In this document: positions 1 to 64,000 of the stretch, piece after piece
Numbering within the stretch: the stretch's first letter is position 1
Layout of the letters: the number at the start of each line of letters is the position of its first letter
Assembly: GCF_004365575.1 (NCBI RefSeq)
Contig: NZ_SOBG01000002.1
Span: 254,312 to 318,311 of the forward strand
DNA: 64,000 nt
Reading direction: 5' to 3'
Origin: Hypnocyclicus thermotrophus
GTDB taxonomy: Bacteria; Fusobacteriota; Fusobacteriia; Fusobacteriales; Fusobacteriaceae
Notes under the pieces: generated by a model
Seen by the model: the letters and a program-made list of their open reading frames with translations, nothing else
What the model was told of the DNA's origin: nothing
Databases searched by the model: none
Translations under genes and position numbers: made by a program

Positions 1-1686
1 GAAAAATTTAAAAAATATTATGAACCTGATATCTTTCGTGCTGCCGGCAAGCGTATTCGTGCTATGGCACGAGCTGCCGATAATCTTACAATCGAATATA
101 GAATAGAACGAATTACAGCTATTTTTAACACATTCAGAAATCCCGATAAGGAAACGGTTCTTACTCCGTGGCGAGTTGTCAATATGCACCTTGGAGATTG
201 TTTGGGTGGCTATGTATTTTTAGATGAAAGTCGCGAAAGAACCATAGAGCATCCCCGATTTGTATCGCATGGCGATGTTACTGATAATGTTTTCTCACCC
301 GATGCTCATATTTTGGAAATCAATTCTAAAAGCGGACTTTATCCCTTATATATGGCGTATGGTATTTTTAGAAATTCAATAAAACAAAAGTTTCCTGGAA
401 AGGGACCTAACGAATTGTCTATTGATGAACAACAGAAAGTGTGGGATAAAGTTGTTAAAGAAAATATTTTTGTTATCTGCAAAACACCAATGGCTAAAAG
501 TATTACAAAACGCACCTTAATCGGTTTCAGAGATGCAAAAGTCAATACACGCTATTTTGAAGATTTGGTTTATCAAATAACTCACAGAAATGAAGACTTC
601 ATCAAAAAAATAAAAAAAGGTAAAACTTATTGGAAAACAAAGGAGAATGACGATATGAAATTTAACGCAATTGTAGGCAATCCGCCTTATCAGGATATGG
701 GCGGGGCTGGAGGTAATAATGATGCTCCAATTTTTCAACATTTTTGTAGTATAGCAAGCAAAATATCTAATCAGTATGTTTCATTAATTATACCAGCACG
801 ATGGTTTGCGGCTGGTCGCGAAAATTTATTGGGCGATTTTAGAAAAGAAATGCTGAATAGTGAACGAATAGAAAAACTTGTTACTTATAGTGATAGTAGC
901 AATCTGTTTTCTAAGGTTGAAATAAAAGGTGGTATCTGCTATTATCTTGAAAATAAAAGATACAAAGGCAAATGCAACTATATATTGCATAGAGACCAAA
1001 CAATACAACAAGCCGAAATTCAATTAAATGTTTTTGATATTCTTATTAGAGAACCACAACTATCGAAGATTGTGGAAAAAGTTGATAAACAAAGGAGTGC
1101 CAGCAATATACCAAGCGTTGCTACAATAATTTCGTCAGATACTCCCTTTGGGATACCTTCAAATCCAAAAACAAGTAAAAAAACGCCATTTAAAGTCTAT
1201 TCAAAGTCTGAACCCGACCATGATGTTTTACTATATCATATTGAAAATGGAATGAGAAAAGTTGAATATGTTAATTATAATGATATAAAAAAGAACAAAA
1301 AAGATGTAGATAAGTTTAAAATTTTTGTCACGGGTTCTGGAGGTTCCGGTGCAGATCCTAAAGTAATGGGAGATCCTGAATTTGCTCCAAAGCATTCAGT
1401 ATGTTCACAGTCATATTTATATGCCTGCTTTGATTCGGAAACCGAAGCAAAAAATATGATAAAATATATTAAAACCAGATTTTTTAGAGTGCTAGTTTCA
1501 GCAATGAAAATTACTCAATCAGCACCTAGCCGTGTCTATCGCTTTGTCCCTCTTCAAGATTTCACCTCCAAATCAGACATAGATTGGAGCAAACCTATTG
1601 CTGATATTGACCGCCAGCTTTACAAAAAATATAAATTAACGGATAAAGAAATTGCATTTATTGAGAGTATGATACGACCAATGTAA
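1..1686 (+). CDS. Eco57I-type restriction-modification methylase, 3' part (5' end outside window)
   Basis: The reading frame is open from base 1, so the first ATG at 64 is internal and the gene starts before the window. The visible 561 codons contain the N6-adenine methyltransferase catalytic motif NPPY (codon about 227), preceded by a motif-I-like stretch (HILEINSKSG) and followed by the IIPARWF block and a probable target-recognition region. This matches the methylase part of Eco57I-type or type III-like enzymes; a nuclease or helicase part could lie upstream. The product would methylate adenine in host DNA or form part of a combined restriction enzyme. Codons such as ccc, gtc and cgc are much commoner than in neighbouring genes, which suggests recent acquisition. 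Specificity cannot be read. Confidence 0.85.
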   Translation, partial: EKFKKYYEPDIFRAAGKRIRAMARAADNLTIEYRIERITAIFNTFRNPDKETVLTPWRVVNMHLGDCLGGYVFLDESRERTIEHPRFVSHGDVTDNVFSPDAHILEINSKSGLYPLYMAYGIFRNSIKQKFPGKGPNELSIDEQQKVWDKVVKENIFVICKTPMAKSITKRTLIGFRDAKVNTRYFEDLVYQITHRNEDFIKKIKKGKTYWKTKENDDMKFNAIVGNPPYQDMGGAGGNNDAPIFQHFCSIASKISNQYVSLIIPARWFAAGRENLLGDFRKEMLNSERIEKLVTYSDSSNLFSKVEIKGGICYYLENKRYKGKCNYILHRDQTIQQAEIQLNVFDILIREPQLSKIVEKVDKQRSASNIPSVATIISSDTPFGIPSNPKTSKKTPFKVYSKSEPDHDVLLYHIENGMRKVEYVNYNDIKKNKKDVDKFKIFVTGSGGSGADPKVMGDPEFAPKHSVCSQSYLYACFDSETEAKNMIKYIKTRFFRVLVSAMKITQSAPSRVYRFVPLQDFTSKSDIDWSKPIADIDRQLYKKYKLTDKEIAFIESMIRPM

Positions 1687-2071
1687 CTATGAATATTAAA
1701 ACAACGCATAAAGCCATACATAAAATTAAAATAAGAAAAAAGAGTTGATAATAAATTTTAAAAATTAGTTAAATCCATTTCTTTTGATATCCTCTTTCTA
1801 AGTAAAGAAAGGATAAAAATTTCCTTTTAAAAAAAATGTATTAAGAGGAGTTAGAACTATACCTTAGAAAAAAGAAAATAATTTAAAATGTTTGAATAAA
1901 ACAATAAAAACTATATAAAAAATAACCGATTTAGTTTTTGATTTAAATTTTAGACCAGTGTATGAGCGTGAAATTAAAAAAGTATAAATGAAATAATCAA
2001 TCTTAATAAAGTTATATTAAAATTAAAAGAAATAATTAGATTTTCAAAGCTATTTAAGATAGGAGGCAAAA
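1687..2071. other. Intergenic gap, no intact gene seen
   Basis: These 385 bases are very AT-rich and hold no gene I can support. On the plus strand a 22-codon open stretch ending at about 1986 reads like ordinary protein (it includes FRPVYEREIKKV) but has no start codon or ribosome binding site, so it may be the tail of a decayed gene. The gap separates the compositionally distinct methylase gene from the 205-residue gene. Confidence 0.4.
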
Positions 2072-2689
2072 ATGGAAAAATTATTGAAATTTATAAAAGA
2101 AAAATATCCTGAAAATACTATTGATATATCAGAAAGTATTGAGTTATTAATCGATACAATTGATAATTTACGAAAAGAAATCAAAAATATTCAAGAAAAA
2201 ATTGAAGAAGTAATGGAAAAATTATCTATTGATGAAGAAAAAATAGAAGAAGTAAAGGAAGAAAACAAAAAAGATATTCCAAATTATTCTGATTATAAAG
2301 TAGATAACAATATAGAGCATAATCTTTATGAAGATTTTACATATAAAAAACCATTTGGTTTTAAATTAAATGAAAATCGTGTTATTAAAGTTAGTTCATG
2401 GAAAGAACTTTTAGTAAAAACTTGTGAAATTTTAATATCTATTAATGAAAATAAATTTATATCTTTTGAAAGTAATGATGCAATGAAAGGTAAAAAGAGA
2501 AAGGTTTTTTCAAGTGATCCTAATGAACTTAGGGTTCCTAGAAAAATTGGAGATAAAATTTATATAGAAACTAATCAAAGTGCTAATTTTATACGAGATT
2601 TAATAAAAAAACTTCTTAAAGAATATAATTTTAAAACTATTGAGTATAAAGTATATCTTAAAGCAGATTATACAAATTTAAATAAATAA
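2072..2689 (+). CDS. Coiled-coil protein with conserved-looking C-terminal domain, function unknown
   Basis: I do not recognise a named family. The 205-residue protein begins at an ATG preceded by AGGAGG with good spacing. Residues about 25-80 are a charged, Lys/Glu-rich predicted coiled coil (repeated IEEVxEKL-like heptads). Residues about 90-200 look like a compact domain with motifs such as KKPFGFKL, SWKELLVKTCEIL, LRVPRKIGDKIY and a final YKVYLKADYT. There is no signal peptide or membrane segment, so it is probably cytoplasmic. It is a single gene ending at a strong bidirectional hairpin. It lies beside a restriction-modification gene, so a role in a defence or mobile locus is possible but only a guess from position. 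Confidence 0.75.
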   Translation: MEKLLKFIKEKYPENTIDISESIELLIDTIDNLRKEIKNIQEKIEEVMEKLSIDEEKIEEVKEENKKDIPNYSDYKVDNNIEHNLYEDFTYKKPFGFKLNENRVIKVSSWKELLVKTCEILISINENKFISFESNDAMKGKKRKVFSSDPNELRVPRKIGDKIYIETNQSANFIRDLIKKLLKEYNFKTIEYKVYLKADYTNLNK

Positions 2690-2730
2690 AAAAATTAAAA
2701 TAATATAAAAGTTAAAAAAATTAAAATATA

Positions 2731-2772
2731 TGTATAAATAAGCTGGATAAAATTATCCAGCTTATTTATACA
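2731..2772. terminator. Bidirectional terminator, perfect 20-bp inverted repeat
   Basis: The two 20-base arms (2731-2750 and 2753-2772) are perfectly complementary around a two-base AA centre. The structure sits between convergent genes and overlaps the stop codon of the minus-strand zinc-ribbon gene. Flanking A and T runs fit termination in both directions. Confidence 0.75.
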
Positions 2773-2936
2773 TAAACTTTATCATCTGAATGAATATCAA
2801 TTTCTAATATTGCACCACAGCCAGTGCAATGAATAAAATATTTATTATTTTTAGTAATAATTTCTACTTCATCACCTTTCCAAAATACTTTATGACAATA
2901 AGGACACTCTATATCTTCACCTAATGTTTTTTTCAT
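2766..2936 (-). CDS. Small zinc-ribbon protein
   Basis: A 56-residue protein with two CxxC pairs (CPYC near residue 11 and CTGC near residue 38), the layout of a single treble-clef or zinc-ribbon domain that binds one structural zinc. I start it at ATG 2936, which has GGAGG six bases upstream; an in-frame TTG twelve bases earlier would place the ribosome binding site inside the gene. It has no signal peptide. Partner and function are unknown; such small zinc ribbons often bind nucleic acid or act as protein adaptors. It lies downstream of the aldo/keto reductase on the same strand with a 66-base gap, so co-transcription is possible. Confidence 0.75.
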   Translation of the reverse strand: MKKTLGEDIECPYCHKVFWKGDEVEIITKNNKYFIHCTGCGAILEIDIHSDDKVYV

Positions 2937-3002
2937 AAAAACCTCCAAATATTAATAATAATTTCTAAAAATTAATACAAAAAATATTAATCTAACGTTT
3001 TT

Positions 3003-3905
3003 TTAATCTACTTCAAATCCTCTAGAAGCATCTAATATTTTAAACCATTGTTTTCTTGTGAGTTTTATATTTGTGGAATTTATAGCAGATTGTATCCTTT
3101 CAAGATTACCACTACCACATATAGGCATAATATTTGCAGGATGATTTATAAGCCAAGCATATGCAATTTCATCAATTCCGTTAGCACCAATTTCATTTTT
3201 TATTTCATTAAGTGTATTTCTAAGTCTAACATATTTTTCTTCATTTGAAGTAAATAATTTACCACCAGCAAGAGGTGACCAAGCCATAAGCTTTACTCTA
3301 TTTTTCATTGCATTATCAATGGAAAAATTTTTAAAATTATCATAACATGCAACTGAAATTTCTAATTGATTTACAACTAAAGGGAATTCTAAATATGATT
3401 TTAGCATTTCAAATTGTTCGGGTAAAAAATTTGATACACCAAAATTTTTAACTTTTCCACTATTTTTTAATTCTGTAAATGCTTTATTTATTTCTTCGGG
3501 ATTCATATACATATCAGGTCTATGAATAAGTAAAAGGTCAATATAGTCAGTATTTAAACCTTTTAAAGATTTTTCTACTGTATACATTATATGTTCATAA
3601 CTAGTATCATAATAATGACCATCATTTTTAGGCATGTTAGGATGAATAAATTTAATTCCACATTTAGTAACAATTTCTATTTTCTCTCTAATTTCAGGCT
3701 TAGTTTTTAAGACTTCTCCAAAAAGCTCTTCTGCTATTCCGCCACCATAAATATCAGCATGATCAAATGTTGTAATTCCATTTTCTATACATTTTTCTAT
3801 AAATTCTACTCTTTCATCTAAAGATTTATTCCAATATTCAGCTCTCCACCATCCATGTATAATTCTTGAAAATGATAAATCGTTAGTTATTTTTATTCTT
3901 TCCAT
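3003..3905 (-). CDS. Aldo/keto reductase (YdhF-like)
   Basis: NADPH-dependent oxidoreductase of the aldo/keto reductase superfamily, 300 residues, the usual length. The catalytic tetrad is visible: Asp and Tyr in DHADIYGGG (near residue 50), Lys in VTKCG and His in LIHRPD; the C-terminal GSGNLERIQSA loop fits cofactor phosphate binding. These enzymes reduce aldehydes and ketones in the cytosol; the substrate here is unknown. The ATG at 3905 follows AGGAGG. The gene is divergent from a MerR-family regulator, and its promoter has a 19-bp spacer filled by a dyad, so it is very probably activated by that regulator, perhaps in response to reactive aldehydes. Confidence 0.9.
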   Translation of the reverse strand: MERIKITNDLSFSRIIHGWWRAEYWNKSLDERVEFIEKCIENGITTFDHADIYGGGIAEELFGEVLKTKPEIREKIEIVTKCGIKFIHPNMPKNDGHYYDTSYEHIMYTVEKSLKGLNTDYIDLLLIHRPDMYMNPEEINKAFTELKNSGKVKNFGVSNFLPEQFEMLKSYLEFPLVVNQLEISVACYDNFKNFSIDNAMKNRVKLMAWSPLAGGKLFTSNEEKYVRLRNTLNEIKNEIGANGIDEIAYAWLINHPANIMPICGSGNLERIQSAINSTNIKLTRKQWFKILDASRGFEVD

Positions 3906-3970
3906 GAAAACCTCCTAAATTTTTTAGTTTTATAAAAAAATATAAAATTTTTATAAAAATCTCTGTACAA

Positions 3971-4001
3971 AGTATACTTATTAAAGTATACTTTAAGTCA
4001 A
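3971..4001 (-). promoter_or_regulatory. MerR-type promoter and dyad operator of the aldo/keto reductase
   Basis: On the minus strand the -35 is TTGACT (4001-3996) and the -10 is TATACT (3976-3971), separated by 19 bp instead of 17. The spacer contains the 16-bp perfect palindrome TTAAAGTATACTTTAA (3981-3996). An over-long spacer carrying a dyad is the hallmark of promoters activated by MerR-family proteins through DNA distortion. The same arrangement recurs at 13715-13745. Confidence 0.75.
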
Positions 4002-4046
4002 GGAATAAAATCAAATATTATAAATTTTATTTTGAAAGGAAGAAAA

Positions 4047-4469
4047 GTGAAAAAGTATAGTATAAAAGAAATAAGTGAAATGTTTGATATAAAAGCTTCT
4101 ACTCTTAGATATTATGAAGAAATAGGAATACTTGAAAATGTAGAAAGAATAAGTGGAAAAAGAGTATATAAACAGGAAAATATTGATAGATTACACGCTA
4201 TATTTTGTTTCAAAAGAGCAGGAATGACTATGGATAAACTTCAAAAATTTTTTGAATATGAAAAAAAAGAAAAATTACATATTGATGATATGTTAAATTT
4301 ATTAATTTTACAAGAAAAAGAAGTAAAAGAAAAATTAGAACAATTAGCAAAAGATTATGAACACGTAAAGAAAAAAGTAAGATTTTATTCTAGTATAAAA
4401 GAAGCGATAGAAACTAATAAAGAAATACCAACTTGGGAAGAATTTATAAAAAAATATAATAAAAAATGA
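4047..4469 (+). CDS. MerR-family transcriptional regulator
   Basis: DNA-binding regulator of about 140 residues. The N-terminal winged helix-turn-helix is clear: YSIKEISEMFDIKASTLRYYEEIGIL followed in the gene by a wing and IDRLHAIFCFKRAGMTMDKL. A coiled-coil dimerisation helix follows at about residues 80-125. I start it at GTG 4047 with GGAAG upstream; an in-frame TTG at 4032 is less well placed. There is no Cys cluster of the metal-sensing type, so it resembles the aldehyde- or drug-responsive MerR branch (AdhR/NmlR-like). It is divergent from the aldo/keto reductase and its likely operator also occurs before the MATE gene at 13789. Confidence 0.88.
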   Translation: MKKYSIKEISEMFDIKASTLRYYEEIGILENVERISGKRVYKQENIDRLHAIFCFKRAGMTMDKLQKFFEYEKKEKLHIDDMLNLLILQEKEVKEKLEQLAKDYEHVKKKVRFYSSIKEAIETNKEIPTWEEFIKKYNKK

Positions 4470-4541
4470 TTATAAGAAATGTTTTATTTATAGAGGATTT
4501 AAAAATAAATAGAGTATAATATAAAAAAGGGGGATACTGAA

Positions 4542-5942
4542 ATGAATTTGGATCATTTTTTATTAATTATATCATTTATTTTAAATTTATTGGCTATTCT
4601 TACTATTATTTTTTATGAACGAAGAAAACCAATAAATGCACTTGCATGGGTATTTATACTTAGTTTTACATCGTATATAGGTTTTATTTTTTATTTATTT
4701 TTTGGAATGAGTTTTAGAAAAAAAAGAATTGTTAAACAAAAATTTAGAACAAAATCATTTAAGAAATTAACAATGATAGAAGAATTATCTGATAAGCTCG
4801 AAATTTCAGAAGAAACATTAGAATTTATTACTTTTTTAGAGGCAAATAGTTATTCATCTTTTTATTTAAATAATAATTTAGAGATATATACAGAAGGTAA
4901 AAAATTTTTTTCAGAACTCATAGATAAAATAAAAAATGCAAAAGAGTATATTCATATGGAATATTATATATTTAGAGATGATAATATTTCAAAATGTATT
5001 TTAAAAGAATTAGAAGAAAAAGTAAAACAAGGAGTGGAAGTAATACTTATATTAGATGGGTTTGGTAGTAGAAAAATAAAACCAAAATTTTTTAAAAAAT
5101 TAAAAGAATATGGTGGACATGTATATATGTTTTTCCCTTTATTTATACCTTTTTTAAGTCTTCGGGCAAATTATAGAAATCACAGAAAAATATGTATTAT
5201 CGATGGCGAATATGCTTATATGGGAGGATTTAATGTAGGTGATGAATATCTAGAAAATTGGAGAGATACCCATATTAGAATAGAAGGTGATGCTATATAT
5301 GATATACAACTTGAGTTTTTATTAGATTATGAATTTGTATCAAACAAAAAAATAAATAGAGAAAAATATTTTAAAATAAAAAAAGAGTATTTAGATTTAC
5401 CTATGCAAATAGTAGGAAGTGGACCAAATTATTCTTTGCCAATTATAAAAAGTTCATTATTAAAAATGATATATACAGCTAAAAAATCAGTACTTATTCA
5501 AACACCGTATTTTATACCAGATGATGCACTATTAGATATATTAAAAATACATTTAATGAGTGGGAAAGAAGTATCCATAATGATACCAAATAAACCTGAT
5601 CATATTTTTGTATATTGGGCAACATATTCTTATATAGGAGAATTATTAGAATATGGGGCTAAATGTTATATATACCAAAAAGGGTTTTTACATTCTAAAG
5701 TTATAATAATAGATGATGATATTGCTACAATAGGTTCTACAAATGTAGATATGAGGAGTTTTTATTTGAATTTTGAAATTAATGCATTTATATATGATTT
5801 TAAAAAAATTCATGAATTAAAAACTATCTATTATAAAGATATAAAAAATAGCAAAAAACTTACTTTAGAAGATTATAATAAAAGAAGTAAAATAATAAAA
5901 ATGAAAGAATCCGTATCAAGGCTACTTTCTCCAGTGCTATAA
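4542..5942 (+). CDS. cls: Cardiolipin synthase (phospholipase D family)
   Basis: Membrane enzyme that joins two phosphatidylglycerol molecules to give cardiolipin and glycerol. The 466 residues start with two hydrophobic helices (about 5-28 and 38-58) and contain two HKD motifs, HRKICIIDG at residue 214 and HSKVIIIDD at residue 384, with the usual MGGFN and GSTN continuations. Length and order match bacterial ClsA. A GGGGG ribosome binding site precedes ATG 4542, and TATAAT lies just upstream. The PHP-domain gene follows after a gap of only a few bases, so the two form an operon ending at the hairpin near 6714. Confidence 0.93.
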   Translation: MNLDHFLLIISFILNLLAILTIIFYERRKPINALAWVFILSFTSYIGFIFYLFFGMSFRKKRIVKQKFRTKSFKKLTMIEELSDKLEISEETLEFITFLEANSYSSFYLNNNLEIYTEGKKFFSELIDKIKNAKEYIHMEYYIFRDDNISKCILKELEEKVKQGVEVILILDGFGSRKIKPKFFKKLKEYGGHVYMFFPLFIPFLSLRANYRNHRKICIIDGEYAYMGGFNVGDEYLENWRDTHIRIEGDAIYDIQLEFLLDYEFVSNKKINREKYFKIKKEYLDLPMQIVGSGPNYSLPIIKSSLLKMIYTAKKSVLIQTPYFIPDDALLDILKIHLMSGKEVSIMIPNKPDHIFVYWATYSYIGELLEYGAKCYIYQKGFLHSKVIIIDDDIATIGSTNVDMRSFYLNFEINAFIYDFKKIHELKTIYYKDIKNSKKLTLEDYNKRSKIIKMKESVSRLLSPVL

Positions 5943-5958
5943 AAAGGAGATGATTAAA

Positions 5959-6702
5959 ATGTTAGAATATTCAAGTATTAGTTATGACTTGTTATCTTAT
6001 GCTAAGCAAGATGTTATGTTAAAAAACAGTTATATTGATTTTCATATGCATACTACAGCTTCAGATGGATTTTTATCAAAAAAATTTCTTGTAAATTTTT
6101 TAAGAAATAAACCACATTTGATATCAGTTACAGACCATAATGAAATACGAAAAAGTATAAAAATAGTAGAGAGCACAAATATTAATATCATACCAGGAAT
6201 AGAGCTTGGGGCAAATGATGGAACTGAATTGTTAGTATATTTTAAGCATGAAGATGAGTTAGAAGAGTTTTATAGAAAATATGTAGAACCAAATAAAAGT
6301 GTATTTAGAATGGTAAAAACTAAAAAAGATATTTTTTATTATCTTGATAATTTAGTGGTATATGATGTATTTATATCTATACCTCATATTAATGGATATG
6401 CCCATAAAAATTATTTAAATAAAAAATATATAAAAGAGTTAATAATGCAAGTAGATGCAATAGAGACATTTAATAAACCAATGGGAAAAAAGAAAAATTT
6501 AGTAGCTAAAAAAGTGAGAAAAGAGTTTAATAAGTATGCAACTTTTGGAAGTGATGCACATTTACCACAAGAAATTAATGATTTTTATAATTTTCAATTA
6601 CATGAATTAGAAAAATTAAATAAATTAAATGAAAATATATTAAAAATGTATACCTTGAGTTATATTTTAACAAAGCATACAAAATATTTCTTTTCAAAAT
6701 AA
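5959..6702 (+). CDS. PHP-domain metal-dependent phosphoesterase
   Basis: A 247-residue protein with the four PHP motifs: DFHMHTTASDG (HxH), VTDHNE, IPHINGYAH and GSDAH. These bind a cluster of metal ions and hydrolyse phosphoesters; relatives include the TrpH/RNase AM type and histidinol phosphatase. The substrate cannot be told. I start at ATG 5959, which has GGAG nine bases upstream; an ATG at 5950 directly abuts the ribosome binding site. There is no signal peptide, so it acts in the cytosol. It is co-transcribed with cardiolipin synthase, 16 bases downstream, which raises a possible but unproven role in lipid head-group or glycerol-phosphate turnover. Confidence 0.82.
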   Translation: MLEYSSISYDLLSYAKQDVMLKNSYIDFHMHTTASDGFLSKKFLVNFLRNKPHLISVTDHNEIRKSIKIVESTNINIIPGIELGANDGTELLVYFKHEDELEEFYRKYVEPNKSVFRMVKTKKDIFYYLDNLVVYDVFISIPHINGYAHKNYLNKKYIKELIMQVDAIETFNKPMGKKKNLVAKKVRKEFNKYATFGSDAHLPQEINDFYNFQLHELEKLNKLNENILKMYTLSYILTKHTKYFFSK

Positions 6703-6713
6703 AAATTTGGATT

Positions 6714-6758
6714 AAAAAGCAGATATAAAGGGAAAGATAAACCTTATATCTGCTTTTT
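6714..6758. terminator. Bidirectional terminator
   Basis: The arms AAAAAGCAGATATAAaGG and CCTTATATCTGCTTTTT pair over 17 bp with one bulged A around an 8-9 base loop. It lies between the convergent PHP and GGDEF genes with A and T tracts on both sides. Confidence 0.8.
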
Positions 6759-6761
6759 AAA

Positions 6762-8360
6762 TTATTTTATTATTAAACTTCTTCCATTATTTTTAGCAAT
6801 ATATAGTTTTTTATCAATACATTCATAAATTTGATTAACTGTAGGAATTAAAAATTCGTTTATATCACACATTCCAGCAGAAAATGATAGTTTTATTATT
6901 TCATTATTATAAATAAAATCTTTTTGGAGGATAAAATCAAGAATTCTATTTAAAATTTCATACATTTCATTATTACCTACATGTAATAAAATTAAAATAA
7001 ATTCTTCACCGCCATATCTTCCAAAAATATCATATGGACGAATATGAGATTTTATTATTTTTGTAAATTCTTGAAGTATAAAATCACCAGCTAAATGGCC
7101 ATAATTATCATTTATATTTTTAAAAAAATCAATATCTAATATTGCAACAGAAAATATATTATTTTCTCTTTTATTTTCTAAAATCAAATTTTTTAATTGT
7201 TCATCTAAATAACGGCGATTGTATATATTTGTTAAGGGATCCCGTATTGAATTTTCTTTTATAATGGCTTCAAATTTTTTCTTTTGTGTAATATCAGTAT
7301 GAGTACCAAACATTTTTAAAGGTTTATTATCAAAAGACCATTCTATAACTTTTCCTTTAGCAGATATCCATACCCAATGCCCTTTCTTATGTTTCATTCG
7401 AAATTCAGATTCATAATAACTAATTTTTTTTTCAAAATGTTTTTGTAAAATATTTTCAGTTTCTTCTTTATCATCGGGGTGAATAAATTTTTCCCAAGTT
7501 TTTATAGTAGTAGGTTCTAATTCTTTGAGTGTATATCCAATCATATTTGCCCAATATTCATTAAATATAGTTTGATTAGTTACAAGATCCCATTCCCATG
7601 TTCCAAGTTCGGTTCCTTCTATTATATTTATTAGTTGTTTTCTTTGAGTATCCAGTTTTTTATTTAAAATAACTTGCTCTGAAATATCTAGCATAACTAG
7701 TAATAATAGATTTTTATCTTTATCATCGATTAAGTCCCCAGAAATAATTAAGTAAACAGTTTTTCCAGATTTTGTAGTAACTTCAACGTTAAGATCACTT
7801 ATATTATGAATCCGTTTTAAACTAGTTATCATTTTATTTTTATCAATACTATTATTAAATAAATCTAATTCAGTAATGTTTTTATTTAAAATCTCTTTTC
7901 TATTAAGTTCTAATTTAGATAAAAAAGCATTATTTGCATCTAAAATAGTTAAATTACTATAATCAATTATCATCATCATAATTATTTTATTATTAAATAA
8001 TTTTTTAAAATTTTCAAAGGCCTTTTGTTTTTGTATTTTTTTTGAAATAAAAATAATAACTTCTGAGTTATTCCATATTCCATATAGAATAGAAGTAGCT
8101 AATTCAATAAAATTTCCTTTTTTATCAAGAATTAGTAAAGAGTATAAAGAATCTGCATTAGCTTTTTTGTTATGAATATTATCTATTAAAAAACTTGTAT
8201 CTTTTTTTGAATAAATATCAGTAATATTTTTATTTTTTAATTCTTCAAAAGTATATCCTAATTTATCGAGAGTTATTTTATTACAAAAAATAATTTTTCC
8301 GTTAGTATCAGTAATTATTAGTAAATCATCAATATTTTCTAAAAATTTGTTTTGTTCCAA
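6762..8360 (-). CDS. Diguanylate cyclase with three PAS domains
   Basis: Cytosolic sensor enzyme that makes cyclic di-GMP from two GTP. Three PAS domains (about residues 5-110, 125-230 and 245-365; the third is a PAS_3 type with WEWDLVTNQ and FIHPDDK) precede a GGDEF domain at about 370-532. The active site reads GGEEF, and RPYD five residues upstream is an intact inhibitory I-site, so the enzyme should be active and subject to product inhibition. There is no transmembrane helix. I choose TTG 8360, five bases after AGGTGA; GTG 8369 is the alternative and adds three residues. The signal sensed by the PAS domains is unknown. It is transcribed alone, convergent with the cls operon. Confidence 0.92.
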   Translation of the reverse strand: MEQNKFLENIDDLLIITDTNGKIIFCNKITLDKLGYTFEELKNKNITDIYSKKDTSFLIDNIHNKKANADSLYSLLILDKKGNFIELATSILYGIWNNSEVIIFISKKIQKQKAFENFKKLFNNKIIMMMIIDYSNLTILDANNAFLSKLELNRKEILNKNITELDLFNNSIDKNKMITSLKRIHNISDLNVEVTTKSGKTVYLIISGDLIDDKDKNLLLLVMLDISEQVILNKKLDTQRKQLINIIEGTELGTWEWDLVTNQTIFNEYWANMIGYTLKELEPTTIKTWEKFIHPDDKEETENILQKHFEKKISYYESEFRMKHKKGHWVWISAKGKVIEWSFDNKPLKMFGTHTDITQKKKFEAIIKENSIRDPLTNIYNRRYLDEQLKNLILENKRENNIFSVAILDIDFFKNINDNYGHLAGDFILQEFTKIIKSHIRPYDIFGRYGGEEFILILLHVGNNEMYEILNRILDFILQKDFIYNNEIIKLSFSAGMCDINEFLIPTVNQIYECIDKKLYIAKNNGRSLIIK

Positions 8361-8444
8361 TTGAATCACCTACTATAATAAAATTTTTGTTCTATATAAT
8401 ATATTACTAGTTATTTAAAAAAATCCTTTTTTTATAGTTTTTAT

Positions 8445-8473
8445 TTGCAATTTTTTATATTATATTTTATAAT
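8445..8473 (+). promoter_or_regulatory. Promoter of lepA
   Basis: TTGCAA (8445-8450) and a perfect TATAAT (8468-8473) are separated by 17 bp, 36 bases before the lepA start codon. Confidence 0.65.
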
Positions 8474-8508
8474 ATTGCAGAAAGACTATAATTAGGAGGA
8501 TATTATAA

Positions 8509-10305
8509 TTGGATACAAAATTTAAAAGAAATTTTTCTATTATTGCTCATATAGACCATGGAAAATCTACATTAGCTGATAGATTGTTACAAATTACAAA
8601 TACTGTATCAGAGAGAGAAATGAAAGAGCAGCTTTTAGATTCTATGGATTTGGAAAGAGAAAAAGGAATTACAATAAAAGCACAAGCAGTAACATTATTT
8701 TATGATGCAAAAGATGGAAATAGATATGAATTAAATCTAATAGATACTCCAGGTCACGTAGATTTCATTTACGAAGTTTCTAGATCACTTGCAGCTTGTG
8801 AAGGAGCTTTGTTAGTAGTAGATGCTGCACAAGGAGTAGAGGCTCAAACACTTGCAAATGTGTATTTAGCACTTGAGAATGATCTTGAGATACTACCTGT
8901 TATAAATAAAATCGATCTACCGGCAGCGGATCCTGAAAAAGTAAAAGAAGAAATTGAAACAGTAATAGGACTTGATACAGATGAAGCGGTACTTACTAGT
9001 GCAAAAAGCGGAATAGGAATAGAAGAATTATTAGAAGAGATAGTTAAAAAGGTACCTAGTCCTAGTGGAAAACCAGAGTCACCATTAAAAGTATTAATAT
9101 TTGATTCTCATTTTGATGATTTCAGAGGCGTTATTACCTATGTAAGAATAGTAGAAGGGACTCTAAAAAAAGGTGATAAATTAAGAATTTGGTCAACTGG
9201 AAAAGACATAGAAGTACTAGAGTGTGGGATATTTTCACCAATTATGAAACCACAAAATGAACTTACAGCAGGTAGTGTAGGATATATTATATCAGGAATA
9301 AAATCTATACAAGATACAAGAATTGGAGATACAATATTTAATCCTAAAAATCCTATAGAAGAACCATTAGAGGGATATAGACCTGCGCAATCTATGGTAT
9401 TTGCTGGAATATATCCAATATCAACCGAAGATTATGAAGATTTAAGAGAAGCATTAGAAAAATTACAATTAAATGATGCATCACTTAGTTTTACTCCAGA
9501 AACATCAACTGCATTAGGTTTTGGATTTAGATGTGGATTTTTAGGACTTTTACATATGGAAATAATAGTAGAAAGACTTCGTAGAGAATATAATATAGAT
9601 CTTATTTCTACTACTCCATCAGTTGAATATAGAATACATATGGAAAATGGAGAGATTAAGATAATAGATAATCCAGCAGAATTTCCTATAGTAGGGAAAA
9701 AAGCTGTAGAAGAACCTTATATAAAAGGTACAGTAATTACTCCAAAAGATTATGTTGGGAATGTAATGGAACTTTGTCAAGAAAAACGAGGAATATATGT
9801 AGATATGCAATACCTTGATGAGACAAGAACAATGATTACTTATGAACTTCCGTTAGCAGAAATAGTACTAGATTTTTATGATAAATTAAAATCAAAAACA
9901 AAAGGTTATGCTTCATTTGAATATGAAATGATAGGATATAAAGAATCAAAACTTGTAAAAGTAGATATTCTTGTTAGTGGAGAGCCAGTAGATGCATTTT
10001 CTTTTATATGTCATAGTGATAATGCATATTATAGAGGTAGAGCTATTACTGAAAAATTAAAAGATGTAATTCCTAGACAAATGTTTGAGATACCTATTCA
10101 AGCAGCTCTTGGAAGTAAAATTATAGCTAGAGAAACAATAAGAGCTTATAGGAAAAATGTACTTGCTAAATGTTATGGTGGAGATATTAGTAGAAAGAAA
10201 AAATTATTAGAAAAACAAAAGCAAGGTAAAAAACGTATGAAACAAATTGGAAATGTAGAAATACCACAAGAAGCCTTTATATCAGTATTAAAATTAGATA
10301 AATAA
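8509..10305 (+). CDS. lepA: Elongation factor 4 (LepA)
   Basis: Ribosome-associated GTPase that back-translocates or remodels stalled ribosomes. The 598 residues match the family length exactly. The G1 motif [14 protein letters not shown]3 DTPGHVDF and G4 NKIDLP are present, followed by LepA-specific C-terminal sequence ending in [20 protein letters not shown]. The start codon is TTG 8509, with AGGAGG upstream. It is monocistronic, with its own promoter and a terminator immediately downstream. Confidence 0.97.
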
Positions 10306-10310
10306 AAAAC

Positions 10311-10366
10311 GCACCCTTATTTAGTGTTAGACAATTTTTTTGCCTGCTAAATGGGGTGCCTTTTCT
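10311..10366. terminator. Terminator between lepA and the convergent Gfo/Idh gene
   Basis: GCACCC (10311-10316) with downstream ATTTAG pairs with CTAAAT and GGGTGC (10354-10359), giving an interrupted stem followed by a T-rich tract on the plus strand and an A-rich tract on the other side. Confidence 0.7.
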
Positions 10367-10369
10367 TTT

Positions 10370-11347
10370 TTATTTATTAAATAAGTTTATTTGTTTACTT
10401 GCAGTAGTCAAAATATTCATTACATTAATAGAATGTTCGAGATAATTATAACATTTATTATAATCTTTAGTAATAAAAATATTGTAAAATGCAATAAATT
10501 CATAAACCATTCTATTTTCATATTCGTTATAGTTATAAGAAATTAGATTATTATCAATTAATCCTTTTATTGATTTACATTCATTTGGTGGACCATCAAT
10601 TTTTAAATACCCTTTTTCTCCTTGAATAGTAATAAAACTAGGACTAGAGGAATCTTTAGCACCAATAGATATTGCAATAAAATTGTCATAAATTATAGTA
10701 AGAACTCCAGAAGTATCAATACCATTAAAACCTAAATTAGCATTATATTGTACTGAATTTGGCATTCCAAATAAATTGTTTATAATATGAATATTATAAA
10801 CATTTATATCATAAAGAGCTCCGCCGTTTAATTCTGGATTGAATGCAGGAAGAACAATTTTATTTAAATAACTATCATATCTACTAGAATATTGAGAGTA
10901 ATTGCATTGAATTATTTTAATTGGCCCTATTTTGTCAATGTTTTTTTTTAGATAAATAAAATTTGGAGAGTATAATGTAGTTATTGCTTCAAATAAAAAT
11001 AACTTTTTAGATTTTGCTAAAATAGTTAAATTTTTTAATTCATCATCATTATTTGTGAATGGCTTTTCACAAATAACATTTTTATTGTTTTCTAAAGCTT
11101 TTTTAGTGTATTCATAATGCAAATTATTAATGATTCCAATATAAATAAAATTAATATTAGAATCATTTAACATTTCGTCATAATTAGTGTATATATTTTT
11201 TATATTAAATTTTTTTGAAAGTTCAAAGTCTTTATAATAACTTTTTTCTCGTACGCAAATAGCAGTACACATAATGTTTTTAATATTACTTATAGCTTCT
11301 AAGCATGTATTAACAATCTTTCCACTACCGACAATCCCGATATTCAA
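10370..11347 (-). CDS. Gfo/Idh/MocA-family oxidoreductase
   Basis: NAD(P)-dependent dehydrogenase of sugars, inositols or related polyols, 325 residues. The N-terminal Rossmann fold begins at once (IGIVGSGKIVNTCLEAI), and the family signature EKPF occurs near residue 98. The C-terminal alpha/beta domain includes the GGALYDINVYNI block with the conserved Asp. The substrate is not identifiable and the neighbours give no hint. The start is TTG 11347 with AGGAGG upstream. It is a single gene, convergent with lepA. Confidence 0.88.
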   Translation of the reverse strand: MNIGIVGSGKIVNTCLEAISNIKNIMCTAICVREKSYYKDFELSKKFNIKNIYTNYDEMLNDSNINFIYIGIINNLHYEYTKKALENNKNVICEKPFTNNDDELKNLTILAKSKKLFLFEAITTLYSPNFIYLKKNIDKIGPIKIIQCNYSQYSSRYDSYLNKIVLPAFNPELNGGALYDINVYNIHIINNLFGMPNSVQYNANLGFNGIDTSGVLTIIYDNFIAISIGAKDSSSPSFITIQGEKGYLKIDGPPNECKSIKGLIDNNLISYNYNEYENRMVYEFIAFYNIFITKDYNKCYNYLEHSINVMNILTTASKQINLFNK

Positions 11348-11406
11348 AATAAAACCTCCTTATAGTATACTTATAGCTTCTATTATAGTATAATTTATAA
11401 TTAAAT

Positions 11407-11434
11407 AAAAAACTATTAAATTTAATAGTTTTTT
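11407..11434. repeat. Perfect 28-bp palindrome in a divergent intergenic region
   Basis: Arms of 14 bases (11407-11420 and 11421-11434; core CTATTAAATTTAATAG) are perfectly self-complementary with no loop. It looks like an A/T-flanked terminator but lies upstream of both flanking genes, so it has no obvious transcript to end. It could be an operator, or a terminator of an unseen short transcript. Confidence 0.5.
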
Positions 11435-11526
11435 ATGATAAAATATATAAATGCAGAATCTTTTAGTTAATTCTAAAAAGAGTGGTAGCAAAACATTAAA
11501 AAAAATTATAATAAAAGGTGATTTAA

Positions 11527-11943
11527 TTGAAAAAATTATTTATGTATATATTTAGTTTAATGATTTTTATTAGTTGTGGGAAATATCAAAATGGAGAATA
11601 TTATGTAATTCAAAAAAAAGATTATAAAGGCTGGAAAACATTTTTAAAAATAGAAGTAAAAAATAATAAAATATTTAATGTAGAATTTAATAAAATAAAT
11701 AAAGAAAATAAATTAGTAACAGAGAATGAAGAATACAATAAAAAAATGAAAGAAAAATCAGGAATAGACACAATAGAGTATACTAAAATTTTAGAAGAAA
11801 ATTTTTTAAAATCTAATGGAAATATAAATCAAATAGACATTATAGCAGGAGCAACACACTCAGTTGTAGAATTTAAAAAAATGAGCAAATTTTTATTAAA
11901 AAAAATAAAATCAGGAAAAATAGGTAAATATGAAATAGATTAA
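11527..11943 (+). CDS. FMN-binding-domain lipoprotein
   Basis: A 138-residue lipoprotein. The signal sequence ends in FISC with the lipidated Cys at residue 17. The rest is a small FMN-binding domain like that of NqrC/RnfG, with the flavinylation-type motif AGATHS near residue 107, where Thr would carry covalent FMN. Such lipoproteins act in extracytoplasmic electron transfer, and attachment would need an ApbE flavin transferase, which is not in this window. The start is TTG 11527 after AAGGTG. It has no operon partner; rpiB follows 93 bases later with its own ribosome binding site. Confidence 0.75.
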   Translation: MKKLFMYIFSLMIFISCGKYQNGEYYVIQKKDYKGWKTFLKIEVKNNKIFNVEFNKINKENKLVTENEEYNKKMKEKSGIDTIEYTKILEENFLKSNGNINQIDIIAGATHSVVEFKKMSKFLLKKIKSGKIGKYEID

Positions 11944-12036
11944 AATAAGACATCTGGATATAAATATTTTTAGATGATTTGCAAAAATTAATTAATTATA
12001 ATATAATTTTAAATATCAAAAAATAGGAGGTTTATT

Positions 12037-12471
12037 ATGAAAAAAATTGCATTAGGAGCAGACCACGGAGGATATGAATTAAAAAATATTGTTAGAGAAT
12101 ATTTAAAAAATAATGGATATGAAGTAATAGATTTTGGGACAAATTCAAGTGATAGTGTAGATTATCCAGAATTTGCGCATAAAGTAGGGGAAGCAGTAGT
12201 AAATAAAGAAGCAGATTTTGGAATTGTGGTATGTGGAACAGGAATAGGGATTTCAATAGCAGCTAATAAAATAAAAGGAGTAAGAGCAGCATTATGTCAT
12301 AATGTATGGACAGCGAAATTAACGAGACAACATAATGATGCAAATGTACTAGCAATGGGAGGAAGAGTAATAGGTCCAGGAATTGCGTTAGATATGGTAG
12401 AAGCATTTTTAAATACAGAATTTGAAGGTGGAAGACATACAAATAGAGTAAATAAAATAGAAGAGTGTTAA
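12037..12471 (+). CDS. rpiB: Ribose-5-phosphate isomerase B
   Basis: Interconverts ribose-5-phosphate and ribulose-5-phosphate in the non-oxidative pentose phosphate pathway, supplying PRPP for the purine operon further along. The 144 residues carry the RpiB/LacAB signatures: ADHGGYELK at the start, VVCGTGIGISIAANK with the catalytic Cys, the HNDANVLAMGGRVIG block and a C-terminal GGRHTNRV phosphate-binding Arg/His segment. AGGAGG precedes ATG 12037. The sugar-specific LacA/LacB alternative is unlikely for a lone gene. Confidence 0.93.
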   Translation: MKKIALGADHGGYELKNIVREYLKNNGYEVIDFGTNSSDSVDYPEFAHKVGEAVVNKEADFGIVVCGTGIGISIAANKIKGVRAALCHNVWTAKLTRQHNDANVLAMGGRVIGPGIALDMVEAFLNTEFEGGRHTNRVNKIEEC

Positions 12472-12489
12472 TTAGATACTTTTAATAAT

Positions 12490-12522
12490 TAGCTCTTTTA
12501 TAATTAAATTATAAAAGAGCTA
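12490..12522. repeat. Long inverted repeat after rpiB
   Basis: The arms TAGCTCTTTTATAATT (12490-12505) and its complement (12507-12522) form a 16-bp stem. No T-tract follows on the plus strand, so it is a weak terminator at best and may instead protect the 3' end of rpiB mRNA. Confidence 0.5.
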
Positions 12523-12567
12523 TAAAAATAATAAAATAGAAAAAAATAAATATACAGGGAGGGAAAG

Positions 12568-12912
12568 ATGGCATCTATATTTACAAAAATAATAAATAGA
12601 GAAATACCAGCAGATATAGTATATGAAACAGAAGATATAATAGCTTTTAATGATATAAATCCACAAGCAAAATACCATATATTAGTAGTACCTAAAAAAG
12701 AGATTTCAACAATAAATGATATACAAAAAGAGGATACAGATTTAATAGGTAAAATATATCTAGCAATAAAAGAGATAACAAAAGAATTAGGAATCGATAA
12801 AACAGGATATAGAGTGATAACAAATTGTAATGAAGATGGTGGGCAAGAAGTATTTCATATTCATTTTCATATATTAGGTGGAGAAAAAATAGGACCGATG
12901 CGATCAAAGTAA
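12568..12912 (+). CDS. HIT-family nucleotide hydrolase (HinT-like)
   Basis: A 114-residue histidine-triad protein. The signature HxHxH reads HIHFHIL near residue 98, preceded by the usual IINREIPADIVYE and DINPQAKYHILVVPKKEI segments. The family hydrolyses AMP-linked substrates such as adenosine phosphoramidates in the cytosol. Length is typical. GGGAGGG precedes ATG 12568. The RNA methyltransferase gene starts about 20 bases downstream, so the two share a transcript ending at the hairpin near 13672. Confidence 0.9.
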   Translation: MASIFTKIINREIPADIVYETEDIIAFNDINPQAKYHILVVPKKEISTINDIQKEDTDLIGKIYLAIKEITKELGIDKTGYRVITNCNEDGGQEVFHIHFHILGGEKIGPMRSK

Positions 12913-12932
12913 TATTTTAAAGAAAGGTGAAA

Positions 12933-13688
12933 ATGAAAATAATAAGTAGTAAAGAAAATAAAATATATAAATTAATAAAAAAGATAAAGAAAAAAAAATA
13001 TAGAGAAAAAGAAAAATTGTTTATTGCAGAAGGTAAAAAATTTTTAGATTTTGAGTATAAACCTAAATATTATATTTTAAATGAAAATAATATAGGGCTA
13101 TACAGTAAATTATTAGAAAAAGAAGAAACTTATATTTTTTCAGAGGATTTATTTTATGATATAACAACGCAAATTAATTCTCAAGGAATAATATTAATAT
13201 ATGAATATATTCCAAGTTGTATAGAAAAAATAAAAAATAATATAGTTATCTTAGATAAGATACAAGACCCAGGAAATTTAGGTACAATAATACGACTAGT
13301 AGATGCAGTTGGATTAAAAGATATAATATTAACAAAAGGTAGTGTAGATATTTATAATGATAAAACAATAAGAAGTAGTATGGGTTCAATATTTAATTTA
13401 AATATATCGTATTTAGAGACAGATAAATTAATAAAAATATTAAAACAAAAGGAATATAATATAATATCGACTGCTTTAACTAATGAAACAATAGAATATA
13501 CAAAAATGGAATTAAAAGAAAAAAATGCATTTGTTTTTGGAAATGAAGGAAATGGAATTTCAAAAGAGATATTAGATATAAGTACTGCAAAGATAAAAAT
13601 CCCTATATATGGAAGTGCAGAATCATTGAATGTAGGAGTTGCAACAGGAATAATATTGTATAAATATATAGAAAAAGTAAACTCATAA
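12933..13688 (+). CDS. TrmH/SpoU-family RNA 2'-O-methyltransferase
   Basis: SAM-dependent methyltransferase of 251 residues that modifies a ribose 2'-OH in rRNA or tRNA. An N-terminal substrate-binding region (about 1-95) is followed by the SPOUT knotted domain: LDKIQDPGNLGTIIR (motif 1), FVFGNEGNGIS (motif 2) and IPIYGSAESLNVGVATGI (motif 3). The usual opening IISSKENKIYKL supports ATG 12933, which has AGGTGA upstream; GTG 12927 is the alternative. The RNA target cannot be assigned from sequence (RlmB-like or TrmH-like). Confidence 0.92.
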   Translation: MKIISSKENKIYKLIKKIKKKKYREKEKLFIAEGKKFLDFEYKPKYYILNENNIGLYSKLLEKEETYIFSEDLFYDITTQINSQGIILIYEYIPSCIEKIKNNIVILDKIQDPGNLGTIIRLVDAVGLKDIILTKGSVDIYNDKTIRSSMGSIFNLNISYLETDKLIKILKQKEYNIISTALTNETIEYTKMELKEKNAFVFGNEGNGISKEILDISTAKIKIPIYGSAESLNVGVATGIILYKYIEKVNS

Positions 13689-13707
13689 ATAGAGTTTACT
13701 TTTTTTT
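13672..13707 (+). terminator. Terminator of the HIT-methyltransferase operon
   Basis: AAAAAGTAAACTC (13672-13684) pairs perfectly with GAGTTTACTTTTT (13692-13704) around a 7-base loop, followed by more T. The left arm lies inside the end of the methyltransferase coding sequence. Confidence 0.85.
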
Positions 13708-13714
13708 AAAATAC

Positions 13715-13745
13715 TTGACTTAAAGTGTACTTTAAGTTGTATAAT
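13715..13745 (+). promoter_or_regulatory. MerR-type promoter and dyad operator of the MATE gene
   Basis: TTGACT (13715-13720) and TATAAT (13740-13745) are 19 bp apart. The dyad ACTTAAAGTGTACTTTAAGT (13718-13737) has perfect 9-base arms around GT. Spacer length and dyad match the promoter of the aldo/keto reductase at 3971-4001, so both are probably activated by the MerR protein encoded at 4047. Confidence 0.78.
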
Positions 13746-13788
13746 ACATCAAGTAAAAAAAGAGTTAGGATAAAATGTGGAGGGAAAA

Positions 13789-15120
13789 ATGTCAAAAAAT
13801 AAGAAGCTAAATTTTATGAGTCTAGCAGTACCTATATTTATTGAAATGCTTTTGTGGACTACATTTAATAATGTAGATACAATAATGCTTTCTAGGTATT
13901 CAGATGTAGCAGTAGCAGCGGTAGGTAGTACCGGACAATTAGTATTTTTTATAATGTTATTTTTACAAATAATAGCAACAGGTACAGGAATATTAATCTC
14001 ACAAAATCTTGGGAAAAGAGACTATGAAAAAGCAGAAAATAGTGCTAAAATTGCACTTTATTTTAATTTTTTAGTAGGAATTTTATTGAGTATATTAGTA
14101 TTTAAATATCATTTTCAAATGGTAAAATTTTTAGGTCTTGAAGATAAAGCTCTTTTAATGGGAAGTAGATTTTATAAAATAATAGGAACATTTACTTTTA
14201 TTCAAGCAATAGGACTTATTAATACAACAATACTTAGAAGTTATAGGTTCCCAAAATATTCTATGTACATAAATATTTTTTCGAATATATTAAATATTAT
14301 TGGGAATGCAATTTTTATATTTGGATTATTTGGTATGCCTGTACTTGGAGAAGTAGGAGTGGCTATATCCACTGTATTTAGCCAATTTATAGGTATAATA
14401 ATATCATTTATTATAATTAAGAAAAAATTAAATATACATTTACTTTCAAATATAAAAATAAAAGAAAATCTATATTTATTAAAAGAAATAGGAAAAATAG
14501 GGATTCCATCAGTGGCTGAAAATTTATTATATAATACCTCTCAAATAATGATAATAAAAATGGTAGCAACATATGGAACAGATGCACTTACAGCGAGAGC
14601 ATATATATTTACTTTGCTTAGATTTGTATTTATAATAAGTATATCGTCAGGGAGTGCAGCTCAAATTATTACCGGATTTTTAGCTGGTGCAAATAGACAT
14701 AGAGTAGCTAAAAAAGCAGTAATTAAAATATATCTTCAAACAGTTTTATTAATAATAATAGTAGCTACGACACTTATAATATTTAGAGAAAATTTAATTA
14801 GAATATTTACAACAAATGAAGCAGTTATATTACTTGCAAAAGATGCATTTTTAACAATATTATTTTTAGAAACAGGACGAACTCTTAATATAATATTTAT
14901 TAGTTCTATGAAAGGAGCGGGAGATGTTATTTTTCCTGTTATTATGGGGGTAATATTTATGTGGATTGTTGGAGTAGGTGGCGGATATTTATTAGTTATA
15001 AAATTTGGATTCGGACTTTTTGGAGCTTTTATAGCTACAGGGCTTGATGAATGGAGTAGAGGAATAATAATGTTTATTAGATGGATTCGTGGTGATTGGA
15101 TAAAAATAATTAAAAAGTAA
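13789..15120 (+). CDS. MATE-family multidrug/cation exporter
   Basis: Inner-membrane antiporter of 443 residues with about 12 hydrophobic segments. It begins with the MATE layout AVPIFIEMLLWTTFNNVDTIMLSRYSD in the gene, and a second homologous half contains GIPSVAENLLYNT. The family exports drugs or organic cations in exchange for Na+ or H+. I start at ATG 13789, with GGAGGG upstream; GTG 13777 would overlap that site. It is expressed from a promoter with a 19-bp spacer and MerR-type dyad, which suggests induction by a toxic compound handled jointly with the aldo/keto reductase at 3003. Confidence 0.9.
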   Translation: MSKNKKLNFMSLAVPIFIEMLLWTTFNNVDTIMLSRYSDVAVAAVGSTGQLVFFIMLFLQIIATGTGILISQNLGKRDYEKAENSAKIALYFNFLVGILLSILVFKYHFQMVKFLGLEDKALLMGSRFYKIIGTFTFIQAIGLINTTILRSYRFPKYSMYINIFSNILNIIGNAIFIFGLFGMPVLGEVGVAISTVFSQFIGIIISFIIIKKKLNIHLLSNIKIKENLYLLKEIGKIGIPSVAENLLYNTSQIMIIKMVATYGTDALTARAYIFTLLRFVFIISISSGSAAQIITGFLAGANRHRVAKKAVIKIYLQTVLLIIIVATTLIIFRENLIRIFTTNEAVILLAKDAFLTILFLETGRTLNIIFISSMKGAGDVIFPVIMGVIFMWIVGVGGGYLLVIKFGFGLFGAFIATGLDEWSRGIIMFIRWIRGDWIKIIKK

Positions 15121-15234
15121 CTCTTAAATTATAATGAATAGAAATAGAAATTTTTTTAATTTTAAAGTTAGAGATAAATATAAAAAAATTATAGGAATAA
15201 CATTAAACGAAATAGATATAGCATAAAATAATTC

Positions 15235-15263
15235 TTGACAAATGTGTTTGATAAGAGTAAACT
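15235..15263 (+). promoter_or_regulatory. Promoter of the thiamine operon
   Basis: TTGACA (15235-15240) and TAAACT (15258-15263) are spaced by 17 bp, about 30 bases before the TPP aptamer. Between the MATE stop codon and this promoter lies only a 30-codon open stretch (15134-15226) without a ribosome binding site. Confidence 0.7.
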
Positions 15264-15290
15264 TATTTTGTAAAAATAAAATAAAATAAA

Positions 15291-15390
15291 ACTGCTAGGG
15301 GAGCTTATGAAAATTTTTATTTTCAATAGCTGAGAGGAGAAATCCGACTCTTAGAACCTGATCTGGTTAATACCAGCGTAGGGAAGCGGT
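15291..15390 (+). ncRNA. TPP riboswitch (THI element)
   Basis: The conserved THI-box parts occur in order: GGGGAGC, GCTGAGAGG, GAACCTGATCTGG and TAATACCAGCGTAGGGAAG. Helix P1 pairs ACTGCT (15291-15296) with AGCGGT (15385-15390). The aptamer senses thiamine pyrophosphate and sits 164 bases before thiS, with an intrinsic terminator between. Confidence 0.97.
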
Positions 15391-15447
15391 AAATATATAT
15401 ATTATAAAATAGTAAAATATTACTATGTTTAAAAATAATAATTTATT

Positions 15448-15480
15448 ACCGTATAACTATGTTGGTTATACGGTTTTTTT
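15448..15480 (+). terminator. Riboswitch-controlled terminator before thiS
   Basis: ACCGTATAAC (15448-15457) pairs with GTTATACGGT (15465-15474), followed by a run of T. The segment TTACCG (15446-15451) can alternatively pair with CGGTAA (15387-15392), which overlaps the 3' strand of aptamer helix P1. TPP binding should therefore free the terminator and switch the operon off. Confidence 0.88.
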
Positions 15481-15553
15481 TATTTATTTTAATTAGATTT
15501 AATTTTTAATAGATTAAATATAATTAATAACATAATTAAAAGGAGGGATAAAC

Positions 15554-15751
15554 TTGAAAATAAAATTAAATGGAAAAGAATATGAAACTAGTAAAAATAT
15601 AACAATTTTAGATTTAATTAAAGAAAAAAATATTTCAAAAGATCAAGTAGTAATTTTAAAAAATGGAGATATTGTATTTAAAGAAGATTTAGAAATGAAT
15701 TTAATAGAAAATGATGAATTAGAAATTTTAAGATTTGTATCAGGAGGATAA
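15554..15751 (+). CDS. thiS: Sulfur carrier protein ThiS
   Basis: A 65-residue ubiquitin-fold protein that carries sulfur as a C-terminal thiocarboxylate for building the thiazole of thiamine. It ends in the required Gly-Gly (FVSGG) and has the beta-grasp opening MKIKLNGKEYE. The start is TTG 15554 after GGAGGG. It is the first gene of the TPP-controlled operon; thiG follows after three bases. ThiF, encoded in the same operon, should adenylate its C terminus. Confidence 0.95.
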   Translation: MKIKLNGKEYETSKNITILDLIKEKNISKDQVVILKNGDIVFKEDLEMNLIENDELEILRFVSGG

Positions 15752-15754
15752 AAA

Positions 15755-16525
15755 ATGGATAAATTAATTTTAGGAGAAAAAGAATTTAATAGCAGATTAT
15801 TTACAGGAACTGGAAAATTTTCAGATAAATCACTTATTAAACCAATGCTTGAAATGAGTAAATCAGAAATGATAACATTAGCACTTAGAAGAGTAGATTT
15901 TGATATGCCACAAGAAAACATATTAAATTATATTCCTAAAAATGTAACATTGTTACCAAATACTTCGGGGGCAAAGACAGCGGAAGAAGCAGTTAAAATA
16001 GCAAGAATTGCAAGAACTGTTGGATGTGGAAATTTTATAAAAATTGAAATTATAAATGATATGAAATATTTATTTCCAGATAATGAAGAAACAATAAAAG
16101 CAACAAAAATATTAGCAAAAGAAGGGTTTATAGTATTACCATATATGATGCCAGATCTAATAGCGGCTAAAAGACTAGAAGATGCGGGAGCTGCTGCGAT
16201 TATGCCTCTTGGTTCACCAATTGGCTCAAATAAAGGATTACAAACAAAATATATGATTGAAATACTTATAGAAAATTGTAAATTACCAATAATAATAGAT
16301 GCTGGAATAGGTAGACCATCTCATGCAGCAAAAGCAATGGAGATGGGAGCTGCTGCAGTACTTGTAAATAGTGCTATTGCATGTAGTGAAAATCCAATTA
16401 AAATGGGAAAAGCGTTTTCACTTGCAGTACAAGCAGGAAGAGAAGCTTATTTAGCAAAACTTGCAGAAGAAAAAAAATACGCAGAAGCTTCTTCACCATT
16501 AACTGGTTTTTTATTTGAAGAATAA
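15755..16525 (+). CDS. thiG: Thiazole synthase ThiG
   Basis: TIM-barrel enzyme of 256 residues that condenses 1-deoxyxylulose-5-phosphate, dehydroglycine and ThiS thiocarboxylate to the thiamine thiazole. The family segments [47 protein letters not shown] (with the Schiff-base Lys region), [13 protein letters not shown] and [20 protein letters not shown] are all present. The length is normal. It lies between thiS and thiH under the TPP riboswitch. Confidence 0.97.
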
Positions 16526-16560
16526 AATTATAAAATTAATTAAATAAAAAAGGGGGAAAA

Positions 16561-17667
16561 ATGTCATTTTATGATGTAATAAAAAAATATGAAGATTTTA
16601 ATATAAAAGAATATTTAGAAAATGTTTCGTATGAAGATGTAGAAAAAACTATAAATAAAGAAAATTTAAATGAATTTGATTTTTTAAATCTTATTTCAAA
16701 TACATCTTTAGAATATATAGAAATTATAGCTAGAAAATCTCAAAAACTTACAAAGAGATATTTTGGGAATACTATTTCATTATACGCCCCTTTATATATT
16801 TCAAATTATTGTACAAATAAATGTACATATTGTGGATTTAATAAAGAAAATAAAATAAAGAGAAAACATTTAAGTTATGAAGAAATAGAAAAAGAAGCAA
16901 AAGAATTAGCAAAAACAGGAATAAAACATGTATTATTTCTTACAGGCGAAGCAAAAGAACTAGTAAGTTTTGAGTATATAAAAAATACATTAATAATATT
17001 AAAAAAATATTTTAAATCGATTTCTATAGAAATATACCCTCTAAAAGAGAATGAGTATAGAAAACTTAAAAATTTAGGACTTGATGGAGTAACTATATAT
17101 CAAGAAACATATGATCTCGAAACATATAAAAAAGTACATTTAGAAGGACAAAAAAAAGATTATTTTTATAGATTAGACACTCCGGAAAGAGTAGCTAGAG
17201 CGGGAGTTAGACAAATAGGAATTGGTGCACTATATGGACTTAGTGATATTTATAAAGATGCATTTTTTAGTGCACTTCATGCAAAATATTTAATGGATAA
17301 ATATATAGATTGCGAAATAAGTATTTCTTTACCAAGAATGAAATATTCTGAAAGTAAATTTAAACCCTATCAAAAATTAGATAATAAAAAATTTATTCAA
17401 ATAATGTTAGCTTTTAGATTGTATTTAAAGTATATAGGAATTAACATATCTACACGAGAAAGTGCAGAATTCAGAAATAATTTAATTGGACTTGGAGCAA
17501 CTAAATATTCTGCAGGATCAAAAACTGATGTAGGTGGATATACCAAAGAGAACAAATCAACACCACAATTTGAAACAGATGATAAAAGAGATGTAAATGA
17601 AATTTGTAATGCTATAAAAAATAGAGGGTATCAACCAGTATTTAAAGATTGGGAGTTGATAATATGA
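16561..17667 (+). CDS. thiH: 2-iminoacetate synthase ThiH (radical SAM)
   Basis: Radical-SAM lyase of 368 residues that cleaves tyrosine to p-cresol and dehydroglycine for the thiazole ring. This is the oxygen-sensitive route used instead of the glycine oxidase ThiO. The cluster motif CxxxCxxC is Cys84, Cys88 and Cys91 (CTNKCTYCGFNKENK). The barrel and C-terminal region ending in QPVFKDWELII match ThiH. GGGGG precedes ATG 16561. Its stop codon overlaps the thiF start as ATGA. Confidence 0.96.
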   Translation: MSFYDVIKKYEDFNIKEYLENVSYEDVEKTINKENLNEFDFLNLISNTSLEYIEIIARKSQKLTKRYFGNTISLYAPLYISNYCTNKCTYCGFNKENKIKRKHLSYEEIEKEAKELAKTGIKHVLFLTGEAKELVSFEYIKNTLIILKKYFKSISIEIYPLKENEYRKLKNLGLDGVTIYQETYDLETYKKVHLEGQKKDYFYRLDTPERVARAGVRQIGIGALYGLSDIYKDAFFSALHAKYLMDKYIDCEISISLPRMKYSESKFKPYQKLDNKKFIQIMLAFRLYLKYIGINISTRESAEFRNNLIGLGATKYSAGSKTDVGGYTKENKSTPQFETDDKRDVNEICNAIKNRGYQPVFKDWELII

Positions 17668-18206
17668 AAATAGGAATTGCTGGAGCGGGAGGACTTGGTT
17701 CAAATGTTGCAATGAATTTAGTTCGTACAGGAGTATTAAATTTAAAAATAATAGATTTTGATAGAATAGAAGAATCAAATCTTAATAGACAATTTTATTT
17801 TTATGATCAAATAGGAATAACAAAAGTAGAAGCATTAAAAGAAAATTTGATTAGAATAAATAATAATCTAAGAATTGAAATAATAAATGAAAAAATAGAA
17901 AAAACAAATATTAAAAAATTATTTGAAGATTGTGATATTGTAATAGAAGCTTTTGATAAAGATATATATAAAAAACTATTTTTTAATACTTTTTATAATA
18001 AGAAAAAATTATTAGTTTCTGCCTCTGGAGTAGCTGGAAATACAATAGATAATTTAGAGATAAAAAAGATTGGAAATAGTTTTATTGTAGGTGATTTTCA
18101 AAAAGGAATAGATAAACATAAAACATATTCAACAAAAGTATCTATGGTAGCTGCAATGATGGCAAATATTGTTTTATTAGAAGGTGGTTTTTGTAATGAA
18201 GATTAA
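17664..18206 (+). CDS. thiF: ThiS adenylyltransferase ThiF, short form
   Basis: E1-like enzyme that adenylates the C terminus of ThiS. The Rossmann motif IGIAGAGGLGSNVA opens the protein and is followed by IIDFDRIEESNLNRQFYF with the ATP-contacting Arg/Asn residues. At 180 residues it is clearly shorter than E. coli ThiF (about 250) and lacks the two CxxC zinc pairs and the C-terminal region, so sulfur transfer probably does not follow the E. coli acyl-disulfide scheme. The start ATG 17664 overlaps the thiH stop, favouring coupled translation. Position in the operon makes the role fairly secure. Confidence 0.88.
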   Translation: MKIGIAGAGGLGSNVAMNLVRTGVLNLKIIDFDRIEESNLNRQFYFYDQIGITKVEALKENLIRINNNLRIEIINEKIEKTNIKKLFEDCDIVIEAFDKDIYKKLFFNTFYNKKKLLVSASGVAGNTIDNLEIKKIGNSFIVGDFQKGIDKHKTYSTKVSMVAAMMANIVLLEGGFCNED

Positions 18207-19260
18207 CGATCTAGGAAAATATAGAATATTGGACGCTAACGTTAATAGAGTAGCAGAAGGTATCAGAGTAATAGAAGATATAGCTAGATTTGACTTAGAA
18301 GATAAAAAATTGACAGATAAATTAAGAAATATTCGGCATATTTTAAGAAAAAATTTTCAAAATCTTGATAAAAAATTTATTTTAGCAAGAGATAGCGCAC
18401 ATGATATAGGGAAAGAAATAAGTAATTTAAATGACAATGACAAAAAATTAGATGAAATTCAAATTATTTTAGCAAATTTTAAAAGAGTAACAGAAGGATT
18501 GCGAGTAATAGAAGAAATTACAAAATTAATTGATTATAAAAAATCAAAAATTATAGAAAATATTAGATATGAATCATATTATTTAGAAAAAGAGTTTAAT
18601 TTAAAAATTTTTAAAAATACCAAAAAAAAAATACCAAAAGGAATTTATGGAATAACTGCTGAAAATTTTTCTAATGGAAGATCAAATATTGAATGTGTAA
18701 AAGAAATGATAAAAGCGGGCATAAAAATAATTCAATATCGTGAAAAAAATAAAACAATAAATGAAAAATCAAGAGAAGCATATGAAATAGCAAAGATTTG
18801 TAAGGAAAATAATGTAATTTTTATTGTAAATGATCATATAGAGATAGCAATGTTAGTAGACGCTGATGGAGTACATTTAGGTCAAGAAGATTTAGATATA
18901 AAATCAGCTAGAAAAATTTTAGGTGAAAATAAAATAATAGGAATTTCTACTCATGCAATAGAAGAAGCTCAGAAAGCTAAAAAAGATGGGGCTGATTATA
19001 TAGGAGTAGGGCCTATTTTTCCAACAACTACAAAAGATAGAAAAGCTGTAGGATTAGAATATTTAAAATATATAGTAAATAATATAGATATTCCTTTTGT
19101 AGCAATAGGAGGGATAAAAGAGCATAATATTGATAAAATATTAAATATAGGAGCTTATTCTATATCGCTTGTAAGTGAAATAGTAGGAGCAGATAATATT
19201 ATAAAAAAAGTAAAAATAATAAATGAAAAAATAGAAAAATATAATAATTTTAATAAATGA
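18196..19260 (+). CDS. thiE: ThiD2-ThiE fusion: HMP-phosphate kinase-like domain plus thiamine-phosphate synthase
   Basis: A two-domain cytosolic protein of 354 residues. Residues about 1-140 match the ThiD2-type domain (YRILDANVNRVAEGIRVIED, a second RVTEGLRVIEE repeat and LARDSAHDIG), a family shown elsewhere to phosphorylate HMP-phosphate. Residues about 150-354 are ThiE: IYGITAENFS, IQYREKNK, IVNDHIEIAMLVDADGVHLGQEDL and GVGPIFPTTTK, which joins HMP-PP to thiazole-phosphate. No separate thiD is in the operon, so the fusion may do both steps. I start at ATG 18196 after AAGGTGG, overlapping thiF by 11 bases. Confidence 0.93.
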   Translation: MKINDLGKYRILDANVNRVAEGIRVIEDIARFDLEDKKLTDKLRNIRHILRKNFQNLDKKFILARDSAHDIGKEISNLNDNDKKLDEIQIILANFKRVTEGLRVIEEITKLIDYKKSKIIENIRYESYYLEKEFNLKIFKNTKKKIPKGIYGITAENFSNGRSNIECVKEMIKAGIKIIQYREKNKTINEKSREAYEIAKICKENNVIFIVNDHIEIAMLVDADGVHLGQEDLDIKSARKILGENKIIGISTHAIEEAQKAKKDGADYIGVGPIFPTTTKDRKAVGLEYLKYIVNNIDIPFVAIGGIKEHNIDKILNIGAYSISLVSEIVGADNIIKKVKIINEKIEKYNNFNK

Positions 19261-19318
19261 AAAAATTAGGATTATAAATTATTGAAAAAATTTTGTCTTT
19301 TAAAAAGGGAGGAATAAA

Positions 19319-20596
19319 ATGAATTATACTACTCAAATGGATGCAGCAAAAAAAGGGATTTTTACTAAACAAATGGAAGAGGTAGTAAAAAATGAAGCAA
19401 TATCAAAAGAAAAACTTATACAAAAGATAGCAGAAGGGAAAATAGTAATACCAGCTAATAAAAATCATAAAAATCTTATAGGAATAGGAGTAGGAGAAGG
19501 CCTTAAAACAAAAGTTAATGTAAATATTGGAGTATCAGAAGATGAATATAGTGAAATAAAAGAACTTAAAAAAGTAGAAAAAGCACTTGAATATAAAGCA
19601 GATGCAATAATGGATCTTAGTATATTTGGAGATACTAAAAAATTTAGAAAAAAATTAATAGAAACTTCACCAATAATGATAGGGACTGTACCTATGTACG
19701 ATGCAGTTGCAAAATATGGGAAAAATATAAAAGATATGACAGTAGATGATTTATTTGAGGTGGTAGAAGAACATTGTCAGGATGGAGTGGATTTTATTAC
19801 AGTTCATGCTGGGTTTAATAGGATATCAGCAGAAAGGCTTGATAATAATAAAAGACTTACTCATGTAGTTAGTAGAGGAGGTTCTATACTATATCAATGG
19901 ATGAAACTTAATAATAAAGAAAATCCATTTTATGAATATTATGATAGACTTTTAGAAATATGTAAAAAATATGATGTTACTTTGAGTCTAGGAGATGGAC
20001 TTAGACCAGGAAGTATAAAAGATTCAACAGATCCATCTCAAATACAAGAATTATTATTTTTGGGCGAACTTACCAAAAGAGCATGGGAGGAAAATGTACA
20101 AGTAATGATAGAAGGACCAGGACATATACCATTACACGAGATTGTTACAAATATGCAGATAGAGAAAAAATTATGTCATGGAGCACCATTTTATGTACTT
20201 GGACCAGTAGTAACAGATATAGCACCAGGTTATGACCATATTACAGCAGCAATAGGTGGAGCGATAGCGGCATCAAATGGAGCAGATTTTTTATGTTATG
20301 TAACTCCAGCAGAACATTTAAGACTTCCAGATATAGATGATATGAAAGAAGGACTTATAGCTACAAGAATAGCAGCACATGCAGCAGATATAGCAAAAGG
20401 AATAAAAGGTGCAAAAGATTGGGATAATGCAATGAGTAAAGCTAGAGGAGAGTTAAATTGGGCAAAAATGTTTGATTTAGCTATTGATAAAGAAAAAGCT
20501 ATTGAATATAGAAAATCATCTATGCCTGAAAATGATGAAGTATGTACAATGTGTGGTGATATGTGCCCAATTAAAAGAATTAAAGAGGTTGAATAA
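19319..20596 (+). CDS. thiC: Phosphomethylpyrimidine synthase ThiC
   Basis: Converts aminoimidazole ribotide (the PurM product) to HMP-phosphate by radical-SAM chemistry. At 425 residues it is the short ThiC form without the long N-terminal extension. Family blocks include [49 protein letters not shown] and [12 protein letters not shown]. The cluster Cys residues lie at the C terminus (CTMCGDMC). A paralogue, BzaF, makes hydroxybenzimidazole, but the place in a TPP-controlled operon with the other thi genes argues for ThiC. Confidence 0.96.
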
Positions 20597-20616
20597 ATAT
20601 GGAAGAGGAGTATTTA

Positions 20617-20916
20617 ATGTATTATAAAAAAGGTGTTGAATTTAGCAAAAATACCAATTTTAAAGCAGATTATATAGTGCCAATAGATAAAAAAGATAAA
20701 TTTTTTGCTTTAGGATATAGTCATAATACAAAAATACCGTTTAGAGATATTATTTTAGAGAAAGAAAATCAAATATTAAAATACAGTTTTGTAAAAAGTA
20801 TAATAAAAAATAAATCCATAATTTTAGTCACGATTAAAGTTATAGACGAACATCTAAAATTATTAAATAAAATGAAAAAATACACTCAAAATATAGTTTT
20901 AATATCATTGTACTAA
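20617..20916 (+). CDS. Small protein of unknown function at the end of the thiamine operon
   Basis: I do not recognise this protein. It is 99 residues from ATG 20617, which has GGAAGAGGAG well placed upstream; ATG 20599, 18 bases earlier, has no such site and would put the ribosome binding site inside the gene. It is predicted to be a soluble mixed alpha/beta protein, basic, without signal peptide, membrane segment or Cys. It follows thiC closely in the same direction, so it should be made when TPP is low. A role in thiamine or HMP metabolism is suggested only by this position. Confidence 0.65.
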   Translation: MYYKKGVEFSKNTNFKADYIVPIDKKDKFFALGYSHNTKIPFRDIILEKENQILKYSFVKSIIKNKSIILVTIKVIDEHLKLLNKMKKYTQNIVLISLY

Positions 20917-20991
20917 ATTCGAATATATAATCGCATTACTATATAAAAAAAGATATCAAATTTGTTAAAAAAATATTTTTATTAAAACATA

Positions 20992-21020
20992 TTGACAATT
21001 TTGCTCTTTATTGATACTAT
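20992..21020 (+). promoter_or_regulatory. Promoter of the purine operon
   Basis: TTGACA (20992-20997) and TACTAT (21015-21020) are separated by 17 bp. Transcription would start near 21027, about 100 bases before the guanine aptamer. Confidence 0.75.
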
Positions 21021-21065
21021 AAAGATGATTTTAAAATAATATTAAGAACGAAAAGCGAACATAAA

Positions 21066-21115
21066 TTTATAGAAGAAAGTATTTAGAGAATATTTCTTTA
21101 ACTTTCTTCTATAAA
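21066..21115 (+). repeat. Stable hairpin in the purL leader upstream of the aptamer
   Basis: Bases 21066-21080 (TTTATAGAAGAAAGT) pair perfectly with 21101-21115 around a 20-base loop. No T-tract follows, so it is not a terminator. It lies between the transcription start and the guanine aptamer and is not part of the known purine riboswitch fold. Confidence 0.6.
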
Positions 21116-21125
21116 AAAATAAAAA

Positions 21126-21192
21126 CACTCATATAATTCTGTAATATGGTCAGAAGTCTCTACAGGTTACCGTAAATAACCTACTATGAGTG
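21126..21192 (+). ncRNA. Guanine-type purine riboswitch
   Basis: P1 pairs CACTCATA (21126-21133) with TATGAGTG (21185-21192). The core has ATATGG in L2, TCTCTAC in J2/3, CCGTAAA in L3, and P3 AGGTTA/TAACCT. The ligand-specificity position in CTACTATG is C (21184), which pairs with guanine or hypoxanthine; the adenine class has T here. Confidence 0.96.
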
Positions 21193-21230
21193 AAATATAT
21201 TAAGCTATTTTTGTATTATTATGTTTATAA

Positions 21231-21282
21231 AAGTGCTTAAGAGTGTATTTCACTTATAGAAATATATTCTTAAGCATTTTTT
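21231..21282 (+). terminator. Riboswitch-controlled terminator before purL
   Basis: A stem of about 20 bp (21231-21251 with 21259-21279, G-T pairs included) is followed by T's. Its left side (GCTTAA and TATTTCACT, 21235-21254) can instead pair with 21189-21205, which includes the 3' strand of aptamer P1. Ligand binding should therefore cause termination. Confidence 0.88.
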
Positions 21283-21311
21283 AATTTATAAAATATTTTT
21301 AGGAGGAATCA

Positions 21312-24300
21312 ATGAACTGCAGACTTTTTGTAGAAAAGAAAAAAGAGTTTGGTGTAGAAGCTAATAATTTGCTAAATGATTTTGTTGAAAATTTGCAAAT
21401 AAGGAGTATTGATAATGTAAGGGTATTAAATATATATGATATATTTAATATTGATGAGACTACATTAGATAGAGCTAAGTATACAATTTTTTCAGAACCT
21501 GCTGTGGACAATATTGTAAATGTTGAATTAGATAAATTAACTAATTTTTTTGCAACTGAATTTTTGCCAGGGCAATTTGACCAAAGGGCTGATTCTGCGG
21601 TTCAATGTATAAAATTAATTAGTGATATTGAAGATGTAGAAGTAAGAAGTGGAAAACTTTTAATATTAGAAGGAAATATTACAAAAGAAGAATTAGAAAA
21701 AATAAAATCATATTATATAAATCCTGTCGAAACAAGAGAAAAAGATTTATTCTCGCCTTTAAATATCGAATCACAACCTATTCCAGAAGAAGTATGCACT
21801 TTTACAAATTTTATAAATTTCACAGAACGAGAATTAGAACAATTTAGAATAAATAATGGATTTGCTATGTCATTTGAAGATATTAAATTCATACAAGAGT
21901 ATTTTAAAAATGAAGAAAAAAGAGATCCAACAGAAACAGAGATAAAAGTGCTAGATACATATTGGTCTGATCATTGCAGACATACTACTTTTGAAACAGA
22001 AATTTTAAATGTAAAAATAGAAGATGAAGTAATAAAAAAAGCATTTGAAAATTATTTAAATGATAGAGAATATGTACATAATAATAAAAAAACTATGTGT
22101 TTAATGGATTTAGCCACTCTTGGTATGAAAAAAATGAGAAAATTAGGTTTGTTAGATGACTTAGAAGTATCAGATGAAATAAATGCATGTAGTATAGAGA
22201 TAAAGGTAGATGTAAATGGTAAAAAAGAGGATTGGTTATTAATGTTTAAAAATGAAACTCATAATCATCCGACAGAAATAGAACCATTTGGTGGTGCGTC
22301 TACATGTATAGGTGGAGCTATAAGAGATCCTTTATCAGGAAGAGCATATGTATATCAAGCAATGAGAATAAGTGGAGCTGCAGATATTACAGAAAAAATT
22401 GAAGATACTTTGAAAGGAAAACTTCCACAAAGAGTAATAACAAAAGAAGCAGCTCATGGATATAGTTCATATGGAAATCAAATAGGACTTGCTACTACTT
22501 TTGTAAAAGAGATATATGATGAAGGATATAAAGCAAAAAGAATGGAAGTAGGAGCTGTAGTAGGAGCAGTAAAAAAAGAGTATGTAAGAAGAGAAAAACC
22601 AAATCCTGGAGATATAGTAATTTTACTTGGAGGTAAAACAGGTAGAGATGGATGTGGAGGAGCTACTGGTTCATCAAAAGAACATAATATTGATTCAATA
22701 GTTGAATGCAGTGCAGAAGTACAAAAGGGAAATGCTCCAGAAGAGAGAAAAATTCAAAGATTATTTAGAAATCCAGAAGTAACAAAACTTATTAAAAAAA
22801 GCAATGATTTTGGAGCTGGAGGAGTATCAGTAGCAATTGGAGAATTAGCAGATGGACTTGAGATAGATTTAGACAAAGTACCTGTAAAATATTCCGGTTT
22901 AAATGGAACAGAGCTGGCAATATCTGAATCACAAGAAAGAATGTCTGTTGTAATAGAAAAAGAAAATTTAGATAAATTTATAAAACTAGCTAATAATGAA
23001 AATATAGAAGCAGTTAAAGTAGCAGAGATTACCGATACAAATAGACTTGTAATGAAATGGAAAAATATTACAATAGTAGATATTTCAAGAGAGTTTTTAA
23101 ATACTAACGGAGCAAGAGCTAAAACAGAAGTTATAGTAGAAAAAGTAGATTATAATAATAGTCCATTTAATATTAATAAAGGGAAGGAACTAAAAGAGAG
23201 ATTAGTAGAAACTTTAAAAGAATTAAATATAGCGGGGCAAAAAGGACTTGTTGAAATGTTTGATGCAACAATAGGAGCAACAACTGTACTTATGCCATTT
23301 GGTGGTAAATACCAATTAAGTGAAACAGAAGGAAGTGTACAAAAAATACCTGTAATAGAAGGAGATACAAATACTGTAAGTGTAATGACATTTGGATATA
23401 ATCCTAAAATTGCAAAATGGTCACCATATCATGGGGCAGCATATGCTGTAATAGAATCAATAGCAAAAGTAGTAGCTCTTGGAGCGGATTATAAAAATAT
23501 TAGATTTTCTTTTCAAGAATATTTTGAAAGACTTGGGAAAGATGCAAAAAAATGGGGTAAACCATTTAGTGCTTTACTTGGAGCATTAGATATGCAAAAT
23601 GCATTTAATTTACCTGCAATAGGTGGAAAAGATAGTATGAGTGGAACTTTTAATGATTTAAATGTGCCACCAACACTTATATCTTTTGCAGTAACAACAA
23701 CTGATGCAAGTAATATTATTTCTACAGAATTTAAAAAAGCAGATAATTATATATATTTAGTAAAACATAATAAAAATGATGATTTTACTCCAAATGTAGA
23801 GGAATTAAAAGAAAATTTTGATTTTATATATAAAAATATAATAAGTAAAAAAATTGTTTCAGCATTTTCTATTAAACATGGAGGAATAGCAGAAGCAATA
23901 TGTAAAATGAGTTTTGGAAATAAATTGGGAGTGGAAATTAATACAAATATAGATCTATTTGAAATGGATTATGGAAGTATTGTAATTGAAGCTACAGAAA
24001 ATTTAAATTATAAAAATTTAATTAAATTAGGTAAAATAGTAAATAATAATAAAATAAATATAAATGGAATAGAATTTGATATAGATGAATTAATAAATAT
24101 ATGGCAAGGTAAAATAGAAAAAGTATTTCCTATTTATACTGATAAAAAATCAGAAAAAATAGAAAAAATAGATTATTCTAAAGAAATTTTTATAAAAAAA
24201 TCATCTAAAGATATTAAACCAAAAGTTTTTATACCTATTTTTCCAGGAACTAACTGTGAATATGATTCTATGAAAGCTTTTGTAAAAGCGGGCGCTGATG

Positions 24301-25010
24301 TAGAAACTATGGTGTTTAGGAATAGAACACATAATGATATAATTGAATCAATAAATGAAATGAAAAAAAACATAGAAAATTCACAAATAATTATGTTTGC
24401 AGGAGGATTTTCTGCAGGAGATGAACCAGATGGTTCAGGTAAATTTATTGCAAATATTTTATTAAATAATGAAATAAAAAGCAGTATAAATAAATTTTTA
24501 GAAAAAGATAGCTTAATATTAGGAATATGCAATGGATTTCAAGCACTAGTAAAAAGTGGATTATTACCATATGGAGAAATAGGAAAAATAGATTCAAAAA
24601 GTCCAACTCTTACTACAAATAATATAAATAGACATGTATCACAAATGGTTTATACAAGAATAGCATCAACTAAATCACCATGGTTAACAAGTTTTTCTAT
24701 TGGTGATATTCATAGGATAGTTGTATCACATGGAGAGGGTAAATTTGTAGCATCTAAAGAAATACTAGATGAACTAGTAAAAAATGGTCAAATAATTACA
24801 CAATATGTAGATTTAGAAGGAAATCCTACAATGAATGGAATATATAACCCAAATGGATCATATATGGCAATTGAAGGGATAATAAGTAAAGATGGAAAAA
24901 TATTTGGGAAAATGGGACATTCTGAAAGAATGGGAGAAAATTTATATAAAAATATAGATGGTAATAAAGTACAGAATATTTTTGAAAATGGAGTGAAATA
25001 TTTTAAATAA
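21312..25010 (+). CDS. purL: Phosphoribosylformylglycinamidine synthase, single-chain PurL
   Basis: Fourth step of purine synthesis: FGAR plus glutamine and ATP to FGAM. The 1232-residue chain contains all parts: an N-terminal PurS-like region, two AIRS-type halves ([47 protein letters not shown], then [12 protein letters not shown]) and a C-terminal class I glutaminase with the nucleophile in [11 protein letters not shown] and the His-Glu region near SHGEGKF. This one-chain clostridial/fusobacterial form is slightly shorter than the proteobacterial enzyme. It is the first gene of the guanine-riboswitch-controlled operon, and purE starts 13 bases after its stop. Confidence 0.97.
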
Positions 25011-25023
25011 AGTGAGGATAAAA

Positions 25024-25530
25024 ATGGGAAAAGTAGGAATAATAATGGGAAGTGATTCTGATTTACCAGTAATGAAAGCTGCTGCAGAAATATTGGAAGA
25101 ATTTAATATTGAATATGAATTAACAGTAGTTTCTGCACATAGAACGGTAGATAGAATGTATGAATATGCAAAAACTGCAGAAGAAAAAGGAATTGATGTA
25201 ATTATAGCAGGTGCTGGAGGGGCAGCACATTTACCAGGAATGGTTGCAGCAATTACTAATTTACCTGTAATAGGAGTACCTGTAAAGAGCTCTAAATTAA
25301 ATGGGTTAGATTCTTTACTTTCTATAGTTCAAATGCCAGGCGGAGTACCTGTAGCTACTGTTGCAATAAATGGAGCTAAAAATGCAGGTATATTATCAGC
25401 AAAAATAATAGGAATAAAAGATGAAAATATAAGAAAGAAAATAAAATTATATAGTGAAAACATGAAAAAAGAAGTTGAGGAAAAAGCAAAAAGATTAGAA
25501 AATATTGGTTTTAAAGAATATTTAAAATAG
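25024..25530 (+). CDS. purE: N5-carboxyaminoimidazole ribonucleotide mutase PurE
   Basis: Converts N5-CAIR, made by PurK, to CAIR. The 168 residues show the class I PurE pattern: [38 protein letters not shown] and a C-terminal helix. I start at ATG 25024 after GTGAGG; the GTG at 25012 lies within the ribosome binding site. Because purK follows directly, this is the N5-CAIR route and not the class II PurE that acts without PurK. Confidence 0.96.
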
Positions 25531-25541
25531 GGGGAAAAACC

Positions 25542-26678
25542 TTGAAGACGATTGGTATTATTGGTGGCGGACAATTAGGGAAAATGACAATTTTAGAGGC
25601 AAGAAAGATGAGCATCCCAACAATAGTATTAACTACAGAACATCCTTCACCAGCTAGTGAAATTTCAAATGATTATATAGTAGGAGATTTATATGATGAT
25701 GAAAAAATTTTAGAATTAGCTAACAAATGTGATGTAGTTACATATGAAATAGAACATATCAATGTTAAAATATTAAAAGAAATAGAAAATCAAGGTAAAA
25801 AAGTTTATCCAAGTTCTAATGTAATAGAAATTATTCAAGATAAGTCAAAGCAAAAAAAATTATTAAATAATTATAATATTCCTACATCTTATTGGGAATA
25901 TGTAGATAAAAATAATTTAAAAATACAAATAGAAAAATTTGGTTTTCCAGTTGTACAAAAAAGTTGTACAGGCGGATATGATGGAAAAGGAGTTTTTATA
26001 CTAAAATCAAAAGATGATATAAAAAATATAATAAAAGAAGAAAGTTATTTTGAAAAATATATTAAATGTAAGAAAGAATTAGCAATTATGATAGCAAGAA
26101 ATACTAATGGAGAGATAAAAACTTATCCAGTAGTAGAGATGGCCTTTGATGAAAAAACAAATATATGTGATACAGTAATAGTTCCTGCACAAATCTCAAA
26201 AGAGATTGGAGAAAAAGCAAAAAAAATTGCTATTGAATGTATAAAAGCACTAGATGGTATTGGAATATTCGGAATTGAATTTTTTCTAACTGAAGATGAT
26301 GAAATTTTAGTAAATGAAATAGCTCCAAGACCTCATAATTCAGGACATTATACAATTGAAGCATGTACAACATCTCAGTATGAACAATTTTTAAGAGCTA
26401 TTTTAAATTATCCTTTAGGAGATACTACACTTTTATCTAATGCATGTATGATAAATATATTAGGAGAAGATGGATATCATGGTAAAACTAAAATTAAAAA
26501 TGAAGAAGAAGTTTTTAAATTACCTAAAACATATTTGCATATTTATGGTAAAAGAGAAACAAGGCCTTTTAGAAAAATGGGACATATAACAGTATTAAAT
26601 AAAGATATTAATAAAGCAATATCAAATGCTAAAGCAGCAAGAGAAAAATTAAAAATTATTAGTGATTCACTTGGTTAA
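25542..26678 (+). CDS. purK: N5-carboxyaminoimidazole ribonucleotide synthase PurK
   Basis: ATP-grasp enzyme that carboxylates AIR with bicarbonate to N5-CAIR. At 378 residues it has IGIIGGGQLGKMTILEARKM at the start, the ATP-grasp segment VVQKSCTGGYDGKGV, metal-binding EFFLTEDDEILVNEIAPRPHNSGHYTIEA and a C-terminal domain. The start is TTG 25542 after GGGG. AIR is also the ThiC substrate, so PurK competes with the adjacent thiamine pathway. Confidence 0.95.
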   Translation: MKTIGIIGGGQLGKMTILEARKMSIPTIVLTTEHPSPASEISNDYIVGDLYDDEKILELANKCDVVTYEIEHINVKILKEIENQGKKVYPSSNVIEIIQDKSKQKKLLNNYNIPTSYWEYVDKNNLKIQIEKFGFPVVQKSCTGGYDGKGVFILKSKDDIKNIIKEESYFEKYIKCKKELAIMIARNTNGEIKTYPVVEMAFDEKTNICDTVIVPAQISKEIGEKAKKIAIECIKALDGIGIFGIEFFLTEDDEILVNEIAPRPHNSGHYTIEACTTSQYEQFLRAILNYPLGDTTLLSNACMINILGEDGYHGKTKIKNEEEVFKLPKTYLHIYGKRETRPFRKMGHITVLNKDINKAISNAKAAREKLKIISDSLG

Positions 26679-26696
26679 AATAATTTGGGAGGAATA

Positions 26697-27410
26697 ATGG
26701 AGATTATAAAAAAAGAAATGTTATATGAAGGTAAAGCTAAACAAATATTTGCTACAAATGATGAAAATTTAGTAATAATACATTATAAAGATGATGCTAC
26801 TGCATTTAATGGAGTAAAAAAATCTCAAATAAATAATAAAGGAATTTTAAATAATAAAATAACAGCAATATTATTTGAACAACTTGAAAAACAAGGGGTA
26901 AAAACACATTTTAAAGAAAAATTAAATGATAGAGAACAATTATGTGAAAAATTAACTATTTTTCCTCTTGAAGTAATAACAAGAAATATAATAGCTGGAA
27001 GTATGGCAAAAAGAGTAGGGATAAAAGAAGGAACAAAACCTAAAAATATAATATTTGAAATATGTTATAAAAACGATGAATATGGAGATCCTTTGATAAA
27101 TGATCATCATGCAATAGCATTAGGACTTGCAACCTATGATGAATTAAAAGAGATATATACAATTACAGCTAAAATAAATAGGTTATTAAAAGATATGTTT
27201 GATAAAGAAGGAATAACATTAGTTGATTTTAAAATTGAATTTGGTAAAAATAATAGAGGTGAAATTTTATTAGCAGACGAAATAACACCAGATACTTGTA
27301 GATTATGGGATAAAGAAACAGGAGAAAAATTAGATAAAGATAGATTTAGAAGAAATCTTGGAAATGTAGAAGAAGCTTATATTGAAATTTTAAAAAGATT
27401 AGGTGAGTAA
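26697..27410 (+). CDS. purC: SAICAR synthase PurC
   Basis: Joins CAIR and aspartate with ATP to SAICAR. The 237 residues contain [46 protein letters not shown] and [14 protein letters not shown], all diagnostic. I start at ATG 26697 with GGGAGG upstream; the TTG at 26685 would enclose that site. It is followed by purF with one base between the stop and the next ATG. Confidence 0.96.
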
Positions 27411-27411
27411 T

Positions 27412-28806
27412 ATGTATAATTTAACAGATGATAAATTACAAGAAGAATGTGGAATTTTTGGGATTTATTCAAAAGAAAAGAGATCAGATATAGCATCATT
27501 GATGTATTATGGTCTTTATGCCTTACAACACAGAGGACAAGAGAGTGCAGGAATTACAGTATTTGATGGTTCCGAAATAAAAGTACATAAGGGAATGGGA
27601 AGAGTGGCAGAAGTATTTACTACGCCAAAGCTTAATGAGATGACAGGAAATCTTGCTATTGGACATGTAAGATATTCTACTTGTGGAGATTCTTCTTTAA
27701 TAAATGCCCAACCATTAGAAGCTCATTGTAAATTAGGATATATTTCAGTTGCTCATAATGGAACTTTAGTAAATTCTAAAATTATAAGAGAGTTATTTGA
27801 AGATACGGGGACAATATTTCAAACAACAATAGATTCAGAAATAATATTAAAATTAATATCAAGAAAAGCAAGTAAAGGAATAGATGAAGCGATTCTTGAT
27901 ACGGTAGGAGCTATACAAGGTTCATACGCACTTATTATTGCAAAAGAAAAAAAATTAATAGGGATAAGAGATCCATATGGAATAAGACCTCTTTGTTTAG
28001 GACAACTTGAAGATGGGAGTTATGTTCTTAGTTCTGAAAGTTGTGGACTTGATGCAATAGGAGCAAAACTTATAAGAGATATTAATCCAGGAGAAGTACT
28101 TATAATAGATGAAGATGGACTACATTCATATCAATATGCAGAAAAAAGTTATAAATCACCTTGTGCATTTGAATATATATATTTTGCTAGACCTGATAGT
28201 GAAATGGATGGAATATCAGTATATGAAGCTAGATATCAAGCTGGTAGAAAATTATATGAACAACATAAAATAGATGCAGATATAGTTATTGGTGTACCTG
28301 ACTCTGGGATTCCTTCAGCTATTGGATTTGCAGAAGCATCAGGTATACCTTATGGAATAGGATTAATAAAAAATAAATATATAGCCCGGACTTTTATAGC
28401 ACCTACTCAAGAATTAAGAGAAAAAGCTATATCAGTAAAATTAAATGTACTTAAAGCAAATATTGAAAATAAAAGAGTAGTAATAGTAGATGATTCTTTA
28501 GTAAGAGGTACGACAAGTAAAAGACTTGTAAAACTTCTCCGTGATGCAGGGGCAAAAGAAGTTCATTTTAGATCAGCTTCTCCAGCAGTAAAATTTCCTT
28601 GTTATTTTGGAATTGATACTGCCCATAGAGATGAATTGATTGCTTCTAAAAAAAGTGTAGCAGAAATATGTAAAGAAATAGGAGCAGATTCATTAGAATA
28701 TTTAGAAATAAATAATTTATTAGATAGTTTAGAAAGTAAAAATTATTGTTTAGGTTGTTTTAATGGAGTATATCCAATATATGCACCAATGGAAAATAAT
28801 AAATAA
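27412..28806 (+). CDS. purF: Amidophosphoribosyltransferase PurF
   Basis: Committed step of purine synthesis: PRPP plus glutamine to phosphoribosylamine. The N-terminal nucleophile hydrolase domain begins with Cys after a short propeptide (QEE/CGIFGIY), so self-cleavage is expected. The C-terminal phosphoribosyltransferase domain has the PRPP motif VVIVDDSLVRGTTSKR. Four cysteines placed as in the Bacillus enzyme (SPCAF, FPCYF and NYCLGC) suggest a 4Fe-4S cluster and oxygen-sensitive stability. The length is 464 residues. AGGTGAG at the purC stop is its ribosome binding site. Confidence 0.96.
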   Translation: MYNLTDDKLQEECGIFGIYSKEKRSDIASLMYYGLYALQHRGQESAGITVFDGSEIKVHKGMGRVAEVFTTPKLNEMTGNLAIGHVRYSTCGDSSLINAQPLEAHCKLGYISVAHNGTLVNSKIIRELFEDTGTIFQTTIDSEIILKLISRKASKGIDEAILDTVGAIQGSYALIIAKEKKLIGIRDPYGIRPLCLGQLEDGSYVLSSESCGLDAIGAKLIRDINPGEVLIIDEDGLHSYQYAEKSYKSPCAFEYIYFARPDSEMDGISVYEARYQAGRKLYEQHKIDADIVIGVPDSGIPSAIGFAEASGIPYGIGLIKNKYIARTFIAPTQELREKAISVKLNVLKANIENKRVVIVDDSLVRGTTSKRLVKLLRDAGAKEVHFRSASPAVKFPCYFGIDTAHRDELIASKKSVAEICKEIGADSLEYLEINNLLDSLESKNYCLGCFNGVYPIYAPMENNK

Positions 28807-28820
28807 TTATGGAGGATAAT

Positions 28821-29816
28821 ATGATAACATATAAGGATGCAGGTGTAGATAAAGAAGAAGGATACAAGGCAGTTGAAAAAATAAAAGATGCTGTAAAAAA
28901 AACACATAATGAAAATGTTTTAAGTGGATTAGGAAGTTTTGGAGCATTTTATGCACTTAGTGATTATAAAAATCCTGTATTAGTTTCTGGAACTGATGGT
29001 GTAGGAACAAAATTAGAAATAGCATTTACTACAAAAAAATATGATACAATAGGACAAGATTGTTTTGCTATGTGTGCAAATGATATATTATGTCATGGAG
29101 CTAAACCTTTATTTTTTTTAGATTATTTAGCTTGTGGTAAACTTGATTCTGAAGTATCAAAAATAATAGTTGGAGGAGTAGCAGAAGCATGTTATAAAGC
29201 AGAATGTGCGTTAGTAGGTGGAGAGACTGCGGAAATGCCAGGATTTTATAAAGAAGGTGATTATGATATAGCGGGATTTTGTGTAGGAGCTGTTGAAAGA
29301 GATGAAGTAATAACAGGAGAAGAAATATCAGAAGGGGATACAATAATTGCTGTAAAATCATCGGGAGTACATAGTAATGGATTTTCGTTAGTTAGAAAAA
29401 TAGTTACAAACTACTATGAAAATTTTAATGGAAAAGAGATATACAAAGAATTGTTAAAACCTACAAAAATATATGTAAAACCTGTATTAGAAGTATTGAA
29501 AAAAGTAAAAGTAACTGGTCTTGCACATATAACAGGTGGAGGACTTGTAGAAAATATACCTAGAATTATTCCTGATGGACTTTGTGCTGATATAGAAAAG
29601 TCAAATATTCAAATACTTGAAATATTTAAATATCTTCAATCAAAAGGTGTACCAGAAAATGAAATGTGGGGAACATTTAATATGGGGGTAGGCTTTGTAA
29701 TAATAGCAAAAGATAAATATAAATCTGAAATAATAGAAATATTAAAACAAAATAAAGAAGAAGCATATGTAATAGGGAAAATAATTAAAGGGGAAGAAAA
29801 AATATGCTTAAGATAG
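28821..29816 (+). CDS. purM: AIR synthase PurM
   Basis: Closes the imidazole ring of FGAM with ATP to give AIR, the branch point to thiamine. The 331 residues show ITYKDAGVDKEEGYKAVE, SGTDGVGTKLEIA, GQDCFAMCANDIL, GGETAEMPGFY and ITGGGLVENIPR. I start at ATG 28821, with GGAGG upstream; ATG 28809 abuts that site. The end overlaps purN by 13 bases, consistent with coupled translation. Confidence 0.96.
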   Translation: MITYKDAGVDKEEGYKAVEKIKDAVKKTHNENVLSGLGSFGAFYALSDYKNPVLVSGTDGVGTKLEIAFTTKKYDTIGQDCFAMCANDILCHGAKPLFFLDYLACGKLDSEVSKIIVGGVAEACYKAECALVGGETAEMPGFYKEGDYDIAGFCVGAVERDEVITGEEISEGDTIIAVKSSGVHSNGFSLVRKIVTNYYENFNGKEIYKELLKPTKIYVKPVLEVLKKVKVTGLAHITGGGLVENIPRIIPDGLCADIEKSNIQILEIFKYLQSKGVPENEMWGTFNMGVGFVIIAKDKYKSEIIEILKQNKEEAYVIGKIIKGEEKICLR

Positions 29817-30385
29817 TTGTACTAATATCAGGTAGTGGTAGTAATCTTCAATCAATAATAGATGCAATTGAAGAAAAAAAACTTAATGCAAAAATAGAAT
29901 GTGTGATTTCAGATAGAGAAGCATACGGAATTGAAAGAGCTAAAAAACATAATATAAAAACATATTTATTTAATAGAAAAGAATTAAAAAAAAATCTTTT
30001 TAATGAAATAGAAAAAGTTATTTCAAATGATATAGATTTAATTATATTAGCTGGATTTTTATCAATTGTATCATCTGAATTTATAAAAAAATGGGAAAAT
30101 AAAATAATAAATATTCACCCATCACTTTTACCAAAATTTGGAGGAAAAGGTATGTATGGAATGAATGTACATAGAGCAGTAGTTGAAAATAAAGAAATTG
30201 AATCAGGATGTACAGTGCATTTTGTAACAAATGAAATTGATGGTGGAGAAATAATAGCCCAAAAAAAAGTACCAGTATATGAAAAAGATACAGCAGAAGA
30301 TGTACAAAAAAGGGTATTAGAAAAAGAACACGAGTTATTAGTGGAAGCAATAAAAATACTTGAAAAAGATAAAAAAAAACGATAA
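29804..30385 (+). CDS. purN: Phosphoribosylglycinamide formyltransferase PurN
   Basis: Transfers formyl from 10-formyl-THF to GAR. The 193 residues contain the opening VVLISGSGSNLQSIIDAI, the active-site region NIHPSLLPKFGG with catalytic Asn/His, and the conserved Asp in VTNEIDGGEII. It depends on 10-formyl-THF, which Fhs, the last gene of this operon, can make. The ZTP riboswitch begins only 17 bases after its stop codon, without an obvious new promoter. Confidence 0.95.
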   Translation: MLKIVVLISGSGSNLQSIIDAIEEKKLNAKIECVISDREAYGIERAKKHNIKTYLFNRKELKKNLFNEIEKVISNDIDLIILAGFLSIVSSEFIKKWENKIINIHPSLLPKFGGKGMYGMNVHRAVVENKEIESGCTVHFVTNEIDGGEIIAQKKVPVYEKDTAEDVQKRVLEKEHELLVEAIKILEKDKKKR

Positions 30386-30402
30386 TATATAGATAAATAA
30401 AA

Positions 30403-30482
30403 TCTTGTATGACCGGCGGATAATGTGGGAAAAACTCACAGGGATTACAAGAGGATATATAAGAGCCGACCGCCTGGGCAAA
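30403..30482 (+). ncRNA. ZTP riboswitch (pfl motif)
   Basis: P1 pairs TCTTGTA (30403-30409) with TACAAGA (30446-30452). Inside are GACCGGCGG, ATGTGGGAA and CTCACAGGGA, and the second conserved block GAGCCGACCGCCTGGGC (30463-30479) forms the pseudoknot. The class senses ZTP/ZMP, the AICAR derivatives that build up when 10-formyl-THF is short, and usually turns expression on. Confidence 0.94.
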
Positions 30483-30525
30483 TTCTAGTAGAGAATTTCT
30501 GCTGTTTTTGTCTAGGCGGTTTTTA
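30470..30525 (+). terminator. ZTP-riboswitch terminator before purH
   Basis: CCGCCTGGGCAAA (from 30470) pairs with TTTTTGTCTAGGCGG (ending 30519), followed by T's. The left arm is the same sequence that forms the riboswitch pseudoknot, so ligand binding should prevent termination. Confidence 0.88.
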
Positions 30526-30626
30526 TTTATAAAAAAGTAATTATAATAAAATCAAAATATATTTTTATGAGTGTAAAATAAGTTTATTAATTTTTAATAT
30601 TAAAATATAAATTTAGGAGGGATACA

Positions 30627-32189
30627 ATGAGAGCTTTAATTAGTGTATCAGACAAGACTGGTATAGTCGAATTTGCTAAGGAACTTGCAAATTTAGGAAT
30701 TGAAATAATTTCAACTGGAGGAACATCTAAAAAGCTAGAAGAAGCAGGAATAAACGTAATAGGGATATCAGAAATAACTGGATTTCCTGAATGTCTTGAT
30801 GGTAGAGTAAAAACTCTTCATCCAAATATTCATGCTGGACTTTTAGCAATAAGAGATAATAAAGATCATATGAATCAAATTAAAGAATTAAACATAACTC
30901 CTATTGATATTGTTGTGGTAAATTTATATCCATTCAAAGAGACTATATTAAAAGAAGGAGTAACCAGAGAAGAAGCAATAGAAAATATAGATATTGGAGG
31001 GCCAACGATGCTTCGTTCTGCTGCTAAAAATTTTCAAGATGTATCAGTAATTGTTGATCCAAAAGATTATGCAATAATAATAGGGGAATTAAAAGAAAAT
31101 AAAAAAATATCTAAAAAAACAAATTTTTATTTAGCTAAAAAAGTATTTGAACATACAGCTCATTATGATTCATTGATAGCTGATTATTTAAGAAAAGAAT
31201 ATGAAAAAGAAGAAAATAAAAAAGAGTTTCCAGAAACAATTACTTTAACTTTTGAAAAAGTTCAAGATATGAGATATGGAGAAAATCCTCATCAAGCAGC
31301 AGCATTTTATAAAGAAGTAGTAAGAGATAAAGGTTTTTTAACAGATGCAATTCAATTACATGGAAAAGCATTATCATATAATAACATTAATGATACAAAT
31401 GGAGCACTTGAACTATTAAAAGAATTTGATAAACCTACAATTGTAGCTTGTAAACATGCTAATCCATGTGGTGTAGGAAGTGCTGATGATATTTATGAAG
31501 CATATATGAAAGCATATAATGCAGACCCAGTATCAATATTTGGTGGAATAGTTGTATCGAACAGAGAGATAGATGAAAGAGTAGCTACAGAAATTAATAA
31601 GATATTTATAGAAATAGTTGTAGCTCCTTCATTTACAGAAAAAGCACTTGAAATATTAAAAGCTAAGAAAAATATAAGATTATTAATTCTTGATAATATT
31701 ACAAATAAATATAGCACTGATGCATATGATCTAAAAAAAGTAGGAGGAGGCTTATTAATACAAGAAGTAGATAATTTATTATTACAAGATGAATTAGAAG
31801 TAGTAACAGATAGAAAACCTACAGAAAAAGAAATTGCTGATATGATGTTTGCATGGAAAGTAGTAAAATATGCAAAATCAAATGGTATAGCAATAGCAAA
31901 AGATGAAACTTCACTTGGAGTAGGACCAGGACAAGTAAATAGAATATGGGCATGTAAACAAGCAATAGAACACGCAGGAGAACATTTGGGAGTAGATATA
32001 TTAAAAGGAGCAGCACTTGCTTCAGATGCATTTTTTCCATTTTCTGATTCAGTAGAAGAAGCAGCTAAAGCGGGAATTACAGCTATTATTCAACCAGGAG
32101 GCTCTATAAGAGATAAAGATTCAATAGAAGCTTGTAATAAATATGGAATAGCTATGGTATTTACTAAAATGAGACATTTTAGACATTAA
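30627..32189 (+). CDS. purH: Bifunctional AICAR transformylase / IMP cyclohydrolase PurH
   Basis: Last two steps to IMP. The N-terminal IMP cyclohydrolase (about 1-195) has the MGS-like fold: [33 protein letters not shown] and [16 protein letters not shown]. The C-terminal AICAR transformylase (about 200-520) has [23 protein letters not shown] and the Lys-His catalytic pair, ending in FTKMRHFRH. The length (520) is normal. Its substrate AICAR is the sensor molecule of the riboswitch just upstream, so PurH is induced when its own step is limiting. Confidence 0.97.
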
Positions 32190-32283
32190 TATAAAAAAAG
32201 TTTAATCAAAAAATTTAATGCTAATTTTATGAAAATATTATAAGTTCGAAATTAGTTTCAAAAAATAAAGATTAGGAGGAGAA

Positions 32284-33534
32284 ATGAAACTATTAGTTAT
32301 TGGTAGTGGTGGAAGAGAACATGCAATTGTATGGAAAATGTCGCAAAATCCAAAAGTAACTAAAATTTATGCCTGTCCAGGAAATGCAGGAACTCAAAGT
32401 ATTAGTATTTGTGAGAATATAGAGCTTATAAATATAGATGATATAATTGAATTTGCTAAAAAAGAAAATATTGAATTAACAATACTTGGTAGTGAAGAAT
32501 TATTAGTTGCTGGAATAGTAGATAAATTTAAAGAAAATGGACTTGTTGCTTTTGGACCACATAAAGCAGCAGCTATACTAGAAGGAAGTAAAGCATTTGC
32601 AAAAGAATTTATGTTGAAATATGGAATAAAAACAGCAGCTTATAAAAAATTTGATAATTATAAAGCAGCTAAAAAATATTTAGAAGAAATAGAATATCCA
32701 ACAGTAATAAAAGCTAGTGGACTCGCAGCAGGAAAAGGTGTAATAATCTGTGAAACTAAAGAGAATGCAGAAACAGCAGTAAAAGAGATAATGCTTGATA
32801 AAAAATTTGGTGATTCAGGAAATGAAATAGTAATTGAAGAATTCTTAACAGGAGTAGAAGCATCAATATTATCAATATATGATGGAAAAACTATACTTCC
32901 ATTTATATCAGCAAAAGATCATAAAAAAATTGGGGAAAATGAAACAGGATTAAATACTGGTGGAATGGGAGTGATTGCACCAAATCCATATGTTACTAAT
33001 GAAGTTTTAGATAAATTTAATAAAGATATTTTAGAACCAACTTTAAAAGGATTAAAAGAAGAAAACTTAAAATTTTGTGGATTTATATTCTTTGGATTAA
33101 TGATAAATGAAAAAGGAGTATATTTACTTGAGTATAATATGAGGATGGGGGATCCTGAAACTCAAGCAATATTACCTTTAATGAAATCAGATTTTGTGGA
33201 TATAATAATAGCTGCTCAAAATCAAAAACTTAATGAGATAGAAGTAGAATGGGAAGAGAAAAATAGCTGTTGTGTAGTGGCTGTATCAGGTGGTTATCCA
33301 GAAGCTTATGAAAAAGGATATGAAATAAAAAATATTGAAAATATTGATAATCTGTTATTTTTAGCGGGGGCAAAAAATAATGATAATAAAATAGTAACTA
33401 ACGGGGGAAGAGTATTAAATATAGTTGCTATTGGAGACGCACTTGATATTGCAAGAAAAAAAGCATATAATGATATAGAAAAAGTTGATTTTAAAAAGAA
33501 ATATTTTAGAAGAGATATCGGAATCGTAAAATAG
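32284..33534 (+). CDS. purD: Phosphoribosylamine-glycine ligase PurD
   Basis: ATP-grasp enzyme forming GAR from phosphoribosylamine and glycine, the second step of the pathway. The 416 residues open with KLLVIGSGGREHAIVWKM and include the AfGPHKAAA segment, the ATP-grasp motif VIKASGLAAGKGV, the YNMRMGDPETQAILPLM block and a C-terminal domain. AGGAGG precedes ATG 32284. It is placed after purH, hence under ZTP as well as guanine control. Confidence 0.96.
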   Translation: MKLLVIGSGGREHAIVWKMSQNPKVTKIYACPGNAGTQSISICENIELINIDDIIEFAKKENIELTILGSEELLVAGIVDKFKENGLVAFGPHKAAAILEGSKAFAKEFMLKYGIKTAAYKKFDNYKAAKKYLEEIEYPTVIKASGLAAGKGVIICETKENAETAVKEIMLDKKFGDSGNEIVIEEFLTGVEASILSIYDGKTILPFISAKDHKKIGENETGLNTGGMGVIAPNPYVTNEVLDKFNKDILEPTLKGLKEENLKFCGFIFFGLMINEKGVYLLEYNMRMGDPETQAILPLMKSDFVDIIIAAQNQKLNEIEVEWEEKNSCCVVAVSGGYPEAYEKGYEIKNIENIDNLLFLAGAKNNDNKIVTNGGRVLNIVAIGDALDIARKKAYNDIEKVDFKKKYFRRDIGIVK

Positions 33535-33610
33535 AAGTTTTAGAATATAAAAAAAGTATAAAAAGTGGAAAATTTATAGTTAAAAAAGTATGAATACAGG
33601 AGGTAAAAGA

Positions 33611-35278
33611 TTGAAAACTGATGTACAAATCTCTCAAAAAGCAAAATTAGAACCAATTTATAAAATTGCAGAAAAAATGGGTTTAACAGAAAATGATATA
33701 GAAATTTATGGGAAATATAAAGCAAAAATAAACTTAGATATATTAAAAAAAGAAGTAAAAAAAGATACAAAATTAATACTTACTACAGCAATAACACCAA
33801 CACCTGCTGGAGAAGGAAAATCAACTACATCAATTGGGCTAGGAATGGCATTAAATAAAATAGGTAAAAAAACAGTAATCGCATTAAGAGAACCATCACT
33901 TGGACCATGTTTTGGGATGAAAGGTGGAGCTACAGGTGGTGGATATGCGCAAGTTGTACCAATGGAGGATATAAACCTTCATTTTACAGGTGATATACAT
34001 GCTATAACAGCAGCGAATAATTTATTATGTTCTATGATAGATAATCATATAAAATGGGGAAATGAGCTTAAAATTGATGTAAATAATATTCTTTTTAAAA
34101 GAGCAGTTGATTTAAATGATAGAGCTTTAAGAGAGATTGTCATCGCTCTAGGAGGTAAAGCAAATGGAATTCCTAGAGAAGATTCATTTTTGATAACTGT
34201 AGCATCAGAAGTAATGGCTATACTTTGTTTAGCAGAAAATATATTTGATTTAAAAGAAAAATTGGGGGAAATAGTTTTTGCGTATGATATAGAAGGAAAT
34301 CCGTTAAAAGCTAAACAATTAAAAGCAAATGGAGCAATGGCAGCATTATTAAAAGAAGCAATAAAACCAAATTTAGTTCAAACTATTGAAAATACACCAG
34401 CTATAATTCATGGGGGGCCTTTTGCAAATATAGCGCATGGATGTAATTCGGTAGTTGCAACTAAAGCAGCTATGCAACTTGGAGATTATGTAGTTACAGA
34501 AGCTGGTTTTGCTGCAGATTTAGGAGCAGAAAAATTTTTAAATATAAAATGTAGAAAAGCTGATTTAAAGCCAAATTGTATAGTGATTGTAGCTACAGTT
34601 AGAGCTTTAAAAATGCACGGGGGAATAAAAAAAGAAGATTTGAATATAAGAAATCTTGAAGCACTTGTTAAAGGAATGGAAAATCTGGAGAAACATATAG
34701 AAAATATGCAAAAATTTAATATACCTATTGTTGTAGCAATAAATGAGTTTCCTACAGATACAAAAGAAGAGCTTGATTTAGTAGAAAAAATTTGTAATGA
34801 TCTTGGAGTAGAAGTAGCACTTTCTCAAGTATGGGCAAAAGGAGGAGAAGGAGGAATAGAATTAGCTAATAAAGTAGTAAATTTAATAGAAAATAAACCT
34901 TCTAATTTTAAACCATTATATGACTTAGATATAACTATTCAAGAAAAAATAGAAAAAATTTGTACTGAAATTTATGGTGCAGATGGTGTAAATTATAGTA
35001 AAAAAGCATTAAATAAAATAAAAAAATTTGAAGAACTAGGATATGGTAAATTGCCAGTATGTATGGCAAAAACTCAAAACTCAATATCAGATAAACCAGA
35101 ATTAAAAGGTAGACCAAAAGGATTTAAAGTGGATATAGCTGATTTAAATATATCAGCAGGAGCTGGATTTATAGTTGTATTAACGGGGGAAATTTTAACT
35201 ATGCCAGGACTACCTAAAAAACCTGCTGCTGAAAATATTGATATTGATGAAAATGGAAATATAATAGGATTATTTTAA
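33611..35278 (+). CDS. fhs: Formate-tetrahydrofolate ligase
   Basis: Makes 10-formyl-THF from formate, THF and ATP, supplying PurN and PurH. The 555 residues contain the P-loop [32 protein letters not shown], the ALKMHGG segment and [15 protein letters not shown] start at TTG 33611, correctly spaced after AGGAGG; the upstream ATG 33590 would enclose that site. As the last gene of the purine operon, under the ZTP riboswitch, it is induced when formyl-folate is short. Free formate as the donor fits an anaerobe with pyruvate-formate lyase. Confidence 0.96.
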
Positions 35279-35303
35279 AAAAGAGCCTTTAGGCTCTTTT
35301 TTT
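35277..35303 (+). terminator. Terminator of the purine operon
   Basis: AAAAAAGAGCC (35277-35287) pairs with GGCTCTTTTTT (35292-35302) around a TTTA loop and is followed by T's. It begins at the fhs stop codon. Confidence 0.9.
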
Positions 35304-35428
35304 ATATTTTCAAATATATTATAAATTGATGATAAAAGTTCAAGCATGAAATTAAATCCTAATATCATTAAGGATGATGTACCGCTCTCTAAAATAGTAT
35401 AATAGAATAATATTTTTGTTGTTATTTT

Positions 35429-35932
35429 TTATTTTAGACTATCTATTATTTTATATTTAAAATTGTTATACGATTCATAATTTAATTCAATTATTTCAAT
35501 ATTCGCTTGTTCCATTATTTTTAAACCTTCTTGATCTCTATCATATTTTTTTAAAAATACAACTCGTTTTATACCAGAAGCTATTATCATTTTAGTACAA
35601 TGTCTGCAAGGAGAATATTTAACATATATAGTAGCATCTTTTATAGCGATTCCTTGCCTAGCTGCCCAACTAATAGCATTTTGCTCTGCGTGAAGTTCAT
35701 GAATATCACTCCAAATATGATGTTCTTTTGAAAAATTTTTTTTTGATTTGTCTTCATTTTTAAAAATATCATCACAATTATCAAGACCTTTTGGAGTACC
35801 ATTATATCCAATAGATAATATTCTACCTTCTTTTACTATCATTGCAGCAACTTGTAATCTTTGACAATGTGATTGTTTTGCTAAAATTTCAGTTTGTAAC
35901 ATAAACATTAAATCATCATTAAATTTTCCCAT
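35429..35932 (-). CDS. Deoxycytidylate (dCMP) deaminase, ComEB-type
   Basis: Zinc-dependent deaminase of 167 residues converting dCMP to dUMP for dTTP synthesis. The zinc and proton-shuttle motifs are HAEQNAI (His and Glu) and SPCRHCTKMI (two Cys). The CDD-type N-terminal region VAAMIVKEGRILSIGYNGTPKG is also typical of the dCMP branch. The ATG at 35932 has no ribosome binding site at normal distance; instead a four-codon reading frame with GGGAG ends six bases upstream, suggesting coupled translation. A promoter lies at 35974-36003. The cytosolic role in pyrimidine nucleotide supply is secure by family. Confidence 0.92.
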   Translation of the reverse strand: MGKFNDDLMFMLQTEILAKQSHCQRLQVAAMIVKEGRILSIGYNGTPKGLDNCDDIFKNEDKSKKNFSKEHHIWSDIHELHAEQNAISWAARQGIAIKDATIYVKYSPCRHCTKMIIASGIKRVVFLKKYDRDQEGLKIMEQANIEIIELNYESYNNFKYKIIDSLK

Positions 35933-35937
35933 ATTAT

Positions 35938-35952
35938 TTATGTATAAAACAT
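35938..35952 (-). other. Four-codon leader reading frame before the dCMP deaminase
   Basis: On the minus strand GGGAGT is followed by ATG TTT TAT ACA TAA (35952-35938). The stop lies five bases before the dCMP deaminase ATG. This is the only good ribosome binding site near that gene, so ribosomes may load here and reinitiate. Confidence 0.4.
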
Positions 35953-35973
35953 ACTCCCTTCTATAGATTTTTT

Positions 35974-36003
35974 ATATTATAAAATATATTTGTATTTTAT
36001 TCA
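35974..36003 (-). promoter_or_regulatory. Promoter of the dCMP deaminase gene
   Basis: On the minus strand TTGAAT (about 36003-35998) and TATAAT lie 17 bp apart, roughly 40 bases before the deaminase start and just after the terminator of the pyruvate carboxylase gene. Confidence 0.6.
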
Positions 36004-36011
36004 AATAAAAA

Positions 36012-36038
36012 TTAAGCGACAAATAAATTGTCGCTTAA
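36012..36038 (-). terminator. Terminator of the pyruvate carboxylase gene
   Basis: TTAAGCGACAA pairs perfectly with TTGTCGCTTAA around a five-base loop. On the minus strand it is followed by a T-rich tract, directly after the stop codon at 36055. Confidence 0.85.
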
Positions 36039-36054
36039 AAATATTTTTAACAAA

Positions 36055-39000
36055 TTATTTTAATTCTATTAATAATTCTCCACTTTTTACTTGTTTACCT
36101 TCTTTTATTAATATTCTATCTACTACACCAGCTGATTTAGCTGTAATATTTGTTTCCATTTTCATAGCTTCTATTACAATAAGACTTTGATTTTCTTCTA
36201 CAGTATCTCCCTCTTTTACAAGTATTTTTGTAATAGTTCCAGGAATACTGGCACCAATTTCAAATGGATTATTAGGGTCAGCTATTTCAACACCTTCTAT
36301 TTTTTCAAGAGTTTGTATTTCTGTGATATCTTTTATTTTAATATCTCTTCTATTACCATTTACTTCAAAAGAAACTGTCCTAAACCCTTCATTATCTATT
36401 TTTGAAATAGAAACTAATTTTATAGATAAAGTTTTACCTTCTTTAATTTTTATTTCTGTAATTTCTCCTTCGCTTAATCCATGGAAATATACATCGCTTC
36501 CTATAACAGAGAAATCACCATTTTCTTTTATATATTTTAAATATGCATCAAATACGTCAGGATATAGTGCATAACTAATAATATCTTCTTCTGTTGGCTC
36601 TATATTATGTGTTTCTTTTAGATGCTCTTTTATTTTTTCAAAATTTTCTGGTTCTAATAATTCACCAGGTCTACAAGTTATCGGTTTTTCTCCTTTTAAT
36701 ACTATTTTTTGTAAATCTTCAGGAAATCCAAATTCTGGTTGTCCCATCATTCCTTTAAAATAAGCAACAACAGAATCTGGAAAAGCTAAATCTTTTCCTT
36801 TTTCTAAGATATTGTTAGGAGTTAATCCATTTTGTACCATGAATATAGCTAAATCTCCGACCATTTTTGATGAAGGAGTCACTTTTACTATATCACCAAG
36901 CATATCATTTACATATTTAAACATTTCTTTAACTTCGTCAAATCTATCTCCAAGTCCAAAACTCTCTACTTGTGGTTTTAAATTAGAATATTGTCCACCA
37001 GGAATTTCATATCTATATATTTCTGTAGTACCTGATTTTAAATCAGATTCAAATTTTTCGTATACAGGTCTTACTGCTGACCAATAATCTGATATTTTTT
37101 GAATATTTTTTAAATTTACTCCAGTATCTCTATCTGTATTTTCAAGAGCAGCGACAACAGAATCAAGTGATGGTTGACTTGTAAGTCCAGACATAGCACT
37201 AAATGCAGTATCTACTATATCTACTCCAGCTTCTGTAGCCATAAGAATAGTAGCCACCCCGTTACCGGTAGTATCATGTGTATGTAAATGGATAGGGAGA
37301 GATATATTTTCTTTTAATGCTTTAACTAATTTGTATGCTGCATAAGGTTTAAGTAAAGCAGACATATCTTTTATTCCTAAAATATGTGCACCAGCATCTT
37401 CGATTTCTTTTGCTTTTTTTATATAATATTCTAAAGTGTATTTATTTTTCTTTGGATTTAAAATATCTCCAGTATAACAAATACAGGCTTCAGCTATTTT
37501 CCCTTGATTTTTAACTTCATCAATAGCAACTTCCATACCTTTTATCCAGTTTAAAGAATCAAATATTCTAAATACATCTACTCCGTTTTCAGCAGCTTTT
37601 CTAATAAATTCTCTAATCACATTATCAGGATAATTTTTATATCCAACAGCATTTGAGCCTCTTATAAGCATTTGAAGCATTATATTAGGAACTCTTTTTC
37701 TTATTTCTCTAAGTCTTTTCCAAGGATTTTCTTTTAAAAATCTATATGAAACATCAAATGTTGCACCACCCCAAGCTTCTAAAGAAAATAAATCTTTTGC
37801 AAGCATAGCGGTAGGAGTAGCTATCTTTAACATATCAATGGTTCTTACTCTTGTTGCAATGAGTGATTGATGAGCATCTCTAAGAGTAGTATCAGTTAAA
37901 AGTAATTTTTTTTGAGCTTTAATCCAGTTAACTACTCCTTCTGGACCTCTTTCATCAAGAATTTGTTTAGTACCTTTGATATTTGGCGAAAGCTTGATAT
38001 CTGGAATAATAGGAACATCAAAATCTTTTTTTATTCCATGAGTTTCATTTACAACTTTTTCGCCTATAAATTTTAACATATGGTATTCATAATCTTTTTT
38101 TTCTTTAAATTCAAATAATTCGGGATGATTTCCAATGAAATTAGTATTACAAGTACCATTTTTAAATTCAGTATGGTTTAATACATTTATTAAAAAATCA
38201 ATATTAGTTTTTACCCCAACAATTTTTATTTCTTTTAAAGCACGAAGTGATTTTTTTACAACATCCTCAAAAGTTCGTCCATGAGTAATCACTTTTACTA
38301 ATAAGCTATCGTAATACGGACTTATTTCTGCTCCAGCATAACCATTTCCACCGTCAAGTCTTACTCCAAATCCAGAGCCAGTTCTATATACTTCAATTTT
38401 ACCTGTATCAGGTGCGAAGTTATTTTTGGGATCTTCCGTAGTTACTCTACATTGTATAGAGTATCCTATTGGAACTATGTCTTCTTGAGATTTTATACCA
38501 ATTTCGCTAGAATCAAGTCTATGACCTTCAGCAATTAAAATTTGAGATTGAACTATATCAATTCCTGTAGTCATTTCAGTAATAGTATGTTCTACTTGTA
38601 CTCTTGGGTTCATTTCAATAAAATAATGGTCACCATTTTGATCTACTAAAAATTCCATAGTTCCAGCATTTTGATATTTAACTACTCTAGCAATTTTTAA
38701 TGCATCATTACATATTGCATCTCTTTTTTCTTTACTTAAAGTAAGAGCAGGAGTAAATTCAACTACTTTCTGATGTCTTCTTTGTACAGAACAATCTCTT
38801 TCATATAGGTGCACAATATTCCCGTATTTATCCCCTAATATCTGTACTTCTATATGTTTTGGATTTTCCAAAAATTTCTCTATAAAAATATCATCTATTC
38901 CAAAAGCTTTTTTAGCTTCACTTTTAGCACTTTTAAATGCATATACAAATTCCTCTTCAGAACGAGCAATTCTCATTCCTCTACCACCACCACCAGCAGC

Positions 39001-39489
39001 AGCTTTTATCATTACAGGGAATTTTATAGTTTTAGCATATTCTAATCCTTCTTCTATACTTTTTACTGGTTTTTCTATACCAGGTATAGTAGGAACTTCA
39101 GCTTTATGAGCAACAAGTTTAGATTGGATTTTATCTCCTAAATTTTCCATCATTTCAGCTGTTGGACCTATAAATTCAATACCTTCTTCTGCACAACGTC
39201 TTGCAAATTCTGAATTTTCTGATAAAAATCCATATCCAGGATGGATAGCATCAACAGCTTTATGTTTAGCTAATTTTATTATTCCCTCAATATCTAAATA
39301 AGCTTCAATAGGCCCTTTATCTTTACCTATTAAATAAGCTTCGTCAGCTTTAGACCTAAAAAGTGCATTTTTATCTTCTTCTGTATAGATAGCAACACTT
39401 CGTATCCCTAATTCTTTACATGCTCTAATAACTCTAATAGCAATTTCCCCTCTATTTGCTATAAGAATTTTTTTAAATTTCCTCGCCAT
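36055..39489 (-). CDS. pyc: Pyruvate carboxylase
   Basis: Biotin enzyme forming oxaloacetate from pyruvate, bicarbonate and ATP, an anaplerotic step. The 1144 residues contain the whole chain: biotin carboxylase (about 1-450; KILIANRGEIAIRVIRAC, AAAGGGGRGMR, EMNPRVQVEHTITEM), carboxyltransferase (about 530-800; TTLRDAHQSL, GGATFDVSYRFL, HLHTHDTTG), the PC allosteric and C-terminal region, and a biotin carrier domain with the modified Lys in EAMKMET. The length equals the single-chain enzyme. It is transcribed alone from its own promoter; AAAGGTGG precedes the ATG at 39489. Confidence 0.97.
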   Translation of the reverse strand: MARKFKKILIANRGEIAIRVIRACKELGIRSVAIYTEEDKNALFRSKADEAYLIGKDKGPIEAYLDIEGIIKLAKHKAVDAIHPGYGFLSENSEFARRCAEEGIEFIGPTAEMMENLGDKIQSKLVAHKAEVPTIPGIEKPVKSIEEGLEYAKTIKFPVMIKAAAGGGGRGMRIARSEEEFVYAFKSAKSEAKKAFGIDDIFIEKFLENPKHIEVQILGDKYGNIVHLYERDCSVQRRHQKVVEFTPALTLSKEKRDAICNDALKIARVVKYQNAGTMEFLVDQNGDHYFIEMNPRVQVEHTITEMTTGIDIVQSQILIAEGHRLDSSEIGIKSQEDIVPIGYSIQCRVTTEDPKNNFAPDTGKIEVYRTGSGFGVRLDGGNGYAGAEISPYYDSLLVKVITHGRTFEDVVKKSLRALKEIKIVGVKTNIDFLINVLNHTEFKNGTCNTNFIGNHPELFEFKEKKDYEYHMLKFIGEKVVNETHGIKKDFDVPIIPDIKLSPNIKGTKQILDERGPEGVVNWIKAQKKLLLTDTTLRDAHQSLIATRVRTIDMLKIATPTAMLAKDLFSLEAWGGATFDVSYRFLKENPWKRLREIRKRVPNIMLQMLIRGSNAVGYKNYPDNVIREFIRKAAENGVDVFRIFDSLNWIKGMEVAIDEVKNQGKIAEACICYTGDILNPKKNKYTLEYYIKKAKEIEDAGAHILGIKDMSALLKPYAAYKLVKALKENISLPIHLHTHDTTGNGVATILMATEAGVDIVDTAFSAMSGLTSQPSLDSVVAALENTDRDTGVNLKNIQKISDYWSAVRPVYEKFESDLKSGTTEIYRYEIPGGQYSNLKPQVESFGLGDRFDEVKEMFKYVNDMLGDIVKVTPSSKMVGDLAIFMVQNGLTPNNILEKGKDLAFPDSVVAYFKGMMGQPEFGFPEDLQKIVLKGEKPITCRPGELLEPENFEKIKEHLKETHNIEPTEEDIISYALYPDVFDAYLKYIKENGDFSVIGSDVYFHGLSEGEITEIKIKEGKTLSIKLVSISKIDNEGFRTVSFEVNGNRRDIKIKDITEIQTLEKIEGVEIADPNNPFEIGASIPGTITKILVKEGDTVEENQSLIVIEAMKMETNITAKSAGVVDRILIKEGKQVKSGELLIELK

Positions 39490-39550
39490 ATTTTACCACC
39501 TTTCTTCATACTGTATCCCTGACAATTATATTAATGTTTATTATAAATAT

Positions 39551-39579
39551 AGTATATAAAAAACAATTAAAAATTTCAA
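39551..39579 (-). promoter_or_regulatory. Promoter of pyc
   Basis: On the minus strand TTGAAA (39579-39574) and TATACT (39556-39551) are separated by 17 bp, about 60 bases before the start codon. Confidence 0.65.
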
Positions 39580-39611
39580 GATATAAATATCTGTCCATTT
39601 TTTTTTACTAA

Positions 39612-40706
39612 TTATACCATTTTTTTGGAAAAGTGTCTAGTATAAATTTTACTTGATAAAAAAGTAGCAATAGGTACAACAATAACAATTCCAATACTTC
39701 CAGCAAGTCCTCTAAGCAATTCTATTAAAATAAACTCAGTATTTAAGACTCTAATTAATGGAAATTTACTATTTTGAGCTACTATTAATAATATTGTAAA
39801 AATAGAACTTCCTACATAAGCTAAAATAAGAGTATTAACCATAGTTCCAATAACATCTTTTCCTATATTCATTCCTGAGTTTATTAATTCTTTTTCATTC
39901 ATTTCTGGATTTTGTTCTTTTAATTCCCAAAGTGCAGATGAAATTGATACTCCAATATCCATTACAGCTCCAAGAGCTCCTATTATTATTCCAGCTGAAA
40001 CTATTTCTTTTAAATTTACTTGCCCTAATATATACATATAGCTATAACTTTCTGTATTGCTATATCCTGTTATATTTAAATATTTTACAAATATTAAAGA
40101 AATTATACCAGAAAAAATTACTCCTAATAAAGTAGAAATAATAGCTACAATTTTTTTAATACTATTATCATTATTTAAATAAATAGTAATTACAGTAGAT
40201 AAAGTACTAAAAATAACAGCTAGAACAATAGGTGAATAGCCTTTTAATATTCCAGGAATTAATAATTTATATACAAATAATAATGAAATAATAAGAGCAA
40301 TTATGGCCTTAATACCACTTTTTTTAGCTATTAAAACAACTAAAGTTAAAAATATACTTATTAAAATAATAATAGCTACATTATTATTAAAGCTAAAAAT
40401 ATAGTATTCCTGATTTTCATCTTCAGTATATTTATAAAGAACTATTTTAGATCCTTTTTTTATATTCAAATTATAAATTTTATTTTTATAAATAGGATAT
40501 TTTAAAGTTATAATTTGATTTTTATAATTTTTATCAAGAATTTTAATTTTGAGGTTTAAATAATATTCGACATTTTCATCTTCTTGAGTTGCTTTTTCTT
40601 TTGATAAAATATTAATAATTTTTGCTGATAAATATTCTTCTTTGATATCATTTGCAAATGATAAAGTACTTATAAAAATTAACATTAATAATAAAATTTT
40701 TTTCAT
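39612..40706 (-). CDS. YibE/F-family membrane protein
   Basis: Predicted integral membrane protein of 364 residues. A cleavable signal peptide (about 1-18, ending SFA/ND) is followed by an exported beta-rich segment (about 20-110) and then roughly seven hydrophobic helices. The second half carries the YibE/F signature blocks GIIIGALGAVMDIGVSISSALWEL and GMNIGKDVIGTMVNTLILAYVG as seen in the gene. The biochemical function of the family is not established. AAGGAG precedes ATG 40706. It is a single gene between pyc and the agu operon, on the same strand, without clear functional link to either. Confidence 0.85.
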   Translation of the reverse strand: MKKILLLMLIFISTLSFANDIKEEYLSAKIINILSKEKATQEDENVEYYLNLKIKILDKNYKNQIITLKYPIYKNKIYNLNIKKGSKIVLYKYTEDENQEYYIFSFNNNVAIIILISIFLTLVVLIAKKSGIKAIIALIISLLFVYKLLIPGILKGYSPIVLAVIFSTLSTVITIYLNNDNSIKKIVAIISTLLGVIFSGIISLIFVKYLNITGYSNTESYSYMYILGQVNLKEIVSAGIIIGALGAVMDIGVSISSALWELKEQNPEMNEKELINSGMNIGKDVIGTMVNTLILAYVGSSIFTILLIVAQNSKFPLIRVLNTEFILIELLRGLAGSIGIVIVVPIATFLSSKIYTRHFSKKMV

Positions 40707-40811
40707 TAATCTACTCCTTTTTTATAATTGAAATAGTTACTATAAAACTATTTTTATAAATCTCTGTACTGAGATTTTTCTTAATTGTTATTGTATATTT
40801 TTTTATTTAAA

Positions 40812-40837
40812 AAAAGCTAAGAAAAATCTTAGCTTTT
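40812..40837 (-). terminator. Terminator of the agu operon
   Basis: AAAAGCTAAGA (40812-40822) pairs with TCTTAGCTTTT (40827-40837) around AAAA. On the minus strand it is followed by TTTAAATAAAAAAA-like sequence and overlaps the aguB stop codon. Confidence 0.8.
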
Positions 40838-41717
40838 ATCTTTTATATTTAAACTCTCCATCAAGTGATGATAAAACATCATATTTTTCAGGTCTTCTAT
40901 CTCTAAATATTCCCCAAGAACTTCTTTTTAATTCTATTTCATCTAAATCAAATTCATGTACTAATATAGCTTCATTTGTTCTATCAGCTTCATGTAACAT
41001 TTCACCTTCAGGCCCTGCAATAAATGATGAACCATAAAAAGTAATTTGAGAATCATCTATAACTTCTGTACCTATTCTATTTGATGCAATTACAGGAGTA
41101 ATATTTGATGCAGCATGACCTCTCATGCACATTTGCCAATGATTTTTAGAGTCAATAGTATTATCTTGAGGTTCGCTACCAATAGCTGTAGGATAGAATA
41201 TAAGTTCTGCACCGAGAAGTGCTAGAGCTCTAGCTGTTTCTGGAAACCATTGATCCCAACAAATTCCGATACCTATTTTAGCATATTTTGTATTAAATAC
41301 TTTAAATCCAGTATCACCTGGATTAAAATAAAATTTTTCTTCATATCCTGGGCCATCTGGTATATGAGTCTTTCTATAAACTCCTAAAATTTCTCCATTA
41401 GCATCAATTACAGCTATAGAATTGTATTTTGCTCTGTTTTTTCTTTCATAAAAACTAATAGGTAAAACAACATTCAATTCTTTAGCTATTTTTTGAAAAT
41501 GTTTTATAGCCTTGTTTTTTTCTAATTCTACAGCATATTTAAAGAAATCAGGTTTTTCTTTTTGACAAAAATATACAGTTTCAAAAAGTTCTTGTAACAA
41601 AATTATTTGAGCACCTTGATTATGAGCTTTTCTCACAAGTTTTTCAGCAGTTTTTATATTTTCATCAATATCCCAGCTACAAGCCATTTGGGTAGCGGCT
41701 ACTTTTACTTTTCTCAT
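40836..41717 (-). CDS. aguB: N-carbamoylputrescine amidohydrolase
   Basis: Second step of the agmatine route to putrescine: hydrolyses N-carbamoylputrescine to putrescine, CO2 and ammonia. It is a nitrilase-fold enzyme of 293 residues with the Glu-Lys-Cys triad in LLQELFET, YRKTHIPDGPG and GIGICWDQWFPE. Further AguB blocks are AATQMACSWDIDENI at the start and SSWGIFRDRRPEKY at the end. Its start overlaps the aguA stop by one base (TAATG), so translation is coupled. The operon is transcribed from the promoter at 42789-42817. Confidence 0.96.
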   Translation of the reverse strand: MRKVKVAATQMACSWDIDENIKTAEKLVRKAHNQGAQIILLQELFETVYFCQKEKPDFFKYAVELEKNKAIKHFQKIAKELNVVLPISFYERKNRAKYNSIAVIDANGEILGVYRKTHIPDGPGYEEKFYFNPGDTGFKVFNTKYAKIGIGICWDQWFPETARALALLGAELIFYPTAIGSEPQDNTIDSKNHWQMCMRGHAASNITPVIASNRIGTEVIDDSQITFYGSSFIAGPEGEMLHEADRTNEAILVHEFDLDEIELKRSSWGIFRDRRPEKYDVLSSLDGEFKYKR

Positions 41718-42745
41718 TATTTTATCACTCCTTTTGGCATTTGTTGTGTTATACAGTGTACATTTCCTCCACCTTTAATAATAGGCATTCCATCAACCAT
41801 AACAACTTTTCTATCGGGATATATTTTTTCCAATATTTCTTTAGCCTTTAAATCATATTTTTTTGCATCTCCACCAAATGTTGGCAAAATTATCCCTCCA
41901 TTTACAGGATAATAATTTAAATAACTTAAAGTTAATCTTTCACCATTTATGTATCTAGCAGGTGGTTGTTCTATTTCTATGATTTCTAACTTTCGCCCTT
42001 TTGCATCAATAAAATTTCTTAAAATTTCTAAATTTTCTTGAGTAATTTCATAATTTGGATCATTTTTATCATAACATACTTGAAGAACAACAACACCAGG
42101 TTTTGCAAAACAAGCAACATTATCTACATGTCCATCGGTTTCATCACCAAATAATCCTCTTTTTAACCAAATAAATTTTTCAACGGATAAATATTTATTT
42201 AAATAATCTTCAATATTTTCTTTTTTTAAATGTGGATTTCTATTTTTATTTAATAAACATTCTTCAGTAGTAAGTAAAGTTCCTTCACCATCAACGTGAA
42301 TAGAACCACCTTCAAGAACAAATGGAGCGTCATATGATTTTACACCATAGTATTCTAAGAGTTTTTTAGCTACTTGATTATCTTTATCATAAGGAAGATA
42401 CTTTTCCCCCCAAGAATTAAATTTCCAATTTATTCCTCTAAGTTCACCATTATTATTTTTTATAAAAGTAGGTCCATTATCCCTTATCCATGAATCATCA
42501 TGTTCGATAACTAATATTTCTATTTCATTGTCACACATTTTTTCAGCTTCTTCTTTGTCTGCTTTATTAACAATCATTACAACTGGTTCAAACTTTGAAA
42601 TTGCTTTAGCAATATTTGCATATCCTTGTTTTGCTTCTAATATACCATCAAACCATATTTCTTCTCTACAAGGCCATTCCATAAATGTTTTTTCTCTTTT
42701 TTCCCATTCAGCAGGCATAAAAAAACCTTCTTCTTTTGGATACAT
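41717..42745 (-). CDS. aguA: Agmatine deiminase
   Basis: Converts agmatine to N-carbamoylputrescine and ammonia. The 342 residues match the peptidylarginine-deiminase-like family: FFMPAEWEKREKTFMEWPCR, the guanidine-binding EHDDSWIRDNGPTF, GGSIHVDGEGTLLTTEECLLN, FGDETDGHVDNVA and the catalytic Cys in GGGNVHCITQQMP. AGGAGG precedes ATG 42745. With aguB it forms a two-gene operon; no arginine decarboxylase or agmatine transporter lies nearby, so the source of agmatine is not shown. Confidence 0.96.
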   Translation of the reverse strand: MYPKEEGFFMPAEWEKREKTFMEWPCREEIWFDGILEAKQGYANIAKAISKFEPVVMIVNKADKEEAEKMCDNEIEILVIEHDDSWIRDNGPTFIKNNNGELRGINWKFNSWGEKYLPYDKDNQVAKKLLEYYGVKSYDAPFVLEGGSIHVDGEGTLLTTEECLLNKNRNPHLKKENIEDYLNKYLSVEKFIWLKRGLFGDETDGHVDNVACFAKPGVVVLQVCYDKNDPNYEITQENLEILRNFIDAKGRKLEIIEIEQPPARYINGERLTLSYLNYYPVNGGIILPTFGGDAKKYDLKAKEILEKIYPDRKVVMVDGMPIIKGGGNVHCITQQMPKGVIK

Positions 42746-42788
42746 TTCTCCTCCTTATATACCTAAATTTCTAAATTCTTAGCGGTTA

Positions 42789-42817
42789 ATTATACCTTAT
42801 AATATGTTTATTTTCAA
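42789..42817 (-). promoter_or_regulatory. Promoter of the agu operon
   Basis: On the minus strand TTGAAA (42817-42812) and a perfect TATAAT (42794-42789) are separated by 17 bp. Confidence 0.7.
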
Positions 42818-42959
42818 GATTTTTTTGACTATAGATTATGTAAATGTTTTTTTGAAGATAAGAAAAATTATAATATATTATTTTAATTTTTTTTGTAAAA
42901 TTTTGTAAAATAGAGAATTTTAATAATGAAATCAAAATTAATTAAATTTTTTTTATTTT

Positions 42960-42987
42960 TTGACGATAATTAATAATAAATTATAAC
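42960..42987 (+). promoter_or_regulatory. Promoter of the outer-membrane-type protein gene
   Basis: TTGACG (42960-42965) and TATAAC (42982-42987) are 16 bp apart, about 20 bases before the start codon at 43006. The short leader contains AAAGGTGG. Confidence 0.5.
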
Positions 42988-43005
42988 TTTGTTAAAGGTG
43001 GTCCT

Positions 43006-43575
43006 ATGAAAAGAAAAATAATTATAATATCGATTTTTATATTGATTTTTTCAAATATTTATAGTTATAACTTTAAATTAAATACAGGAATTAATCTAAA
43101 AGGAAATTTTAAATTAGACGGTAGTAAATATACAACTTCAAATTCTAGTTTTGGAATAGCAAATTATCTTATTGATTTAGGAAATAATTCTTTTATGGAT
43201 ACGGAAGTTGGAATGGGATTTTTAATATATAATAATAAAGAGTTTGTTGATTATGCAAATGCTGGAATAAATCTTAAATATTATAATGATTTTGATAAGA
43301 TAAAAGCTTTTTATTATACAGGAGCGGGATATGCATATCCATATTTGATTACATATTATGATGGACAAACAATCGAAGAGATATCTACAGGATTTTATTG
43401 GAAAGTTGGGTTTGGGGCAGATTATGAAAAATTGACTTTTGATATAGCTTACAAGATGATGGCTTTAAAAATAAAATCAAATATAATTGATATAGATACA
43501 AGTGAGCTTGTAGAAACAACATATAATGTTATATTAAAAAATCTCACTTTATCAATTGGATATTATTTATTTTAA
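43006..43575 (+). CDS. Small outer-membrane-beta-barrel-like protein
   Basis: A 189-residue exported protein of unknown function. It has a signal peptide of about 20 residues (KRKIIIISIFILIFSNIYSY) followed by alternating amphipathic strands rich in Tyr, Asn and Gly, and a C terminus ending in aromatic-rich LSIGYYLF. That terminal Phe and the strand pattern are typical of small eight-stranded outer-membrane barrels. I do not recognise a specific family. AAAGGTGG precedes ATG 43006, and a strong terminator follows, so it is monocistronic. It supports a diderm envelope for this organism. Confidence 0.7.
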   Translation: MKRKIIIISIFILIFSNIYSYNFKLNTGINLKGNFKLDGSKYTTSNSSFGIANYLIDLGNNSFMDTEVGMGFLIYNNKEFVDYANAGINLKYYNDFDKIKAFYYTGAGYAYPYLITYYDGQTIEEISTGFYWKVGFGADYEKLTFDIAYKMMALKIKSNIIDIDTSELVETTYNVILKNLTLSIGYYLF

Positions 43576-43590
43576 AAAAATACTATAATA

Positions 43591-43620
43591 AAAAAAGATA
43601 CTTAAAAAGTATCTTTTTTT
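43591..43620 (+). terminator. Terminator after the outer-membrane-type gene
   Basis: AAAAAAGATACTT (43591-43603) pairs with AAGTATCTTTTTT (43607-43619), followed by T. Confidence 0.88.
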
Positions 43621-43634
43621 AATCTCTTAATTTA

Positions 43635-43712
43635 ATTTAAGTTAATTAAATTAGTGTTGACTTTTTGGAATATATATGGTAATAATGTATTGTAAATTTA
43701 AGTTAGTTAAAT
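43635..43712 (+). promoter_or_regulatory. Promoter of the beta-glucoside cluster flanked by two identical-type operators
   Basis: A promoter with TTGACT (43657-43662) and AATAAT (43681-43686, 18-bp spacer) is bracketed by two dyads of the form ATTTAA-N5-TTAAAT at 43635-43651 and 43696-43712. The first lies just upstream of the -35 and the second at the expected transcription start, with centres 61 bp apart. This layout fits repression with looping, and the cluster's ROK-family regulator is the natural candidate. Confidence 0.6.
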
Positions 43713-43832
43713 CAAATTATATAAAAAAAAGATGGTATAGTTATTGCAATATATGAGGAATAAAGAGAAAAAAATATTGGTATATACAAATACTGTTGTT
43801 AATTTAATAAAATTAAAATATGGAGGTAAAAA

Positions 43833-45143
43833 ATGAATAGAAAATTAAAATTAGTTGTTATTGGTGGAGGTAGTAGTTATACTCCTGAGCTTATTGAAGG
43901 AATTATAAAAAAAAGAAAAGAACTTCCAATTACAGAATTGATATTAGTTGATGTAATAGACGGTGAGGAAAAATTAAAAATAAATTATGATTTAGTAAAA
44001 AGAATGTTTAAAAAAGAAAATATTGATATTGATTTTACTTATTCATTAGATAGAAAAGAAGCTTTAAAAGGTGCAGATTTTGTATTAACACAATTTAGAG
44101 TAGGAGGTTTTAAATCAAGAATATTAGATGAAGAGATTCCATTAAAATATGGTTTCATAGGTCAAGAAACTACAGGTGCTGGTGGATTTGCAAAAGCACT
44201 TAGAACCATTCCTGTAATTATTGATATTTGCAAAGATATGGAAGAAGTAGCAAAAAATGCATGGCTTATAAATTTTACAAATCCAGCTGGAATTATAACA
44301 GAAGCTATAAATAAATATACTAATGTTAAAGCAATAGGAGTATGTAATGTACCTATTAATATGAGATATGATGTTGCAAATCAATTAGGTATATCATTAG
44401 AAAAAATAAGAGTCCAATTTGTTGGATTGAATCATCTAAGCTTTATTTCTAAAGTAATTGTAGATGGTAAAAATATAATTGAAAAAATTTTATTTGCAAA
44501 TAAAAATAATGAAAATATAGTTAAAAATATAGAAAAAATAGATGATATAGATATAATAAATCAAAAGATAGGATTAATTTCATCTCCGTATTTACAATAT
44601 TTTTATTTTCCACAAAAAATGATAAATAAAGAATTAGAAAATATTAATTCTGGAAAAGGAACAAGAGGAACTCAAGTAGCAGCAATTGAAAAAAAATTAT
44701 TTGAAAAATATAAAGATCCAAATCTTAATGTAAAACCAAAGGAATTAGAAGAGCGTGGTGGTGCTAGATATTCTGAAATTGCAATAAATGTAATAGATAG
44801 TATTTATAATAACAAGAATAAAGAATTTGTAGTAAATACGATAAATAATGGAACTTTTGTAGAATTACCTAATAATGTGTCAATAGAAACAAATTGCATA
44901 ATAAATAATGAAGGAGCTAGACCTATAAATTCTGGAAAATTACCTAAATCAGTAGCACCTTTGATTAAACAAGTAAAAGCCTATGAAGAATATACAATAG
45001 AAGCAGCAGTAGAGGGAAATAAAAGAAAAGCATATTTAGCGCTTTTTAATAATCCATTAGTAAATAATAAAGAAAAAATAGAAGAATTATTAAATGAAAT
45101 TATTATTAAAAATAAGAAATATTTACCAAATTTTTTAGACTAA
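43833..45143 (+). CDS. GH4 6-phospho-beta-glucosidase
   Basis: NAD+- and Mn2+-dependent hydrolase of 436 residues that cleaves 6-phospho-beta-glucosides by a redox elimination mechanism in the cytosol. The NAD-binding opening is KLVVIGGGSSYTPELIEGI. FIGQETTGAGGFAKALRTIP follows, the metal-binding Cys171 is in VCNVP, and the catalytic His region is GLNHLSF. The CNVP form is the beta-glucoside subgroup, as opposed to alpha-glucosidases of GH4. AGGAGG-like TGGAGG precedes ATG 43833. It is the first gene of the sugar cluster and requires an already phosphorylated substrate, although the importer downstream is an ABC type that does not phosphorylate. Confidence 0.93.
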   Translation: MNRKLKLVVIGGGSSYTPELIEGIIKKRKELPITELILVDVIDGEEKLKINYDLVKRMFKKENIDIDFTYSLDRKEALKGADFVLTQFRVGGFKSRILDEEIPLKYGFIGQETTGAGGFAKALRTIPVIIDICKDMEEVAKNAWLINFTNPAGIITEAINKYTNVKAIGVCNVPINMRYDVANQLGISLEKIRVQFVGLNHLSFISKVIVDGKNIIEKILFANKNNENIVKNIEKIDDIDIINQKIGLISSPYLQYFYFPQKMINKELENINSGKGTRGTQVAAIEKKLFEKYKDPNLNVKPKELEERGGARYSEIAINVIDSIYNNKNKEFVVNTINNGTFVELPNNVSIETNCIINNEGARPINSGKLPKSVAPLIKQVKAYEEYTIEAAVEGNKRKAYLALFNNPLVNNKEKIEELLNEIIIKNKKYLPNFLD

Positions 45144-45170
45144 TTTTATAAAAAAACAGGAGGTAAACAA

Positions 45171-46112
45171 GTGTATATTGCAGGAATTGACGGTGGTGGA
45201 ACTAAAACACATTGTATAATTGGAGATGAAAAAGGAAATATTATTTCATTTGGAAATGGTGGTCCTGCTAATTATCATAGTGTCGGGATAGAAAGAAGCA
45301 AAAATTCATTAAAAGATGCTATTAATGAAGCTTTATTAAATAGTAATCTTAGTTTTGATAATATAGATTTATTTGTTTTTGGTCTATCAGGAGCAGATCA
45401 AGAAGATGATTTTATTGTAATAAATAAATTTATAAAAGAAATAATAGGAGATAAAAAATATAAACTTTATCATGACTCGTGGATAGGGCTTCGTAGTGGT
45501 AGTAAAGATTATACAGGAATAGCAGCAATTTGTGGTACAGGAACAGGATTTTCTGGTAGACGTAAAGATGGAAAAGAAGTAGTTCTTAGAAATCTTGATT
45601 ATAAACTTGGAAATAAAGGTGGTGGAGATGAGTTAGCTATTGAAGCATTACATTTTGCATTTAGATCAGAAGAAGGTACATTTTGTAAAACAGAGTTAGA
45701 AAATGTAATTCCTAAACTTTTTTCAGTAAAAACAATGGAAGATGTATCTAAGATTATCAAAAATAATAATGTACCAGAAGAAATATTAAAACAAATTCCT
45801 ATTGAAATTTTTAGATTGGCAAATGAAGGAGATACTATAGCACAAGAATTATTAATTGAACTTGGTGAAACTTTAGGTAGATTTTCTGTATCGGTAATTA
45901 AAAAATTAGAAATGGAAAATGATGAAATAAATGTAATTCTGATAGGTAGTATTTATAAAGGAAATTCACCTTTACTTTTAGATGCAATGAAACAAACAAT
46001 ACATAAAGTAGCTAAAAATGTTAATTTGATTTTACCTGATAAACCACCAGTATATGGTGCATATTATTTAGGAATAGATTTGTTATCAAAATCTGGAGGT
46101 GATATTAAATGA
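45171..46112 (+). CDS. BadF/BadG/BcrA/BcrD-family sugar kinase (GlcNAc-kinase-like)
   Basis: ASKHA-fold ATP-dependent kinase of 313 residues. The phosphate-1 loop GIDGGGTKTHCIIGD, the second ATP motif AICGTGTGFSGR and GNKGGGDELAI are clear. The family includes N-acetylglucosamine and glucosamine kinases; the exact sugar is unknown. The start is GTG 45171 with AGGAGG upstream, 27 bases after the GH4 gene. Its place between a GH4 enzyme and an ABC importer suggests that it phosphorylates the imported sugar or disaccharide so that GH4 can act. Confidence 0.88.
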   Translation: MYIAGIDGGGTKTHCIIGDEKGNIISFGNGGPANYHSVGIERSKNSLKDAINEALLNSNLSFDNIDLFVFGLSGADQEDDFIVINKFIKEIIGDKKYKLYHDSWIGLRSGSKDYTGIAAICGTGTGFSGRRKDGKEVVLRNLDYKLGNKGGGDELAIEALHFAFRSEEGTFCKTELENVIPKLFSVKTMEDVSKIIKNNNVPEEILKQIPIEIFRLANEGDTIAQELLIELGETLGRFSVSVIKKLEMENDEINVILIGSIYKGNSPLLLDAMKQTIHKVAKNVNLILPDKPPVYGAYYLGIDLLSKSGGDIK

Positions 46113-46233
46113 CATGATACTTTTAGCATTAGATATATTTAATATATTAAAGTTTTTCAAAAATTTTTAAAAATTTAGTTATGAAATCAACAAAATGATT
46201 TTAATGAAAAAAATGAAAAAAGGAGGAGTTAAA

Positions 46234-47652
46234 TTGAAAATTAAAACAAAATTTTTATTGGTTATTTCTATTTTGGTATTATTTAGTATGACATCTTTTG
46301 CAGGTCTTTTTTTTAAAAAAGAAGAAACAAAAGAGCAAAAAAAAGATGATAAAGTAGTAATTAAATTATGGGTAACTCCAGATGCAGAGCATGAAGAAGA
46401 TTTACAAGCTATTTTAGATAAATTTGAAAAAAAATCTAGAATAAAAGTAGAGAAAACAGTTCTTGGATGGGATATTGTATGGGATAAATTGACTACAGCA
46501 GCAACAAGTGGAATAGGACCTGATGTAGTGGAAATAGGTGGAACCTGGGTATCTAGTATAGCTGCTATGGGTGTATTAGAAGATTTATCAAAATATTATG
46601 ATGCTAATGAGGTAAAAAGTCATTTTTTAGAGCCAACTCTTAAATATAGTAAAGTAAAAGGTGTAGAAGGAGATTTAATTAGTTTACCGTGGATAACTGA
46701 TGGATATTTATTTTATTATAGAAAAGATTTATATGAAAAAGCTGGGTTAGATCCAAATGAAGTATTTAAAGATTGGGATTCTTTTAAAGAAGCTATGAGA
46801 AGATTAGATAATATGGACTTTACAAATGAAAAAGGGGAAAAAATAGCAGCATTTGCACATGGTGGTAAAAATGACTGGAATATTATACATATGATGGGTG
46901 GATTTATATGGCAAGCAGGAGGAAACTACATAAATGAAGAAGGAACAAAAGCTTTAATTGCAGAAGATAATGCTATAAATGGAATAAAATATTTTACTAG
47001 TTTTGCACAAGAAGGAATAGTTCCAAAAGAATATTTAGAAAAAGATCCATCTGAAATAGAAGCGTTATATGGAGCAGGGAATATAGCAACAATATTGACA
47101 GGACCTTGGTTTGCTTCATATCTAGAAAAAACTTTAGCAGGAAAATATGACAGTGAAGCTGATGATGTAAATGCACTAAATCTTGAAAAAAATTCTTATA
47201 AAAATACAGATGTTGCTCAACCATTAGCAGGGCCTGCAGGAAGATATACTTTTTCTGGAACAAATAATTTAGCTGTATTTAATTTTTCAAAACATAAAAA
47301 AGAAGCAGCAGAATTAGTAAAATATTTAACAACAGATAAAGAAGCACAAATAGATTATTGTAATGCAACAGGGTTATTTACAGTATCAAAAAATGTTGCA
47401 AATAGTCCTTATGTAACAGAAAATCATTTTAGAAGTGCTGTAAAATATGCATTTGATCATGGCTATATAAAAGTATATCCAGCTGTACCTGCATGGGGTC
47501 CAATTGAAACTGTATTAACTAAAAATTTAGGAATAATATGGGATTTAGTGTCTGGAGTAGAAGGTGAATATACAGAAGAAAAATTAATTGAAAAAATAAA
47601 AGAAACAAATACTGAAATGGAAAGAATTATTAGTCAAACAGGGAATAGATAA
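46234..47652 (+). CDS. Sugar ABC transporter substrate-binding protein
   Basis: Periplasmic family-1 solute-binding protein of 472 residues. I start at TTG 46234, seven bases after AGGAGGAG; the ATG codons at 46195 and nearby lie before that site. The signal peptide (about 1-22, ending TSFA/G) has no lipobox Cys, so the protein is probably soluble in a periplasm. The mature protein shows VVIKLWVTPDAEHEEDLQAILDKFEKKS, GPDVVEIGGTWVSSIA and GPWFASYLEKTLAG, as in binding proteins for oligosaccharides. It is followed by two permease genes after a long hairpin. Confidence 0.92.
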   Translation: MKIKTKFLLVISILVLFSMTSFAGLFFKKEETKEQKKDDKVVIKLWVTPDAEHEEDLQAILDKFEKKSRIKVEKTVLGWDIVWDKLTTAATSGIGPDVVEIGGTWVSSIAAMGVLEDLSKYYDANEVKSHFLEPTLKYSKVKGVEGDLISLPWITDGYLFYYRKDLYEKAGLDPNEVFKDWDSFKEAMRRLDNMDFTNEKGEKIAAFAHGGKNDWNIIHMMGGFIWQAGGNYINEEGTKALIAEDNAINGIKYFTSFAQEGIVPKEYLEKDPSEIEALYGAGNIATILTGPWFASYLEKTLAGKYDSEADDVNALNLEKNSYKNTDVAQPLAGPAGRYTFSGTNNLAVFNFSKHKKEAAELVKYLTTDKEAQIDYCNATGLFTVSKNVANSPYVTENHFRSAVKYAFDHGYIKVYPAVPAWGPIETVLTKNLGIIWDLVSGVEGEYTEEKLIEKIKETNTEMERIISQTGNR

Positions 47653-47672
47653 TTTATATAAGTTTTAGAAAG

Positions 47673-47747
47673 CTTGCCAAAATTGGATTGATTATACTCC
47701 CTTTCCAAAGAAACTTTATATAATTTATATCCTAATATTTTGGCAAG
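47673..47747 (+). repeat. Intercistronic hairpin between binding-protein and permease genes
   Basis: CTTGCCAAAAT (47673-47683) pairs perfectly with ATTTTGGCAAG (47737-47747), enclosing 53 bases. A weak T-rich stretch follows. Such structures between a binding-protein gene and its permeases often lower read-through or protect the upstream mRNA. Confidence 0.6.
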
Positions 47748-47777
47748 ACTTCTTTTATAAAATGGAAGGAGCAACAA

Positions 47778-48698
47778 ATGAAAAAAACAATAAAAAAATA
47801 TAGCTTTGCATATCTTTTAATACTCCCATCAATTATTTCTTTATTTATTGTCCAAGTCATTCCATCATTGCAAGGATTATATATATCATTAATAAAATTA
47901 AATCAATTTACATTTAAGGATTTTTTAAAAGCTCCTTTTGTAGGATTACAAAATTATTTTTTTATATTATTTGATCCAAATAGTATGGTGCGTGTTGGAT
48001 TATTAGGAGCAATAAGAAATAGTGCAATTTTTACAATTTGCGTAATATCAGGAACACTTGTAATGGGATTAGGGTTAGCGATTTTACTTAATCAAAATTT
48101 TAAAGGAAAGGGATTAGCTAGAACTTTACTTCTTCTTCCTTGGATAATACCTACATATATTGTTGGGTTATTAGCATCTTTTATGTATAGTTATGATGGA
48201 ATAATAAATAGAGTTTTAGTTAATATATTACATATTTTACCTGAGCCATTATCATGGAAAGTTGGACCATTGACATTAGTCAGCATTATTTTAATAACAA
48301 TATGGAGATTTTTTCCTATGACAATGCTTATGTATCTTGCAGCACTTCAAGGAATATCAAAAGATTATTATGAAGCAGCAGAAATAGATGGAGCAAATGA
48401 TTTACAAAAATTTTGGTATATAACATTGCCATTTTTAAAACCTGTAACGGCAATGATGATTCTTTATGGATTAATTCAACACATTTATTCATTTAATATA
48501 GCAGCAATGATGTTTGGGCTTGGTTCTGGATATCCAGGGAAATGGGGAGATCTTATTATGACAAATCTAATGAGGAATTCATTTAGTTTATGGCAATACG
48601 GTCCTGGTGGAGCTGCATCAATTGTATTAATGTTATTAGTATTGTTACTTGTTATGGTTTGGTTAAAAATATTTAAAGATTCAATTACAATAGAATAA
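47778..48698 (+). CDS. Sugar ABC transporter permease (MalF type)
   Basis: Inner-membrane permease of 306 residues with about six hydrophobic helices. The cytoplasmic EAA loop reads YYEAAEIDGANDLQKFWYITLPFLKP and would contact the ATPase. AAGGAG precedes ATG 47778. It pairs with the next gene, 10 bases downstream. No ATPase gene lies in the cluster, so the system must borrow a shared MsmK/UgpC-type ATPase encoded elsewhere. Confidence 0.93.
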   Translation: MKKTIKKYSFAYLLILPSIISLFIVQVIPSLQGLYISLIKLNQFTFKDFLKAPFVGLQNYFFILFDPNSMVRVGLLGAIRNSAIFTICVISGTLVMGLGLAILLNQNFKGKGLARTLLLLPWIIPTYIVGLLASFMYSYDGIINRVLVNILHILPEPLSWKVGPLTLVSIILITIWRFFPMTMLMYLAALQGISKDYYEAAEIDGANDLQKFWYITLPFLKPVTAMMILYGLIQHIYSFNIAAMMFGLGSGYPGKWGDLIMTNLMRNSFSLWQYGPGGAASIVLMLLVLLLVMVWLKIFKDSITIE

Positions 48699-48708
48699 AG
48701 GTGGGAAT

Positions 48709-49569
48709 ATGGATTATAAAACTAAAAGAAAAATAAAAAGAATAGCTTCACAAGTACTGTTGTGGATAGCTGTAATAATAGTAATTTTTCCTATTGTATA
48801 TCTAGTTGCTATATCAGGTTCTACAAGTAATAGTATACGTACAGGAACAGAATTTCAGCATATATCGATTCATAGATATATAAAAAATTTCATAGAAATG
48901 CAAAAAAATGCTAATTTTTTTAATTATTTTAAAAATAGTTTAATAGTAATAACAATAACGACGTTTATTGCATTGACACTTTCTATATTTGCAGGATATG
49001 CATTAGCAAAATTTAAATTTCCAGGTTCAAATCTATTTGGGATAACTATGCTTAGTACGCAGCTTATTCCTCCAACATTAATTCTTATACCAATGTATTT
49101 AATATTCATTACTATTCAAAGAACAATAGGATTACAATTGATTGATACATATTACGGGCTTATAATTCCATATGTTGCAATTTTTACACCTATGAGTATA
49201 TGGGTTATGAGAGGATTTTTTGCAAATTTACCTAGCGAGCTAGAAGAAGCAGCAAGAATAGATGGATGTAGTAGATTTCAAGCATTTAGACTTATTATGT
49301 TGCCTCTTGCAACACCAGGAATTATAGCGACAGGTATATTTATATTTCTTACTGCGTGGGATGAATTGATGTTAGCTAGTGTTCTAACAACATCTGCAAA
49401 AGTTCAAACAATACCTATTGGTATAAGATTATTTATAGGAAGAATTCAAAATAGATTTGATTTGACAATGATGGCTGCTTTAGTAATAACTATTCCAGTT
49501 GCTATAATATTCTTTGCACTTCAAAAATATTTTGTACAAGGAATGACAGCTGGAGCTGTAAAAGGATAG
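48709..49569 (+). CDS. Sugar ABC transporter permease (MalG type)
   Basis: Second inner-membrane permease, 286 residues, about six hydrophobic helices, with the EAA loop [27 protein letters not shown] and the C-terminal [14 protein letters not shown] ending typical of MalG/UgpE-like proteins. AAAGGTGG precedes ATG 48709. The chemoreceptor gene follows 13 bases later and appears to share the transcript. Confidence 0.93.
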
Positions 49570-49582
49570 AAAAGGAGCTTGT

Positions 49583-51595
49583 ATGGACCATGTAATAAAA
49601 AAAAATATAAAAAAAAGTAATAAATTTAAAAGAAAATTAATTGTAAAATTATTTATATTATTATTAAGTTTTTTTATTCCAATATCATTTATTACATTAA
49701 GAATTGTTTCAAATAATATAGAAAAAAGTATATATAACTCTAATGATAATAATATTCAAAATATTAATACTTTATTAAATACCACTATTGAAAATGTATC
49801 TACAATTGCTACTTTAGTAGCAAATAATCCTATAATATCTTCGTTTCAAACATTAGATATGGGAAAATTAACATTAAAATATACAGAAAAATTTCCATAT
49901 ATTTCCAATATAGTAGTATTTAAGTATTCACTTAATAAATTAAAAGAAGTAAGTAGAGTAAATGGTTCAGTTAAAGCAGATTTTTCAGAAAAAACAATAG
50001 ATGCAATGTATGATAAGAAAAAAAATAAAATTTTTATTTTGATTTCAAAAGATACAAATAAACCTTTATTATTATTAACAACACCTATTTATAAAATGAA
50101 TTTTTTGGGAATGATTGGAAATGAATTAGGTGGAGTATTAGTTTTTGTACTGGATATAAAAAAAATACAAGAGACTTTATTCTTAAAAAATAAAAATAAA
50201 GAGTTTGTAGTCAATGAAAATGGAGAAATTCTATTTTCAAATAGTGAAATACCTATTCTAACTAATTATTCACATAAAGAGTCAGTTAAAAAAGTTTTAT
50301 TAAAAAAGCAAGGACATATTAGCTATAAATTTAATAAAGAAAAAGTTTTGGCATCATATAGTTATATAAAAAATCTAAATTGGGGAATAATTATAGAGCA
50401 AAATTATAACACAGCATTTAAAGAATTAAATAGCTTAAAATTCTTTTTTATAACATTTATTTTTATAATATTTATTGTAGGTGGTATATTTGCTACATTT
50501 TTAGCGAATGAAATAACGACACCTATTGAAATACTAAATAAGAATTTTGAAAAAATAAAAAATGGAGATTTAAATATCCATTTTGAAAAAAAACATATAA
50601 AAAGAAAAGATGAATTTGGAGAATTATTAAATTCTTTTTTATTAACTATTAAATCAATAAAAAATATTTTAAATAGTATAAGCATGAGTTCAAATACTTT
50701 TCAAGAGAGTTCTAGTAAGCTAAATATTGTTACAAGTAAAAATAATGAATCCATAAATGAAATAGAAAAAATAGTTTCTAATTTAATAATAAGTTCTAAA
50801 GAAAATGAATCATTGACATCTGAAGGAAAAAATATTTTAGAAAATATATTAAAAAATTCAAAATCTATTTCTAAAAGTTCTGAAGAGATAGAAAAATTAG
50901 TAAATGATGCAATTTATATATCAAAAGAAAGTAGCGAAAATATGGAAAATAATGTAGAATTAACATTAAAAACCTATAATTCATTTGATAATATAAATAA
51001 TAAAATTAATCAATTAAATAATTTTTCAAATAATATAACAGGAATAATAGAATCAATAAAAAGTGTAGCAGAACAAACAAACTTATTAGCACTTAATGCT
51101 GCAATAGAAGCAGCAAGAGCAGGAGAAGCAGGTAAGGGGTTTGCAGTAGTAGCAGAAGAAATACGAAAATTAGCTACTAATTCAAATGATTCAGCAGAAG
51201 AGATAACAAAGCTTATTTTAATGATACAAGATATGATAAAAGATATTAAAGAAATTTTTGAAAATAATTATAATGAATTTAATTATTTAAAAGAAAATAG
51301 CTTAAATACAAAAGAAAAAATAAATACTATTTCAAATAATTCTATTTTTGTTATAAAATCTTTACAAAAAATGCTTGAGTTATCACAAAAACAATTTATA
51401 TATATATCAGAAATTTCAAATAATTTTAACAATTTAAGTAAATCTACAAATGAAACTTTTACTTATTCTAATATTATAGAAAGTAATATAAAAACTCAAA
51501 AAGAAAATAATGTAGAGCTTGATAAAACAAGTAATTTAATGACCTCTCTTTCTAAAAGTTTGAAAAAAACATTAAGTAATTTTAAGAATTTTTAG
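49583..51595 (+). CDS. Methyl-accepting chemotaxis protein
   Basis: Transmembrane chemoreceptor of 670 residues. TM1 is about residues 17-42, a Cache-like extracytoplasmic sensing region spans about 43-285, TM2 about 288-312, HAMP about 313-370, and the signalling domain has the conserved hairpin tip [20 protein letters not shown] followed by [12 protein letters not shown]. It should couple to CheA/CheW, which are not in the window. Being co-transcribed directly behind the sugar permeases, it may sense the imported sugar or its loaded binding protein. AAAAGGAG precedes ATG 49583. Confidence 0.93.
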
Positions 51596-51606
51596 TTATT
51601 TAGTAT

Positions 51607-51635
51607 TTGACTACTTTAAAAAATAACTATAAAAT
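51607..51635 (+). promoter_or_regulatory. Promoter of the ROK regulator gene
   Basis: TTGACT (51607-51612) and TAAAAT (51630-51635) are separated by 17 bp, 65 bases before the start at 51700. Confidence 0.55.
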
Positions 51636-51699
51636 ATATGTATACTTTCTAAAAACAATAAAATTTTAGAGTGGAAATTATTTGAAATTAGGGGGCAAA

Positions 51700-52884
51700 A
51701 TGCAAACTGTAGGTAATCAAGCATATGCAAAACAAAGAAATAAAAAATTGATAGTAGATATTTTAAGAAAAGAGGGACCTTTATCAAGAGCTGATATAAA
51801 AAAATTTATTAATTTGAGTTCACCATCTATTTCTACAAATGTTGAAAGATTGTTAAATGATAATATACTTAAAACATTTGGTAGAGCAAGCTCCATGGGT
51901 GGAAGGAAAACAATTTTTTATAATGTAAATTATAATTATGGATATATTATAGGAATAGACCTTTCTTTAGATTATATTTATGTAGGAATTTCAGATTTGA
52001 AAGGAACAATTTTAGATAAAAAACGTATTGAAATAACATCTAAAAAATATAAAACAAATTTTAATAATATGATAAATGTTTTATATTCTTTATTAGATGA
52101 AAATGATATTTCTAGTGAAAAAATATTATATATATGTGTATCATCTCCTGGAGTATTAAAAGAAAATGGAGAATTAAAATATGTAGATTCTGAAGATTGG
52201 TTTTATGAAAGTTCTATATTTAAAGATTTAGAAAAAACTTTTAATAAAAAAATATTTGTAGAGAATGATGTTAATTTAGCTGTTTTTGCTGAATTTAAAA
52301 GAGGAGTAGGAAATTCTTTTTCATATTTAAGTTATATAAAAATTGATAAAGGACTTGGAGCAGGAATAATATTTAATGGAGAGATTTTAAAAGGAAAAAA
52401 AGGAGAAGCAGGAGAAGTAGGATTTTCTTTACTTAGAAATAAAAACGGAGATATAATTAGTTTAGAAAAAGAATTACATTTAGAAAGAATTTATAAGGAG
52501 ATATCAGAAGATATTAATGATGGTCAAAAAACAATAATAAGTGAATTAGTAAATGGTCATTTAGAAAATATAGATATTGATATAATTGCAAAAGCTATTA
52601 CATTAAATGATGAATATATTAAAATAAAAATAAAATATTTTGCTGAAGAATTAGGGATATTTATATCAAATATTATGTCAATATTAAGTTTAGAATCAAT
52701 AATTATAGGAGGTTCTATAAAAAAAATAGGAAAATATTTTTTAGATGAAGTACGGCAATTTGTAAGTGAAAATTTACCATTTGAAGTAACTATTCTTTAT
52801 TCAAATTTTGATGATGAAACAGGATTAATAGGAGCTTTTGAAATGGGAATCGATTATTTTTTTAATAATTTGTTTAAAGAATAA
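51700..52884 (+). CDS. ROK-family transcriptional regulator
   Basis: A 394-residue repressor of the NagC/Mlc/XylR type: an N-terminal winged helix (RKEGPLSRADIKKFINLSSPSIST) followed by a ROK sugar-kinase-like domain (YIIGIDLSLDYIYVGISD, NDVNLAVFAEFKRG, GLGAGIIFNGEILKGKKGEAGE). The zinc motif CxCGxxGC that normally follows GExG is missing, replaced by a Cys-free stretch, so the sensor domain is atypical and probably not an active kinase. I start at ATG 51700 after GGGGG; TTG 51682 is less likely. It most likely controls the flanking sugar cluster through the two dyads at 43635-43712. Confidence 0.88.
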   Translation: MQTVGNQAYAKQRNKKLIVDILRKEGPLSRADIKKFINLSSPSISTNVERLLNDNILKTFGRASSMGGRKTIFYNVNYNYGYIIGIDLSLDYIYVGISDLKGTILDKKRIEITSKKYKTNFNNMINVLYSLLDENDISSEKILYICVSSPGVLKENGELKYVDSEDWFYESSIFKDLEKTFNKKIFVENDVNLAVFAEFKRGVGNSFSYLSYIKIDKGLGAGIIFNGEILKGKKGEAGEVGFSLLRNKNGDIISLEKELHLERIYKEISEDINDGQKTIISELVNGHLENIDIDIIAKAITLNDEYIKIKIKYFAEELGIFISNIMSILSLESIIIGGSIKKIGKYFLDEVRQFVSENLPFEVTILYSNFDDETGLIGAFEMGIDYFFNNLFKE

Positions 52885-52904
52885 ATTTAAGAAAGGAGTT
52901 TTAT

Positions 52905-54254
52905 TTGAAAAAAAAATTATTTTTGATATTATTATTTTTAAATGTATTAGGATGTAATAATTTAAAGATTAATAATCACAAAGATTTAGAAATAATAAAG
53001 CCAAATTTAAAGTCACAAAATGAATTAAATAAAGATATAATTGATTTTTATAAAAAATGGGAAAAATTATATATAAAAAAAGTACAAAATACAAAACAAA
53101 AACAACTTTATTTAGACTATGGTATAGAAGCTAGAAAAAATAAAGAGGCATTGTCAGAATGGTTCATTCCTTTTAATGCAGTAACTACCTCAGAATCTCA
53201 TGGATATGCCATGGTAGTGGTAGCTTCTATGGCAAATATCGATAAAGAAAATTCATTAAAATACAAAGAAAAATTTAATTCTTTATATAGATTTTTTAGA
53301 GCACATCCTAGTAAATACAGTAAAAATTTAATGAGTTGGCAAGAAGTTGGAATAGGATTAAAAAAAGAAAATGGTATAGTTATAGGGGAAATAGAAAAAA
53401 TATTAAATACACCAAGTGGTGCTGATTCAGCAATTGATGGTGATATGGATATTGCTTATTCGTTATTAATAGCGGATAAAATATGGGGAAGTAATGGAGA
53501 AATTAATTATAAATTAGAAGCAATAAAAGTAATAAATGCTATAATGGAAAATGAAATAAATAAAAAATCATATACTCTTTTACTAGGTGATTGGGTAAGA
53601 AATGGTGCTAGTGGAAATAGAAAGTATTTATGGATAACACGTTCTTCAGATTTTATGTTAGATCATATTAGAGCTTTTTCAGTAATAGATAAAAAATATT
53701 CTAATGAATGGAAAAAAGTATTAGAGAGTACTGAGGAAATAATAAATTATAATGTGAAAAAATTTAGTGATAACACAGGTCTTGTAGCAGATTTTTTAGA
53801 GAGAGATAATAATAAGTTTATCCCTGCTATTGGGAATGTATTAGAAGGTAAAAATGATGGTGATTATAATTGGAATGCTTGTAGAAATCCTTGGAGATTT
53901 TCTGTAGATGCTATTTATAATGGCTCAACTAAAATAAATTCATCTATAATTACATTAAATAAATGGATTAGAAAAAAAACAAAAAACAATCCAGAAAATA
54001 TAAGGCCTGGATATTATATAAGAAACGGAAAAACAGGTGAAATTATTGGAGATAGAGAGAGCTGGGGAGAAGATATGTCATTTACGGCACCATTTTTAGT
54101 AAGTGCATGTATAGGAAAAGAAAATCAAAATTGGTTAAATAAATTGTGGGAACATGTAGTGGATACGCCATTAGATGAAGCAGAATATTTTGGAAATGCC
54201 TTAAAAATGCAAGCTTTAATTATAGCATCAGGTAATTGGATTAGTATAAAATAA
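52905..54254 (+). CDS. GH8-family glycoside hydrolase lipoprotein
   Basis: Exported endo-acting hydrolase of 449 residues. The lipobox VLGC puts the lipidated Cys at residue 17, anchoring it in the envelope. GH8 hallmarks are SESHGYAM, with the catalytic acid Glu, and the signature SGADSAIDGDMDIAYSLLIAD; later NPWRFSVDAIYNG and SWGEDMSFTAPF also fit. The family cleaves cellulose, lichenin (mixed-linkage beta-glucan), xylan or chitosan; the substrate cannot be decided here. The start is TTG 52905 after AAAGGAG. It follows the ROK gene by 20 bases and completes the sugar cluster by releasing oligosaccharides for the ABC importer. Confidence 0.9.
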   Translation: MKKKLFLILLFLNVLGCNNLKINNHKDLEIIKPNLKSQNELNKDIIDFYKKWEKLYIKKVQNTKQKQLYLDYGIEARKNKEALSEWFIPFNAVTTSESHGYAMVVVASMANIDKENSLKYKEKFNSLYRFFRAHPSKYSKNLMSWQEVGIGLKKENGIVIGEIEKILNTPSGADSAIDGDMDIAYSLLIADKIWGSNGEINYKLEAIKVINAIMENEINKKSYTLLLGDWVRNGASGNRKYLWITRSSDFMLDHIRAFSVIDKKYSNEWKKVLESTEEIINYNVKKFSDNTGLVADFLERDNNKFIPAIGNVLEGKNDGDYNWNACRNPWRFSVDAIYNGSTKINSSIITLNKWIRKKTKNNPENIRPGYYIRNGKTGEIIGDRESWGEDMSFTAPFLVSACIGKENQNWLNKLWEHVVDTPLDEAEYFGNALKMQALIIASGNWISIK

Positions 54255-54290
54255 AAACTGTCTAGAAACTTCTAGACAGTTTTTATTTTT
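54254..54290. terminator. Bidirectional terminator after the GH8 gene
   Basis: AAAACTGTCTAGA (54254-54266) pairs perfectly with TCTAGACAGTTTT (54271-54283) and is followed by a T-rich run. It also serves the convergent phosphofructokinase gene ending at 54294. Confidence 0.88.
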
Positions 54291-54293
54291 TTA

Positions 54294-55352
54294 TTAATCA
54301 CCAAAACTTATTCCAGTAGCTTTTGCAGATTTTATTGCTATATTATCAACAGGAACTATTTGTACCTTTTCTGCTACTTCTTCAAGAGGAATAGATACAA
54401 CATTAAGACCTTTTGCTGCTACCATCTTATTATATTTTCCTTTTGCTAAAAGTTCAGCGCCCTTTACACCAAATTGAGTTGATATAACTCTATCGTATCC
54501 AGTAGGAGTTCCTCCTCTTTGAAGATAACCAAGAACAGAGACTCTTGACTCAAAATCTGAAATAGCATTAAGTTCTTTTGAAACCCTATATCCAGCACTT
54601 AAACCTGATTTTTTTCTTTTTTTCTTTAATTCTTTTTTAGTTAAATTTGCTTCATCAATTGATACAGCACCTTCTGCTACTGCTATTACACAGAACGGAT
54701 TTTTAGAAGACATTCTTTTTTCTACATGTTTTTTTATTTTTTTTATATCATATGGTATTTCAGGAATAATAATGACATCAGCACCTCCTGCAAGTCCAGC
54801 ATATAGAGCAAGCCATCCAGCAGAATTTCCCATAATTTCAGCTATTAAAACTCTTTTATGAGAGCTAGCAGTAGTATGGAGTCTATCAAGTGCATCTGTA
54901 CAAAATTCTAATGCAGAATGGAATCCAAATGAAATATCATTGCCATAAATATCATTATCAATTGTTTTTGGGAGTCCGATTACATTACAACCTTCTTTAC
55001 TTAGCCAATATCCTCTTTTTTGAGTTCCATTACCACCAAGAACAACAAGGCAGTCTAATTCCCATTTTTTATATGTTTCAACCATTTTTTTAACTTTTTC
55101 TGGATCTTTAAAAGGTCTTTCTCTTGACGATCCCAAAATACTTCCACCTTTGTGGAGAATACCAGAAAAATCAGTTTCAGTCATAAGTTTCGCATTGTTA
55201 TTTACCAAGCCTCTATATCCTTCGTAAAATCCAACTATTTCCATATTATATTTACCCATTGCTGTTTTAGCAAGTCCTCTCATAGCTGCATTTAATCCTG
55301 GGCAATCACCACCAGCAGTTAATACTCCAAATCTTTTTGTAACAGATTCCAT
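54294..55352 (-). CDS. 6-phosphofructokinase
   Basis: Glycolytic enzyme of 352 residues phosphorylating fructose-6-phosphate. Family motifs are VLTAGGDCPGLNAAMR at the start, SSRERPF, PKTIDND with the catalytic Asp, MGNSAGWLAL and VLGYLQRGGTPTGYDR. Two donor-specificity positions are mixed. The site reads GGNGT with Gly where PPi-dependent enzymes have Asp, which favours ATP, but PKTIDND has Lys as in PPi-dependent and group III ATP enzymes. Asn also replaces the usual Asp of GGDGS. The donor is therefore probably ATP but unproven. AGGAGGG precedes ATG 55352. It is transcribed alone. Confidence 0.93.
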   Translation of the reverse strand: MESVTKRFGVLTAGGDCPGLNAAMRGLAKTAMGKYNMEIVGFYEGYRGLVNNNAKLMTETDFSGILHKGGSILGSSRERPFKDPEKVKKMVETYKKWELDCLVVLGGNGTQKRGYWLSKEGCNVIGLPKTIDNDIYGNDISFGFHSALEFCTDALDRLHTTASSHKRVLIAEIMGNSAGWLALYAGLAGGADVIIIPEIPYDIKKIKKHVEKRMSSKNPFCVIAVAEGAVSIDEANLTKKELKKKRKKSGLSAGYRVSKELNAISDFESRVSVLGYLQRGGTPTGYDRVISTQFGVKGAELLAKGKYNKMVAAKGLNVVSIPLEEVAEKVQIVPVDNIAIKSAKATGISFGD

Positions 55353-55486
55353 TCTATCCCTCCTTAAAAATAATTGCTATATAATTTATACAATAAAAAA
55401 CCTAAAATCCTTTTAATTTTTTAAAGGAATTTTTTATTATATTAGTATAGTAATTATGGAATTATTTTTAAATTAAGGAGGTTTAT

Positions 55487-56374
55487 ATGCTAACAAAATT
55501 TTTTCAAAAACAACTTATGATGAGGAAAGTACTTTATTCTTTAATACCTATTTTTATTTATTCTATTTATTTACATGGACTCAAATTTCTAATATCAACG
55601 ATTTTCATTTTTTTATTTGGTTCTATTACTGAATATTTTTTTACAAAAATACAAAATAAAAAAATATCAGAAGCAGTACTTGTAAGTTGTGCTTTATACG
55701 CATTATCGATACCACCATATGCACCTATTTGGATAAGCAGTATAGGAATAATTTTTGGTATTACTTTTGCTAAAATGGTATTTGGGGGATTTGGTAGAAA
55801 TATATTTAATCCAGCAATTGCTGCAAGATTATTTGTATATATATCATTTCCAGTAGCATTTAATTCTTATACACTAGATACAGCAGTAGGAGCAACTCCA
55901 CTTAGTATATTTAGAAATGGATATACATTTTCTAAAATCAGATTGTTTTTAGGAAATTATTTAGGTACTTTTGGAGAAACATCAACTTTACTTATTATTT
56001 TAGCAGCAATTTATTTGATTTACACTAAAACTGCCAATTGGAAGCTTATGTTTTCCACTTTACTTTCTTTTTCTATTTTAAACTCAATATTTTATTTTAC
56101 AAATATTATAAATATAGATCCATTATCATCTATATTTGCAGGAAGTTTTTTATTTGTAATAGTATTTATGGTAACAGATCCTGTTACTGCACCTAAGCAA
56201 AAATTGTCTATATGGCTTTATGGGACATTAATAGGTTTGTCAATATCTCTTATAAGAACTTTTTCACTATTTCCAGAAGGAACAAGTTTTGCAATACTTT
56301 TAGGAAATAGTTTTGCACCTTTATTTGATGAATTTAGTAAAAAAATAAAAGAAAGAAAGGAGGCAAAAGCATGA
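55487..56374 (+). CDS. NqrB/RnfD-like membrane subunit, short form
   Basis: Integral membrane subunit of a Na+-translocating NADH:quinone oxidoreductase-type complex, 295 residues with about eight to ten hydrophobic helices. GGFGRNIFNPAIAARLFVYISFP and the FMN attachment motif VGATPLS (Thr) are present, as is FMVTDPVTAPK. It is much shorter than classical NqrB (about 410 residues) and closer in length to RnfD. AGGAGG precedes ATG 55487. It is the first gene of a five-gene nqr-type operon, and its stop overlaps the next start (ATGA). Confidence 0.85.
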   Translation: MLTKFFQKQLMMRKVLYSLIPIFIYSIYLHGLKFLISTIFIFLFGSITEYFFTKIQNKKISEAVLVSCALYALSIPPYAPIWISSIGIIFGITFAKMVFGGFGRNIFNPAIAARLFVYISFPVAFNSYTLDTAVGATPLSIFRNGYTFSKIRLFLGNYLGTFGETSTLLIILAAIYLIYTKTANWKLMFSTLLSFSILNSIFYFTNIINIDPLSSIFAGSFLFVIVFMVTDPVTAPKQKLSIWLYGTLIGLSISLIRTFSLFPEGTSFAILLGNSFAPLFDEFSKKIKERKEAKA

Positions 56375-56958
56375 AAAAAGATAATATAGTTTATACAGTG
56401 ATATTTTCAGTAGTTATTACTTTTATCTTTGTATTTCTTTTGTCTCTAACATATCAAGCTACAAAAGGAAAAGTAGCAAAAAATGAAAAACTTTTTGAAA
56501 TAAAAGCATTTTTAAATTCGGCAGGTTATGACTTAAACACTATAAATAATTATGAAGAGTTTTTTAATGAAAATTTTAAAGAAGAAAAAACTAATATATG
56601 GTCAACAAATAAAAACGGGGAAAAAATAATAATTTATAAATTTTCTGGTAATGGATTATGGGGAACAATTTATGGAGTTATAGCATTTAATAAAAATTTA
56701 GATAAAATAATAGGGCTAGAGATAACTTCTCATAGTGAAACTCCTGGGCTTGGAGGAAGAATTGAAGAAGAGTGGTTTAAAAATCAGTTTAAAAATCAGC
56801 AGATTAACGATAAATTTAAAATTGTAATGGGTGATGGAAAAGGTGATTTTGAACCAAATGATAATAGTGTAGATGGAATAACAGGAGCAACTCGTACTAC
56901 TGAGTCACTTCAAAAAATTATTGTAGATGCATATGAATTTGTAAAATCAAATCGTTAG
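56371..56958 (+). CDS. NqrC/RnfG-like FMN-binding subunit
   Basis: A 195-residue subunit with one N-terminal membrane helix (about 9-30) and an extracytoplasmic FMN-binding domain. The covalent flavin motif is GITGATRTTES, with FMN expected on the second-last Thr of GATxT. ITSHSETPGLGGRIEEEWF is the conserved region before it. Attachment would need an ApbE flavin transferase from elsewhere in the genome. It is translationally coupled to the gene before it. Confidence 0.9.
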   Translation: MKKDNIVYTVIFSVVITFIFVFLLSLTYQATKGKVAKNEKLFEIKAFLNSAGYDLNTINNYEEFFNENFKEEKTNIWSTNKNGEKIIIYKFSGNGLWGTIYGVIAFNKNLDKIIGLEITSHSETPGLGGRIEEEWFKNQFKNQQINDKFKIVMGDGKGDFEPNDNSVDGITGATRTTESLQKIIVDAYEFVKSNR

Positions 56959-56967
56959 GAGGGAACT

Positions 56968-57558
56968 ATGAGCATACTTAAAGAAAACTTATGGGAAAAC
57001 AATCCTGTTTTTGTACAAATATTAGGGATTTGTAGTACACTAGCTGTTACAAATAATCTTACAAATACATTTATAATGACAGTAGCTCTTATATTTGTTA
57101 CAGCATTTTCTAGTTTAACAGTATCTCTATTAAAAGAGTATATACCAAAAAAAGTAAGAATGATAATTCAAACTTTAATTATAGCATTTTATGTAATATT
57201 TGTAGATATATTGCTTCGTGCATATTTGCCAAATATAAGTAAAGCACTTGGGCCTTATGTTGGATTAATTATTACAAATTGTATTATCATGGGAAGAGCA
57301 GAAGCTTTTGCACAATCAAATCCACCGATTTTATCATTTTGGGATGGATTTACCTCAGGATTAGGTTATATGTGGGTACTTATGATAATAGCATTTTTTA
57401 GAGAGTTTTTAGGCTTTGGAACACTGTTTGGTATAAGTGTGGCACCTAGTGGATTTACAACATGGACAATTATGATAATGGCTCCGAGTGCTTTCTTTTT
57501 ATTAGGTACACTTATTTGGATTAGTAAAACTATTATGCTTAAAAAGGAGGTTAAATAA
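56968..57558 (+). CDS. NqrD/RnfE-like membrane subunit
   Basis: A six-helix membrane subunit of 196 residues. The conserved half-site cysteines that bind a membrane-embedded iron-sulfur cluster in NQR and RNF are seen in ILGICSTLAVTNN and IITNCIIMGRAEAFA. PPILSFWDGFTSGLGYMWVLMII is another family block. GGAGGG precedes ATG 56968, and the stop overlaps the next start as TAATG. Confidence 0.93.
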   Translation: MSILKENLWENNPVFVQILGICSTLAVTNNLTNTFIMTVALIFVTAFSSLTVSLLKEYIPKKVRMIIQTLIIAFYVIFVDILLRAYLPNISKALGPYVGLIITNCIIMGRAEAFAQSNPPILSFWDGFTSGLGYMWVLMIIAFFREFLGFGTLFGISVAPSGFTTWTIMIMAPSAFFLLGTLIWISKTIMLKKEVK

Positions 57559-58151
57559 TGAGTCCAGATATTAGTCCGATAGTATTATTTTTTGCTTCAA
57601 TATTTACAAGCAATATTTTATTAGCCAATTTTTTAGGAATGTGTTCATTTATATCTATATCAAAAGATATGAATTCATCAAATGGTCTTGGAATGGCGGT
57701 AACTGCTGTTCTTACTATTACGGCAGCTATTAACTGGGTAGTTATTAATTATATACTTATTCCTTTTGATCTTTTGTATTTACGATATATTGTATTTATT
57801 GTAGTTATTGCAGCAACTGTGCAAATATTAGAAATGTTAATTGATAGATTATCACCGAGTCTTTATATGGCTCTTGGGATATTTTTACCGTTAATTACGG
57901 TAAATTGTGCAATATTAGGAGTATCACTTTTTATAGAAATAAGAAAATATACTTTTATTCAAACTCTTTTTTACGCTTTTGGAGCTGGACTTGGATGGTG
58001 GCTTGCTATAATGCTTCTTTCTGCAATACAAAAGAAAATAGCTAATGCACCAGTCCCAGCAGGATTAAAAGGGCCTGGAATAACATTAATTACAATAGGG
58101 TTTATGGCAATGGCATTTATTGGTTTTTCTGGAATGCTTATTGTACAATAA
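57558..58151 (+). CDS. NqrE/RnfA-like membrane subunit
   Basis: A six-helix membrane subunit of 197 residues, homologous to the preceding gene product in inverted topology. The cluster-binding cysteines lie in NILLANFLGMCSF and ITVNCAILGVSLF. AGGAGG precedes ATG 57558. Together with the previous subunit it forms the electron-transfer core across the membrane. Confidence 0.94.
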   Translation: MSPDISPIVLFFASIFTSNILLANFLGMCSFISISKDMNSSNGLGMAVTAVLTITAAINWVVINYILIPFDLLYLRYIVFIVVIAATVQILEMLIDRLSPSLYMALGIFLPLITVNCAILGVSLFIEIRKYTFIQTLFYAFGAGLGWWLAIMLLSAIQKKIANAPVPAGLKGPGITLITIGFMAMAFIGFSGMLIVQ

Positions 58152-58169
58152 CATAAAAGGAGGTAAATT

Positions 58170-59276
58170 ATGGAGTTTATTATAGCACCTCTAATTATAT
58201 CAATTCTTACTGGAATATTAGCAGCTATTATTTCGATTACAGATAAAATTGTAAATAATTATGGTGAAATTACTATTTCTATAAATAATGGTAAAAAGGA
58301 AATAAAAATAGATGGAGGAGAAAATCTTTTAACAACATTATCTTCTAAAGAAATTTATCTACCTTCTGCATGTGGTGGAAGAGGAAGTTGTGGAGCCTGT
58401 AAATGTAAAGTAACAAGTGATGTAGGAGAATATTTACCAACAGAGATACCGTATCTTACAAAAGAAGAAATGAAAGAAAATATAAGATTAGGATGTCAAA
58501 TAAAATTAAAAAAAGATATTTCAATAGAAATTCCGGATAGTTTATTTAATGTAAAAAAATATGAAGCTGTTGTTGAAAAAATAGTAGATGTAACACATGA
58601 TATAAAAGAAGTACTATTTAATTTAGGAAATGAAGAAATAAACTTTACTGCAGGAATGTATATGCAACTATGTATACCGCCATATGATAAAATAAAAAAT
58701 GAAACTCAAAGAGCATATTCGATATCATCAAAACCAAGTGATAAACATCATATTGAACTACTAATAAGACTTGTTCCTGGAGGAATTGCGACAACATGGG
58801 TACATACATACTTAAAAGAGGGAGATAAAGTGAAGTTAATAGGCCCATTTGGAGAATTTGAAGCAACACCTACAAATAGTACAATGATATGTGTAGCAGG
58901 TGGATCTGGTATGGCGCCATTTAAATCTATGCTTTATCATATGTATGAAAATAACATTAATGATAGAGAGATATGGTACTTTTTTGGAGCTAGAACTAAA
59001 AAAGACTTATTTTATTTAGAGGAATTAGCAGAATTACAAGAAAAATGGCCAAATTTTCATTTTGTACCGGCATTATCTGAACCAGAAGGTGAAGAATGGA
59101 AAGGCGAATCAGGTCTTATTACAGATGTTTTAGATAGATATTTAAAAACAATAATTAATTCAGGATATAAAGAGGGATATCTATGTGGAAGTCCAGGAAT
59201 GATAAATGCTTGTAATAATGTAATGACTGCAAATGGAATAAAACTTGAAAATATTTATTATGATAAATTTGCTTAA
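58170..59276 (+). CDS. nqrF: NqrF: NADH-oxidising FAD and 2Fe-2S subunit
   Basis: Electron entry subunit of Na+-NQR, 368 residues. One N-terminal membrane helix (about 3-24), then a 2Fe-2S ferredoxin domain with Cys in SACGGRGSCGACKCKV and a fourth in RLGCQIKL, then a ferredoxin-reductase domain with the FAD motif RAYSISSKPSD and NADH motif VAGGSGMAPFKSM, ending in YYDKFA. This subunit is diagnostic for NQR as opposed to RNF, which uses RnfB and RnfC. AGGAGG precedes ATG 58170. Neither nqrA nor rnfB/rnfC is in the operon. Confidence 0.95.
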   Translation: MEFIIAPLIISILTGILAAIISITDKIVNNYGEITISINNGKKEIKIDGGENLLTTLSSKEIYLPSACGGRGSCGACKCKVTSDVGEYLPTEIPYLTKEEMKENIRLGCQIKLKKDISIEIPDSLFNVKKYEAVVEKIVDVTHDIKEVLFNLGNEEINFTAGMYMQLCIPPYDKIKNETQRAYSISSKPSDKHHIELLIRLVPGGIATTWVHTYLKEGDKVKLIGPFGEFEATPTNSTMICVAGGSGMAPFKSMLYHMYENNINDREIWYFFGARTKKDLFYLEELAELQEKWPNFHFVPALSEPEGEEWKGESGLITDVLDRYLKTIINSGYKEGYLCGSPGMINACNNVMTANGIKLENIYYDKFA

Positions 59277-59289
59277 GGAGGTAAAATAG

Positions 59290-59739
59290 ATGAAACTTTC
59301 TCCAAAATATGAAAAAGCAATGGCAAATATGCAAGTAGGAATAATATCAGCACAAGGTTTTTTAGGTGATGAAGAAATAAATTTAGTTGATATTATTAAT
59401 AGAGATGAAAATGAATTTAATAAATTAGGATTAAAGTTTGATGAGGTAGCAAAAAAACTAAAATATTTATTAGAAAAAGGTCAAAAAGGGTTAGGAGAAC
59501 CTATTACAGTTGATGAAAGATGGTTAGTACAAGTATATGAAGCAAAAGGGAAAATGCCATGTCCATTTGAAGATTACATGGCTCAAAAAAGCGTAGTAAC
59601 TTTAACAGATAAAAATACAAATCATAAATTAATGTATACAGATTTATCAATACATTTAATTGAAAAGCATCATTTTTTAGAAGGAAAAGGAAGTACTTTT
59701 AGACTTGAACCTAAGATATTAAAAAAAATATTATATTAA
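59290..59739 (+). CDS. Conserved-looking protein of unknown function in the nqr operon
   Basis: I do not recognise a named family. It has 149 residues and is soluble, without signal peptide or membrane helix. Distinct motifs are KYEKAMANMQVGIISAQGFLG, the GQKGLGEPITVDERWLV segment, a single Cys in MPCPFEDYMAQ and a His-rich LSIHLIEKHHFLEGKG near the end. The compact, motif-rich sequence looks like a real conserved domain. It starts 13 bases after nqrF with AAGGAGG and ends at the operon terminator, so it is made together with the NQR subunits and may act in assembly, regulation or metal handling. Confidence 0.75.
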   Translation: MKLSPKYEKAMANMQVGIISAQGFLGDEEINLVDIINRDENEFNKLGLKFDEVAKKLKYLLEKGQKGLGEPITVDERWLVQVYEAKGKMPCPFEDYMAQKSVVTLTDKNTNHKLMYTDLSIHLIEKHHFLEGKGSTFRLEPKILKKILY

Positions 59740-59768
59740 AAAAAGAGCCGTACGGCTCTTTTTTTTAT
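59739..59768. terminator. Terminator of the nqr operon
   Basis: A perfect 26-bp palindrome (core GAGCCGTACGGCTC, arms 59739-59751 and 59752-59764) with A before and T after. It can serve both the nqr operon and the convergent aro genes. Confidence 0.88.
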
Positions 59769-59890
59769 TTACATGATGTAATTAAAACACCTTTTTTAGC
59801 AAGATTTTTTTTATTTTTTTCCTGCTGTTTTTTTAAATATTTTTCTTTTAATTTTTTTAAAGTTTCAGTTTCTTCTCTTAAAACACCCAT
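59765..59890 (-). CDS. 41-residue basic protein downstream of the AroB-Ppx fusion
   Basis: A small reading frame with a strong ribosome binding site (AGGGGG, ten bases before ATG 59890). The product is mostly a Lys/Glu-rich amphipathic helix (residues about 4-33) ending in GVLITSCK, with Cys next to last. I do not recognise it. It begins 23 bases after the stop of the fusion gene on the same strand and ends at the shared terminator, so it belongs to the aro transcript. Confidence 0.6.
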   Translation of the reverse strand: MGVLREETETLKKLKEKYLKKQQEKNKKNLAKKGVLITSCK

Positions 59891-59912
59891 TGATTAAGCC
59901 CCCTTGTAATTT

Positions 59913-61886
59913 TTATTTTGAAATCATTATGCCCTCTAATATATCGTTTTCAGATACTAAAATAACCCTTTTATTAAAATATTTCAATAATATTTTTAAT
60001 ATTAAAGTACCTGCTACTATAACTTCTGCTCTTTTAGGATGTAGTCCAACAATTTTTTTTCTTTCATCTATTGATTTTGACATAAATAATTCTAAATTAT
60101 TTTCAATATCTTTTATATTTAATAAATAATTGTGTATTTCTTTTGTATCATATTCTTTTAATCCCTTTAAAACTGATACTTGAGTAGTTACTGTACCAGC
60201 TACTCCAACTAACTCATATTCATCAAAATTAAAATATTTTAATTTGGTTTGATCTAACATATTATAAACAAAATTTTTCATTTTTGCAATATTTTCTTTA
60301 TATTTATCATTTTTAAAAAATTTCTCTTTTATACGTACAGAACCAAAGTTAAAACTTTTTATAAAAGAAATATTGTCTTTAGTTCCAATTATTATTTCAG
60401 TACTTCCACCACCTATATCAATAGCAATAAATTTTTTATTATCTTTAATTTCAGATAAAATACCGTTAAAACAGTAAATTCCCTCTTGTTCGCCTGAAAT
60501 ACATTTAATGTTTAAGCCAACTTCATTTTTTACTCTTGAGATAAATATATTTTTATTACTAGAATCTCTTGTAGCAGATGTTGCACAGGATTTAACATCA
60601 CTTATTTTGTATTTATCAATTATATATTTATAATTTTTTAAAACTTCAATAGTTCTTTCTATGGCACTATCTTTTAAAAAGCCATTTTTATCAACATCTT
60701 CACCAAGTCTTGTTATTTCCATAAGTTTTAAATACTTTTTATTAATATATCCATTATAAAGTTCAGCAATAAATAATCGAACACTATTAGTGCCTATGTC
60801 GATTATAGCACGAAGTTTTGTATCAGTTATTTTATCATATAATTCTTTTAATTTTTCTATTTCTAAATCAATAAATTTTACTGTACCAAGTTTTGGACAT
60901 ATAACAAGTCTTAGTTTTTCACTTTTATTTTTTTTATCTTTTTTAAAAATCTTTATCATTGTTTCAAAATCATATTTTGGTACTAAATATGACATGTTTA
61001 ATTTTTGAAATAATTCTATTTGTTTATCAACAACTTCTTTTTCTACAAGGCCTAATTCATATCCAAGTTTATTAACAAAATTCATACCAAGAATTACTGC
61101 TTCACCGTGTGTATAAACTTTATAATTAGTTATTTTTTCAATAACATGTCCATAACTATGCCCATAATTAAGTGCAGCTCTTATTCCATTTTCTTTCTCA
61201 TCTTTTGATACAACCGCTGCTTTTGTTTGACAGCTATGAAATATCATTTTAATAAAAGTATCTTTATCAAAATTATTTATTTTTTCATAATTTTTAAAGA
61301 TGAAATCATAAAATTCTTTATTAAAAGTAGCAGCCATTTTAATTATCTCTCCAAGGCCACTTTTTATTTCTCTTGTTTCTAATGTTTTTAATACACTAAT
61401 ATCTACTAAAACTAATTTTGGTTGGTAAAAACTTCCAATTATATTTTTCGCTTTGTAATTTACAGCAACTTTACCACCAATACTAGCGTCTACCTGTGAA
61501 AGAAGTGTTGTGGGTACTTGTATAAAATCAATTCCTCTCATAAAAGTAGCTGCTACATAACCGGATAAGTCACATACAACTCCTCCTCCTAGTGATATAA
61601 TAAGACTTTTTCTATTAAAATTATTTTCGAGCATAAAATCATATATTGGAAGTACAGTATCTAATTTTTTATACTCTTCTCCATCTTCTATTGTGAATGT
61701 AAATATATTATCTTTTTTTTTAAAAGAATTTAAAAATTTTTCTAAATATAAAGGTCCAACAGTAGTATTAGTGATAATAAGTATTTTTTTGTAATCATTT
61801 ATATAATTATTTATCTCATTAAAAATATTCTCTCCCATTAAAATATCATAGCTTTTTTCTTTTAAATCCACCCTTAGTTTTTCCAT
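59913..61886 (-). CDS. aroB: Fusion of 3-dehydroquinate synthase (AroB) and Ppx/GppA phosphatase
   Basis: One uninterrupted reading frame of 657 residues with two complete enzymes. Residues about 1-350 are AroB, which makes 3-dehydroquinate in the shikimate pathway: DGEEYKKL, the NAD-binding SLGGGVVCDLSGYVAATFMRG, PTTLLSQVDASIGGKVAVN, and metal ligands in GEIIK and NYGHSYGH. Residues about 358-657 are an exopolyphosphatase/pppGpp phosphatase of the ASKHA fold: AIIDIGTNSVRLFIAEL, SCATSATRDSSN, IDIGGGSTEII, VGVAGTVTTQ and the C-terminal LHPKRAEVIVAG. The join (ELYDKITDTKLR) has no internal Met or ribosome binding site. AGGAGG precedes ATG 61886, nine bases after aroK. Confidence 0.93.
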   Translation of the reverse strand: MEKLRVDLKEKSYDILMGENIFNEINNYINDYKKILIITNTTVGPLYLEKFLNSFKKKDNIFTFTIEDGEEYKKLDTVLPIYDFMLENNFNRKSLIISLGGGVVCDLSGYVAATFMRGIDFIQVPTTLLSQVDASIGGKVAVNYKAKNIIGSFYQPKLVLVDISVLKTLETREIKSGLGEIIKMAATFNKEFYDFIFKNYEKINNFDKDTFIKMIFHSCQTKAAVVSKDEKENGIRAALNYGHSYGHVIEKITNYKVYTHGEAVILGMNFVNKLGYELGLVEKEVVDKQIELFQKLNMSYLVPKYDFETMIKIFKKDKKNKSEKLRLVICPKLGTVKFIDLEIEKLKELYDKITDTKLRAIIDIGTNSVRLFIAELYNGYINKKYLKLMEITRLGEDVDKNGFLKDSAIERTIEVLKNYKYIIDKYKISDVKSCATSATRDSSNKNIFISRVKNEVGLNIKCISGEQEGIYCFNGILSEIKDNKKFIAIDIGGGSTEIIIGTKDNISFIKSFNFGSVRIKEKFFKNDKYKENIAKMKNFVYNMLDQTKLKYFNFDEYELVGVAGTVTTQVSVLKGLKEYDTKEIHNYLLNIKDIENNLELFMSKSIDERKKIVGLHPKRAEVIVAGTLILKILLKYFNKRVILVSENDILEGIMISK

Positions 61887-61894
61887 ATATCCTC

Positions 61895-62413
61895 CTACAT
61901 CTCTTCTATATAGATTTTTTTTATAATATCAGTAATTTCATCAAGATCTTCATTTTTATTATATACTTCAAAATCACAACTATTTTTATAGATATCTTTT
62001 CTATCATTTAGCAATTTTTTTATTTTTTCGTATGTATCTTTACAAATTAGTAAAGGTCTTTTATTTGGTCTTCGCATAACTCTTTTATAGATATTATCTA
62101 TACTAGTTGAGATAAGACAAATATTAGCATGTTTTCTTAATGAAAGTAAATTATTTTTATTTAAAATAGTACCTCCTCCAGTAGCAATTATAGTATTACT
62201 CATTGTTTCACATTCTTTTATTATTTCTTCTTCAAGATTTCTAAAATAGTGTTCTCCTTTTTCTTTAAAAATTTCATTGACTTTCATATTTTCTCTTTTC
62301 ATTATTTCATAGTCTAAGTCAAAAAAATTCATATCAATTTTCTTTGCTAAAACTTTACCTATTGTGGTTTTTCCTACCCCCATAAAACCAATTAAAGCTA
62401 AATTCGTTTTCAT
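61895..62413 (-). CDS. aroK: Shikimate kinase
   Basis: Phosphorylates shikimate at O3 with ATP. The 172 residues contain the P-loop GFMGVGKTTIGKVLA, FFDLDYEI with the substrate Asp, ATGGGTIL, and the lid region RPNKRPLL. The length is typical. GAGGT precedes ATG 62413. It is the first gene of the aroK, aroB-ppx, small-protein transcript, driven by the promoter at 62445-62474; other shikimate genes are not in the window. Confidence 0.95.
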   Translation of the reverse strand: MKTNLALIGFMGVGKTTIGKVLAKKIDMNFFDLDYEIMKRENMKVNEIFKEKGEHYFRNLEEEIIKECETMSNTIIATGGGTILNKNNLLSLRKHANICLISTSIDNIYKRVMRRPNKRPLLICKDTYEKIKKLLNDRKDIYKNSCDFEVYNKNEDLDEITDIIKKIYIEEM

Positions 62414-63085
62414 AGACTTTACCTCGTTATTTTATTTTACATTTAGTATATCATTTATTAGTTATATTTTTCAAGTAAAAGGGTAAATTAGATTAATAAA
62501 ATTATACTAATTTTATTAAAAGTAAATTACTTATATCTGCCAACTGAAGATATACGGAATGAGTAAAATAGATATAGGTTTTCTAAAAGAGTAGTTAAAG
62601 TTAAGAGTTCTTTTAATTTTTGACAAGCGAGTGATAGTAAATATTTTAATTTTTTTAATTATATTTTTTTTAATTATCATTTGATTAAAGGTAAAAATTT
62701 AAAAAATTAGAATACAGCGAGGTTTAAAAGTATTATAACAATTAGAGTAAAATTAAAATTGACTTATTTAAGAGAGATATGATGATAGAATATTTATTAG
62801 AGGAGCATAAAAAAATCCAGGAATTTAATCCAGGATTTTAATCTTACTTTATATATTTTCTCTTTTCTTAGGAACTATTATATACTTGATATAAAGGTTA
62901 TTTCTACTTAATTTGTTAAAGTATTTTTTGATTTTTATTATATTCTATTAAAAAAAATTAATCTTTTTTATTAATATTATCAAAACGCTTTTTCTTTATC
63001 TATTATAATTATTTCTAGCTATTAGTTTTGGGTTACTACTGGGATATTAGTTTTTTTAATATAAACTATCACCTTAAAATAATTT
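62414..63085. other. 672-base region without a recognisable gene
   Basis: Besides the aro promoter this stretch holds little. A hairpin (62814-62840, AAAATCCAGGA with TCCAGGATTTT, one mismatch) overlaps a 20-codon open frame (62779-62841) with only a weak ribosome binding site. A possible promoter, TTGACA (62620-62625) with TATTTT 16 bp on, has no gene behind it. The density of stop codons in all frames suggests decayed or non-coding DNA. Confidence 0.4.
62445..62474 (-). promoter_or_regulatory. Promoter of the aroK operon
   Basis: On the minus strand TTGAAA (62474-62469) and TATACT (62450-62445) are separated by 18 bp, 32 bases before the aroK start. Confidence 0.6.
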
Positions 63086-63337
63086 TTATTTATTTATTTC
63101 ATTTTCATATTTACCATGAGATAAAAATAATAGATCCATTACAAGTATTTTTTTTGCAAATTTTTTTATATATTGACGAAATTTAATATTGTTTTTAGTT
63201 TTTTCATTGTTAATAATAATTCGTGTAGAGAAAACCAAAAGTTTAAGTAACTTATCTTCAAGTATTTTTTGTCCTAATTTACTTTTGATATAAAAATATA
63301 TGATTAATGTAACAATTAATATGATAATTATATTCAT
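63086..63337 (-). CDS. Small membrane protein of unknown function
   Basis: An 83-residue protein with one N-terminal hydrophobic helix (about 3-20, Ile-rich) followed by a strongly basic, helical cytoplasmic tail. I do not recognise a family; single-helix proteins of this type occur among phage-holin-like and stress proteins, but nothing here proves either. I start at ATG 63337, with AAGGAGG upstream; the GTG nine bases earlier overlaps the ribosome binding site region. It lies downstream of the 121-residue gene on the same strand with a 67-base gap. Confidence 0.6.
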   Translation of the reverse strand: MNIIIILIVTLIIYFYIKSKLGQKILEDKLLKLLVFSTRIIINNEKTKNNIKFRQYIKKFAKKILVMDLLFLSHGKYENEINK

Positions 63338-63404
63338 AATTATCACCTCCTTGTAATAAAACTTATTAATGGTAAAAGATATTTTATATTATTATTATCG
63401 TCAA

Positions 63405-63770
63405 TTATTCTCCTTCTATTAATCCAAAATCAAAATAATTATTATCAGATTCATCAGATTCATCCCATACAAAACTTACTTGAGATAAATTCATATCTAA
63501 AAATTCAATTGAAAATTCGGTAGGACCTTCATTTGCACCAACTAAATTATATAATTTACTTAGTAATTTTGTTTTAAATTCATTGTTCTCTTCTAGAAAA
63601 TTATTAAAAAATTCATTTGAGAGATAAACAGCAACTTTTTTATCATTATTATTTATATGCAAATGAACTTTACCAATATCTCTATTTTCATTATTCACTT
63701 CAAGTAATATAGTATATATTTCAGAATCAGATGTTCTATATCGTCTTAAAAATTCAATAGTGTATTTCAT
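63405..63770 (-). CDS. Acidic soluble protein of unknown function
   Basis: A 121-residue protein that I do not recognise. It is predicted to be mostly beta-strand in the first 50 residues (YTIEFLRRYRTSDSEIYTIL and VHLHINNNDKKVAVYLS) with a helical middle and a very acidic C-terminal tail (DESDESDNNYFDFGLIEGE). There is no signal peptide or membrane segment. AGGATG precedes ATG 63770 at short spacing. Its neighbours are a small membrane protein and a broken HD-GYP fragment, which give no functional clue. Confidence 0.6.
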   Translation of the reverse strand: MKYTIEFLRRYRTSDSEIYTILLEVNNENRDIGKVHLHINNNDKKVAVYLSNEFFNNFLEENNEFKTKLLSKLYNLVGANEGPTEFSIEFLDMNLSQVSFVWDESDESDNNYFDFGLIEGE

Positions 63771-63842
63771 TTTATCACATCCTTTATCACTAGCTATATT
63801 ATAATTTACTTGAAATTTTTAATTATCCTTTTATTATTTATA

Positions 63843-64000
63843 GAAAAAATATACAAAGCAGCCCTCTTCACGATATAGGGAAAGTAGGAATTCCTGATAA
63901 GATTTTATTAAAGCCGGGAAAACTTACAAAAGAAGAATTTAAAATAATGAAAACACATACAATTATTGGTGCTAATATATTGAAAAGTTTTAAAGAAAAC
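63843..64000 (+). pseudogene. Truncated, frameshifted HD-GYP phosphodiesterase fragment (runs off the window)
   Basis: From 63869 the frame reads [20 protein letters not shown] and continues with KMKTHTIIG-like sequence ([15 protein letters not shown]) to the window end, clearly an HD-GYP c-di-GMP phosphodiesterase core. Directly upstream, EKIYKAA, the usual lead-in to this motif, is in another frame: one C appears to be missing in the CCC run at 63862-63864. The roughly 30 residues of HD-GYP sequence that should precede it are absent, and no start codon or ribosome binding site fits. It is therefore probably a gene remnant, unless the missing base is a sequencing error. Confidence 0.6.

What the first reader, a model, noticed from the sequence alone, without database searches (positions are those of the whole stretch)
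59913..61886. AroB fused to a Ppx/GppA phosphatase in one protein
A complete 3-dehydroquinate synthase (about 1-350) and a complete Ppx/GppA-like phosphatase (about 358-657) are joined in frame without an internal start. I know of no established functional link between the shikimate pathway and polyphosphate or (p)ppGpp hydrolysis. The fusion could tie aromatic amino acid synthesis to the stringent response or to a phosphate store, or AroB could use the phosphatase half for co-localisation.
Basis: partly seen in the sequence, partly recalled or inferred. Interest (0 to 1): 0.62.

Follow-up and report, generated by a model that had tools for sequence, protein, structure and literature searches.

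The report
Dehydroquinate synthase fused to Ppx/GppA phosphatase
In one family of anaerobic bacteria, the enzyme that makes the ring precursor of aromatic amino acids is permanently joined to a phosphatase of the stress-signal type; where that pathway has been lost, evolution has kept the dead first half, which suggests it helps hold the phosphatase together.

Summary
It is not a sequencing artefact: 40 of 98 genomes of the phylum carry it without internal stops (39 in one family, Fusobacteriaceae; 1 in a second family). It had one origin. The fusion is the only AroB found in this genome, whose shikimate operon lacks aroB between tyrA and aroA. The Ppx half was kept in every lineage that had the fusion. 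The AroB half was deleted in place at least three times, and in one genus (three genomes) without chorismate synthase it is catalytically dead. Yet that dead half is still under purifying selection (dN/dS 0.18, like the Ppx half at 0.175; the linker is about 0.83). Best reading: a gene read-through fusion in which AroB became a structural platform for the phosphatase. Polyphosphate is an unlikely substrate for most members: 23 of 40 fusion genomes have no polyphosphate kinase, while all have RelA/SpoT. Substrate and regulation are untested. I found no published description. New domain architecture of two known families; moderate interest.

The parts
60837..61886 (-). AroB half (residues 1-350), 3-dehydroquinate synthase with all 51 family-invariant residues, including predicted zinc ligands E180, H243, H260
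   Evidence: TIGR01357 over cut-off; PDB AroB matches at 9e-75 or weaker; residue conservation
60816..60836 (-). Junction (residues 351-357): end of a helix at 343-353, then the first Ppx strand at 357; no internal start codon
   Evidence: AF2 model; start-codon scan
59913..60815 (-). Ppx/GppA half (residues 358-657, plus stop), short form without a C-terminal domain; R440, E468, D490, E497 match the catalytic and metal-binding residues of the family
   Evidence: PF02541; Aquifex PPX/GPPA 2j4r at 1.2e-46; invariant columns; residue roles from PMC3411833
61891..61896 (-). Shine-Dalgarno AGGAGG of the fusion gene, overlapping the aroK stop codon
   Evidence: sequence
61895..62413 (-). aroK, shikimate kinase, 8 nt upstream in the same direction; aroK is also next to the gene in G040, G045, G044 and G062
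   Evidence: PF01202 146 bits; neighbour table

Best explanation
An ancient, single-origin gene fusion of Fusobacteriaceae and a neighbouring family. An ancestral aroK-aroB-ppx gene row lost the stop between aroB and ppx (inferred), giving one protein with two independent active sites. AroB makes dehydroquinate and is this genome's only AroB. The short Ppx/GppA half hydrolyses a phosphoanhydride, more likely pppGpp or another nucleotide than PPK-made polyphosphate (inferred). There is no shared intermediate and no channelling. The fusion persists because the AroB domain, a dimer in known homologues, became a structural platform for the Ppx domain (inferred). Shown here: the fusion, its conservation, one AroB clade, repeated loss of the AroB half with the Ppx half kept, and purifying selection on a dead AroB half in one genus.
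For: Full-length frames without stops in 40 genomes. Fused AroBs form one clade (100/100; 95/97 with outgroups, g12 left out). Standalone Ppx falls among fused Ppx (at least 3-4 forced label changes). G046 has aroK, 19 nt, then ppx with AroB excised, while its sister G045 has aroK-aroB::ppx. In g5b, g6, g5a, g3 and g12 the fused and standalone forms share one place: divergent htpX upstream, selD and/or selA downstream in most. G000's shikimate operon aroF-tyrA-aroA-aroC-pheA-aroE::aroK has no aroB and G000 has one AroB match. In genus g12, 20-22 of 51 AroB invariants are kept (H243 and K139 among those lost) against 36 of 36 in Ppx; chorismate synthase is absent and shikimate kinase absent or marginal; dN/dS is 0.181 (bootstrap 0.125-0.243) for the dead AroB half, 0.175 for Ppx and about 0.83 for the linker. 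PPK1 occurs in 16 of 40 fusion genomes, PPK2 in 14, neither in 23; RelA/SpoT in 40. The second Ppx paralogue occurs only in PPK1 genomes, next to PPK1 or PPK2. AF2 model: pLDDT 91.8.
Against: Several lineages use Ppx without AroB, so the platform is not indispensable; in g5b Ppx instead carries a small C-terminal partner. No direct evidence for dimerisation or substrate. Short Ppx homologues of M. tuberculosis do not hydrolyse pppGpp (PMC3411833). G000 itself has PPK1 and no second Ppx, so polyP remains possible in this organism. The g12 constraint rests mainly on one species pair with dS near saturation. Most Leptotrichiaceae-like genomes (f4) have Rel but no Ppx.
Confidence: 0.55

Rival explanations
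1. Neutral read-through fusion: two neighbouring genes lost a stop codon, both halves work as if separate, and the fusion is kept only because splitting it again is hard. No functional link.
For: Neighbour genes at this locus fuse and split repeatedly: in g5b the AroB half is gone and the small downstream gene c7 is fused to the Ppx C-terminus; G000 also has an aroE::aroK fusion. No shared pathway between the halves. AroB was deleted at least three times without loss of Ppx.
Against: The dead AroB half in g12 should then erode like the linker, but its dN/dS is 0.18 against about 0.83 for the linker.
Confidence: 0.3
2. Regulatory fusion: AroB senses NAD+ or DAHP supply and tunes (p)ppGpp hydrolysis, or Ppx state tunes aromatic synthesis, tying amino-acid synthesis to the stringent response.
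For: RelA/SpoT in 40 of 40 fusion genomes; in g14 a RelA/SpoT-domain gene lies convergent to standalone ppx; AroB binds NAD+ in known structures.
Against: In g12 NAD- and substrate-site residues are lost (G102E, K139I/T, R236E) while the domain is kept; lineages with standalone Ppx do without it; no ligand data.
Confidence: 0.1
3. Phosphate-store fusion: the Ppx half degrades polyphosphate and is coupled to AroB through phosphate release.
For: The best PDB and NCBIfam names are exopolyphosphatase; G000 has PPK1 and no other Ppx.
Against: 23 of 40 fusion genomes have no PPK1 or PPK2; PPK genomes usually carry a separate Ppx beside the kinase. TIGR03706 scores 240.5, under its cut-off of 307.
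Confidence: 0.15
4. Sequencing or assembly artefact: a missed stop or frameshift between two genes.
For: None.
Against: 40 independent genomes with the same open frame.
Confidence: 0.01

Closest known systems
Bifunctional shikimate kinase/3-dehydroquinate synthase AroKB (NF010627, NF010556) and the fungal AROM pentafunctional protein
   Same: AroB joined in frame to another enzyme; AroB is the N-terminal domain in AROM, as here
   Different: There the partners catalyse steps of the same pathway. Here the partner is a Ppx/GppA phosphatase, and aroK is a separate gene 8 nt upstream.
Aquifex aeolicus PPX/GPPA (2j4r, 1t6c), a short Ppx/GppA phosphatase
   Same: Same length and fold as the C-terminal half, with conserved catalytic residues
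   Different: A standalone protein without an AroB domain.
Mycobacterium tuberculosis Rv0496/Rv1026 short PPX-GppA proteins (PMC3411833)
   Same: Short form with the same catalytic Arg/Glu and metal-binding Asp/Glu
   Different: Standalone; Rv0496 acts on short-chain polyP, and neither hydrolyses pppGpp.
IspH-RPS1 'Rosetta stone' fusion of Clostridia and Fusobacterium nucleatum (PMC4746011)
   Same: A stable, widespread fusion of two apparently unrelated functions, reported also in a Fusobacterium
   Different: Different enzymes; no dead-domain stage is described in the passages read.

Membership tests
3-dehydroquinate synthase (AroB) | Score over the equivalog cut-off | tested here: met
   TIGR01357 363.7 bits, cut-off 305. 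The g12 members fail at 135-165 bits.
3-dehydroquinate synthase (AroB) | Zinc ligands and catalytic Lys/Arg/Asn/His | tested here: met
   E180, H243, H260, K139, K183, K222, R236, N240, H247 present and invariant in the A1 alignment, and nearly all in the 37 non-g12 fused proteins; roles assigned by alignment to known AroB, from general knowledge
3-dehydroquinate synthase (AroB) | Converts DAHP to dehydroquinate | not testable with these tools
   Inferred: sole AroB match in a genome with aroF, aroA, aroC, aroE and aroK; aroD not checked
Ppx/GppA phosphatase | Pfam gathering score and fold | tested here: met
   PF02541 192.9 bits against 27; Foldseek to 1t6c E 1.5e-28
Ppx/GppA phosphatase | Catalytic Arg/Glu and metal-binding Asp/Glu | tested here: met
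   R440, E468, D490, E497 invariant, matched to residues named in PMC3411833
Exopolyphosphatase sensu stricto (TIGR03706) | Score over the curated cut-off | tested here: not met
   240.5 bits against 307, so it is not filed as an exopolyphosphatase
GppA, pppGpp phosphohydrolase of E. coli type | Score over cut-off; extra C-terminal region | tested here: not met
   NF008260 91 bits against 624; the protein ends after the core domain
Ppx or GppA | Substrate (polyP or pppGpp) | not testable with these tools
   Only presence/absence inference
Bifunctional AroKB | Shikimate kinase domain in the same chain | tested here: not met
   aroK is a separate ORF at 61895-62413

The most novel reading that the evidence does not exclude
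The AroB domain has been taken over as a non-catalytic structural or ligand-sensing subunit of a (p)ppGpp or nucleotide phosphatase. In genus g12 it is a true pseudoenzyme retained only for that role, and in the window organism the same protein physically ties aromatic amino-acid synthesis to alarmone turnover.
Probability: 0.25. Interest if true: 0.72.

Novelty: new variant of a known kind. Interest (0 to 1): 0.5.

Why it matters
Fusions usually join steps of one pathway. This one joins a shikimate enzyme to a phosphatase with no known link to it, and it has lasted through a bacterial family. The natural series (active fusion, AroB deleted in place, AroB dead but conserved) makes the question 'what does a fused enzyme domain do once its chemistry is gone?' directly testable. 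It also warns annotators: the g12 proteins look like AroB but belong to organisms without chorismate synthase.

Tried and rejected
Artefact: rejected, 40 genomes share the frame. Internal start giving two products: no start codon near the junction in the window gene and none conserved in relatives. Polyphosphate partner: weakened by PPK1/PPK2 distribution. Riboswitch or T-box control of the gene: no Rfam match near it; promoter-like sites no more than chance and no terminator-like site. Fusion outside the phylum: none at strict E-values in 398 genomes of the phylum of G098, 296 of the phylum of a Treponema and 395 of the phylum of a Bacteroidales genome; one search overlapped. Searches had no positive control, so absence there is weak. 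Literature searches for this fusion: nothing found.

Full report
OBSERVATION. The frame is real but lies on the minus strand, 61886-59913, 657 aa. The N-terminal half scores over the AroB equivalog cut-off (TIGR01357, 363.7 bits against 305). The C-terminal half is a Ppx/GppA domain (PF02541, 192.9 bits against 27), but it falls under the cut-offs of the exopolyphosphatase and GppA equivalogs. Solved homologues cover residues 1-348 (AroB) and 360-656 (Aquifex PPX/GPPA, 2j4r). An AlphaFold2 model gives both folds at mean pLDDT 91.8. pTM is 0.69, so the relative placement of the halves is not reliable. No PDB chain in the best 50 matches covers both halves. In the window gene there is no start codon within 30 codons before the Ppx DIGTNS motif. 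aroK lies 8 nt upstream, and the Shine-Dalgarno of the fusion overlaps its stop.

DISTRIBUTION. In 98 genomes of the phylum, 40 carry the fusion as one open frame: 39 in family f1 and 1 in f2. G049 of f1 is the same DNA as L071, recorded as an uncultured Fusobacteriaceae bacterium, so f1 is Fusobacteriaceae. Samples of three other phyla gave only standalone AroB or nothing at strict thresholds.

HISTORY. Fused AroBs form one clade, apart from the standalone AroBs of f4, g14, g6 and part of g5. The standalone AroBs sit among other shikimate genes such as aroF, tyrA, aroA and aroC (DAHP synthase confirmed). Standalone Ppx sequences lie among the fused ones in the Ppx tree, needing at least 3 to 4 changes; deep nodes have only moderate support. 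Two loci show deletion in place. G046 has aroK, 19 nt, then ppx, while its sister G045 has aroK-aroB::ppx. In g5b and g6 standalone ppx sits in the same place as fused genes of g3, g5a and g12, with divergent htpX upstream and selD and/or selA downstream in most. In g5b the Ppx protein has a new C-terminal piece of about 88 residues, mostly 57-65% identical to the separate small gene that follows the fused gene in g5a genomes. So this locus fuses neighbours repeatedly. Among the lineages compared, the Ppx half is the part always kept.

THE AROB HALF IN THE WINDOW ORGANISM IS VERY PROBABLY ACTIVE. All 51 invariant residues are present. It is the only AroB match in the genome. The same contig carries aroF-tyrA-aroA-aroC-pheA-aroE::aroK, with 13 nt between tyrA and aroA, where Leptotrichiaceae-like genomes and g14 carry aroB. 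aroD was not checked.

A DEAD BUT CONSERVED AROB HALF. In the three genomes of genus g12, only 20-22 of 51 AroB invariants remain; losses include K139, R236, N240, H243 and H247. All 36 Ppx invariants remain. Their AroB scores (135-165 bits) fall far below the cut-off. These genomes lack chorismate synthase; shikimate kinase is absent in two and marginal in the third. Despite this, dN/dS between two species is 0.181 in the AroB half (bootstrap 0.125-0.243), 0.175 in the Ppx half and about 0.83 in the 26-codon linker (other pairs). The linker is a built-in control, though too short for a tight estimate. dS is about 1.4, so the ratios are rough, but they are clearly below 1 for both halves. I read this as selection for a non-catalytic role of the AroB domain. 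A new enzymatic activity of that half is not excluded.

SUBSTRATE OF THE PPX HALF. PPK1 is found in 16 of 40 fusion genomes, PPK2 in 14 and neither in 23; RelA/SpoT is found in all 40 (counts made by hand from those tables). A second Ppx is seen only in PPK1 genomes, where it lies next to PPK1 (16 genomes) or PPK2 (3 genomes). This suggests that the second paralogue serves polyphosphate and the fused one something else, perhaps pppGpp. Two cautions: the window genome has PPK1 and no second Ppx, and the two short Ppx/GppA proteins of M. tuberculosis do not hydrolyse pppGpp (PMC3411833).

MECHANISM. Shown: one protein, two intact active sites here, one origin, repeated loss of the AroB half, constraint on a dead AroB half. 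Inferred: origin by stop loss in an aroK-aroB-ppx row; AroB as a dimerising platform (AroB homologues are dimers and AroB is the N-terminal domain of AROM, from general knowledge); no metabolic channel. A purely neutral fusion remains a serious rival for lineages with an active AroB.

NOVELTY. No paper in the held library described it. Both halves belong to known families; the architecture and its pseudoenzyme stage are new to me. Databases of domain architectures, which I could not query, may already list it.

Noticed in passing
L155:8846-10162 (own genome G000:C2, about 38.8-40.2 kb): A second fusion in the same genome: shikimate dehydrogenase joined to shikimate kinase (438 aa, aroE::aroK), so the genome has two shikimate kinases.
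   Followed up: partly
L051, L053, L055, L057: In part of genus g5 the Ppx protein lost AroB and gained a C-terminal copy of a small unknown gene (c7, no Pfam match) that is a separate gene in sister species.
   Followed up: partly
L039, L040, L041 (genus g12): AroB half without catalytic residues in genomes lacking chorismate synthase; automatic annotation would probably call it 3-dehydroquinate synthase.
   Followed up: yes
L042, L044, L046, L048 (genus g14): A RelA/SpoT-domain gene lies convergent to standalone ppx, with an acylphosphatase gene between them.
   Followed up: no
G003-G053 tables: A second Ppx paralogue occurs only in genomes with PPK1 and lies next to PPK1 or PPK2.
   Followed up: partly
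window 15287-15401, 21109-21206, 30399-30486 (+): TPP, purine and ZMP/ZTP riboswitches.
   Followed up: no
window 59290-59739 (+): A 149-aa ORF convergent to the fusion gene, without Pfam match, with a counterpart in the same-genus genome G040.
   Followed up: no
window 62414-63085: About 670 nt upstream of aroK without an ORF of 80 aa or more and without an Rfam match.
   Followed up: no
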